The notes under the pieces are model-generated. The model did no database searches and was not told the DNA's origin. It saw only the letters and a list, made by a program, of their open reading frames with translations. 34,908 nt of DNA from a virus, in the IMG/VR virus record IMGVR_UViG_3300042691_015327, positions 1 to 34,908 of that record. One strand, 5' to 3'. Of this stretch, positions 1-34,908 are shown piece after piece (within the stretch, counting starts at the first letter, position 1; every line of letters starts with the position of its first letter). The position numbers and the translations under genes were made by a program.

Positions 1-2
1 CC

Positions 3-965
3 GATGTGCGCACGCTGGACTACATCAAGCGCGGCATCGACGCCACCATCGAGTCCGGCTTTGCGGGCAAGGGCCTGTCCAAGACCGAGGCCAGCGCCCT
101 GCGCGACCTGCGCAAAGTGTTTGTGAACGCCATCGACGAGAACGTCCCAGCGTACCGCGACGCTCGCAAGGCCTACGCGGGCGACATGGAGGTGATCGAC
201 GCCATGCGCGCCGGTATGAGCGACTTCAACAAGCTCGACCATGAACAGGTGATCAAGCTGGTGTCCGGCATGGGCAACGCAGAAAAAGAAGCCTTCCGCA
301 CGGGTGTTGCGCGCAATCTGTACGGCACCATCATGGACCCGTCGACGAACTTCAACGCGGCCAACAGGATCATCAACTCGCCCGAGACGACGGCCAAGCT
401 CCAGCCCCTGTTCGACGACCCCGCGCACTTCCGTCTGTTCAAGGCGGCCTTGGAGCGCGAGGCCCAGTTGTTCCAGCAGGCCAACAAAATCCTCGGCGGC
501 TCGCAGACCGCCAAGCGACAGGCTATGGCCGAGGGCTTGGATGAAGGCCAGGGCATCGGCCAGGCCATGGTGCAGGGTGCTTTCGGCAACTTCAGCGGCG
601 CGCTGTCCGGGCTGGCCACGCGCTTTGCCAACAGCGCCACGATCACCCCGCAGGTGGCCGACAAGCTGGCCGACATGCTGATGGCCAAGAACCCGGCCGA
701 GGTGGCCTCTGTGGTGAAGTTCCTCGAGGATTACGCCGCTGGCCAGGTGCCCAAGGCGGTCAAGGCAACGGCGGGCGAGGCTGGCGCAGTGATGGGCACC
801 ACGACATCGATTTTCAACCCACCCGCCGTGGAAGGCGACACCTCTGGCGGCATCGAGGCCGCGATGCCCACAACGCCAGAAATGCCCGAAGGCGAAAGCG
901 AGCTGGAGCGCGAGTGGCGCAAGATGAACGCGCCCAAACAGACAGCGCCCGACACGCTGGAATGA
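3..965 (+). CDS. C-terminal part of a large phage late protein (probable virion/ejection protein), 5'-truncated
   Basis: The reading frame is open from the left edge (codon at 3-5) to the TGA at 963-965, so the start lies outside the window and about 320 residues are visible. The sequence is hydrophilic and largely helical, with several Ala/Lys/Glu-rich segments (for example near residues 150-210) and a Pro/Glu-rich tail. It has no signal peptide or membrane segment in this part. The opening segment around LDYIKRGID followed by a predicted helix resembles the C-terminal parts of very large internal virion or DNA-ejection proteins that I recall from podovirus-like phages. That is family memory, not a search result. 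It is followed by a terminator, so it looks like the last gene of the late operon. A different structural role cannot be excluded. Confidence 0.6.
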   Translation, partial: DVRTLDYIKRGIDATIESGFAGKGLSKTEASALRDLRKVFVNAIDENVPAYRDARKAYAGDMEVIDAMRAGMSDFNKLDHEQVIKLVSGMGNAEKEAFRTGVARNLYGTIMDPSTNFNAANRIINSPETTAKLQPLFDDPAHFRLFKAALEREAQLFQQANKILGGSQTAKRQAMAEGLDEGQGIGQAMVQGAFGNFSGALSGLATRFANSATITPQVADKLADMLMAKNPAEVASVVKFLEDYAAGQVPKAVKATAGEAGAVMGTTTSIFNPPAVEGDTSGGIEAAMPTTPEMPEGESELEREWRKMNAPKQTAPDTLE

Positions 966-1002
966 TTGCAGTTGTCTCCCTCGCCTGAGAAATCAGGACT
1001 TA

Positions 1003-1029
1003 CCCCGCCCTAACCCGGCGGGGTTTTTT
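1003..1029 (+). terminator. Intrinsic terminator of the late (rightward) operon
   Basis: CCCCGCC (1003-1009) pairs with GGCGGGG (1017-1023) across a 7-nt loop and is followed by TTTTTT (1024-1029), a textbook rho-independent terminator for rightward transcription. A second small hairpin, CCTGA-GAAA-TCAGG (984-997) with a GAAA tetraloop, lies just upstream. On the minus strand the hairpin is not followed by T residues, so it should not stop leftward transcripts. Confidence 0.8.
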
Positions 1030-1207
1030 CTTCTGGGGTGATGAAGCCGACAACGTTGATCCGCTCCAGGATGATGCGCAGGTGATCGGCCGCCGCACGC
1101 TGGCCTTCACGCTCAGCCCGTTCGATAGCCGCCTGGACGCTGGCAGGCGACTTCGACCAATGCAGCCCCGGGCCCAGCAGGGAGCAAATGTATAGCCAAG
1201 TGCTCAC
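1010..1207 (-). CDS. Small hypothetical phage protein (65 aa), last gene of the leftward operon
   Basis: A 65-residue reading frame starts 4 nt inside the preceding gene (ATGA overlap at 1204-1207). It ends inside the hairpin of the terminator that serves the opposite strand. The N-terminal 15 residues are hydrophobic (WLYICSLLGPG). The rest is a charged helix rich in Ala, Glu and Arg (around AAIERAEREGQRAAADH), and the tail is Pro-rich. I do not recognise a family. The start is supported by translational coupling. It is the promoter-distal end of the operon, so it may be weakly expressed. Confidence 0.5.
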   Translation of the reverse strand: MSTWLYICSLLGPGLHWSKSPASVQAAIERAEREGQRAAADHLRIILERINVVGFITPEEKTPPG

Positions 1208-1455
1208 TGGTTTTTCTCGCGGAGCTTGGCTTCGATGGCTTCAATCAAATCGTTGGGCCAGTAGCAGATAGGCTCACCGCTTTGGTCGCTCACCCATGAA
1301 TCTTGCAGTTCTTCCTTGTCCTCATCCGTCAGCCCAATCCACGGTTTTCGCTGCTCAGCCTCACGCTCCAGCCGTTCGTTGCGCGCGCGTAGCAGCCGGT
1401 TCTCGTAGTCCAGCTCTGCGACCAGCATGTCCAGCTTCATTTCTTCAGGGCTCAT
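1204..1455 (-). CDS. Small hypothetical protein with C-terminal 'WIGLTDED…IEAIEAKLREKN' module
   Basis: This 83-residue protein has two parts. Residues 1-37 form a charged amphipathic helix, probably coiled coil (LDYENRLLRARNERLEREAE). A compact C-terminal module starts at WIGLTDED and ends in IEAIEAKLREKN. The gene 1990-2238 carries the same kind of module, and 1452-1733 carries a diverged copy. I recall this tail from many small proteins of betaproteobacterial phages, always attached to different N-termini. Its function is unknown. The gene overlaps both neighbours by 4 nt, which supports the chosen start. Confidence 0.65.
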   Translation of the reverse strand: MSPEEMKLDMLVAELDYENRLLRARNERLEREAEQRKPWIGLTDEDKEELQDSWVSDQSGEPICYWPNDLIEAIEAKLREKNQ

Positions 1456-1733
1456 GAGTTGCGCTCCTTAAATAAATTGATGACGTTCTCCACGATCGAC
1501 TCCGCGAGTTTGTACTCCACCCAGTCTGGCGAAATGCCAGCCAAGCAAATCAAACGCGCAACATCGGTGTCTCTCAGATCAACCCACTGACGTTTTTCTG
1601 TGGGCGTCAGATTGAGCAGCGCCCACTCCAAAGACCCGATCTCGGCAGCGGTGTAGCTGTTTTTATGATCCTTGGCCTTCAAAAAGTCCAAGCGCCTTTG
1701 CAGCGTTCGAATGTGGTCGCTCGGCTCTCTCAT
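1452..1733 (-). CDS. Small hypothetical protein with diverged C-terminal module
   Basis: A 93-residue protein coupled by ATGA overlaps on both sides. The N-terminal half is charged and helical (SDHIRTLQRRLDFLKAKDH). The C-terminal half begins with KRQWVDLRDTDVARL and ends with VINLFKERNS. It matches, at lower identity, the layout of the WxxLT…IEAKLREKN module found in the genes on both sides. I read it as a diverged third copy. No enzymatic motif, cysteine pair or membrane segment is visible, and the function is unknown. Confidence 0.6.
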   Translation of the reverse strand: MREPSDHIRTLQRRLDFLKAKDHKNSYTAAEIGSLEWALLNLTPTEKRQWVDLRDTDVARLICLAGISPDWVEYKLAESIVENVINLFKERNS

Positions 1734-1993
1734 GTGTTTTTCTCGTGCAGGTTGGATTTTCTTGCGTTGATCCCAGCCAACAGGCCCTCAATAGTGTCGA
1801 ATTCTTCCTTGGTGTCCAGCAGCTTGAAGGTGGCCTTGCCTTTGCCCCACTCGCCCGTGCTGATCTTGCGTGGCGTGATGACCTGCTTGGCGATCTGGTG
1901 TTCTTCATTGATGTACTGGCGCAGGCCATGGTCTTCTGCGCTGTAGCCGAAGGTATATTGCAGCGGGATGGCGGCGAGTTCTTCGAGGGTCAT
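1730..1993 (-). CDS. Hypothetical phage protein (87 aa)
   Basis: This 87-residue reading frame starts with MTLEELAAIPLQYTFGYSAE and contains a central lysine/threonine-rich stretch (GEWGKGKATFKLLDTKEEF). Its C-terminal tail, ARKSNLHEKN, ends like its neighbours' KLREKN tails but lacks the rest of that module. Both ends overlap adjacent genes by 4 nt, so the start is well fixed. I recognise no family, membrane segment or metal-binding cysteines. Its place in the early recombination operon suggests a host-takeover or DNA-metabolism accessory role, which is only positional inference. Confidence 0.6.
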   Translation of the reverse strand: MTLEELAAIPLQYTFGYSAEDHGLRQYINEEHQIAKQVITPRKISTGEWGKGKATFKLLDTKEEFDTIEGLLAGINARKSNLHEKNT

Positions 1994-2238
1994 GCGTTTT
2001 TCTCGCGTAACTTGGCCTCAATTGCCCGTCCAATGCTGCGGCGTGTCACAGCCATGCTGTAAGGCTCCTGCCTGGCAACGCGATCGTAAATTTCGTGAAT
2101 CTCATCCTCGGTTAGGCTGATCCACTCTTTCCTTTTTTCATTGTTGATCGCTTCAATAAAACGCTCAAGGGCTTCGGCAGTAAACGAGTAAATGTTCAGG
2201 CTGTTTTGGGTCGCCTTGATGATGTCTGTTGGGCTCAT
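1990..2238 (-). CDS. Small hypothetical protein with C-terminal IEAKLREKN module
   Basis: I place the start at ATG 2238 (82 residues, MSPTDIIKATQNSLN). It overlaps the upstream stop as ATGA and follows a GGGGAGAAAGC Shine-Dalgarno. A longer in-frame start exists upstream but lies inside the preceding gene. The N-terminus is helical and polar. Residues from about 40 onward repeat the module of gene 1204-1455: a Trp-Ile-Ser-Leu-Thr motif, a short helix, then RAIEAKLREKN. The function is unknown. The two modules flank 1452-1733 and 1730-1993 in the same operon. Confidence 0.65.
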   Translation of the reverse strand: MSPTDIIKATQNSLNIYSFTAEALERFIEAINNEKRKEWISLTEDEIHEIYDRVARQEPYSMAVTRRSIGRAIEAKLREKNA

Positions 2239-2717
2239 GCTTTCTCCCCCCACATAAGTTTGCGCCAAGCGCGGTAAATGGTTGTGCCGCGCCACCAGAT
2301 TCCAGCCAGCGCAGGCATGTTGACGTGCGTGACTTGGCCGCCATCGGAGATCGACACCAGCGGCTCAAACTTGGGGCCTCGCACTTCCAGCTTAAATGCT
2401 GGTGACGATGTGCCAATACCAAGGTTGCCAGTCGTGGAAATCCGCATCGTGGCGGGTCCGCGTCCAAAAGCGGTGTCGAGGCTGTTGAGCCGCTCGGCGC
2501 AAAGCTCGGCCCACTCTTGGGTCTGGAAGATGTACCCATCTGCGCCGCCAACCGACAGCATGCCATCGGCGCTCAAACGCATGGCTTCGCGAGGCGTGTA
2601 GTAGACCTCCCAGTGGTCGTCTACCTGCTCGGCAATCCAGCCTTGCGACCAGATGTAGGGGCTTGATGGGCTTGAAAAACTCATGCTCTGGGGGTCTGAA
2701 AACCACATGTGTGTCAT
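2235..2717 (-). CDS. Hypothetical protein with tail-fibre-like 'GNLGIGTSSP' repeat
   Basis: A 160-residue protein. Residues 1-60 contain several aromatic residues (WSQGWIAEQVDDHWEVYYTP). Residues around 92-111 read MRISTTGNLGIGTSSPAFKL, close to the GNVGIGTTSP…LxV repeat common in phage tail fibres and trimeric receptor-binding proteins (established motif). The C-terminus is positively charged and Trp-rich. It lies inside the leftward early operon, coupled to both neighbours by short overlaps, and not among tail genes. It could be a relocated or vestigial fibre fragment, or an early protein that uses the same beta fold. Confidence 0.6.
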   Translation of the reverse strand: MTHMWFSDPQSMSFSSPSSPYIWSQGWIAEQVDDHWEVYYTPREAMRLSADGMLSVGGADGYIFQTQEWAELCAERLNSLDTAFGRGPATMRISTTGNLGIGTSSPAFKLEVRGPKFEPLVSISDGGQVTHVNMPALAGIWWRGTTIYRAWRKLMWGEKA

Positions 2718-3298
2718 AGCTCCATCACCTCCACATCGTGTGGCTTTTTCTTGCCCGCGAGTATTTCGTGAATGCGCCGCTCGGTTTCGCGGTGCGCTTT
2801 GATCATGGTCCTGGCTGGCAGGGCTTCGAGCAGGTCGCCGTAATCGGCCAGGACGCCGCGCACAGCCTGGATGCCTGCGCCGTCCAAGCGGATGTTGCTG
2901 CCCGCCTTGTGGCGCTTTCCTGCGAGCGCCATGGCCGTCACCGCGTCGGACAGCAGGCCGGAGGCGTCGGTTATTTCGACGGGCTCGCCGTTGCAGTCGT
3001 GCCAGTGGCCGGGAATTGGCACCTGGCGGCCTTCGCCGGTTTCAGGGTCCACTTCCATTTTGAAGAAGCTTCCGCTGGTGACCAGCGTCTCCACGATGTT
3101 GACCGCGTCGCTAACCACGCGCCAGTCGTCTGTGGTGGGTTGTGGAGCCTTCTCCATGGCTTCGAGGCCCTGGTGCATCCGCGTGAGCTGGTGCCTGCGC
3201 AGGTGCTCTTGCAGTGGCTCGCTTGGGCTGGCCAGCATCACATCGATCAGGCTGTAACGGTACACATACACTGTTTTGGGCTTTTTGTGCTTTTTCAT
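2714..3298 (-). CDS. Conserved phage hypothetical protein (194 aa)
   Basis: A 194-residue soluble protein with a very basic N-terminus (MKKHKKPKTVYVYR). It has a central acidic segment, and its C-terminal half contains RLDGAGIQAVRGVLADYGDL and then a helix ending in ETERRIHEILAGKKKP. I remember this C-terminal pattern from conserved hypothetical proteins in Bordetella/Burkholderia-type phages, where it sits near the same DUF7220-like membrane gene. No catalytic motif is evident. The start overlaps the upstream stop by 4 nt. The name of the family is not known to me. Confidence 0.65.
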   Translation of the reverse strand: MKKHKKPKTVYVYRYSLIDVMLASPSEPLQEHLRRHQLTRMHQGLEAMEKAPQPTTDDWRVVSDAVNIVETLVTSGSFFKMEVDPETGEGRQVPIPGHWHDCNGEPVEITDASGLLSDAVTAMALAGKRHKAGSNIRLDGAGIQAVRGVLADYGDLLEALPARTMIKAHRETERRIHEILAGKKKPHDVEVMEL

Positions 3299-3534
3299 AT
3301 TCCGGCGAGCTTTTGGGCGGCTCTGTGCAGCCGCGCGTTGAACCAGCGCCTGATCGCGTAGCTGCGCACCAGGCTGATGATGGTGAACCAGGCGCCGATC
3401 GCCAGGTTGTCGGACAGTGGCAGGTGAATGCCGAACATCGGGAAGATGGCCATCTGGCTGGCCAGCGCCACGCCGTAGCCGATCACCACGTTGAACACGG
3501 ACTCGATCAGCGATGCGGTGCGGGACTGGTTCAT
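3295..3534 (-). CDS. DUF7220-like small phage membrane protein
   Basis: A 79-residue protein whose N-terminus, MNQSRTASLIESVFNVVIGYG, and basic C-terminal motif IVRSYAIRRWFN-like (here LVRSYAIRRWFNARLHR) are characteristic of a small conserved phage membrane family, DUF7220 as I recall it. Two hydrophobic segments, about residues 13-35 and 44-59, should form a two-helix inner-membrane hairpin with a cytoplasmic basic tail. The role is unknown. Inner-membrane exclusion or lysis-related functions have been suggested for comparable small phage proteins, but nothing here proves it. The 4-nt overlaps with both neighbours support operon expression. Confidence 0.8.
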   Translation of the reverse strand: MNQSRTASLIESVFNVVIGYGVALASQMAIFPMFGIHLPLSDNLAIGAWFTIISLVRSYAIRRWFNARLHRAAQKLAGI

Positions 3535-3650
3535 TTCAGGAACGCTGCACTGAAATAAGCGGCGAACATCATGACATTCAACCAGTGCCTGCCAATCAAA
3601 GCAGCCAAGAACACGTTTGCTGTCAGCATGGCGAGCTGGGCTTCAGTCAT
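3531..3650 (-). CDS. Tiny hydrophobic phage protein (39 aa)
   Basis: This very short gene is read from ATG 3650 to TGA 3531-3533. It encodes 39 residues starting MTEAQLAMLTANVFLAALIG. It overlaps the upstream gene by 8 nt and the downstream DUF7220-like gene as ATGA, so both ends fit operon coupling. The central part is hydrophobic enough for a single membrane helix. I recall very similar 40-residue peptides next to DUF7220-like genes in related phages. The function is unknown, and the pair may act together in the membrane. Confidence 0.65.
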   Translation of the reverse strand: MTEAQLAMLTANVFLAALIGRHWLNVMMFAAYFSAAFLK

Positions 3651-3972
3651 TTCTGTTTCCCAGGCATTTCTTGACCTCTTCGTACACATCGTTTCTCACG
3701 TAGTTGTCAGCTTCACGCTTGTCCCACCCTGCGTAACGCATCTCGTTTTCGCAGTGTTGAAACAACATATACATCTTGCGCAGGCAATCGGCGGCTCTGC
3801 CGTGCCCTGGGTGCTGCATTTCCCTCTCCAGCATGTCAGCCAGGCGCAAGGCCTCTGGCATCTTGCCGATGCGCAACAGCTCTGCGGTGTCAGCCTCACT
3901 GGCGTAAGGGTCAAAATGATCGCCAGCTTTTTGGAATGTGGGTGGGGTATTTGTTGTGGGTGGAATACTCAT
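3643..3972 (-). CDS. Hypothetical protein (109 aa)
   Basis: A 109-residue soluble protein with a Pro/Thr-rich start (MSIPPTTNTPPTF) followed by helical, Met-, Arg- and Glu-rich sequence. Segments such as EALRLADMLEREMQH and CLRKMYMLFQHCENEMRY suggest a small helical bundle. Three cysteines (in ADCLRK, FQHCEN and KKCLGN) do not form CxxC pairs. No family is recognised. It overlaps the HTH gene upstream by 4 nt and the 39-residue gene downstream by 8 nt, so it is clearly part of the operon. Confidence 0.6.
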   Translation of the reverse strand: MSIPPTTNTPPTFQKAGDHFDPYASEADTAELLRIGKMPEALRLADMLEREMQHPGHGRAADCLRKMYMLFQHCENEMRYAGWDKREADNYVRNDVYEEVKKCLGNRND

Positions 3973-4178
3973 TTCTGTTCTCCTGTTTTTGCGTCCTCAA
4001 ACATCCAATCCTCGACGTCTTGCAACCGGTAGCGGATGTGCCCCTTGGGGCCGCCACCGAGCTTGATGAATTTGGGGCCTTTGCCTGCCAGGCGCCAGTT
4101 TTCCAGCGTGCCAACCGAAATCTTGATCAACTGGGAGACCTCCTGCGGCGTCAGCATCTGGTTTTCAAACTTCTCCAT
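3969..4178 (-). CDS. Excisionase/AlpA-like helix-turn-helix DNA-binding protein
   Basis: A 69-residue protein that is almost entirely one winged HTH domain of the HTH_17/MerR-like excisionase type. MLTPQEVSQLIKISVGTLEN is the helix-turn-helix, then WRLAGKGPKFIKLGGG is the wing, and IRYRLQDVEDWM closes the domain. Proteins of this type act as excisionases (directionality factors) or as small transcription regulators such as AlpA. Without an integrase in view the second role is equally possible. Its Shine-Dalgarno (AAGGAG) lies directly after a very stable UUCG hairpin at 4194-4213. Confidence 0.8.
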   Translation of the reverse strand: MEKFENQMLTPQEVSQLIKISVGTLENWRLAGKGPKFIKLGGGPKGHIRYRLQDVEDWMFEDAKTGEQK

Positions 4179-4193
4179 GCGGGTACTCCTTGC

Positions 4194-4213
4194 GGACCGC
4201 CCGAAGGCGGCCC
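4194..4213 (-). promoter_or_regulatory. UUCG-tetraloop hairpin before the HTH gene
   Basis: On the minus strand GGGCCGCC pairs with GGCGGTCC (one G·U) around a TTCG loop closed by C-G, the extra-stable UUCG tetraloop. It fills the 44-nt gap between the stop of the upstream gene (4223) and the Shine-Dalgarno of the HTH gene. No T-run follows it, so it is more likely an mRNA-stability, processing or attenuation element than a terminator. Confidence 0.5.
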
Positions 4214-4222
4214 TTGTTTGCG

Positions 4223-4423
4223 TTATTCAGCGGCTGCTGGGGCAGTCTCTGCGGCGGGGTTCACCACAGGGATGTTTTGCGCCTCAGCTTGCGCTTTGGC
4301 CTGGCTCTCCAGGTTGTTCAAGAGCACCCAGGCGTTGGTCTTGGTGGGCAGGTCGCCAAGAATGGCGTGCAGGAAGTTGAACTCGCTGACGGACAGCTTG
4401 AGGGTGATGGTTTGGTCGTTCAT
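4223..4423 (-). CDS. Small conserved phage protein (66 aa)
   Basis: ATG 4423 gives MNDQTITLKLSVSEFNFLHAIL and 66 residues. A GTG at 4432, overlapping the previous stop as GTGA, would add three residues. The pattern (a beta-strand-like TITLKL, an amphipathic helix with LHAILGDLPTK, an Asn/Leu-rich helix and an Ala/Gln/Glu-rich tail) is one I recall from small conserved phage proteins next to DUF2303 genes. The function is unknown. The low-complexity tail (PAAETAPAAAE) is probably disordered. Confidence 0.65.
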   Translation of the reverse strand: MNDQTITLKLSVSEFNFLHAILGDLPTKTNAWVLLNNLESQAKAQAEAQNIPVVNPAAETAPAAAE

Positions 4424-4428
4424 GGTTT

Positions 4429-5238
4429 TCACTTGGGGTTGTATGTGCCGATAAGCACGGGGAGGGTGTTGATAGCGTCTCCGACAAGGTCGGTCAGCTC
4501 CTTGGCCATCTCCTCGTTGTGCTGCTCCATGTTCTGGATGCGCAACGTGATGGCCGGTTTTTCGCCGCCGGTGCGCACGCCAAGGCGCATCACAAACAGG
4601 CGGCTTTGCAGTCCGTGGAAGGGCACGGTCTCGAAGTAGATCAGCGTCGGCAGCGGCTCGGTGCTGGTGGCCTGGACGCTTTCGAAGGCGCTGCGGCTCG
4701 CTGAGAGCTGCTTTTCCTGGCTCTCCATCTTGCGCATCGCCTCGATGGTGACCTTGCGAACAGCGGCGATGGCTTTGGCTGGCGAGATGGTGCCCTCGTC
4801 GTTGAAGCAGGACACCATGCTGGGCCAGTCTTCCATGAACTCGGCAACCTCCTGCTGGCTGCGCGGCTGGCCGTTGGCGATGTGCTGCAGGGCTGAAAAC
4901 GCGGCCGTGGCCTTGGGCGCAAACTCGGCGGTGTTGTCTGCGTGGCCAGGCAGGTCCGGGCCACCCAGGTTAAGCACCGCGACCGCGCGCATGGCATCGG
5001 CGTTCACGAACACCGTGGCGCCAGTTTCGGCGTGCTGGTCAACGTAAGCGGCGAAGTCCTCGACAGAGCTGGTCTTCATGACGCCGATCGCACGGCGGCG
5101 AGCGCCCATCCATTTTTCAACGTCGTGCAGCTTGTAGTGCTCGGGAAGCGCGGCCACACCGTTGACCGTGATGTTGTTGTTTGCCGCCTCAATCGAGTGG
5201 CTTTCTTGCAAGGCTTCGAGGGTGTCTTTTTCGATCAT
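4429..5238 (-). CDS. DUF2303 family phage protein (YfdQ-like)
   Basis: The start is set at ATG 5238 behind AAGGGG, giving 269 residues; a GTG two codons upstream is less likely. The sequence is a full-length DUF2303 protein: an early HYKLHDVEKWM segment with the Arg-rich GARRRAIGVMKTSSV, then AYVDQHAETGATVFVNAD, a middle helical part (FAALQHI-like, EFMEDW) and a C-terminal beta-rich FETVPFHGLQSRLFVMRLGV. The family is best known as YfdQ in the cryptic prophage CPS-53 and is typically encoded near RecT/exonuclease genes, as here. The biochemical function is not established. Confidence 0.85.
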   Translation of the reverse strand: MIEKDTLEALQESHSIEAANNNITVNGVAALPEHYKLHDVEKWMGARRRAIGVMKTSSVEDFAAYVDQHAETGATVFVNADAMRAVAVLNLGGPDLPGHADNTAEFAPKATAAFSALQHIANGQPRSQQEVAEFMEDWPSMVSCFNDEGTISPAKAIAAVRKVTIEAMRKMESQEKQLSASRSAFESVQATSTEPLPTLIYFETVPFHGLQSRLFVMRLGVRTGGEKPAITLRIQNMEQHNEEMAKELTDLVGDAINTLPVLIGTYNPK

Positions 5239-5247
5239 GGCCACCCC

Positions 5248-5604
5248 TTAGACCAGCTCGCCCTGCTTGCCCATCAGCGAGGGCTGAGCAAGCGAGAGAG
5301 CGCCGTACTTGCCAACGTGCAAGACGGTGGCGCGTTTTTCCTCTTCACCAGACTTGCCGTCCAGCGTGGGTTTGACGAATTTCAGCGTGTGCTCGCAGCG
5401 CACCTGGCCGGTACCGGGAATCTGCGAAAACGACAGCTTGATGTTTACCTCGCCGACCTTGTCGTGGTCAGTGCAGGCAGCGGCCACCTGGGACAGGGCA
5501 ATCGAGAGTTTGCGCTCAAAGATGCCTCCGTCCAGGTCGGTGAAGAACTCGGAAACGTCGGTCGCGGCTGCGACGCTGATGGGGGATGGTTTTTGCTCGC
5601 TCAT
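5248..5604 (-). CDS. Conserved phage hypothetical protein (118 aa) of the recombination operon
   Basis: A 118-residue soluble protein, probably alpha/beta. Recognisable segments are VSEFFTDLDGGIFERKLSIAL near the N-terminus, a beta-like GEVNIKLSFSQIPGTGQV, and a C-terminal VGKYGALSLAQPSL. I recall this pattern in genes immediately upstream of DUF2303 genes in other phages, so it is probably a conserved partner of DUF2303. No catalytic or metal-binding motif is visible. It starts from an ATG behind AGGAGCACACC and ends three bases before the DUF2303 region. Confidence 0.65.
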   Translation of the reverse strand: MSEQKPSPISVAAATDVSEFFTDLDGGIFERKLSIALSQVAAACTDHDKVGEVNIKLSFSQIPGTGQVRCEHTLKFVKPTLDGKSGEEEKRATVLHVGKYGALSLAQPSLMGKQGELV

Positions 5605-5622
5605 GGTGTGCTCCTGGTTGGG

Positions 5623-5829
5623 TTAAACGGCGTCGGCGTTGTCGTTGTTGGCCACGCGCTCGACCGGAATACCGGCCGTCACGTAGTCTGCAACATCTGC
5701 GGTGCTTGCGCGATCAATTTCAAAGCGGTCCTTGACCAGGTGGCGCAGCACCTGGGCCAGGCTGCCTGCGCGGACCAGACGAATGTCGTCCTTGCCTTGC
5801 TCGCGAATCACGTAAATGCGGTATTCCAT
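5623..5829 (-). CDS. Small hypothetical protein (68 aa)
   Basis: ATG 5829 is chosen because AGGAGAACCCC precedes it. A start 18 codons upstream has no such site. The 68 residues begin MEYRIYVIREQGKDDIRLVRAG and continue with a helical VLRHLVKDRFEIDRASTADV. The short strand-helix pattern and basic surface would fit a small nucleic-acid- or protein-binding domain, but I recognise no family. It lies between the RecT gene and the 118-residue gene and is likely co-transcribed with them. A 94-nt gap separates it from recT. Confidence 0.6.
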   Translation of the reverse strand: MEYRIYVIREQGKDDIRLVRAGSLAQVLRHLVKDRFEIDRASTADVADYVTAGIPVERVANNDNADAV

Positions 5830-5923
5830 GGGGTTCTCCTGTGGGTTAAGTGGTGGGCCTACTTGCCACCCCGTCAGCGGCAAGAACTCCGCCCGTGCCG
5901 GGGTTTTGCTTTCGGCCCAAAAA

Positions 5924-6775
5924 TCAGATCGGGCTGTCGGCTTCGTTTTCGCCCGCGTAGGTGGCGTTCTGGACGTCGGTGTGCGGCACGTCGATTACGC
6001 CGTCGGAGTCGGGCTGCGCGGCCTCTGGCGCCTGCTCAGCGACTTTATTCAGGCGACTGGGGCGTCGCGCTGCGGACGGCTTTTCCTCGGCTTGTGCGGC
6101 CTCTGGCGCGGCCTGTGCGGGCTCGGGCATGAACAGCTCGTCGTCCTCTTTGAGCACGCCGTCAATGTCGGTGCTCAAAGGCAGGCGCTTGCTGTGGCGG
6201 CGGATGACGGTCTTCTTGGCCATTTCGGCGAAGTCGGACACCCAAGGGCCAGAGCTGCCGGAGCGGCTGCGGGCCTTGATTGCCAGCACATCCTCGACGC
6301 TCATCACCTCGCGGGACTTCTCGCCGTCCTTCATGGTCACGATCGAGTAAACCGCAATCAGCTTGCCACGGTTGGCCAGGTTGGGCTTGTGCGTGATGTG
6401 CTCTTCGTCGCCCAGGCAGAAATCGAAGGTGTCGTTTTCGTAGACCGCCTGGACCGACCAGGTGCTGATTTCGCCCGAGTTGCGCACCAGCTTCATGATG
6501 CCCGCGACCATCGGCATCCACTGCGCCTGGTTTTTGAACGTGACGATCGCGCCCTCGCGGCCGTCTGGCAGCAGGCCCATCTGCGCGGCCTTGGTGGCTG
6601 CGGCAAACAGCGTGCGGCGGTCAGCCTCCAACAACGCTGGGTTGGTCTGCACAGCGGTCAGCGTGACGCGCACAAAACGGTCGACGCTGACGTGGGCTGG
6701 CAGGGCGGCTTTGAACTGAGGGGCCATCTTTTCGATTGCGCCTCGCACCTCTTGAACTGCGGGGAGATTACTCAT
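5924..6775 (-). CDS. recT: RecT single-strand DNA annealing protein
   Basis: A 283-residue RecT-family recombinase that anneals complementary single strands during phage recombination, working with the exonuclease encoded just upstream. Diagnostic parts are VDRFVRVTLTAVQTNPALLE, ATKAAQMGLLPDGREGA, a QAQWMPMVAGIMKLVRNSGE segment, and a later KKTVIRRHSKRLPLS stretch typical of the conserved RecT core. After about residue 205 the protein ends in an Ala/Glu/Pro-rich, probably disordered tail. The size matches the family. The ATG lies behind AGGAG and follows a 78-nt gap with possible control elements. Confidence 0.92.
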   Translation of the reverse strand: MSNLPAVQEVRGAIEKMAPQFKAALPAHVSVDRFVRVTLTAVQTNPALLEADRRTLFAAATKAAQMGLLPDGREGAIVTFKNQAQWMPMVAGIMKLVRNSGEISTWSVQAVYENDTFDFCLGDEEHITHKPNLANRGKLIAVYSIVTMKDGEKSREVMSVEDVLAIKARSRSGSSGPWVSDFAEMAKKTVIRRHSKRLPLSTDIDGVLKEDDELFMPEPAQAAPEAAQAEEKPSAARRPSRLNKVAEQAPEAAQPDSDGVIDVPHTDVQNATYAGENEADSPI

Positions 6776-6794
6776 CTGGATTACTCCTGAAAAC

Positions 6795-6850
6795 GCCGGT
6801 GGCCGACCGGCTGCGGGGTGGATTCCTGTTTGGAATTTCCAATCAGTGTA
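6795..6850 (-). promoter_or_regulatory. Putative internal promoter/operator before recT
   Basis: Three elements fill the gap between the exonuclease and recT. On the minus strand TACACT (6850-6845) could be a -10 box, identical to the one proposed for the YdaS-like gene. A perfect 13-bp palindrome, TTGGAAATTCCAA (6842-6830), follows where a start point or operator would be. A hairpin GCCGGT-GGCCG-ACCGGC (6811-6795) comes next. No convincing -35 box is visible, so promoter activity is uncertain. Confidence 0.4.
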
Positions 6851-6853
6851 CCA

Positions 6854-7810
6854 TCATTTCGTGGGCTTGCGTGGGTATAAACGAAGATTTCTGAACCCTG
6901 CGCGGCCACCGTAGGACTTGCCCACCATGTCGGCGGTGATCAGAGTCGGTGGGGTGTCTGCTTGCAGCGCGCAGCTTACGCTCCAAGCGCTTGTCAGGAC
7001 TTTCTCGGCGTCGCCGATGTGCTTGAAGATTTTGGCCTTGGCAACGTCCCTGTCCTCCTTGGCGTTGGCCTCTGTTGTGGCTGCGGTTTTGTATTCCTGC
7101 AGCAGCTCGGCCAGCGTTTCGTCGCCGTCTGCGCTGAGCACCTTGCCCGGCTTGGCATACTGGTTGAGCCGGATGATCACCTCGGCGTCACCTGGCATCA
7201 CCGGGTCGGGCTCCAGGCCTTCGTCGACCGTTTTCCAGAAGGCCGCCACCTTGGATTTGATCGCCTTGATGACGTCCTCATCGCGCAGGCGCTCGATCAC
7301 CACGCCTCTGTTGCCGCCGATGAACGCGCCGATGAACGCTCGCTCAAAGCCAGATACGGCCATCTGGTGCTGGACCTGCATCTCGATGTGCTCCGGGGCC
7401 TCGATGCTGCCGTCCTCGTGCTCGAGCCAGCCGTCGCGAAAGGCCAGGTAGTCGACGTTCTTGATCTCCAGGTGCACCGGGCCTCCCGGCAGGTTGGTGA
7501 TCACGAAGTCAAACGAGCTGCCCATGCGCAGGTCGGGGTCGCGGAAGTACTCCTTCATGGGCCGGATTTCCCAACCCTGCTCCTCGGCGATGCCGTGCGC
7601 GATCGCGGCCTCCAGTCGGTTGCCCCACTTCATGCGGTCGTTGGTCTGGAACTCGGGCACGATGCCCGTGCGCTTGCGGTGCCAGAGGTCAAAATGCGTG
7701 ACGTAGGGGGACATTGAGAACAGCGCCGCAGACTCGGTGCTGGTGACATCTTGCTTGCGCATGGCAAGCCAATGCTCCTGGTTGCTAGGGACAATGATTT
7801 CAGTTGCCAT
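6854..7810 (-). CDS. YqaJ-like viral recombinase / lambda-type 5'-3' exonuclease
   Basis: The start is set at ATG 7810 (318 residues, MATEIIVPSNQEHWLAMRKQ) behind GGAGAAAAAC. A longer frame exists but overlaps another gene. The PD-(D/E)XK core of the YqaJ/lambda exonuclease family is visible: a helix with GNRLE (about 63-67), an acidic Asp in GSSFDFVI (D101), the catalytic LEIKN (E115, K117) and QxxHQ (145-149). These enzymes resect double-stranded ends to make the single strands that RecT anneals, and recT follows directly. The C-terminal 130 residues are a charged helical extension (AATTEANAKEDRDVAKAK). Confidence 0.9.
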   Translation of the reverse strand: MATEIIVPSNQEHWLAMRKQDVTSTESAALFSMSPYVTHFDLWHRKRTGIVPEFQTNDRMKWGNRLEAAIAHGIAEEQGWEIRPMKEYFRDPDLRMGSSFDFVITNLPGGPVHLEIKNVDYLAFRDGWLEHEDGSIEAPEHIEMQVQHQMAVSGFERAFIGAFIGGNRGVVIERLRDEDVIKAIKSKVAAFWKTVDEGLEPDPVMPGDAEVIIRLNQYAKPGKVLSADGDETLAELLQEYKTAATTEANAKEDRDVAKAKIFKHIGDAEKVLTSAWSVSCALQADTPPTLITADMVGKSYGGRAGFRNLRLYPRKPTK

Positions 7811-8132
7811 TGTTTTTCTCCTGTTGTTTTCCGATCTCGGCTGCCGCACGCACGATGGCGCGGCGGGTGGCGGTGTAGGGGTCGTCGCCGTATTCCTCGT
7901 AAATGTCCTCGTAATCCACGGTGTCCACCCGGACATAAATTGAAAACATCACAAGAGACATCCTCAACTTCACCGCCAGGCGCAGCGCGTCGCCGTCGTC
8001 TTTGAGGGGGTTCCAAGGTTTATCATTCAGCATAAAAACCACCGGCAGATCATCCGCAACGCGGTAATACTTTGGAATGGTGAAGTCGCCAGCCGCCTTT
8101 GCCGCTAGTTCCAGTAGTTCTCGGTCACTCAT
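7800..8132 (-). CDS. Hypothetical protein (110 aa)
   Basis: ATG 8132 follows GGGGAGTGAAG and is preferred over a start 8 codons upstream. The product (MSDRELLELAAKAAGDFT) is a 110-residue soluble protein with an NDKPWNPLKDDGDALRLAVK segment and a C-terminal YTATRRAIVRAAAEIGKQQE helix. I recall this 'WNPLxDDGDALRLAVxL' pattern from small phage proteins of unknown role. It overlaps the exonuclease start by 11 nt and the upstream gene by 8 nt, so translation of the three is probably linked. Confidence 0.65.
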   Translation of the reverse strand: MSDRELLELAAKAAGDFTIPKYYRVADDLPVVFMLNDKPWNPLKDDGDALRLAVKLRMSLVMFSIYVRVDTVDYEDIYEEYGDDPYTATRRAIVRAAAEIGKQQEKNNGN

Positions 8133-8343
8133 CTTCACTCCCCGCTGGCAGTCCAAAAATCGCCCGCCCTGCGGCTGGTGGAAACTTTGCTCCGTGCGCA
8201 GCCACCATGTTGGCGTCGATCACCTCATTGAAGCCGTCGCACGGCGCGATCCAGTAGCCGTGCTCTCCGTCGTCCTGCGTGGCCTCGACGATGCCCACCA
8301 GCCCCCTGCCGCTGGTGAACCATTGAACGCGGTGGATTTTCAT
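8125..8343 (-). CDS. Hypothetical protein (72 aa)
   Basis: A 72-residue protein starting MKIHRVQWFTSGRGLVGIVE and containing GYWIAPCDGFNEVIDANMV and a Pro/Ala/Gly-rich end. It looks like a compact, mostly beta protein. It has a single cysteine and no HTH or membrane segment. The gene is coupled to its upstream neighbour by a 4-nt overlap and runs into the next gene by 8 nt. I do not recognise the family. Confidence 0.6.
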   Translation of the reverse strand: MKIHRVQWFTSGRGLVGIVEATQDDGEHGYWIAPCDGFNEVIDANMVAAHGAKFPPAAGRAIFGLPAGSEDE

Positions 8344-8642
8344 GGTTGGCTCCCGGTTGCGTTTGCAATGGCTGCATTGATGCGGTCGACGATGCCCAGC
8401 GGCACGTCGTATTCGCTCCAGTAGCTGGCTGACTCAGCAAGCTCCCGCAGCACAGCCACCATGTCGTCGTGCGAGTTCCAGCGTCGCTGCATTTCTTCGA
8501 GAATTTCCGCCTGCCTGGCTATGGTGTGCTCGCCGTTGACAAGCAGGGCCAGTAGCCACTTGTCGTCGGCTTGGTTGATCAGCGAGTAGCTGTTGGCCTC
8601 GCTGTTTGCGCGGAAATAAATCCGGACGGGTAGTTCACTCAT
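8340..8642 (-). CDS. Hypothetical protein with 'RINAAIANATG' C-terminal module
   Basis: A 100-residue soluble protein beginning MSELPVRIYFRANSEANSYS. Its last third (LRELAESASYWSEYDVPLGI, then VDRINAAIANATGSQ) has the same layout as the end of the upstream gene (8635-8946), which closes with LLERIDAAIAKATGEQ. The two proteins differ elsewhere, so this is probably a shared tail module or an old duplication of the 3' part. The function is unknown. The start is fixed by an 8-nt overlap with the upstream gene. Confidence 0.65.
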   Translation of the reverse strand: MSELPVRIYFRANSEANSYSLINQADDKWLLALLVNGEHTIARQAEILEEMQRRWNSHDDMVAVLRELAESASYWSEYDVPLGIVDRINAAIANATGSQP

Positions 8643-8946
8643 GCTGCTCTCCTGTTGCTTTGGCGATGGCGGCGTCTATACGCTCTAAAAGCTCCTGCCC
8701 CACGCTGTATGGCTGGATGAAATTCGCAGCCTCTACCAGCATTTCCAGCAGCTCTGGCGCGGCGGCGATTAGGCGGGCGTTGGCATCCCCGCAGGCGTTC
8801 AGCGTATGGTTCACTGCGTGCCGTATACAGACGGATGCAACAACGTCCCCAAATTGCTCAACTTGTTCAACGCGGCGGTACGTGCCGAATCCATCTTTGT
8901 ATTGGGCCTCGGACAGTTCCCACGGCCCCGGTGTGTGTTTACTCAT
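8635..8946 (-). CDS. 'HTPGPW' family phage protein
   Basis: A 103-residue protein with MSKHTPGPWELSE at its N-terminus and ANARLIAAAPELLEML in the middle. This combination is a widespread family of small phage proteins of unknown function. It ends in the RIDAAIAKATGEQ tail shared with gene 8340-8642. It is predicted soluble, and the N-terminal part is probably a small beta domain. The ATG is preceded by the motif GCTGAAAGGAGC (8963-8952 on the minus strand), a Shine-Dalgarno context that recurs before several late genes in this window. Confidence 0.75.
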   Translation of the reverse strand: MSKHTPGPWELSEAQYKDGFGTYRRVEQVEQFGDVVASVCIRHAVNHTLNACGDANARLIAAAPELLEMLVEAANFIQPYSVGQELLERIDAAIAKATGEQHE

Positions 8947-8995
8947 AGGTTGCTCCTTTCAGCTTCCGTTTCGGTTTAAAAATCGTGCGTTTAAA

Positions 8996-9139
8996 TCACA
9001 GGACGATGTTCGCTCTCCAAACATAAACGTCAAGTCCAACGATCAAAATTCCAGACAAAAATACAACAGCTTCAACGTAGTCAATCATTGGTCTGCGCCA
9101 CAGATGGATGGGTTTGGCAGGCCCTCGGTAAATAATCAT
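8996..9139 (-). CDS. Small single-pass membrane protein (47 aa)
   Basis: ATG 9139 is chosen because AAGGAGGCCGC precedes it and it overlaps the upstream stop as ATGA. The 47 residues start MIIYRGPAKPIHLWRRP. A hydrophobic stretch (VEAVVFLSGILIVGLDVYVW) follows and is long enough for one transmembrane helix, with the basic residues before it favouring a cytoplasmic N-terminus. No family is recognised. Small early phage membrane peptides can affect the host envelope or exclude other phages, but no such evidence exists here. Confidence 0.55.
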   Translation of the reverse strand: MIIYRGPAKPIHLWRRPMIDYVEAVVFLSGILIVGLDVYVWRANIVL

Positions 9140-9270
9140 GCGGCCTCCTTGACCGAGCGGCGGCCGTTTAAAAACCGCAGCCAGCACTCAGCGCACAACC
9201 AGCGCGTGGCGGTCAAGAAAATGCCGCCTTCTGGCAGTCGATCACGGTTGCATTCAGAGCAGTGTTTCAT
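9136..9270 (-). CDS. Very small zinc-ribbon-like protein (44 aa)
   Basis: Read from ATG 9270 to TGA 9136-9138, with ATGA overlaps at both ends. The product starts MKHCSECNRDRLPEGGIF and has a second cysteine pair in WLCAECWLRF. The two CxxC knuckles about 22 residues apart are the hallmark of a zinc ribbon or treble-clef-like fold. The C-terminus is basic (LNGRRSVKEAA), consistent with nucleic-acid contact. It is one of several small cysteine-pair proteins in this genome. The function is unknown. Confidence 0.65.
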   Translation of the reverse strand: MKHCSECNRDRLPEGGIFLTATRWLCAECWLRFLNGRRSVKEAA

Positions 9271-9461
9271 GGGGCGTCGTCAATTAAGTTGCACTGCCAG
9301 TAATGCAGTTTTGTCATTTCCAAAACGCCCATCACTGTCGCAGTTGTCATGTGGTCGTATTTTGGTGCGTTGATAACGTCTCGTAGTTCGTTCATCAAGT
9401 CCATCCCCATCGCTTTTTGATCTGAGGATGGAATCACCGTCAGTTTTGGTTTTTCATTCAT
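9267..9461 (-). CDS. Hypothetical protein (64 aa)
   Basis: A 64-residue acidic-to-neutral protein starting MNEKPKLTVIPSSDQKAMGM. Helices are predicted over DLMNELRDVINAP and TATVMGVLEMTKLHYW. It has no metal site, HTH or membrane segment. Both ends overlap neighbours by 4 nt, which strongly supports the reading frame. The protein is unrecognised. Its only context is the recombination/host-interaction operon. Confidence 0.6.
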   Translation of the reverse strand: MNEKPKLTVIPSSDQKAMGMDLMNELRDVINAPKYDHMTTATVMGVLEMTKLHYWQCNLIDDAP

Positions 9462-9871
9462 TTTTCGTCCTTAATCAGCGGCTCGCCCATAAACGTCGGG
9501 CTCACCTGTTCGTGCAGTTTGTTCATCTCGCTTCGGTACTGGCTGAGCGTGTCCCAGGCCTGGTCGTACCAAGGGCCGTCGTACCTGGCCAGGACGCATT
9601 CGAGGTCCAGCGCCAACCGGTGGGCAAACCGGTGGGCAACCTCGTCCATGGCGTCACCGATGCGGTCCAGCGATGCGTTGATCGCCCGGTCCACACTGGA
9701 CTGCGCCTGCTTTTGCATGCCGTCGATGAAGCCGCGCTCGTAATCCGGCCCTTGCTTCAATACCAAGCCGCCGACAACACCGATTAGCCGCTTGATCTCA
9801 TCCGCCAGCGCTTTTGTTGTTTCTGGATCCACCGGAACCACGGCTCCGGGCATCAACCATTCTTCTTTCAT
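9458..9871 (-). CDS. Hypothetical protein (137 aa)
   Basis: ATG 9871 follows GGAGACATC and is preferred over a start 12 codons upstream. The 137-residue product (MKEEWLMPGAVVPVDPETTK) is mostly helical: a hydrophobic-faced helix with ALADEIKRLIGVVGGLVLK, a long amphipathic helix through SSVDRAINASLDRIGDAMDE and an aromatic segment (RYDGPWYDQAWDTL). It could be an oligomeric helical bundle. No family is recognised. It overlaps both neighbours by 4 nt. Confidence 0.6.
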   Translation of the reverse strand: MKEEWLMPGAVVPVDPETTKALADEIKRLIGVVGGLVLKQGPDYERGFIDGMQKQAQSSVDRAINASLDRIGDAMDEVAHRFAHRLALDLECVLARYDGPWYDQAWDTLSQYRSEMNKLHEQVSPTFMGEPLIKDEK

Positions 9872-10059
9872 GATGTCTCCAAAAAGCTGATTGGAAGGTA
9901 GTGGCACGCCGGGTCGCGGCTGCTGGACGCGGCCACAAACGACTGGCGGTGCGGGTTATTGACCTGCTCGGGGTGGTCCATCCACCGGCGGCAGTTGCGG
10001 CATTTCTCGCACACGGTGGCAGGCACGCAGCGGCTGTAGTCGAAGGGAAGCGGGGTCAT
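9868..10059 (-). CDS. Small cysteine-rich hypothetical protein (63 aa)
   Basis: A 63-residue protein with CVPATVCEKCRNCRRWMDHP near the N-terminus, giving four closely spaced cysteines, plus a further Cys-His pair in DPACHYLP. The spacing suggests a small zinc-binding domain. The amino-acid pattern resembles the short Cys-rich proteins found in the early operons of related phages. The start overlaps the preceding stop as ATGA; its own Shine-Dalgarno is poor, so translation probably depends on coupling. The function is unknown. Confidence 0.55.
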   Translation of the reverse strand: MTPLPFDYSRCVPATVCEKCRNCRRWMDHPEQVNNPHRQSFVAASSSRDPACHYLPISFLETS

Positions 10060-10358
10060 GCCTGCCCCCTTGCGCGGATGGCGGCGGCGCGGTTTTCACA
10101 GGCTTGATCCCAGTAGCTGCTATCCCAATCGTTTGCATTCTGTACACCGTCCTCACACACCTTCGCACACGCTTCTCGCTCTGCCTCAACAGCTTTTGCA
10201 ATCAACTCATCCCACCGCATACTTCTTGCCTCTCGCTCGTCAGCACGAACAAGGGCTTCGAAGGCTTTGAGGTGGCTCAGCCCAATGATCGGCATCCAGT
10301 TCACATCTGTTGCTAAATGAAGCCCAGCCTCAAAGGCCATTTCAATTGTGTCTCTCAT
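10056..10358 (-). CDS. Hypothetical protein with 'EREACAKVCEDG…AAAIRARG' module
   Basis: ATG 10358 behind GGGGAGGTTGTT gives 100 residues (MRDTIEMAFEAGLHLATDVN). A longer frame starts 10 codons upstream without such a site. The N-terminal half is unique (WMPIIGLSHLKAFEALVRA). The C-terminal half, KAVEAEREACAKVCED then CENRAAAIRARG, is a module I know from very many small phage proteins and reappears in gene 13397-13726 on the other strand. Its function is not known. It overlaps the next gene by 4 nt. Confidence 0.7.
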   Translation of the reverse strand: MRDTIEMAFEAGLHLATDVNWMPIIGLSHLKAFEALVRADEREARSMRWDELIAKAVEAEREACAKVCEDGVQNANDWDSSYWDQACENRAAAIRARGQA

Positions 10359-10534
10359 AACAACCTCCCCGAGCGCGCCAGGCGGCACTGCTCTTTCATG
10401 TCTGCGGTGAAGTCCGGGTGAAACTCAGCCTGGGAGCAATCAATCCGCTTGCTGTCGGTGCGCGGGGCGTACAACAGCACCAGCGCGGCAGCCACGGCCC
10501 AGATGGCGACGGCCAGGTACGGGTAGGTTTTCAT
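10355..10534 (-). CDS. Small N-terminally anchored phage protein (59 aa)
   Basis: Read from ATG 10534 to TGA 10355-10357, with 4-nt overlaps at both ends. The N-terminus (MKTYPYLAVAIWAVAAALVL) is a strong hydrophobic helix, so the protein should be a single-pass membrane protein. It could also be an exported peptide, although no clear cleavage site is seen. The C-terminal part contains RIDCSQAEFHPDFTADMKEQ, followed by CRLAR. I recall this IDC…EISPDF…C pattern from a common family of short phage proteins of unknown function. Confidence 0.7.
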   Translation of the reverse strand: MKTYPYLAVAIWAVAAALVLLYAPRTDSKRIDCSQAEFHPDFTADMKEQCRLARSGRLL

Positions 10535-10785
10535 TCGTCCCTCGCTTTCAGCATGGCGTTGGCGTATTCGATGCGCAGATCAGCCAAAGTTCTCAGCACC
10601 TCTTTCGGTGGCCACGGCCCGGTAACTTCCCCGCCGTAAGTGTCCAAAAACTCCACTGCGTCAGTTAAGGTGATCGGCGAATGCGCCGCAAAGTAGTCGC
10701 GTAGCGTCATGCCTAACGAGTACATGTCGCCGCGCTCGTAACGCGGAGTGGGAAACGCCGGTCCACCTGTTTTTTTGTTGCTCAT
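10531..10785 (-). CDS. 'GGPAFP…GMTLRDYFAA' family phage protein
   Basis: An 84-residue protein with the widespread phage signature GGPAFPTPR near the N-terminus and GMTLRDYFAAHSP in the middle, ending in an IEYANAMLKARDE helix. This family is very common in early operons of temperate and virulent phages and is annotated as conserved hypothetical. No function has been shown that I know of. The length fits. The start follows directly on the preceding gene's stop, and the end overlaps the next start by 4 nt. Confidence 0.8.
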   Translation of the reverse strand: MSNKKTGGPAFPTPRYERGDMYSLGMTLRDYFAAHSPITLTDAVEFLDTYGGEVTGPWPPKEVLRTLADLRIEYANAMLKARDE

Positions 10786-11255
10786 CAGAATTCCTCCGGC
10801 ATCGCTGGCGCTGGTGGCACCTCTGGCGGCGCGGCATCGGGCATGGCCGCTTCATCCCCGCACTTAATCTCGTAGACCGGCTTTTGCTCGTAGCCCACGA
10901 TCACGCGGCGGCACTCAGGGCCTTCGCCTCTAAGCTCTGCGTCCACGCGAATCCAGGGCATGTTGCTGGATGTGAACTCCCGCCAGCCAAGGCTGGCCTC
11001 GTCGTGTGTGCGGTCAAACTCGGCGCCCATCTCTTCGGTCAGGACCTCAAGCACTGGCGTGATTTCCTTGATGCTTTTAACGTCGACGCGAATGATCACC
11101 TTGTTGTCCAGGAACATGTAGCCGACCGTGGCGAATTTTTCGATGATGCGGGTGACGCGCCCCAGGCGCTCAAACTTTGGCCGCATGTCCTCCAGGTCGG
11201 TGATCACGTCGCGCCTTGATTGCAGCGAGCTTTCGAGTTTCTCGATGATTTTCAT
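10785..11255 (-). CDS. Hypothetical protein (156 aa)
   Basis: A 156-residue protein beginning with a charged helix (MKIIEKLESSLQSRRDVITD). A probable alpha/beta core follows (VGYMFLDNKVIIRVDVKSIK; a conserved-looking SNMPWIRVDAEL; RRVIVGYEQKPVYEIKCG). The C-terminal tail of about 25 residues is Pro/Ala/Glu-rich and probably disordered. I do not recognise the family. Two cysteines do not form a metal motif. It overlaps the DnaJ-like gene by 4 nt and shares one base with the following gene. Confidence 0.6.
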   Translation of the reverse strand: MKIIEKLESSLQSRRDVITDLEDMRPKFERLGRVTRIIEKFATVGYMFLDNKVIIRVDVKSIKEITPVLEVLTEEMGAEFDRTHDEASLGWREFTSSNMPWIRVDAELRGEGPECRRVIVGYEQKPVYEIKCGDEAAMPDAAPPEVPPAPAMPEEF

Positions 11256-11635
11256 GTGTTCTCCTTCGGTTTAAAAGCCTCATTCCAGCTCAGCGCATCA
11301 ACGCTGGCCATATCGGTCCACTTCAACGCCCTGGCGTCGTTCAGTGTGTAGGTTTCTTGCCAGGCTTTGCTGGCGCGCTCGTACATGTTCTGGGCGCGCT
11401 CGATTGCGTTGGCTTTGTTCTTGGCCACCACGTTGTAAAGCCTCAGCCACTCGCCCGTCTGGCGGTGCTGGCCAAACACAGCCCACTTGGGCGTCGGTGC
11501 CTTTGGCCGTGTGAACTGCTTGCCAGTGCCCTTGCAGCCAAAGCAGGTGGTGCCGTGCAGCAGGTTAAAAGAGTACCGGCCTGTTCCGTTGCACCTGGTG
11601 CATGTGTAGGCCTGGCGCGGCGCGGTGTCCGTCAT
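11252..11635 (-). CDS. DnaJ-type zinc-finger protein
   Basis: A 127-residue protein with two CxxCxGxG-type repeats, TCTRCNGTGRY (C12, C15) and TCFGCKGTGKQ (C31, C34). These are half of the four-repeat zinc centre of DnaJ/Hsp40 and suffice to bind one zinc. No J-domain is present. The C-terminal part (PKWAVFGQHRQTGEWLRLYN and a helix with NKANAIERAQNMYERA) is unrecognised. Phages encode many such truncated DnaJ-like zinc proteins, with proposed roles in protein or nucleic-acid binding. The exact role here is unknown. Confidence 0.75.
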   Translation of the reverse strand: MTDTAPRQAYTCTRCNGTGRYSFNLLHGTTCFGCKGTGKQFTRPKAPTPKWAVFGQHRQTGEWLRLYNVVAKNKANAIERAQNMYERASKAWQETYTLNDARALKWTDMASVDALSWNEAFKPKENT

Positions 11636-11886
11636 GCTTTCCTCCGGGCTTCGCGGGCCTCTTCCAGGCTGCGCGGCGTGCGCAGAGGGAATGGCAGCAC
11701 CATGCTGGAAATCTTGCCCTCAGGGATCGGCGCGGCCAGCTTTATTTCCTGCCTTGCCAAAACCCAGCGATCGCCAAGCATGCGCACCGAGCGCACCCAC
11801 TTGCGCATGTTGGCGCGTTGCGTTGCGCGGTCGGCGTGGCCAACGCACCAAAGGCGGCGGGCCATTTTCAACATCGTGGTGTTCAT
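11632..11886 (-). CDS. Small basic hypothetical protein (84 aa)
   Basis: An 84-residue, strongly basic protein (MNTTMLKMARRLWCVGHADR; QRANMRKWVRSVRMLGDRW; a final SLEEAREARRKA helix). The charge suggests nucleic-acid binding, but no HTH or zinc motif is visible. The ATG is coupled to the preceding stop by a 4-nt overlap, and the stop overlaps the DnaJ-like gene start by 4 nt. No family is recognised. Confidence 0.6.
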   Translation of the reverse strand: MNTTMLKMARRLWCVGHADRATQRANMRKWVRSVRMLGDRWVLARQEIKLAAPIPEGKISSMVLPFPLRTPRSLEEAREARRKA

Positions 11887-12065
11887 GCTTTCTCCTTGGG
11901 GTAAACCAGGCGGCCGCCGCGCAGGCTAGGCAGCTCGTAGGCGCGGAACCGCTCGTCTGTGATGCCAGGGTTGCGGCGCAGCTCTTTGCCGTCGTAGATC
12001 GGGCGGCTGAACACCTCGGGGCGCGCCGCAGGTATCAGATCGGGTTTGGTTTTCTTGGTCGTCAT
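11883..12065 (-). CDS. Small hypothetical protein (60 aa)
   Basis: A 60-residue basic protein, MTTKKTKPDLIPAARPEVFS then IYDGKELRRNPGITDERFRA and a short YELPSLRGGRLVYPKEKA end. It lacks cysteines, membrane segments and recognisable motifs. I recall similar 'RNPGI…RF.AYxLPSLxxG' peptides from phage early regions, without a function. It begins three bases after the previous gene and overlaps the next gene by 4 nt. Confidence 0.6.
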   Translation of the reverse strand: MTTKKTKPDLIPAARPEVFSRPIYDGKELRRNPGITDERFRAYELPSLRGGRLVYPKEKA

Positions 12066-12068
12066 GGC

Positions 12069-12314
12069 TTAGTCCTCCAGTTGCTCAGTGATTTCTTGCT
12101 CGATGCGCTGGCGGTCGTCGTCGGTGACCTTGCGCTCCAGCCAGGCGGCGGGCCTGCCTCGCCGGTCCAGGATTTCAAACTCGCATTCTGTGTATCCGTA
12201 GTAGTCCATGTCGCTGTCGCAGGTGTGCGCGCTGCCTCGGTGCGGCGCCTGGCGGAAGAAGTGCGTCACCTTGGCGATGCAAGGAATGCCTGAGACGCGG
12301 GTTTCGATTTCCAT
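12069..12314 (-). CDS. Conserved phage protein, first main gene of the leftward operon (81 aa)
   Basis: ATG 12314 is chosen for its AAGGAGAAAAC Shine-Dalgarno and because homologues I recall begin with a similar METRVSGIPC. The 81 residues carry ETRVSGIPCIAKVTHFF, a central acidic region and a conserved end, FEILDRRGRPAAWLERKVT then a helix. This is a widespread small phage protein of unknown function. The frame stays open upstream to ATG 12419, which would add 35 residues containing repeated AFHQ/PAF units. That extension may be real, a leader peptide or untranslated. Confidence 0.75.
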   Translation of the reverse strand: MEIETRVSGIPCIAKVTHFFRQAPHRGSAHTCDSDMDYYGYTECEFEILDRRGRPAAWLERKVTDDDRQRIEQEITEQLED

Positions 12315-12419
12315 GTTTTCTCCTTGGTGAAAGGCGGGTTTTTTAAACGCGGGTTGGTGAAAAGCGGCCCCGACAAATGGGGCCAGGGCTTGCTGCATGA
12401 TCGGGTGCAGGTGGTTCAT

Positions 12420-12549
12420 ATCGTGATCCTGGCGAGGTGTTGCGATAACTGCATCTTCACTCGGTTTAAAATGGAACGCAAGGGGTTTGCGTGGGTTTCT
12501 TCGAGATATTTTCGATCGAGTGTTGCTTTTTACGCTACACTTTAGGCCC
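12420..12549. promoter_or_regulatory. Divergent early control region with 21-bp palindrome
   Basis: This AT-richer gap separates the leftward and rightward early operons. GTGTTGC-TTTTTAC-GCTACAC (12520-12540) is a near-perfect inverted repeat that overlaps the proposed rightward -10 box TACACT (12536-12541). TTCGA occurs at 12500-12504 and again at 12511-12515, one helical turn apart, next to CGATCG. On the minus strand TTGCGT, 17 bp, GAAGAT is a weak candidate promoter for the leftward operon. The layout is typical of a Cro/repressor switch. Confidence 0.6.
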
Positions 12550-12816
12550 ATGACCTCAGAAATCAAAGATCCCGGCCCCGAAACCCCTGCCGACAAGGCC
12601 ATCACAGCCTTCGGCGGAGTCCGTGCGCTGGCACGCGCCTTGGAGCGAAACCCCAGCTCCGTGGTGCGCTGGCGCAAGCCCAAAGACGAGGGCGGCAGCG
12701 CCGGGGCTGTGCCATCAGCCCTGCAGGGCCGAATCCTGGCCATGGCCCAGGCGCGTGGACTGAACCTCACCGCCGAGGACCTGATCCTGCGCACCGCAGA
12801 GGACTGGGCCGTTTAA
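12550..12816 (+). CDS. YdaS/Cro-like helix-turn-helix regulator
   Basis: ATG 12550 starts an 88-residue protein. KAITAFGGVRALARALERNP is followed by SSVVRWRKPKD, then VPSALQGRILAMAQARGLNL and a TAEDLI end. This is the YdaS/Cro-type HTH pattern (helix with FGG, recognition helix with SVVxW, third helix ILAxAxARG). Such proteins repress or switch early phage promoters. The ATG lies only 8 nt past a TACACT box, so the transcript may be leaderless, as for lambda cI from PRM. It is the first gene of the rightward operon. Confidence 0.8.
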   Translation: MTSEIKDPGPETPADKAITAFGGVRALARALERNPSSVVRWRKPKDEGGSAGAVPSALQGRILAMAQARGLNLTAEDLILRTAEDWAV

Positions 12817-12830
12817 CCGGGGCACCGCAC

Positions 12831-13034
12831 TTGGCCAATAAGACCGTCACCGATCGCATGGTGCTGGCCGCTGTGTCGGCCACCAGGTATGAGCTTCCAC
12901 GGGACATTTCCACCAGGCTTGGGCGGCGAAAAATAAACGGCTCCCTTGGGCGTTTGATTCGCGCTGGGCTTTTGGAGCGTGTGCCGGGGCCCACGTGCTT
13001 TTTGTACCGATCCAAGCAGGCCAGAATTGCATGA
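12831..13034 (+). CDS. Putative small winged-helix DNA-binding protein (67 aa)
   Basis: TTG 12831 (behind GGGG) gives 67 residues. An ATG nine codons on is an alternative. The sequence (ATRYELPRDISTRLGRRKIN, then GSLGRLIRAGLLERV and a short beta-like PTCFLYRS) looks like a helix-turn-helix with wing, where ISTRLG…INGSLGRLIRAGLL would be the recognition part. It may regulate the rightward operon or act in replication initiation. No named family is certain. The stop overlaps the next gene as ATGA. Confidence 0.55.
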   Translation: MANKTVTDRMVLAAVSATRYELPRDISTRLGRRKINGSLGRLIRAGLLERVPGPTCFLYRSKQARIA

Positions 13035-13252
13035 AAAATAAACCTGCAAATTACGGTTGCTACAACCGCCCAGAGTATCGCAAGATGCTACCCGTGCAAG
13101 ACGGCTGGTGGCTTGATGGCCAGACCCGAGTGGCCAAGATGGTCGCCTCCCCGTTTCGCATGTCTGCCGAGTGCCAGTACACCCACACCGCGCTCGGACA
13201 GGCAGATCACAAGTGTGTGGGGTGCAAACATCAGGTGGTTTTGCCCGCCTGA
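13031..13252 (+). CDS. Small cysteine-containing phage protein (73 aa)
   Basis: ATG 13031 overlaps the preceding stop (ATGA) and gives 73 residues, MKNKPANYGCYNRPEYRKML and so on. Cysteines in YNR-, AECQYTH- and HKCVGCKH-type contexts, together with histidines near the C-terminus (QADHKCVGCKHQ), suggest a zinc-binding end. I recall similar short proteins with 'DxxCxGCxH' ends from related phages. The function is unknown. Confidence 0.55.
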   Translation: MKNKPANYGCYNRPEYRKMLPVQDGWWLDGQTRVAKMVASPFRMSAECQYTHTALGQADHKCVGCKHQVVLPA

Positions 13253-13271
13253 TTTTTTAACGGAGGGCTGT

Positions 13272-13403
13272 ATGAGCCTGAATAACACCCCGGCCAGCGT
13301 CTGGCCATTTCCACCCCCAACCGGGCCTGTGCCCTGGACTCCTAAGCAAGAGGCCGCCTATCGCCGCCAGCAGCGCGACGAGGCCGAGGAGGCACCATGG
13401 TGA
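13272..13403 (+). CDS. Very small Pro-rich hypothetical protein (43 aa)
   Basis: ATG 13272 lies behind GGAGGGCTGT, a strong Shine-Dalgarno, and overlaps the next gene by 7 nt. The 43 residues (MSLNNTPASVWPFPPPTGPV, then PWTPKQEAAYRRQQRDEAEE) consist of a Pro/Trp-rich half and a charged helix. There is no recognised domain. Expression is credible from the ribosome-binding site and the coupling, but a translational-leader role for the next gene is also possible. Confidence 0.5.
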   Translation: MSLNNTPASVWPFPPPTGPVPWTPKQEAAYRRQQRDEAEEAPW

Positions 13404-13726
13404 GCCGCGAAGACATCACCCGGTTTAACCTTGATATGGACGGATCCATGGAGCCCGCTGAGCACGGTCGTTGGGTTCGCCATGAAGACCTTGTGCGAGC
13501 AATCGCAGCAGAGCGCAACAAGCTGGCCGCATGGATGATCCAGTTCGGCTTCGCCACTGGCCACGGCGACACGATGGAGGACTTGCTTGCAGAGCTGGAC
13601 TGGCAGGTCAAGGAGCGCGTTGCAGCAGAGCGCGAGGCCTGCGCGAAGGTGGTTGAGAAAACCAAATGGTCAAACTGGTTTCAGGCTGACGCCGCTGTCG
13701 CCATTCGCGCAAGGAGCCAATCATGA
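13397..13726 (+). CDS. Hypothetical protein with 'AEREACAKV…AIRARS' module
   Basis: ATG 13397 follows GAGGAGGCACC. The 109-residue protein has a variable N-terminal half (MVSREDITRFNLDMDGSMEP; a HEDLVRAIAAERNKLAAWM helix) and a C-terminal module, VAAEREACAKVVEKTK then ADAAVAIRARSQ. That end matches the one in gene 10056-10358 of the leftward operon, so the same module has been used in both arms. The function is unknown. It overlaps its neighbours by 7 and 4 nt. Confidence 0.7.
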   Translation: MVSREDITRFNLDMDGSMEPAEHGRWVRHEDLVRAIAAERNKLAAWMIQFGFATGHGDTMEDLLAELDWQVKERVAAEREACAKVVEKTKWSNWFQADAAVAIRARSQS

Positions 13727-14253
13727 CCTGCAAACACGACTGGCACTTCACCGCCAGAAACATCCTGAGCTGCCAGCGCTGCGGTGCGCAGACCGGGCCC
13801 AGCACGCCGGAGCAGCTCGCGCAAGACATGCTGCGCGACGTGGCCACCTTTGGCAGCGCCTGGAGCAAGGGCGGCAAACGCATCGACCCGGCTGAGGTGT
13901 ACGCCGATCCCGTGTATGCATTTCACAAGCCACAGCCCAACAGCATCAAGTTTTTCAACGCGATCGGCGGCATACAAAACACCGAAGTACTGCGCATGAC
14001 CAAAGACGGCATCTGGGCCAATCCGGACATTCCTCCAGACGAGGCTGCAAAGGCAGTGCTTCAGGCTTTGGATTGGCACATCAGGCAGATGGTTGAGCGT
14101 GTGCGCAACGAATACACGACTGTGGCTTGGGGTGTGTTTGAGGGCGGCAATTTGCACGACATGTTTTTCCTTGAGATTGAGGCCAAAGAGATGGCCACTC
14201 TCAAAGGCGAACACGCTGAGGTTAGGCCTCTGACCGTGTGGAGCTTGCCATGA
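13723..14253 (+). CDS. Two-part phage protein with N-terminal zinc motif (176 aa)
   Basis: The N-terminus, MTCKHDWHFTARNILSCQRC, holds a C-x-H…CxxC site expected to bind zinc, followed by a helix with TPEQLAQDMLRDVATFG. The C-terminal part from about residue 85 (EVLRMTKDGIWANPDIPPDE then AAKAVLQALDWHIRQMV) is a small domain I recall from other phage proteins with unrelated N-termini. The whole is 176 residues and soluble. The precise role is unknown. It may be a fusion of two phage modules. It overlaps both neighbours by 4 nt. Confidence 0.65.
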   Translation: MTCKHDWHFTARNILSCQRCGAQTGPSTPEQLAQDMLRDVATFGSAWSKGGKRIDPAEVYADPVYAFHKPQPNSIKFFNAIGGIQNTEVLRMTKDGIWANPDIPPDEAAKAVLQALDWHIRQMVERVRNEYTTVAWGVFEGGNLHDMFFLEIEAKEMATLKGEHAEVRPLTVWSLP

Positions 14254-14405
14254 ACTACCACGGCGCAATCACCCAAGCCCTGGTCGACGAGCTGCTCGCC
14301 GTCGTCCACAAATACGAACAGACCATGCTGCTGCCCACCGCGCTTGGCTGCCTGGACCTGGTCAAGGCCCAGCTGATTCAGGATCACCAGGAGGACGACG
14401 AATGA
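14250..14405 (+). CDS. Very small hypothetical protein (51 aa)
   Basis: Read from ATG 14250 to TGA 14403-14405 with ATGA overlaps at both ends. The peptide (MNYHGAITQALVDELLAVVH, KYEQTMLLPTALGCLDLVKA, then an acidic QLIQDHQEDDE tail) is a small helical protein. Internal Leu/Val residues are arranged for a helix hairpin or dimer. No family is recognised. The overlaps make the frame convincing even though it is short. Confidence 0.6.
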   Translation: MNYHGAITQALVDELLAVVHKYEQTMLLPTALGCLDLVKAQLIQDHQEDDE

Positions 14406-14719
14406 TTCATTACACCCGCGAGTGCGAGTACCTGCGCCTGGGTCTGAACTTCCGCTTTACGCCCGGCGGCTTCGTGCTGCTGTGGGCCTGGTACGACTTC
14501 GCCAGCCACAGCGCCACCATTTACCGTCTGCGCGTTCGCATGCACCGCAAGCCTCGATTCATGTTTGCGAAAAACAAGCACAACGTGATCGACGCATACC
14601 TGCACCTGCACGGCATGGAGGTTGTGCACAGTGAGGTCCTGGCCGACCTCAAGGCGATCGAGAAATCCACGTGGCGTCGCACAGAAAAGCAGGCGTGGAT
14701 TCAGCCGGGGAAACCATGA
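14402..14719 (+). CDS. Hypothetical protein (105 aa)
   Basis: A 105-residue, basic protein rich in aromatic residues (YLRLGLNFRFTPGGFVLLWA; WYDFASHSATIYRLRVRMHR). A probable small beta domain is followed by a helical NVIDAYLHLHGMEVVHSEVL and a Trp-containing end. It has no cysteine pair or obvious catalytic motif, and the VLLWAWY stretch is too short to be confidently membrane-spanning. It is unrecognised. It overlaps both neighbours by 4 nt. Confidence 0.6.
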   Translation: MIHYTRECEYLRLGLNFRFTPGGFVLLWAWYDFASHSATIYRLRVRMHRKPRFMFAKNKHNVIDAYLHLHGMEVVHSEVLADLKAIEKSTWRRTEKQAWIQPGKP

Positions 14720-14949
14720 TTAACCTCAAACCCACCCTCGAAAACCTCGCCTACGCTGAGGTCCTTGATTTTCTGAATCGCATCGCAACAACCGGCCAGC
14801 CTAACGAGATAGGCGCTGTTTGGATGACCAACATTCCGCACAACGAGACCTTTGAATATTTGCTTGAGCAGCGCAACCTCACGGCAAAGTACATTCAATC
14901 AACCGGGCGTTACTTTGTGGAGCGGCAGCCGTTGCCGGGGAAGCGATGA
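14716..14949 (+). CDS. Hypothetical protein (77 aa) before the helicase
   Basis: ATG 14716 follows GGGGAAACC and overlaps the preceding stop (ATGA). A longer frame begins inside the previous gene. The 77 residues (MINLKPTLENLAYAEVLDFL; NRIATTGQPNEIGAVWMTNI; a YLLEQRNLTAKYIQSTGRYF end) look like a small soluble alpha/beta protein. No family is recognised. It ends inside the start of the helicase gene, so expression is coupled to the helicase. Confidence 0.6.
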   Translation: MINLKPTLENLAYAEVLDFLNRIATTGQPNEIGAVWMTNIPHNETFEYLLEQRNLTAKYIQSTGRYFVERQPLPGKR

Positions 14950-16367
14950 TCATTCCCCGCCCCCGACAAGCCCAGGCTATTGACGACCTGCGAAAAGCCT
15001 ACCGATTTGGCTACAAGGCCCCCATCCTGATCGCCCCCACCGGGTTTGGCAAGAGTGCAACCGCGATCTGCATGATTCAAAACGCGCTCGACAAAGGCAA
15101 GCGCGTGTGGTTCATCGCGCACCTCAAGGAAATCCTGAACGACACCAGCAACCGCCTGACCGATGCGGGCATCCCCTACGGCTGGATCGCCGCTGGCCGC
15201 GACGGCAACCACCGCTTGCCTGTGCAGGTGGCCATGGTGCAGACCCTGGTGCGCCGCCTGGACCGGTACCAGCCGCCGGACCTGATCATCGTGGACGAGG
15301 CGCACCTGGCGGTGGCCAACACCTACCAGCAGATTTTCGAGTGGGCTGGCGCAGGCCCGAAGTTCAAGCGCCAGGGCGGCGCGCACCTGCTGCACCTCAC
15401 GGCCACGCCCTGCCGCCTGGACGGCCGAGGCATGAACGAGGTCGCCGACATCTTGGTGCCCACCTGCAGCACGCAGGACCTGATCGACGAGGGGCTGCTC
15501 GCGCCCATCCGCTACTACGCGCCCAGCGAGCCGGACCTCTCGGGTGTGCACACCGTGGCGGGCGACTTCAACCAGGGCGAGCTGGCCGCTGCCATGGACA
15601 AGCCCGTGATCACCGGCTCGGCCGTGCAGCACTACCGCAAGCTCGCCGACGGTCGCCCGGCCGTGGCGTTTTGCGTGACCGTCGAGCACGCCACCAACGT
15701 GGCTGAGCAGTTTCGCCAGGCAGGGTACCGGGCCGTGGCCATCAGCGGCGAGTCCGACACCGTTGAGCGCGACGCTGCCCTGCAAGGCCTGCGCGACGGC
15801 GTCCTGGATGTGGTCTGCAACTGCGCCCTGTGGGTGGCCGGTGTGGACGCGCCATCCATCGGCTGCATCATCCAGCTCGCGCCTACGCAGTCGGTCGTGA
15901 AATACCTGCAATCCGTTGGCCGTGGCCTGCGCACACACCCTGGCAAGGACGACTGCATCATCCTCGACCACGCGGGCAACGTGAAGCGCCATGGGCTGCC
16001 CACAGATCTGCGCGAATGGACCCTGGCCGCCGTCGAGAAAAAGAAGGGTGCCAAGAAGTCCGAGGTGCCGGTGAAAACCTGTCCCGTGTGCTTTACCACT
16101 GTGCCTTCCATCGTCACCGACTGCGCTTGTGGCCACCACTTCGAGCCCGTTGGCCGCGAGATCGAAGAAGTGGATGGGCAACTCGAGGAGATCACCGCTG
16201 CCGCCGCCAAGGCCCAGGCGGTCAAGGAGCGCAAGATGGAGCAGGGCAGGTCGCAGACCGAGGCCGACCTGATTCGCATCGGCCACGCCCGTGGCATGAA
16301 GAGGCCAGAATTGTGGGCTCGCCACGTGCTCCGCGCCCGCGCCGCCAAGGAGGCCCAGAAGCGATGA
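14946..16367 (+). CDS. SF2 DEAH-type helicase with C-terminal zinc motif
   Basis: A 473-residue superfamily-2 helicase. The motifs are Q-like PRPRQAQAI at the N-terminus, Walker A APTGFGKS (30-37), DEAH (117-120), motif III TAT (152-154) and motif VI QSVGRGLR (322-329). A CPVC…CxCG zinc site (C379, C382, C393, C395) and a helical tail follow. The arrangement fits the RecG/Rad25-like phage helicases that unwind DNA during replication or remodel forks. It is followed at once by a zinc protein and a VRR-NUC nuclease. The length is normal and the catalytic residues are intact. The role in replication rather than repair is inferred from the neighbours. Confidence 0.9.
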   Translation: MIIPRPRQAQAIDDLRKAYRFGYKAPILIAPTGFGKSATAICMIQNALDKGKRVWFIAHLKEILNDTSNRLTDAGIPYGWIAAGRDGNHRLPVQVAMVQTLVRRLDRYQPPDLIIVDEAHLAVANTYQQIFEWAGAGPKFKRQGGAHLLHLTATPCRLDGRGMNEVADILVPTCSTQDLIDEGLLAPIRYYAPSEPDLSGVHTVAGDFNQGELAAAMDKPVITGSAVQHYRKLADGRPAVAFCVTVEHATNVAEQFRQAGYRAVAISGESDTVERDAALQGLRDGVLDVVCNCALWVAGVDAPSIGCIIQLAPTQSVVKYLQSVGRGLRTHPGKDDCIILDHAGNVKRHGLPTDLREWTLAAVEKKKGAKKSEVPVKTCPVCFTTVPSIVTDCACGHHFEPVGREIEEVDGQLEEITAAAAKAQAVKERKMEQGRSQTEADLIRIGHARGMKRPELWARHVLRARAAKEAQKR

Positions 16368-16639
16368 GCTGCGCTGGTTGCAACCGCCTGGAAACCGACC
16401 AGGTCGTGAAGTTGATCGACGGCACCACGGTGTGCACCTACTGCGAGGCCTGGCGTGCTGAGTGCGAGGCCCGCCACATCCTGTCCATCCCCGACAAGGT
16501 CGCCCGGCGCGAGTACCTGCGCGGCCGTGAGGAGGCGGGCAAGATCGTCAAGCGCGGCATCCTGCAGGTGCGCGGCGAGAAGGCGTGCCAGGAGCTCGAG
16601 GCCTTGGTGCGGCGTGTTTGGGAGCATGGCAGGCGATGA
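16364..16639 (+). CDS. Small zinc-ribbon-like protein between helicase and nuclease (91 aa)
   Basis: ATG 16364 overlaps the helicase stop as ATGA. The 91 residues begin MSCAGCNRLETDQVVKLIDG and contain a second pair in TVCTYCEAWR, a CxxC…CxxC zinc-ribbon-like layout (about 17 residues apart). A basic helical part follows (VARREYLRGREEAGKIVKRG; a final EALVRRVWEHGRR). Its place between the helicase and the VRR-NUC nuclease suggests a DNA-processing accessory, perhaps a DNA- or partner-binding subunit. That is inference; the family is not recognised. Confidence 0.65.
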   Translation: MSCAGCNRLETDQVVKLIDGTTVCTYCEAWRAECEARHILSIPDKVARREYLRGREEAGKIVKRGILQVRGEKACQELEALVRRVWEHGRR

Positions 16640-17049
16640 GCGAGACTGATTTAATGCATCAGATCATGATTGCGCTGTCTACCGACGGGCACTTCGTGGC
16701 CAGGGCCAATGTGGGGCTGTTTTTCACCAAAGATGGTCGGCCTGTCAAAACAGGTCTGCCAGTTGGGTTTTCCGATGTGTTTGGCCACCGAGAATCTGAT
16801 GTTCGAGCCTTTTATTTGGAAGTCAAAACACCGGACGCAAAGCCAACATCAAAAAAATCTCGCGACGCCAAATTGCAAGAAATGAAGGATGCAGGCTTTT
16901 CGACGATTGAGTTGCTCCGGGCGGACAGCTGGATGAGGATAGGCGCAACCCCTGATCAGGCGCAATTCCTGACGGCCATGAAAAAGCGAAAAGCCATCGC
17001 GGAAGTTGTGCGCTCCGTGGAGGAGGCCCGGCGCGCGCTTGAGGGTTGA
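16636..17049 (+). CDS. VRR-NUC domain nuclease
   Basis: ATG 16636 overlaps the previous stop (ATGA); 137 residues. The VRR-NUC fold (a PD-(D/E)XK nuclease) is visible: an N-terminal LMHQIMIALSTDGHFVARAN helix-strand, GLPVGFSDVFG with the active-site Asp, and FYLEVKTPDAKPT with the Glu-x-Lys pair. KLQEMKDAGFSTIELLRADS then closes the domain. Family members cut branched or flapped DNA, including Holliday-like junctions in phages. It probably supplies resolution of recombination or replication intermediates, since no RusA- or NinG-type protein is seen here. Confidence 0.85.
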   Translation: MSETDLMHQIMIALSTDGHFVARANVGLFFTKDGRPVKTGLPVGFSDVFGHRESDVRAFYLEVKTPDAKPTSKKSRDAKLQEMKDAGFSTIELLRADSWMRIGATPDQAQFLTAMKKRKAIAEVVRSVEEARRALEG

Positions 17050-17125
17050 TGGTGGCAGGACTTGATACCGGCATTTCCCCGTCATCCACTGACGGGCCGT
17101 TCTCCAAAACTTGAACTACACCGTC
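17047..17125 (-). tRNA. tRNA-like element, degenerate (possible UGG anticodon)
   Basis: On the minus strand GACGGTG (17125-17119) can pair with CACCATC (17054-17048) as an acceptor stem with one mismatch. The D arm GTTC-AAGTTTTGGA-GAAC, with loop GG, is convincing. An unusual anticodon arm follows (CCCGTC…GACGGG; central loop AGTGGAT, so UGG if read canonically but with G where U33 should be). A T arm GCCGG…CCTGC has one mismatch and an 8-nt loop TATCAAGT. It may be a decayed tRNA or a non-canonical one. A GTATCAAGTCC…CCACCA string ends it. Confidence 0.4.
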
Positions 17126-17183
17126 ACGGCTGCGGACTGTTCCGGACCTCCGAGAACCCCCAGAGGACAATCCGCATGCGTGA

Positions 17184-17256
17184 TGGTAGCGGGCCACCGA
17201 ATCGAACGGTGCGCGATAAGGCTTATGAGACCTTCCGGTGCCCAGCACCACCCGCA
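17184..17256 (-). tRNA. tRNA with CAU anticodon (tRNA-Met/Ile-like), reduced D arm
   Basis: A 73-nt element on the minus strand. The acceptor TGCGGGT (17256-17250) pairs with GCCCGCT except for a T·T mismatch at 1-72. The anticodon arm AAGGT-CTCATAA-GCCTT has U33 and CAU. The T arm CACCG-TTCGATT-CGGTG is canonical, and A plus encoded CCA ends at 17184. The D arm is abnormal: GGTGC-TGG-GCACC has a 3-nt loop and the region is about 4 nt shorter than usual. CAU may mean Met or lysidine-type Ile. The 1-72 mismatch is reminiscent of initiator tRNA. A TACGAT box (17267-17262) just upstream may drive it. Confidence 0.6.
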
Positions 17257-17309
17257 CGCAAATCGTACCATAACCGTTGCGCAAAACCGCACATTTATTT
17301 TCGCAGGTG

Positions 17310-17373
17310 TTGCGTTTTTCCGCCCGCACGCCCTTATACTGTTCACGGGGCTTGACCGGTCTGATCCACCGGT
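17310..17373 (+). promoter_or_regulatory. Putative promoter and inverted repeat before the primase gene
   Basis: TTGCGT (17310-17315) and TATACT (17335-17340), separated by 19 bp, form a plausible sigma-70 promoter for rightward transcription of the replication block. Just downstream, the palindrome ACCGGT occurs twice (17355-17360 and 17368-17373). The two copies can pair as a hairpin in the RNA or act as a protein-binding site. The spacer is slightly long, which lowers confidence. About 65 nt of leader remain before the primase ATG, with no other recognisable element. Confidence 0.5.
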
Positions 17374-17436
17374 GACAAGGCCTGACCCTGGCGAGGGCTG
17401 CCCCACCTTTTATTCGCCAGCCAACAGACGCCAGGT

Positions 17437-20076
17437 ATGCAACGAACAAAAACTACAGGGCCAAGAGACCCCATTTCCCTCGAGACAGCGGAGCGTATGC
17501 TCTCATTCGTTCGCGGCGTCGATGACCGCGAGACCTGGGTGAAGATGGCCTTCATCCTCAAAGAAGAATTCGGCGAGCCCGCCTTCGAAGCGTGGGACGC
17601 CTGGAGCCAGCAGGGCTCGAACTACAACGGCCGCGACGCACGCGACGTCTGGAAGTCCTGCAAGCCTGGCGGCGGCTCCAACCGCGCTACCATCGGCACC
17701 CTGATCGCCTTGGCCAAAGAGGGCGGTTACAAATCAACAGCCCAGGACCGCAAGCCGGTCGACCCCGAGGAACGTGCCCGCCGCATCGCCGAGCGCGAGG
17801 CCCGCATGGCAGCCGAGGAGGCCCAGGCCAAAATAGAGCGCGACGCCGCTGCCACCCGCGCCGCCGAGATGTGGGCTCGGGCCACCACGGTCACCAGCCA
17901 CCCCTACCCTCAGCGCAAGCAGATCGAGCCCGAGGGTGCCCGCATGCTGGGCGACGAGCTGCTTATCCCGCTGCGTCACGGCCCCGGCGCTTTGGTCGGC
18001 CTCCAACGCATCAAGTCAGACGGCACAAAGCTGTTCCTCAAAGGCACACCATCGTCTGGCGCCTACACCGTGCTGGGCAAGCCCGACAAGCAAGGCACCG
18101 TGGTGATCGCCGAGGGTTGGGCCACTTGCTGCTCCATCCGCATGGCCACCGGGCACTGCGTGGTTGTTGCCTTCAACGCCGGGAACCTGGAGCCGGTTGC
18201 CCGCAAGATTCGCGCCGCGCTACCCGAGGCCCGCCTGATCATCGCGGCCGACGACGACGCTCAAACCGAGGGCAACCCCGGCCTGACCTACGCCCGCAAG
18301 ACCGCCCAATCCGTCAACGCGCTGCTAGCCATCCCGTTCTGGAACGTCTCAACGCGGGGCACCGGTACCGACTTCAACGACCTGCACCTGGCCGACGGCC
18401 TGGCCGCCGTTGAGGACTGCATCATGAAGGCAGGCTCACCGGATGAGCCACCGCCAGAAAAACAACCGATTCCACCCGATTCGGACCCGTTTCCATCCGA
18501 TTTTGAGCCACCCTGGGATGACCTGCCGCCCGACTTCGATGACGCGCCCATCCCCGACGTCTCTGACCACGCCGGGCAGACGCCCCCGCCCCCCGAGCCA
18601 CCCCGAGCCCCTGACAACATCCCACCGGACAGCCACGATCAGCCGATGATCTTCTCGAGCTCGCCCATGAAAACGGCCGAGCTGTTCCACGAGACCCTGC
18701 CCGAGCGCGGCCGCATCATCCACTGGCGCGGCGAGTTCTACAGCTGGGACGCCACGCGCTACGTCACTCGGGACCGGGTCTACATCGACCAGCGCTTGTA
18801 CCACTTCATGGCCGGGTGTCTGACGCTCAAGGTCAACCTCAAAACGGGCGACAGCGAGACGGTGGCCTTCAACCCGAAAACCAGCACGGTCAACGACGTC
18901 GCTCACGCCCTGCGCGCGGTCTGCTACGCCGACCTGCCCGAGCCCCAGGTCTGGATCGAACAGCAGCAGGGGGACTTCCCCGCGCACGAGATCGTGGCCT
19001 TCAAAAACGGCTTTCTGCACCACCCGACGCGGACCATCATGCCCTCGACCGACCGGCTGTTCTGCGTTTCCTCCCTGGACTTCGACTACGACCCCAGCGC
19101 CAGCGAGCCCACCGAGTGGCTGAAGTTCTTGCACAGCCTCTGGCCCGACGACCCCGAGTCCGTGAGCACCCTGGCCGAGATGTTCGGCTACCTGCTGACC
19201 GACGACACCAGCCAGCAAAAGATGTTCATGCTGATCGGCCCCCCGCGCTGCGGCAAGGGCACCATCCTGCGCATCCTCGAAGCCTTGGTCGGGTACGCCA
19301 ACCGCGTCAGCCCCAGCCTCGCCTCCCTGGGCACGCAGTTCGGCCTGCAGCCGCTCATCGGCAAGCGCCTGGCCATGATTTCGGACGCCCGCCTCTCCGG
19401 CCGCGCCGACCAACAACCGATTGTGGAAAACTTGCTGCGGATCTCGGGCGAGGACACCATCACGATCGACCGCAAGAACATGACCGCCTGGTCCGGCAAG
19501 ATGGCCATCCGCTTCGTGCTGGCCTCCAACGAGCTGCCCGCCTTCTCGGACGCCTCGGCCGCCCTGGCCAACCGGTTTTTGCCCTTCAAGTTCAACACGA
19601 GCTTCCTGGGCAAAGAGGACCATGGCCTCACCGCCCGCCTGCTCAAAGAGCTGCCCGGAATCGTCCTGTGGGCCCTCGAGGGTCTGGCCCGTCTGAACCA
19701 GCGCGGCTACTTCCAACGTCCCACCTCGGCCGACGAGCTGGCCTCCGACCTGGTCGATCAGACCAGCCCGATCCGCGCTTTTGTGGACGAGATGTGCGTG
19801 GTCAGCGAGCACGCCCAAGCCGATCGCGACGAGCTTTTCAAGGCTTGGAAGAAGTGGTGCGAGGCTCAGGGCCGCGATCACGCAGGCACCAAAGTGTCCT
19901 TTGGCCGCCAACTTTCGGCCGCTTTCCCGGGCGTCAAACGCAGCCAACCGCGCACTTCTGGCACAGGATCAACCGGCGCGGAATCCTGTGCCACGGATGG
20001 TTCTGGCACAAGATTGAACCTTTACACCGGGATCCGGCTGCGTCATGACTGGGAGGCTGCCGATGAACCGTTCTGA
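17437..20076 (+). CDS. Primase-helicase: PriCT-2, Toprim and D5-like SF3 helicase
   Basis: An 879-residue replication protein. Residues about 7-90 match a PriCT-2-type domain (ETWVKMAFILKEEFGEPAFE). Residues about 165-315 form a Toprim-like primase part (VVIAEGWATC with E226, then LIIAADDDAQ, D272-D274). Residues 337-400 are a Pro/Asp-rich linker. The C-terminal half is a D5_N/SF3 helicase with Walker A GPPRCGKGT (601-609) and a later FVLASNELPAF motif. It should prime and unwind DNA at the phage origin. Its last codons overlap the start of the repeat array at 19959-20307. A weak ribosome site (CCAGG) precedes the ATG. Confidence 0.9.
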   Translation: MQRTKTTGPRDPISLETAERMLSFVRGVDDRETWVKMAFILKEEFGEPAFEAWDAWSQQGSNYNGRDARDVWKSCKPGGGSNRATIGTLIALAKEGGYKSTAQDRKPVDPEERARRIAEREARMAAEEAQAKIERDAAATRAAEMWARATTVTSHPYPQRKQIEPEGARMLGDELLIPLRHGPGALVGLQRIKSDGTKLFLKGTPSSGAYTVLGKPDKQGTVVIAEGWATCCSIRMATGHCVVVAFNAGNLEPVARKIRAALPEARLIIAADDDAQTEGNPGLTYARKTAQSVNALLAIPFWNVSTRGTGTDFNDLHLADGLAAVEDCIMKAGSPDEPPPEKQPIPPDSDPFPSDFEPPWDDLPPDFDDAPIPDVSDHAGQTPPPPEPPRAPDNIPPDSHDQPMIFSSSPMKTAELFHETLPERGRIIHWRGEFYSWDATRYVTRDRVYIDQRLYHFMAGCLTLKVNLKTGDSETVAFNPKTSTVNDVAHALRAVCYADLPEPQVWIEQQQGDFPAHEIVAFKNGFLHHPTRTIMPSTDRLFCVSSLDFDYDPSASEPTEWLKFLHSLWPDDPESVSTLAEMFGYLLTDDTSQQKMFMLIGPPRCGKGTILRILEALVGYANRVSPSLASLGTQFGLQPLIGKRLAMISDARLSGRADQQPIVENLLRISGEDTITIDRKNMTAWSGKMAIRFVLASNELPAFSDASAALANRFLPFKFNTSFLGKEDHGLTARLLKELPGIVLWALEGLARLNQRGYFQRPTSADELASDLVDQTSPIRAFVDEMCVVSEHAQADRDELFKAWKKWCEAQGRDHAGTKVSFGRQLSAAFPGVKRSQPRTSGTGSTGAESCATDGSGTRLNLYTGIRLRHDWEAADEPF

Positions 20077-20307
20077 TTTTACGTCTTGGCACAAGATCAA
20101 ACCTGTGCCAGCACAGGATAAATCACCTTTGGCACAAGATCAAAAAAACACGCAACCCATTGATTTATAAAGACTTTTTACCTTTGGCACAGGATGGCAC
20201 AAGATAAAACGCCTATATTCACATGCACATACGCACACACACACGCAAGAAAGAACACGGTGAAAATGTCTGCTTTTATCCCGTTCCACCCGTGCCATCC
20301 TGTGCCA
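19959..20307. repeat. Iteron-like array of TGGCACARGAT, candidate replication origin
   Basis: Exact 11-bp copies lie at 19959-19969, 20004-20014, 20087-20097, 20130-20140, 20185-20195 and 20195-20205 on the plus strand, and at 19983-19993 and 20297-20307 on the minus strand. A perfect inverted repeat CCTGTGC-CA-GCACAGG (20102-20117) holds two near-copies, and a further near-copy abuts the last exact one. An AT-rich stretch at about 20140-20183 lies inside the array. The first three are within primase codons; the rest fill the 302-nt gap after it. Iterons plus an AT-rich segment next to a primase-helicase gene suggest a replication origin; a transcription-control array is the alternative. Confidence 0.7.
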
Positions 20308-20317
20308 GCATCAGCTG

Positions 20318-20332
20318 TTGCATAATCTGCAA
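20318..20332 (+). promoter_or_regulatory. TTGCA-N5-TGCAA inverted repeat with -10-like box
   Basis: TTGCATAATCTGCAA (20318-20332) is a perfect 5-bp inverted repeat. It contains CATAAT (20321-20326), five of six matches to a sigma-70 -10 box, 53 nt before the methyltransferase ATG. No good -35 box is visible. The upstream position is occupied by the last iteron, so an activator or the repeat-binding protein might control it. Confidence 0.4.
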
Positions 20333-20378
20333 CCACTGACCCACCCGTCAAAAACCACACCATCAAACCGGAGCCCGC

Positions 20379-21749
20379 ATGAAAAACCAGCCCGTTGAAT
20401 CCACCACGGAAATTACCGCCGAAAAACTCACCGGAAACCCTGCCGACAAAATCGAACAGTGGAGCATCGACAAACTTATCCCCTACGCACGCAACAGCCG
20501 CACCCACTCAGACGAGCAGATCGGACAGATCGCAGCCTCGATCAAAGAGTGGGGTTGGACCACGCCCATCCTGGTCGATGAGCAAGGCGGCATCATTGCC
20601 GGACACGGCCGCACGATGGCCGCACAGCGCCTCAAAATCAAAACAGTCCCGGTCATGGTCGCCACCGGCTGGTCCGAGGCCAAGAAACGCGCCTACATCA
20701 TTGCCGACAACCGCCTTGCCCTGAACGCCGGGTGGGACAACGCCATGCTGGCCACCGAGTTTAAAGACCTGATGGACCTCGGCTTCGACGTTGGCCTCAC
20801 AGGCTTCACCGAAGAAGAGATCGACGCCCTGATGCCCCTGGAGCTGGAGGAAGGCCTCACAGACCCCGACGACGCGCCCGAGGCCCCAGCCAACCCCGTC
20901 ACCGTCCAAGGCGACGTTTGGGTCATGGGCAGCCACCGACTGCTCTGCGGCGACTCCACCAGTATCGACGACCTGGAAAAGCTCTGCGCTGGGCAACCTG
21001 TGGACATGTGGCTCACGGACCCGCCATACAACGTGGCCTACGAGGGCGGCACCAAAGAAAAGCTCACCATCAAAAACGACTCGATGGGCGACACTCAGTT
21101 CCGCGAGTTCCTGCGCGATGCCTACACCGCAGCAAACGCGGTCATGAAAGCCGGGGCGGTTTTCTACATCTGGCACGCCGACAGCGAGGGCTACAATTTC
21201 CGAGGAGCCGCCAAGGACGCCGGTTGGACCGTGCGCCAGTGCCTCATCTGGAAGAAGTCCAGCCTCGTGCTCGGCCGCCAGGACTACCAGTGGCAGCACG
21301 AGCCATGCCTCTACGGCTGGAAGGACGGCGCGGGCCACCTCTGGGCTGCCGACCGCAAGCAGACCACCATCCTCGAGTTCGACAAGCCCGCCCGCAACGG
21401 CGAGCACCCAACCATGAAGCCCGTGGCCCTCTTCGAGTACCAGATGCTCAACAACACCAAGGGCGGCGACATCGTCCTCGACAGCTTCGGAGGCTCCGGC
21501 ACCACCCTGATCGCAGCCGAGAAAAACGGCCGAGTTGCCAGGCTCATGGAGTTGGACCCAAAATACTGCGACGTGATCGTCACCCGCTGGCAACAGTTCA
21601 CCGGCAAGCACGCGCACCTGGAGGCCGACGGGCGATCCTTCACCGAGGTGATGGGCGAACGCAGCCCCAACAGCCTGATCGGGAGCGAGATCGGGAAGGC
21701 CGACAAACCCAAGGCCGACAAGACCAAACCGGCAAAAAAGCCGGATTGA
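20379..21749 (+). CDS. ParB-domain DNA adenine methyltransferase (beta-type motif order)
   Basis: A 456-residue fusion. Residues about 25-110 are a ParB/Srx-like domain (IDKLIPYARNSRTHSDEQIG; IIAGHGR at 72-78, where GHGR is the nucleotide-binding box). The rest is a methyltransferase with catalytic TDPPYN (213-218) before the SAM-binding FGGSGTT (370-376), the order of beta-class enzymes. DPPY favours N6-adenine as product. The tail is Lys-rich. Such phage enzymes protect DNA from host restriction or mark it for packaging or replication. No restriction partner is seen, so it is an orphan. The start follows a CCGGAGCCCGC site. Confidence 0.9.
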   Translation: MKNQPVESTTEITAEKLTGNPADKIEQWSIDKLIPYARNSRTHSDEQIGQIAASIKEWGWTTPILVDEQGGIIAGHGRTMAAQRLKIKTVPVMVATGWSEAKKRAYIIADNRLALNAGWDNAMLATEFKDLMDLGFDVGLTGFTEEEIDALMPLELEEGLTDPDDAPEAPANPVTVQGDVWVMGSHRLLCGDSTSIDDLEKLCAGQPVDMWLTDPPYNVAYEGGTKEKLTIKNDSMGDTQFREFLRDAYTAANAVMKAGAVFYIWHADSEGYNFRGAAKDAGWTVRQCLIWKKSSLVLGRQDYQWQHEPCLYGWKDGAGHLWAADRKQTTILEFDKPARNGEHPTMKPVALFEYQMLNNTKGGDIVLDSFGGSGTTLIAAEKNGRVARLMELDPKYCDVIVTRWQQFTGKHAHLEADGRSFTEVMGERSPNSLIGSEIGKADKPKADKTKPAKKPD

Positions 21750-21791
21750 TGACCAAAACCAACCGAATCACTGCACTGAAAGGAGCGATTC

Positions 21792-22259
21792 ATGACAAAA
21801 ACGACTGAAAAATCGGTTTTAAAAAAACCAGGCAAAAACGGCGGGGCTCGTCCTGGGGCTGGCCGACCTGCATTTGAACCCACGGAAACCGAGCGAAAGC
21901 AGGTGGAAGCCCTGTCGGGCTACGGCCTGCCGCTTGAGCAGATCGCCGTCCTGGTGCGCAAAGGCATCAGCGCCGAGACCCTGACGACGCACTTTGCCGA
22001 GGAGTTGCTCAGCGGCAAGGCCAAGGCCAACAGCCAGGTTGGGCGCACCTTGTTCCAGAAGGCGACGAGCGGCGACACGACGGCCATGATCTGGTGGACC
22101 AAAACCCAGATGAAGTGGTCCGAGACCCAAAAGCACGAGCACACCGGCAAGGACGGCGGCGCGATTGCTGTCTCCAGCGTTGACCTCAAGGGCCTCAACG
22201 ACACTGAGTTGGCGCAAATGCAGGCGCTGTTGCAAAAAGCAAACAACAAAGACGAATGA
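21792..22259 (+). CDS. Putative small terminase-like DNA-binding protein
   Basis: A 155-residue protein with a basic GGARPGAGRPAFEPTETERK start. It has an HTH-like region (EALSGYGLPLEQIAVLVRKG, then ISAETLTTHFAEELLSG) and a helical middle with TLFQKATSGDTTAMIWWTKT. The GARPGAGRP start plus HTH plus TLFxxAxxG pattern is typical of phage proteins encoded just before the large terminase. They are often annotated as small terminase or as HTH packaging proteins. I favour a small-terminase role from context. The ATG follows ACTGAAAGGAGC (21775-21786), a recurring Shine-Dalgarno element. Confidence 0.65.
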   Translation: MTKTTEKSVLKKPGKNGGARPGAGRPAFEPTETERKQVEALSGYGLPLEQIAVLVRKGISAETLTTHFAEELLSGKAKANSQVGRTLFQKATSGDTTAMIWWTKTQMKWSETQKHEHTGKDGGAIAVSSVDLKGLNDTELAQMQALLQKANNKDE

Positions 22260-22540
22260 ACACCATGAACAAACCCACCCTTCCCGAGTCCCCCTTGCCC
22301 GCCCTGCTTGACCACGACGGTCGCTTTCAGGCCTTGTTACCTGAGGACCTGGTGCGCCAGCACGGCGAGGACATGATCGCCTTTGAGCGCGCGCGTATCC
22401 TGGCGCTGCTCGACACGTTCGCGGAGCGGTGCCAAGCTCAGGCGCTGGCCATGGAACAAACCGGCAAAGGCGACATGCATTGGGTCAACGCCCAGCACGA
22501 CGCCGTGCGCCTGCTGCAAGAAGCGATCAACCACGGATGA
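22256..22540 (+). CDS. Hypothetical packaging-region protein (94 aa)
   Basis: ATG 22256 overlaps the preceding stop (ATGA); a second ATG 9 nt on is possible. The 94 residues (MNTMNKPTLPESPLPALLDH; a helical DMIAFERARILALLDTFAER; an HDAVRLLQEAINHG end) form a small helical protein with no cysteine pairs. I do not recognise the family. It lies between the putative small terminase and the CWCHP protein, with overlaps on both sides. Confidence 0.6.
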   Translation: MNTMNKPTLPESPLPALLDHDGRFQALLPEDLVRQHGEDMIAFERARILALLDTFAERCQAQALAMEQTGKGDMHWVNAQHDAVRLLQEAINHG

Positions 22541-22734
22541 CTGCCTCAGCGGTTTACCCGGGCGATGAACAGGCGCTTTGCCACATCATCCCGCTCGGGG
22601 ACTTCAAGGAGCACGAGGTCAGCCGTGCTTGCTGGTGCCACCCGCGTGCGCACGAGGAATACCCCGACGTGATGCTGCACAACGCCATGGACCAGCGCGA
22701 CAAGCTCGAGCGTGGGGAGATTCGGCTGCAATGA
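22537..22734 (+). CDS. Small conserved phage 'CWCHP' protein (65 aa)
   Basis: ATG 22537 overlaps the preceding stop. The 65 residues hold IIPLGDFKEHEVSRACWCHP, then EEYPDVMLHNAMDQRDKLER. I know this 'DLREH…CWCxP…HNxxDxRE' pattern from many phage genomes as a conserved hypothetical, usually beside terminase genes. The Cys-x-Cys-His cluster might bind metal. The function is unknown. It ends 4 nt into the large terminase start. Confidence 0.7.
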   Translation: MTASAVYPGDEQALCHIIPLGDFKEHEVSRACWCHPRAHEEYPDVMLHNAMDQRDKLERGEIRLQ

Positions 22735-24311
22735 ACGCACCCGTCTCCCCCGCCGTCATGCTGGACCTGATCGCCAAGGAACAGGACCGCCGCCGCGCCA
22801 GCGCCAGCCTGTACGAGTTCGTCAAACAGGCTTGGCACGTCATGGAGCCCGGCGTCCCATTTGTGCCGAGCTGGCACATCGAGCTGATCTGCGAGCACCT
22901 GGAGGCCGTCAGCTTCGGCGAGATTCAGCGCCTGCTCATCAACATCCCGCCGCGCCACTCCAAGTCCACCATCGTCTCAGTGGCCTGGTGCTGCTGGGAG
23001 TGGCTGACCTCGCCCGAGCAGAAGTTCCTCGCCGCGTCCTACTCCGGCACGCTGTCCATCCGAGACAACCTCAAAGCCCGGCGCCTGATCCAGTCGCCCT
23101 GGTACCAAGAGCGCTGGGGGCACATGTTTCAGCTGGCCGGGGACCAAAACGCCAAGCAGCGCTTCGAGAACAACAAGACCGGCTACCGGCTGGCCACCTC
23201 GGTGGGCGGTACCGCAACCGGTGAAGGCGGCTCGCGCCTGATCCTGGACGACCCGCACGGCGCACAGGACGCGCAGTCCGAGACCATGCGCGAGAGCGCG
23301 CTCGAGTGGTTCGACATGGTCTGGTCCACGCGTCTGAACAACCCCAAGACCGACGCCATGGTGACGGTCATGCAGCGCCTGCACGAGAAGGACATCAGCG
23401 GGCACATCCTCAACGACATCAAAGGCTGGGAGCACATCTGCATCCCGGCCGAGTGGGACGGCAAACAGCGCAGGACGGTGCTCGGGCCCTACGACCCGCG
23501 CCGCACCAAGGGCGAGCTGATCTGCCCCGACCGCTTCGGCGAGGCCGAGATCACCAAGCTCAAGCAGCTGCTGGGCACCTACGGCACCGCTGGCCAGCTG
23601 CAGCAAGAGCCGTCGCCCGCCGAGGGTGGCATCCTGAAGGCCGACTGCTTCAACCTCTGGCCGGTGGCCCAACGCCTGCCGCCCTTCGAGTACATCCTGC
23701 AAAGCTACGACTGCGCCTTCACCGAGCGGACCACAGGCGACCCGACGGCCTGCACGGTCTGGGGCGTGTTCACGCACCGGGGCCTGCGCAACGCCATGCT
23801 GCTCGACGCCTGGGACGAGCACCTGGGCTACCCGGACCTGCGCTCCAAGGTGATCCGCGACTGGACCAGCGAGTACGGGGCGGACAAGTCGGCCAAGGCT
23901 GGCATGCCCACCAAGGGGCGGCGGCCCGACCGGCTGCTCGTCGAGGCCAAGGCAAGCGGCCAATCGTTGCTGCAGGACTTGCGTCTGGCCAAGGTCCCAG
24001 CCGTTGGCTACAATCCCGGTCAAGCGGATAAGGTGTCGAGGGCGCACCAGACCGCGCCGACGTTGGAGCTTGGACTGCTGTGGATCCCGGAGTCTGCGAA
24101 GAACCCCGGCCAGCCTGTGAGCTGGGCCCAGCCGTTCTTGAACCAGGTGGCGAAGTTCCCTGTCGCTGAGCACGACGACTACGTGGACACATTCACGCAG
24201 GCGGTCATCTACCTCAAGAACGACGGTTGGTTCGAGCTGCCACAAGCACGCGACGTTGACGAAGATCGGCCCCGTCATCGTGAAGGAAGGGTCAACCCGT
24301 ATGCCGTCTAA
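22731..24311 (+). CDS. terL: Terminase large subunit
   Basis: ATG 22731 overlaps the previous stop (ATGA); the long frame continues upstream but has no need to be used. The 526-residue product is the packaging motor: Walker A-like PPRHSKST (73-80), Walker B LILDD (170-174), then a C-terminal RNase-H-like nuclease with SYDCAF (Asp327) and HDDYVD (482-486) as metal-binding acidic residues. It pumps genomic DNA into the procapsid through the portal and cuts it. The length is typical. The preceding small gene probably encodes its DNA-recognition partner. Confidence 0.93.
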   Translation: MNAPVSPAVMLDLIAKEQDRRRASASLYEFVKQAWHVMEPGVPFVPSWHIELICEHLEAVSFGEIQRLLINIPPRHSKSTIVSVAWCCWEWLTSPEQKFLAASYSGTLSIRDNLKARRLIQSPWYQERWGHMFQLAGDQNAKQRFENNKTGYRLATSVGGTATGEGGSRLILDDPHGAQDAQSETMRESALEWFDMVWSTRLNNPKTDAMVTVMQRLHEKDISGHILNDIKGWEHICIPAEWDGKQRRTVLGPYDPRRTKGELICPDRFGEAEITKLKQLLGTYGTAGQLQQEPSPAEGGILKADCFNLWPVAQRLPPFEYILQSYDCAFTERTTGDPTACTVWGVFTHRGLRNAMLLDAWDEHLGYPDLRSKVIRDWTSEYGADKSAKAGMPTKGRRPDRLLVEAKASGQSLLQDLRLAKVPAVGYNPGQADKVSRAHQTAPTLELGLLWIPESAKNPGQPVSWAQPFLNQVAKFPVAEHDDYVDTFTQAVIYLKNDGWFELPQARDVDEDRPRHREGRVNPYAV

Positions 24312-24477
24312 GTCGCAACCCAAGCCCATCTGGGACAAGAAGCGCCCCAGCTCTCTGGGCGCACCGAAGGCGCTGTCCTCCAGCGCCAAGTCCAGCGCCA
24401 AGCGCGCAGCCGAAAAGGCCGGACGCCCGTACCCCAACCTGGTGGACAACATGCGGGCGGCAAGGAAGTCGAAATGA
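24301..24477 (+). CDS. Small basic hypothetical protein (58 aa)
   Basis: ATG 24301 lies inside the end of terL, behind GAAGGAAGGG. The 58 residues are strongly basic and rich in Ala, Ser and Lys (MPSKSQPKPIWDKKRPSSLG; KSSAKRAAEKAGRPYPN). It could bind DNA or RNA or be a short linker protein. I recall similar 'MPSKSxAQ…' basic peptides beside terminase genes. It overlaps the next gene by 4 nt. The function is unknown. Confidence 0.55.
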   Translation: MPSKSQPKPIWDKKRPSSLGAPKALSSSAKSSAKRAAEKAGRPYPNLVDNMRAARKSK

Positions 24478-24749
24478 CCAAGCCGCTCAAGAAGTCCGAA
24501 ATGGCGTGCAATCAACCCAAGCGCACGCCGGACCACCCCAAGAAATCCCATGTGGTCAAGGCCTGCTACGACGGCACCGAAAAGGTGATCCGCTTCGGCG
24601 AGCAAGGCGCCAAGACGGCAGGCAAGCCCAAGGCTGGCGAGTCGGCTGCGACCACCGCAAAGCGCGACAGCTTCAAGGCGCGCCACGCAAAGAACATCGC
24701 CAAGGGTCCGTCGAGCGCGGCGTACTGGGCCAACAAAACGAAGTGGTAA
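24474..24749 (+). CDS. DUF6321-like conserved phage protein (91 aa)
   Basis: A 91-residue basic protein with a conserved core: PDHPKKSHVVKACYDGTEKV, IRFGEQGAKTAG, and a final FKARHAKNIAKGPSSAAYWA plus NKTKW. I recall this as a conserved phage domain (DUF6321 or very similar), with the IRFGxQG and FKARHxxNI…SAAYWAxKxKW blocks as hallmarks. It is probably a nucleic-acid-binding structural or accessory protein, but no function is established. It overlaps the previous gene by 4 nt. Confidence 0.75.
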   Translation: MTKPLKKSEMACNQPKRTPDHPKKSHVVKACYDGTEKVIRFGEQGAKTAGKPKAGESAATTAKRDSFKARHAKNIAKGPSSAAYWANKTKW

Positions 24750-24752
24750 GCC

Positions 24753-27641
24753 ATGTCCAAAGTCTCAGTCCTTGCAAAACTTCGCACGTTGCTGGCCCGC
24801 GAAGCTCCCGAGCAGGCGGCCACGATTCGTGAGGCGATTGCTCAGTCCGCACGCACAGGCAACGAGGCCTCTGTTGTTGGTCCGGCCAACCTACCCCGGC
24901 GCTCAAAAATAACCATCGGCCGACCCGACACCGTCCAGCCCAACGTCAGCGACAGGACTGCTGCCCTTGACTACGCCCAGCCTGGTCAGGGCATCATTGA
25001 CTTTCACACCCATCCCTACGGCTCGGATGACTCGATGTTTCTCGTGCGGCCCAGCTCGACCGACCTGGGCTACTTCAACGCCAATTACAAGCCTGGCGAC
25101 TTTCAAGACCGCGAGCTGCGCACGTTGATCGTTCAACCGCCCTCGCTGCGCGACCGGATGCCTGCCGCGTACAGCATGTTCGCCACTGACAAGCCCGCAG
25201 TTTTGGCTCCGAGGCTTTTGGACACTGCACGCAACGAGCTTGGCATGGCGGCGCGCAAAGGTCGATTCAAGTCGATCATGGACGACCCGACGTTCCGCGA
25301 TTACTTTGATTACGGCGGCGAGCTGAGCGACCTCGTTGCGGATGCTGCGCCACTGCTGATGCTGCGCCACCGTGCCGCTCAGGGCGTTGGCCGTCATGAG
25401 TACGGGCTCAGCGGTCGCACACTGACGCCAAACCCCGAGTCGACAGAGACCAACTTGCTCCAGCGCATGGAGCCTGCTGCGCTTGAGGTTTTGCGTGAGA
25501 AAAAATATGCAAAGGGCGGCGAAGTGACCGCCTCAAGGAGTGCCGCAATGGCTGACGATCTGAACCGCCCGTACATCGGCTACCGCTCCGCTGGCCGCCG
25601 CCCCGAGTCCCAGCAAGACCGACGCGCCTCCGCCGACGCTCCGCTGGCTGCGCTGCGTGGAATGGTCTCCGGCGTGCTCGGTGCTCCTGGAGACATTGAG
25701 TCCTTGGTGCGCATGCTGCCAGGCTTGAACGAGCAGACCGTTCTGCCCACCAGCGAGGACGTTGAGAAGCGCCTGCCGATGCGCTCGGTAAGCCAGACGC
25801 CTGTGGGTCAAGCGTTCACCACGGCGGGCCAGCTTGGCGGCGGTTTCTACACAGGACCAGGCTCCCCGTTGCGCGCCATCGCTGCGCTGCCGTCGGCGGT
25901 CAGCCGCGCTGGCCGCGACTTCGTCATGGCCGCTGGTCAACCGGCGGTCAACGTGGTCAAACCCAAGGGCGGCAACTGGCTGGCCGGGACCGTTGAGCGC
26001 ACGATCGATCCGATGCGGACACTCGATCCCAACATGGTGAACACGCTGCGAAACGCCGACCCACGATTTGTGGACCAGGCTGCACTGTCGCGCATGGAGT
26101 CCGAAGGCGGTGCTCTTGATCGCTGGCTCGAAACCAAGCTGGCCAAGTACATCAAAAACGAGATGGCCACGCCCGAGGACCCAATCCGCGCGCTGGCCGA
26201 GCGCGGCATCATCCACAGCGAGATCACGCCGACCGGATACAGCCTTATGGTTCCACGCCTTTCGGGTGGTTTCCCAGAGGAGGGTATGGGGGTATCCCCT
26301 TTAGCAAAGGCATGGGAAGGCCGCGCAGACTCATTTGTAAACAAGCTAATGGCGTCCGATCTAACCAGTCAATATCCAAAAATGGTTGAAGAGAATCCAT
26401 GGCTGCTCAAAGTCCCACCCGAAACTCGCGTCTACGACATGCTGCGCGGCGCGGATGAAGACCTTGGCTTTAGCCACCTGGTCGACGAGCTGAAGAACGC
26501 GATCAACCCCGCGTCGGGGCTTCCCGAGAACCTGCGCTGGAAGTACTCCGACCTGGACAAGGTGAGCGTGCCCCAGGCCGTTGAGCGCGTGGCCAAGATC
26601 AACGAGTGGCGCGCCGCCCAAAAGGCCGAGGCCGACATGGCTCGCGCCATGAACCCAGCCACGCAGGTGGTCAAGGAGTACCCGGAGCAGGGCTTCAAGT
26701 GGGTGGAGCTGCGCCAGCCCAAAGAGACTGGGCGAAAAATCAGCGTCGAGAAATCAGAGATGGATTTGCCTCCCGATATGGATCAAAGGCAAATGCGCGA
26801 AGTGGCCGAGGACATGGCCTTCGACGAAGGCTTTGATGAAGGCACGCCAGAGTTCAACAATTTTGTGCGCGACATGATGACCGACTTCAACCGCAAAAAG
26901 AAGGTCGAGATGGACGAGTCCTACAAAGCCCTGGAAGACGCCCTCAAGTACGAAGGCGAGACTATGGGCCACTGCGTCGGCGGCTACTGCCCGGACGTGG
27001 TTGAGGGCCGATCCAAAATCTACAGCCTGCGCGACAAGAAGGGGCAGCCGCACGTGACGATTGAGGTGGCTCCGCGTCCTCTGAAGACTTGGGATGACGT
27101 CACCGCCGCTGTTGGCAAAGATGAAGCCGCAAAGTTGTGGCAAGAATTCGACGACATTGGTGGCAACAACATGTCGGACGTCGGCGAAGGGTTTGATATT
27201 TTTATCAAAAACAAAGGCATCCAGCCAGCGCAGGACATCGTCCAGATCAAAGGCAAGGCCAACCGCGCGCCCAAGGAAGAGTACCTGCCAGCCGTGCAGG
27301 ACTTTGTGAGGTCGGGGAACTTTGGCAAGGTGGGGGACCTGCAAAACACGGGCTTGATCGACATTCAGGATCCGAATGCTGTGCTGCGCGCACTCGGTAA
27401 GGTTTCGCCCGAGCGAAACATTCAGCAGGCGATTGACAACTTCAACGCCGCTGTTGATTCAGCACCAAATGCCCAGCGTTATATGAGCCTTGACGAGATG
27501 CGCGACTTCTTGGGCGGCCCATCACCAGAAGGCTTCGCCTCCGGCGGCCTGGTGTCCGGTGTGAATTTCCACACAGACGACTTTGACCCGGCTAGAATCG
27601 GATCCATCGTGGACGAGCTCCACGCAATGAACGCAGGCTGA
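24753..27641 (+). CDS. Large multidomain protein: JAMM-like N-terminus and PcfJ-like C-terminus (962 aa)
   Basis: This lies between terL and portal. The N-terminal part has IIDFHTHP (H85, H87) and, 13 residues later, SSTD (S101-D104). This is a JAMM/MPN-like metalloprotease pattern (HxHP…SxxD). Residue 266 is an internal in-frame ATG (25548) behind AAGGAG, following KKYAKGGEV. Next come a long central region and a C-terminal part with MGHCVGGYCPDVVEGRSKIY (738-757), IEVAP and VQIKGKANRAPKEEYLP, which resembles the PcfJ family. A FASGGLV motif echoes KGGEV. It may have arisen by fusion of two genes. Enzymatic activity is unproven. Confidence 0.75.
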   Translation: MSKVSVLAKLRTLLAREAPEQAATIREAIAQSARTGNEASVVGPANLPRRSKITIGRPDTVQPNVSDRTAALDYAQPGQGIIDFHTHPYGSDDSMFLVRPSSTDLGYFNANYKPGDFQDRELRTLIVQPPSLRDRMPAAYSMFATDKPAVLAPRLLDTARNELGMAARKGRFKSIMDDPTFRDYFDYGGELSDLVADAAPLLMLRHRAAQGVGRHEYGLSGRTLTPNPESTETNLLQRMEPAALEVLREKKYAKGGEVTASRSAAMADDLNRPYIGYRSAGRRPESQQDRRASADAPLAALRGMVSGVLGAPGDIESLVRMLPGLNEQTVLPTSEDVEKRLPMRSVSQTPVGQAFTTAGQLGGGFYTGPGSPLRAIAALPSAVSRAGRDFVMAAGQPAVNVVKPKGGNWLAGTVERTIDPMRTLDPNMVNTLRNADPRFVDQAALSRMESEGGALDRWLETKLAKYIKNEMATPEDPIRALAERGIIHSEITPTGYSLMVPRLSGGFPEEGMGVSPLAKAWEGRADSFVNKLMASDLTSQYPKMVEENPWLLKVPPETRVYDMLRGADEDLGFSHLVDELKNAINPASGLPENLRWKYSDLDKVSVPQAVERVAKINEWRAAQKAEADMARAMNPATQVVKEYPEQGFKWVELRQPKETGRKISVEKSEMDLPPDMDQRQMREVAEDMAFDEGFDEGTPEFNNFVRDMMTDFNRKKKVEMDESYKALEDALKYEGETMGHCVGGYCPDVVEGRSKIYSLRDKKGQPHVTIEVAPRPLKTWDDVTAAVGKDEAAKLWQEFDDIGGNNMSDVGEGFDIFIKNKGIQPAQDIVQIKGKANRAPKEEYLPAVQDFVRSGNFGKVGDLQNTGLIDIQDPNAVLRALGKVSPERNIQQAIDNFNAAVDSAPNAQRYMSLDEMRDFLGGPSPEGFASGGLVSGVNFHTDDFDPARIGSIVDELHAMNAG

Positions 27642-27645
27642 ACAC

Positions 27646-30165
27646 ATGGCTGACCAACTCCTGAACGACGGCGAAGACGAGAACCCAAGCGACGATGAGC
27701 AGCGAGGCGAAACCGTCTCCATGCCCGACGACGATCTGGAGGTTGAAGATACCGAGGACGGCGGCGCGGTCATCCGCATGAAGAATGAGCAGGATGTGGC
27801 CGACAAGAAGGCCCACTTCGCCAACATCGTCGACGAGGTCGATCGCAGCATGCTGTCCGACGCGGTCGTTGACCTGCTCGACAAGATCGAGCGCGACAAG
27901 GACGCCCGCTCTAAGCGCGACAAGCTCTACGAGGAAGGCCTGCGCCGCACCGGCCTGGGCGACGATGCACCCGGTGGTGCTCAGTTCTCTGGCGCCAACA
28001 AGGTGGTGCACCCGATGCTGGTCGAGGCCTGCGTCGATTTCAGTGCCCGATTTATGAAGGAGGTTTTCCCGCCCTCCGGCCCGGTCAAGTCCAAGATTCT
28101 GGGCGAGGCTGAGCCCGAGAAGCTGGAAAAAGCCCGCCGCAAGGCCGAGTTCATGAATTGGCAGACCACGCAGCAAATGCCCGAGCTGCGCGGCGAGCTG
28201 GAGCAGCTGTCCACTCAGCTCCCCCTGGGTGGCGGCCAGTACCTCAAGCTCATGTGGTCCCCGCAGTGGAAGCGCCCGACGGCCGAGTTCATCGCCATCG
28301 ACGACATCTATCTGCCGTTTGCGGCCACCAACTTTTACTCGGCCGAGCGCAAGACGCACGTGCAGTACGTCACCAAGGCCGAGTTCAACCGCCGCATGAA
28401 GGCGGGCATGTACACCGAGGTAGATCTGGGCTCGCCTGATCAGGTCGAGTTCAGCAAGGCCACGATCGCCAACGACAAGATAGAGGGCCGAGAGGACACC
28501 AGCTACAACGAGGACGGCCTGCGCACCATCTTCGAGATTTACACCCACCTGGACTTTGGTGACGGCATGGAGCCGTACATCATCAGCATCGACAAATCCA
28601 CGCGCAAGGCGCTCTCGCTGTACCGCAACTGGGAGCCAGAGGACCAGCGCCGCAAGGAGCTGGACTGGATTGTCGAGTTCCCGTTCGTGCCTTGGCGCGG
28701 CGCGTACCCGATCGGCCTGACCCACATGATCGGCGGCTTGTCGGGCGCAGCCACTGGCGCACTGCGTGCGTTGCTGGACTCGGCCCACATCCAAAACATC
28801 CCGACGCTGCTCAAACTCAAGGGCGGCCCCGGCGGCCAGACGATCAACCTGCAGCCGACCGAGGTGGTCGAGATCGAGGGCGGCGCGCTGGTCGACGACA
28901 TTCGCAAGCTGGCCATGGCCCTGCCGTTCAACGGCCCAAGTCCCACGCTGTTTCAGCTGCTCGGCTTCCTGGTGGACGCGGGCAAGGGCGTGGTGCAGAC
29001 CTCGTTTGAGAAGCTGTCCGACCAAAACCCCAACGCCCCAGTGGGCACTACCCTGGCGCTCATCGAGCAGGGCATGGTGGTGTTCAGCTCCATCCACTCG
29101 CGCCTGCACAACAGCATGGCACGGGTGTTTGCTATCCTGCACCGCATCAACAGCGCGTACCTGACCGAAGAGGACATCGAGGCCATGGAAAACGGCCTGG
29201 ATGTAAAGCCCGAGGACTTCGACGGCCCGATGGACGTTGTGCCTGTGTCCGATCCGGCCATCTTCAGCGAGGCTCAGCGCTTCGCCCAGGTCCAGGCCGT
29301 GCAGGCCCGTGCGTCTGCCATGCCGCAGATGTACGACCTGCGCAAGGTCGAGGAAATGTTCCTGCGCAACCTCAAGCTCAGCCCAGACGACGTGCTGCAG
29401 CCCCAGCCTGGCCAGGACGACGTTGATCCGGTCAGCGAGAACGTGGCCGCCTCGATGGGCCGTCCGGTCTACGTGCTGCCCAAGCAGGACCACGTGGCGC
29501 ACATCCAGACGCACTTGGCGTTCTTGAAGTCGCCGGTGTTTGGCATGAACCCGGCCATCGTCAAGACCTACATCTACCCGATGGCGCAGCACCTGCGCGA
29601 CCACCTGTTGAACTTCTACCTGACGCAAGCCCACGAGGCCGTGCAGCGCGCCGAGCGCGAGCATCTGATCACCGACGACGCCGAGCAGCAGGTCAAGGTC
29701 ATCGTGCGCGTGCAGCAGATCATCGAGCAGCAGCTGGCGCAGTTTTCCAAGGAGCTGGCCCAGATCGATCAGATGGCCCAGCAGTTTGCCCCTCAGCCAC
29801 CACAGATGCCGCAGGACAAAAGCATGGAGATTGCGCAGCTCAACGCGCAGGTGCAGCAACTTGCCCTGCAGCAGCGCGCACAGACCGACCAGCAGCGCTT
29901 GCAGATCGAGCAGCAGAAGGCAGCACAGAAGGCGCAGACCGATGCCGCCACGCTGGCCGACAAGCAGCAGGCCCGCTCGGAGCAGTTCCAGACCGATCAG
30001 ATGCGCGAGTTTGCCGAAAACCAGCGCACCGCAGCCGAAATCAGCGCCCGTGTTGAGATGAACACGGCCGACAACGTGACGGCCATGCGTCTGGCCGCAG
30101 CAGAAATTGCCTCTGGCGAAAAAGTAGCGGTGTCCACCGGCACCGGTATCAACCCACAACCCTGA
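27646..30165 (+). CDS. Portal protein
   Basis: An 839-residue protein of the large portal type. An acidic N-terminus is followed by a conserved region with FSGANKVVHPMLVEACVDFS, a PFAATNFYSAERKTHVQYVT segment, a middle FVPWRGAYPIGLTHMIGGLS part and later PTLFQLLGFLVDAGKGVVQT. Residues from about 660 form a long Gln/Ala-rich coiled coil (AQLNAQVQQLALQQRAQTDQ). The portal forms a dodecameric ring through which terminase packs DNA. Its place after terL and before scaffold and capsid fits. The ATG has only a weak site (AGG), suggesting coupling to upstream translation. Confidence 0.85.
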   Translation: MADQLLNDGEDENPSDDEQRGETVSMPDDDLEVEDTEDGGAVIRMKNEQDVADKKAHFANIVDEVDRSMLSDAVVDLLDKIERDKDARSKRDKLYEEGLRRTGLGDDAPGGAQFSGANKVVHPMLVEACVDFSARFMKEVFPPSGPVKSKILGEAEPEKLEKARRKAEFMNWQTTQQMPELRGELEQLSTQLPLGGGQYLKLMWSPQWKRPTAEFIAIDDIYLPFAATNFYSAERKTHVQYVTKAEFNRRMKAGMYTEVDLGSPDQVEFSKATIANDKIEGREDTSYNEDGLRTIFEIYTHLDFGDGMEPYIISIDKSTRKALSLYRNWEPEDQRRKELDWIVEFPFVPWRGAYPIGLTHMIGGLSGAATGALRALLDSAHIQNIPTLLKLKGGPGGQTINLQPTEVVEIEGGALVDDIRKLAMALPFNGPSPTLFQLLGFLVDAGKGVVQTSFEKLSDQNPNAPVGTTLALIEQGMVVFSSIHSRLHNSMARVFAILHRINSAYLTEEDIEAMENGLDVKPEDFDGPMDVVPVSDPAIFSEAQRFAQVQAVQARASAMPQMYDLRKVEEMFLRNLKLSPDDVLQPQPGQDDVDPVSENVAASMGRPVYVLPKQDHVAHIQTHLAFLKSPVFGMNPAIVKTYIYPMAQHLRDHLLNFYLTQAHEAVQRAEREHLITDDAEQQVKVIVRVQQIIEQQLAQFSKELAQIDQMAQQFAPQPPQMPQDKSMEIAQLNAQVQQLALQQRAQTDQQRLQIEQQKAAQKAQTDAATLADKQQARSEQFQTDQMREFAENQRTAAEISARVEMNTADNVTAMRLAAAEIASGEKVAVSTGTGINPQP

Positions 30166-30178
30166 AATGGAGCCCACC

Positions 30179-30316
30179 ATGAGCGACAAACCCACCCCCG
30201 GCACCGTCCCGATGACTGGCGCGCTGGTCAAACAGCACCACCGCATGGCCGCTGGCCAGCCAGTGAACGGCCAAACGACCCCGGCCGCCCCCTCGATGCC
30301 CAAGACGCCCTGCTAA
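30179..30316 (+). CDS. Very small Pro/Thr-rich protein (45 aa)
   Basis: ATG 30179 lies behind TGGAGCCCACC, 11 nt after the portal stop. The 45 residues (MSDKPTPGTVPMTGALVKQH; HRMAAGQPVNGQTTPAAPSM) are Pro/Thr/Ala-rich and probably mostly disordered, with one cysteine at the end. It ends with TAA immediately before the ATG of the next gene (TAAATG). It resembles the short linker-like peptides found after portal genes in related phages. The function is unknown. Confidence 0.55.
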   Translation: MSDKPTPGTVPMTGALVKQHHRMAAGQPVNGQTTPAAPSMPKTPC

Positions 30317-30514
30317 ATGGCCATCGAAGACCGCCTGCTCGGCAAGCTCAAGGCTGACCAGCAGGTTTTCGCGCTTGAAGCCCTCAAGCGCCCGGTCGAT
30401 CGGGACGCTTTCGAGTACGGATACCGAGTGGGCATGGTTGCTGGTTACGAAGCAGCCATCAAAGCCCTGCTTGACCTTCTGAACGACGAGCGAAACGGCG
30501 ACCGAGACCTGTGA
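30317..30514 (+). CDS. Small hypothetical protein (65 aa)
   Basis: The ATG directly abuts the preceding TAA, with no separate Shine-Dalgarno, so re-initiation or coupling is likely. The 65 residues (MAIEDRLLGKLKADQQVFAL; EALKRPVDRDAFEYGYRVGM; a VAGYEAAIKALLDLLNDERN helix) are predicted helical and soluble. I recall an 'AFEYGxxxGxxxGYExA' motif from small phage proteins near portal genes, without a known role. Confidence 0.65.
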   Translation: MAIEDRLLGKLKADQQVFALEALKRPVDRDAFEYGYRVGMVAGYEAAIKALLDLLNDERNGDRDL

Positions 30515-30543
30515 TTTGCACTGGTCTGTGAAGATTTTTTGAT

Positions 30544-30562
30544 GGCGGCCGTTGTGGCCGCC
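30544..30562. repeat. Inverted repeat GGCGGCC-GTTGT-GGCCGCC
   Basis: A perfect 7-bp inverted repeat in the 73-nt gap before the GroES-like gene. It would form a strong RNA hairpin. It is preceded, not followed, by a T-run on the plus strand, and no T-run follows it on the minus strand, so it is not a convincing terminator. It may set mRNA stability between the portal and head-chaperone genes. Confidence 0.5.
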
Positions 30563-30568
30563 GTACAC

Positions 30569-30584
30569 CTGCTGAAAGGAGCAG
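30569..30584 (+). promoter_or_regulatory. Hairpin-embedded Shine-Dalgarno (CTGCT-GAAAGG-AGCAG)
   Basis: CTGCT and AGCAG pair around a GAAAGG loop, placing part of the GGAG ribosome site in the loop and part in the stem, just before ATG 30588. The same core, GCTGAAAGGAGC, occurs before four other genes. Confidence 0.5.
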
Positions 30585-30587
30585 AAG

Positions 30588-30998
30588 ATGACAGCTGACG
30601 CGCTGATTGAAGCGATGCGAGAAGCCTTCCCCGAGGCGAATCCTGGGATCGTCCCATTCGGGAGCCGAGTCTTGGTGCAGATCCGCACCCCCAAGACCAA
30701 AACGGCATCCGGCATCATCATTGACAACGGCTCTCGGGACACCGAGAAGTGGAACACCCAGGTGGCGCGCGTCGTCTCCGTCGGGACCCTTGCCTTTAAG
30801 AACCGAAACACCATGGACCCCTGGCCCGAAGGCAGCTGGTGCAGCCCGGGCGACTACGTTCGCGTGCCGAAATACGGAGGCGACCGCTGGGAGGTGCCGC
30901 TTCCCAACGGCGAGTCCGCCCTGTTCGTGATCTTCAACGATCTGGACATCATCGGCCAGGTGACCGGCGACCCGCTGGCCATTCGTGCTTTCATCTGA
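30588..30998 (+). CDS. GroES-like (Cpn10) co-chaperonin
   Basis: A 136-residue protein with the Cpn10 fold pattern. VPFGSRVLVQIRTPKTKTAS, then GIIIDNG, is the first strand block and mobile-loop region. VARVVSVGTLAF and CSPGDYVRVPKYGGDRWEV follow, and the domain ends in FVIFNDLDIIGQV. Such phage proteins replace host GroES on GroEL to help fold the capsid protein, as T4 gp31 does (established for T4). It sits between portal and capsid genes. No GroEL is encoded in this window, so the host chaperonin would be used. Confidence 0.8.
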   Translation: MTADALIEAMREAFPEANPGIVPFGSRVLVQIRTPKTKTASGIIIDNGSRDTEKWNTQVARVVSVGTLAFKNRNTMDPWPEGSWCSPGDYVRVPKYGGDRWEVPLPNGESALFVIFNDLDIIGQVTGDPLAIRAFI

Positions 30999-31010
30999 CG
31001 GGGGACTGAC

Positions 31011-31394
31011 ATGGAACGTTACATCGGAACCAAGGTTATTCACGCGGAGCCAGCAACAAGCCCAAGCGGTGAAGGCTACAACGTGACCTACGCCGACGGC
31101 TACAAGAGCTGGTCGCCCAAAGCAGCATTCGAGGACGCTTACCGCCCTTGCAGCGCCATGACATTTGGCTTGGCGATTGAGGCCATGAAGCGAGGCGCCA
31201 AGGTCGCTCGCGCTGGCTGGAATGGCAAGGGCATGTGGCTGGAATTGCAACGCCCTGATGAGCACAGCAAAATGACGCTACCTTACGTGTTTTTAAACTA
31301 TCCAAAGGACGCACAAAACACGCCCGGTGCTCGTGTGCCTTGGCTCGCATCACAAACAGATATGTTGGCAGAAGACTGGAGCATTCAATCATGA
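31011..31394 (+). CDS. Tad2-like (DUF2829) anti-defence protein with extra N-terminal domain
   Basis: A 127-residue protein. Residues 50-125 match DUF2829, the Tad2 family: MTFGLAIEAMKRGAKVARAG, WNGKGMWLEL and a closing VPWLASQTDMLAEDWSI. Tad2 proteins trap cyclic ADP-ribose or cyclic-nucleotide signals of Thoeris and other defence systems (established for the family). Residues 1-46 (MERYIGTKVIHAEPATSPSG; GYNVTYADGYKSWSPKAAFE) form a separate small domain that I recall from other phage proteins of this kind, with unknown role. It overlaps the next gene by 4 nt and sits in the head module. Confidence 0.8.
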   Translation: MERYIGTKVIHAEPATSPSGEGYNVTYADGYKSWSPKAAFEDAYRPCSAMTFGLAIEAMKRGAKVARAGWNGKGMWLELQRPDEHSKMTLPYVFLNYPKDAQNTPGARVPWLASQTDMLAEDWSIQS

Positions 31395-31789
31395 CAACCG
31401 ACGCACAAATCGAAGCTGAAATCCAAGCCAAAGGCAAGACTGCCCCGCGCATCACACCTGCCGACATCGAGGCCAACATCTTTGAGGAGGTTTACTTCAC
31501 AGCCGCCCAAGGCACGCTCGGCGCTGTGATTGCGCAAGCCAAAGAGCACTCGCCCGAGATCGTTGTCGGCTCGTTTGAAAACGCAAAGGCTCCACTCGAC
31601 CTGTTGACCTTTTGCGTGCTGGTGCTGAAAAACGGCTTCACCGTCACCGGCGAGTCGGCCTGCGCCAGCCCCGAGAACTTTGACGCCGAGATCGGCCGCA
31701 AGGTTGCTCGCGCCAACGCCGTGCAGAAAATCTGGCCGCTCATGGGCTACGAGCTCAAGTCCAAGCTCAACGAGCACGCCCTTGTTTAA
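31391..31789 (+). CDS. Gp49-like phage protein
   Basis: ATG 31391 overlaps the preceding stop (ATGA). The 132-residue product has the Gp49 family layout: ITPADIEANIFEEVYFTAAQ, then LTFCVLVLKNGFTVTGESAC and ASPENFDAEIGRKVARANAV, ending in KIWPLMGYELKSKL. This is a widespread phage domain (PF13876 as I recall), named after a phage gp49, with no established biochemical function. It commonly accompanies Tad2-like genes, as here, which might mean a shared anti-defence or regulatory role. Confidence 0.85.
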   Translation: MTTDAQIEAEIQAKGKTAPRITPADIEANIFEEVYFTAAQGTLGAVIAQAKEHSPEIVVGSFENAKAPLDLLTFCVLVLKNGFTVTGESACASPENFDAEIGRKVARANAVQKIWPLMGYELKSKLNEHALV

Positions 31790-31798
31790 CCAACCATC

Positions 31799-31814
31799 CT
31801 GCTGAAAGGAGCAG
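31799..31814 (+). promoter_or_regulatory. Hairpin-embedded Shine-Dalgarno (CTGCT-GAAAGG-AGCAG)
   Basis: Identical in sequence to the element at 30569-30584: CTGCT pairs with AGCAG around GAAAGG, directly before ATG 31818 of the scaffold gene. The stem is conserved, which suggests the hairpin itself matters. Confidence 0.5.
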
Positions 31815-31817
31815 ACC

Positions 31818-32816
31818 ATGCCAACATTGACTGAAGACGACAGCAATCCCAACAACGAAGAAATCGTCATCGTCGAGGACCAGCCCAACGGCAACCAAAA
31901 CCAAGACGACAACGACGACGGCCACGAAGACGACGAGCGACTGTCTGGCAACGACGACGATGGCCACAACGACGGCAACGACGCCGAGCGTGAGGCGATC
32001 CGCGAGCGCCGCCGCCTGGAAAAGCTCGAACGCAAGGAGCGCCGCGAGCAGGCGATCAAGCGCGACAAGCTGGAGCTGGACTTCTTGCGCAAGCGCAACG
32101 ACGATCTCGAGCGCCGCCTTGGCACCGTCGAGCAGCGCACGCACCAGGCTGACCTGTCGCAGATCGATGCGCAGATCGCCAATGCCAAGAACGAAGCGGA
32201 GATGGCTGAGCGAGTGATCGCCAAGGCGGTGGCCGCTGGCAACGGCGAGGACGTCACGCAAGCCATGCGCTATCGCGATCAGGCCTTGCAGAAAGCACAG
32301 CAGCTGGCCTACGCCAAGCAGCAAGCGATGGTTCAACGCCAGGCAGCCCAGCCCAAGAACGACGGCCTGGACGACATGTCGGTGCACTTCGCCAAGGAGT
32401 TCATCAACCAAAACCCCTGGTACGACATCAAAGGCGGCGACGAGGACAGCGCCATCGTGCTGGCCATCGACGGCGCTTTGCACCGCGAGGGCTTCCGCCC
32501 GGACACCGAGGAGTACTGGGACGAGCTGCGCGAGCGTGCGGCACGCCGCCTGCCTGAGCGCTTCAAGCAGTCCGGCTCCGGCCAGGGCAGCCAGCGCCAG
32601 CAGTCGCAACAGTCTCAGCAGCCTCAGCGCCAGCAACGCGGCGGCCCTGCCATCGGCTCTGGCCGCGAGCACGCGCCGACAAGTACCCGGACCGAGGTCT
32701 ACATCAGCCCCGAGCGCAAGCAAGCGCTGATCGATGCCGGTGTCTGGGACGATCCCGTGCTTCGCATGAAGTACGTGAAACGCTATGCGGAATACGACCG
32801 CAACAACCGCGCGTAA
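31818..32816 (+). CDS. Scaffolding protein (putative)
   Basis: A 332-residue, very charged protein. The acidic Asn/Asp-rich N-terminus (about residues 1-55) is followed by a Lys/Arg/Glu-rich coiled coil (ERRRLEKLERKERREQAIKR; LELDFLRKRNDDLERRLG). Then comes a helical middle with LQKAQQLAYAKQQAMVQRQA and a Gln/Ser-rich linker (about residues 255-275). It ends in a conserved-looking VYISPERKQALIDAGVWDDP then RMKYVKRYAEYD. This composition and its place before capsid genes are typical of internal scaffolds that guide procapsid assembly. Sequence identity to a named family was not established. Confidence 0.7.
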   Translation: MPTLTEDDSNPNNEEIVIVEDQPNGNQNQDDNDDGHEDDERLSGNDDDGHNDGNDAEREAIRERRRLEKLERKERREQAIKRDKLELDFLRKRNDDLERRLGTVEQRTHQADLSQIDAQIANAKNEAEMAERVIAKAVAAGNGEDVTQAMRYRDQALQKAQQLAYAKQQAMVQRQAAQPKNDGLDDMSVHFAKEFINQNPWYDIKGGDEDSAIVLAIDGALHREGFRPDTEEYWDELRERAARRLPERFKQSGSGQGSQRQQSQQSQQPQRQQRGGPAIGSGREHAPTSTRTEVYISPERKQALIDAGVWDDPVLRMKYVKRYAEYDRNNRA

Positions 32817-32836
32817 AAAAACGCGTTGTGTTTTTC
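32810..32836 (+). terminator. Possible intrinsic terminator after the scaffold gene
   Basis: CGCGT (32810-32814) pairs with ACGCG (32821-32825) around an A6 loop, followed by TTGTGTTTTT. The stem is short and the T-run interrupted, so termination would be partial. It overlaps the -35 box of a promoter candidate that restarts transcription for the capsid genes. Confidence 0.45.
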
Positions 32837-32853
32837 CAAATTCAACCTATAAT
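32826..32853 (+). promoter_or_regulatory. Strong sigma-70-like promoter candidate for head genes
   Basis: TTGTGT (32826-32831), a 16-bp spacer, then a perfect TATAAT (32848-32853), only about 28 nt before ATG 32882. It could boost synthesis of the head accessory and capsid proteins relative to scaffold. It overlaps the terminator-like hairpin. Confidence 0.6.
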
Positions 32854-32863
32854 TTTTCCCAAT

Positions 32864-32877
32864 CGCTGAAAGGAGCG
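32864..32877 (+). promoter_or_regulatory. Hairpin-embedded Shine-Dalgarno (CGCT-GAAAGG-AGCG)
   Basis: Same core as at 30569-30584, but the stem here is CGCT/AGCG, covarying with the loop unchanged, just before ATG 32882. Confidence 0.5.
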
Positions 32878-32881
32878 AGAA

Positions 32882-33412
32882 ATGTCTGACGAACGCCTTA
32901 AGAAATCCGCTGGTGACAACCGTGATAACCGCGCAATGGTAGATCGCGCCGTATCCGAATCACGTGCTCTGTCCGATGATGAGCGGGTTGAAATGTTCCG
33001 ACAGCAGTTCCACCAGTCCTCACTTCCGGACTTGCCCAAACTCGACGGCTGGCATTGCTGCTGGCTGACCACCTCGAACCCTCGTGACTCCATCCACATG
33101 CGCATGCGTCTGGGTTATGAGCCTCTGAAGCCAAGCGACGTGCCTGGCTGGGACTACGTCACCGTGAAAACCGGTGAGTGGCAAGGCTTCATCGGCGTCA
33201 ACGAGATGCTTGCTTTCAAACTCCCGATCAGCCTGTACGAGAAGTACATGCAGGAAGCTCACCACGATGCGCCGCTGCGCGAAGAGGAAAAGCTGACCGA
33301 CACGGCGGAGTTCATGGAGCAGCAAGCGCGCGCCTCTGGCTCGCGTATGGATGCGGGTGACGGCATGACGGAAATTGGACAAAGACGGTCCGCTCAGTTC
33401 GAGCTGACCTGA
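32882..33412 (+). CDS. Conserved head-module protein (176 aa)
   Basis: A 176-residue soluble protein with a charged N-terminus, then LPKLDGWHCCWLTTSNPRDS, HMRMRLGYEPLKPSDVPGWD, and GVNEMLAFKLPISLYEKYMQ with a C-terminal acidic/Arg-rich helix. I recall this 'HxCWLsTxNxxDxxxxRxRLGYEPV' pattern in a conserved family encoded just before capsid genes in podovirus-like phages. A head-assembly or minor head role is inferred from position. It starts behind the hairpin-embedded Shine-Dalgarno and a strong promoter candidate. Confidence 0.7.
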   Translation: MSDERLKKSAGDNRDNRAMVDRAVSESRALSDDERVEMFRQQFHQSSLPDLPKLDGWHCCWLTTSNPRDSIHMRMRLGYEPLKPSDVPGWDYVTVKTGEWQGFIGVNEMLAFKLPISLYEKYMQEAHHDAPLREEEKLTDTAEFMEQQARASGSRMDAGDGMTEIGQRRSAQFELT

Positions 33413-33450
33413 ACAGTTCAGTCCATTCAACCCCATAAGGAGTCCGCACT

Positions 33451-34050
33451 ATGTCCTCGACTAGCGCACCTTTTGGCTTCCGTGCCTCGTACCACAACAG
33501 TGGTCAAATGCGCCCGAAAGCCTACACGATCGCGAGCACCTACGCCGCCAACATCTTCTCGGGCGACCCCGTGAAGCTGACTGACGCTGGTGTTATTCAA
33601 CTGGGCACCTCTGACGGCACCCGTTCTGGCACCACCGACGGCGTTACCCTCCTGGGTATCTTCGCCGGTTGCCAGTACAACGACGCCACTGGCCGCCCCA
33701 CCATCAGCCCCTTCTGGCCCTCCGGCGTCACGGCGACCAACATCATCGCCTGGGTGTACGACGATCCAGAAACGCTGTTTGATGTGCAGTACACCAACCC
33801 AGGTACTCCTGGCTCCACCACGGTGCAAACCGCAGTGGGCGAAGAGTGCGACTGGACTGTTGCCTCCCCTGGCGGCAGCACCCAGACGGGCTTGTCCAAC
33901 ACACAACTCACCGCCATCCAAACCACATCTGGCCAGTTCCAGATCACCGGCTTCGGATACAACATCAACGACTCGCTGACTGACGCTTATGTCACGGCCA
34001 CTGTTCGCATCAACGAACACGCCTACAAAGCAGCCGTCAACAGCATCTAA
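33451..34050 (+). CDS. Putative head decoration or minor head protein (199 aa)
   Basis: A 199-residue, Gly/Ser/Thr-rich, probably mostly beta protein. It begins MSSTSAPFGFRASYHNSGQM, and later TDGVTLLGIFAGCQYNDATG and QTTSGQFQITGFGYNINDSL are typical of structural beta domains. It starts behind AAGGAGTCCGCACT and lies directly before the capsid gene with a 13-nt gap. Position and composition suggest a head-decoration or head-stabilising protein that is made in quantity. No family name is certain, and a fibre-like role is also possible. Confidence 0.6.
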   Translation: MSSTSAPFGFRASYHNSGQMRPKAYTIASTYAANIFSGDPVKLTDAGVIQLGTSDGTRSGTTDGVTLLGIFAGCQYNDATGRPTISPFWPSGVTATNIIAWVYDDPETLFDVQYTNPGTPGSTTVQTAVGEECDWTVASPGGSTQTGLSNTQLTAIQTTSGQFQITGFGYNINDSLTDAYVTATVRINEHAYKAAVNSI

Positions 34051-34063
34051 GGAGGGCTGAAAC

Positions 34064-34908
34064 ATGGCAACCCCAATGCGTAGTACGGACTTCCGGTCCG
34101 TTGTTGAGCCGATCCTGAACGAAGTGTTCGACGGCGTTTATGAGCAGCGTGCTGACGAGTGGAAACAAGTGTTCCGCGAGCAAAAAGGCATCCCACGCAA
34201 CTACCACGAAGAGCCCGTCTTGTACGGCTTCGGTGCTGCGCCTGAGCTGCCTGACGGCATGGCAGTGACCTACCAATCCGGTGGCGTCCTGTTCCTGCAG
34301 CGCTACCTCTACAAGGTGTACGGCTTGGCCTTCGCTTTGACCAAAGTTCTGGTTGAAGACGGCGACCACATCCGTATCGGTCAGACCTACGCCAAGCACC
34401 TGGCGCAGTCCCTGATCGAGACCAAAGAGACCTTGGCAGCCAACATCCTGAACCGCGCTTTCAACGGCGCGTATACCGGTGGTGACGGCGTGTCCTTGGT
34501 TTCCACGGCTCACCCGATCGTCAACGGCACGTTCAGCAACCAGCTGGCCACCGCCGCCGCTCTGTCTCAGACCTCGCTCGAGCAGATCCTCATTCAGATT
34601 CGCAACGCTGTTGACAACAACGGCAAGCGTATCCGCCTGACACCCAAGAAGATCGTCTCCGGTCCTTCCAACGTGTTCCAGGCTGAGGTCCTGTTGAAGT
34701 CTGTGCTGCGCACCGGCACCGCCGACAACGACATCAACCCTGTGAAGTCGATGGGTCTGCTGGCCGAAGGCCAAGCCAACCTGTCTCGTATCACCAGCAC
34801 CACCGCCTGGTGGGTGCAGACCGACGCTCCCGAAGGTTTGAAGCTGATGATGCGCCGTGGTCTGGAAAAGTCCATGGAAGGCGACTTCGAAACCGACAGC
34901 ATGCGTTA
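34064..34908 (+). CDS. Major capsid protein, N-terminal part (runs off the window)
   Basis: ATG 34064 follows GGAGGGCTGAAAC. The frame is open to the right edge, showing 281 residues without a stop. Features typical of HK97-fold-type major head proteins are RSVVEPILNEVFDGVYEQRA, then VLYGFGAAPELPDGMAVTYQ, the middle STAHPIVNGTFSNQLATAAA and LSQTSLEQILIQIRNAV. The helical block before LTPKKIVSGPSNVFQAEVLL also fits. It should form the icosahedral shell with the preceding scaffold and accessory proteins. The C-terminus is unseen, so full length and exact family are unknown. Confidence 0.8.
   Translation, partial: MATPMRSTDFRSVVEPILNEVFDGVYEQRADEWKQVFREQKGIPRNYHEEPVLYGFGAAPELPDGMAVTYQSGGVLFLQRYLYKVYGLAFALTKVLVEDGDHIRIGQTYAKHLAQSLIETKETLAANILNRAFNGAYTGGDGVSLVSTAHPIVNGTFSNQLATAAALSQTSLEQILIQIRNAVDNNGKRIRLTPKKIVSGPSNVFQAEVLLKSVLRTGTADNDINPVKSMGLLAEGQANLSRITSTTAWWVQTDAPEGLKLMMRRGLEKSMEGDFETDSMR

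Follow-up and report, generated by a model that had tools for sequence, protein, structure and literature searches.

A putative effector fusion of JAB-type and PcfJ-type genes in a variable slot between the terminase and portal genes of a virus

Introduction

The closest described counterparts of the locus studied here are the packaged polyvalent proteins of portal-terminase phages, which, in those parts of Iyer et al. 2017 (PMC5512222) on which we draw, carry peptidase, GNAT and ART domains. JAB domains of the Tox-JAB-2/DUF4329 and Prok-JAB families have been described as conflict effectors and reported in caudovirales (PMC3482391). Here we analyze a viral DNA of 34,908 nucleotides (IMG/VR virus record IMGVR_UViG_3300042691_015327, positions 1 to 34,908), referred to as the window, in which one frame joins a JAB-type to a PcfJ-type part. 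Like polyvalent proteins, the proteins encoded at this position combine at least two unrelated domains per polypeptide that are shuffled among relatives, and they are encoded beside portal and terminase genes.

Results

A single frame joins a JAB-type and a PcfJ-type part

The window contains a single ORF of 962 codons (24753–27641) that sits between the genes for the terminase large subunit (TerL; phrog_38; 22728–24311) and the portal protein (phrog_1216; 27646–30165), which form the upstream and downstream borders of the slot described below. Two small conserved ORFs lie between TerL and the fused ORF, and the one immediately 5′ of the latter is phrog_7595 (24474–24749); TerL, phrog_7595, the fused ORF and portal are on the plus strand, as are the parts of the ORF listed below. 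A preliminary description of the locus had reported one 962-residue frame between terL and portal, and we found the ORF, its coordinates, the HTHP...PSSTD residues and the PcfJ-like C-terminal half as described. From its N-terminus, the protein consists of an MPN/JAB (JAMM-type) domain (residues 1–250; 25502 being its last nucleotide and 24753 its first), a GG linker with the motif YAKGGEV (codons 252–258; 25506–25526), a low-confidence and probably disordered stretch of about 136 residues after codon 266 (residues about 268–401; 25554–25955; pLDDT <50), a helical middle domain without family match that starts KPKGGNW (25959–26627), a PcfJ/GNAT-like domain (residues about 626–870; 26628–27362), a second GG motif, FASGGLV, close to the C-terminus (27534–27554) and a C-terminal tail. 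Elsewhere in the window, the head gene cluster includes a GroES co-chaperonin homologue (phrog_3188; 30588–30998), which is annotated at a similar place in DSL-LC04, Caulobacter phage RW and MW202545, and a DNA methyltransferase fused to a ParB-like domain is encoded upstream of the terminase genes (20379–21749).

The N-terminal part has the residues and predicted fold of a JAMM enzyme

Relatives of residues 1–258 were collected from IMG/VR and aligned, giving 17 sequences of 37–91% identity in which the JAMM residues E38, H85, H87, P88, P100, S101 and D104 are invariant (in the window, E38 is at 24864, H85 at 25005, H87 at 25011, S101 at 25053 and D104 at 25062). Given this alignment, AlphaFold predicted an MPN fold for the JAB part with a pLDDT of 87.7 and a pTM of 0.86, and nearly all of the top PDB fold matches to the model (Foldseek, VIA) were JAMM enzymes: CfBRCC36 (Foldseek, E = 6.4 × 10−4), Citrobacter BubCD as the best VIA match (Z = 8.1), a Rpn11 homologue and PfJAMM1. 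Among viral structure models, those that this part resembles include RadC/JAB proteins as well as domains from several ‘minor capsid proteins’ of phages. The canonical JAMM spacing is HxH-x7-SxxD, whereas the window has H-x-H-x13-SxxD and the length of the loop differs between relatives. This spacing is the one correction to the HxHP…SxxD pattern from which a metalloprotease-like part had originally been proposed; the invariant residues and predicted MPN fold bear out its JAMM-like nature. By profile search, 12 of the 17 members match Prok-JAB (PF14464) weakly, at best with E = 1.3 × 10−3, and two match DUF4329 (PF14220), but the window protein exceeds neither Pfam JAB cut-off (12.8 bits against a curated 25 for PF14464). 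A sequence-profile search of the PDB with the JAB part gave no useful match, a scan of bacterial genome contigs with the JAB query found no relatives, and tblastn at E 0.1 found no JAB of this family in sequenced phage isolates. Conserved residues and model together establish the first gene as encoding a protein of predicted MPN/JAB fold with the complete JAMM residue set, a predicted enzyme.

The C-terminal part matches PcfJ and may adopt a GNAT-like fold

The PcfJ-like C-terminus suspected earlier was confirmed by a match to Pfam PF14284 above the cut-off (30.7 bits against 25; residues 730–775; 26940–27077), which covers profile positions 76–123 (48/147) and is shared by 16 of 18 relatives. 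When residues 626–870 were used for fold searching, the top VIA matches were GNAT-type acyltransferases, with HAT1 as the best (Z = 7.5) and ESCO, GNA1 and AAC also present. The acetyl-CoA loop of GNAT proteins has the consensus Q/R-x-x-G-x-G/A, and a QxxGx[A/G/S]N motif is conserved among relatives of the PcfJ domain; its form in the window, QIKGKAN, resembles the loop motif QxxGxA and may be its counterpart. We propose a GNAT-like fold for the PcfJ domain (PF14284), on the basis of a model with a pTM of 0.47 and fold matches all with Z <8. A profile search of PDB sequences with this domain returned no GNAT and no useful match, and we found no published statement of such a fold in the literature searched.

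The frame arose by fusion of two neighboring genes

In 11 distinct relatives (L002, L007, L009, L011, L029, L049, L050, L053, L057, L059 and L094), the JAB-type and PcfJ-type proteins are encoded by separate genes, which is the usual arrangement. The separate JAB gene has about 270 codons and ends ...KKYAKGGAVRSPLNxxKECSCHG. Its stop overlaps the PcfJ start codon (ATGGCTGA), which is ATG or GTG, and the AAGGAG of the PcfJ gene lies within the KE codons of the tail. Fused JAB-middle-PcfJ frames were found in the window, L001, L003 and L012, and, with a different junction, in L054. In the window, the junction ACCGCCTCAAGGAGTGCCGCA (25527–25547) stands in place of the tail ...RSPLNxxKECSCHG-stop of the separate genes; this junction type, GTGACCGCCTCAAG[GA]AGTGC, occurs in five further contigs, which come from five different metagenome data sets. 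From GTG to the start, the window-type junction measures 24 nt, as against 40 nt in those separate forms that are closest to it, and in this 16-nt-shorter junction the stop is gone and the frames are joined, while the Shine-Dalgarno (SD) sequence and start are retained.

At the level of sequence, these comparisons establish that a JAB-type gene and its PcfJ-type neighbor became one gene through loss of the intervening stop. Of the two alternatives offered in the preliminary description, that of a relic left by stop loss between two genes is upheld by the relatives with separate ORFs and by the common shortened junction. The separate state is likely ancestral, since it occurs in more divergent JABs and since other proteins bear the same tail. 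Within codons 1–240, the window and L012 differ at 43 synonymous positions and one nonsynonymous position, and both halves of the fused frame evidently evolve under purifying selection. The fused JABs do not form a single clade: in the JAB tree, the window-type fusion needs two changes and L003 groups with the separate L007. Despite this tree, the shared junction DNA favors one fusion origin followed by recombination.

The internal start at codon 266 stems from the once separate PcfJ gene

The in-frame AAGGAG and ATG (25548) that had been pointed out at codon 266 are present as AAGGAG-N7-ATG at 25535–25550, with the SD at 25535–25540. The window has 16 AAGGAG-N4-9-ATG sites where 1.06 would be expected; the majority mark the start of an ORF with little open frame ahead of it, and another, at 16236, resembles a chance internal match. 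In relatives, the second start is a true one: a separate PcfJ ORF has the same start in L002, L007, L009, L011, L049, L050, L053, L057, L059 and others, and by this comparison the codon-266 start is that of the ancestral gene for a 697-residue PcfJ-type protein (25548–27641). A separate product from codon 266 is likely in fused forms too. The internal start appears dispensable in some fusions, however, since in the fused L003 the SD has decayed to AAGAAG and the start is GTG. A codon comparison of fused relatives, with too few codons to be sensitive, showed no visible reduction of synonymous change at the junction.

Unrelated proteins occupy the position ahead of the PcfJ gene

The viral contigs were also scanned with the 21-nt junction AAGGAGTGCAGCTGCCATGGC alone, which includes no part of either folded domain. 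This returned 18 stretches, and in those examined a PcfJ-type ORF lies downstream while the upstream protein varies. The slot occupants belong to at least five unrelated protein types, namely JAB, DUF6973, a YRG/ART-like protein and two of unassigned family, and slot proteins of all types end xGGxx...KECSCHG. This shared tail, GGxV...KECSCHG, carries the PcfJ ribosome-binding site. DUF6973 proteins are found in L086 (6074–6526, minus strand; Pfam E = 1.4 × 10−9), L095, L099 and L034. The YRG protein, TTYYRG...FAWSSDNPLVAETYS, is encoded in L088 (2768–3460, minus strand), L092 and L098 and is ADP-ribosyltransferase-like by eye only. Two further proteins with the same tail, in L091 (7036–8328, minus strand) and L096 (4166–4750), lack a family match; no Pfam, PHROGs or NCBIfam model matched the slot proteins of L088, L091 or L096.

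Fusion has also happened repeatedly. DUF6973 is joined in frame to the middle-PcfJ part through KAKGGEV in L015, L023, L025, L027 and L039 and through RAEGGAV in L035, and L052, L055 and L056 combine JAB with other modules. In L058 (1014–4508), the order is reversed, a middle-PcfJ-like part preceding the JAB, and a phrog_7595-like sequence is fused at the front. The modules joined to JAB at L055:8787–10952 and L052:6298–8196 share the motif (I/V)(E/D)E(I/V)QSD and have no Pfam match. Across these genomes, the first position before the PcfJ gene emerges from sequence comparison as a plug-in bay for unrelated proteins, with both JAB and DUF6973 fusions in existence. Why the two domains should be joined in a packaging module, which had been left unexplained, is partly answered by this cassette bay and the repeated fusion there.

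Other genomes vary at the same place. Phage DSL-LC04 has the synteny TerL-PcfJ-portal-GroES-MCP with a PcfJ protein lacking the JAB. In Caulobacter phage RW, with 58% identity to the window in the portal protein, a tRNA gene is all that lies between TerL and portal. The slot of MW202545 (L106:4227–6899) encodes a different large protein with the motifs KAKGGQV, KAEGGNV, MAKGGVA and YAEGGGV.

Gly-Gly motifs border the modules

The pattern [FYLM]AxGGx[VALIM], which was defined after inspection of the data, occurs 44 times in 11 contigs against 7.9 expected from residue shuffles. It is frequent in slot-type proteins and also found in some others; it flanks modules and lies near C-termini. Two small proteins, G003:C1:39032–39742 (L067) and G007:C1:42454–43038 (L082), have four AxGGxV-type motifs each. 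Members of the JAB superfamily cut after Gly-Gly, and the JAB might cleave AxGGxV linkers and free the polyvalent modules before or after packaging. In line with such self-processing, G255 and G256 of the linker are invariant in all 17 JAB homologues, and residues 256–265, just past them, are disordered by prediction. Autoproteolysis by metallopeptidase domains has also been proposed for polyvalent proteins in the cited parts of PMC5512222; for phage tail protein I, the proposal is that a JAB cuts it at glycines (PMC1779556). However, GG linkers are also present in G001, G002 and DSL-LC04, three genomes in which we detected no JAB of this family, and the motif precedes the tails of non-JAB slot proteins. 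These occurrences rule out the motif as an exclusive JAB cleavage site and indicate that the linkers are not solely JAB sites; given also the post hoc choice of the pattern, we consider self-processing unlikely as the main explanation.

Discussion

At a probability of roughly 60%, we favor a reading in which the window protein joins two interchangeable polyvalent effector modules, probably delivered by the virion and encoded in an accessory cargo slot that TerL and portal enclose. The JAB and PcfJ genes are translationally coupled in relatives, and the slot proteins would be polyvalent effectors that are made late alongside head proteins, enter the capsid and leave it together with the DNA. 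We infer packaging and ejection from the slot position, the polyvalent-protein framework as set out in the cited parts of PMC5512222 and the JAB folds in minor capsid proteins. Once delivered, the JAB domain would cleave a protein of the host (or nucleic acid), and acylation of a host protein might be the role of the PcfJ domain; ribosomes would yield the full-length fusion and some stand-alone PcfJ protein from codon 266.

The two ideas on function in the preliminary description, anti-defense and cleavage of a modified protein, find neither support nor contradiction in our results. An alternative role for the JAB domain would be in counter-defense, as an enzyme that removes the ubiquitin-like conjugates produced by anti-phage systems of the host, for example type II CBASS or another bacterial pathway of ubiquitin-like conjugation. 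The best VIA match fits this, as BubCD, judged from its name and its partners BubA and BubB, probably belongs to a bacterial ubiquitin-like pathway, and in CBASS a JAB protein, Cap3, undoes conjugation (PMC10097602). Yet unrelated proteins freely replace the slot occupant, and the Tox-JAB-2/RadC clades may be unable to bind ubiquitin tails (PMC3482391), which leaves this role rather improbable. We are similarly doubtful that the protein serves morphogenesis, acting in assembly or maturation of the head and using its JAB part to process a component of the capsid: the position between TerL and portal and the JAB-like folds in minor capsid proteins would suit such a role, but the JAB is missing or replaced in relatives that keep the TerL-portal-GroES-MCP order, which argues against a general assembly role. 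A functionless chance read-through or a sequencing or assembly error, suggested by the rarity of the fused junction (five contigs plus the window), is effectively ruled out by the identical junction in five data sets and strong purifying selection, and further fusions elsewhere also speak against it.

Under the preferred reading of interchangeable effector modules, one odd ORF becomes a visible process, in which fusion occurs at a cassette border and separate, fused and re-ordered forms can be compared. Polyvalent proteins would gain a combination of MPN protease and PcfJ, and the so far unexplained PcfJ domain a proposed GNAT-like fold. The KECSCHG/ATG junction also provides a DNA handle by which further slot proteins, many of them likely effectors, may be gathered from metagenomes. 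As a bolder and improbable extension, the TerL-portal cargo bay of tailed phages might swap effector domains via a short tail that serves at once as recombination border, ribosome-binding site of the next gene and Gly-Gly module border, with the JAB proteases of the bay cutting the Gly-Gly borders of the cargo for self-processing delivery.

Comparison with described systems places the locus near several of them. Its proteins, like the polyvalent proteins in the cited parts of PMC5512222, combine several unrelated domains in a single polypeptide, belong to portal-terminase phages and have head genes as neighbors; to the peptidase, GNAT and ART domains described there would correspond the predicted JAB, the proposed GNAT-like fold and the slot protein that is ART-like by eye. 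The JAB clade described in that paper, however, is RadC, its text does not mention PcfJ, and in the cited parts we found no description of a shared tail or plug-in slot. With Tox-JAB-2/DUF4329 and Prok-JAB (PMC3482391; PF14220, PF14464), it has in common the E, H[ST]H, S and D residues, but the window protein falls below the Pfam cut-offs, has a longer H-to-S loop and has a PcfJ partner rather than toxin delivery repeats. BubCD shares its MPN fold and Cap3 its JAB domain, whereas no E1/E2 or ubiquitin-like partner is seen in the window and identity to BubCD over the fold is 13–16%. Lambda tail assembly protein K (JAB plus NlpC/P60; PMC1779556) is likewise a phage JAB within a structural gene cluster, but the window JAB lies on the head/packaging side, and neither NlpC/P60 nor a ubiquitin-like partner is seen. 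The PcfJ-like protein of DSL-LC04 has the same PcfJ (PF14284) core motif and the same TerL-portal position; unlike the window protein, it has no JAB of this family and carries its own N-terminus with FAMGGPV and FAEGGEV motifs.
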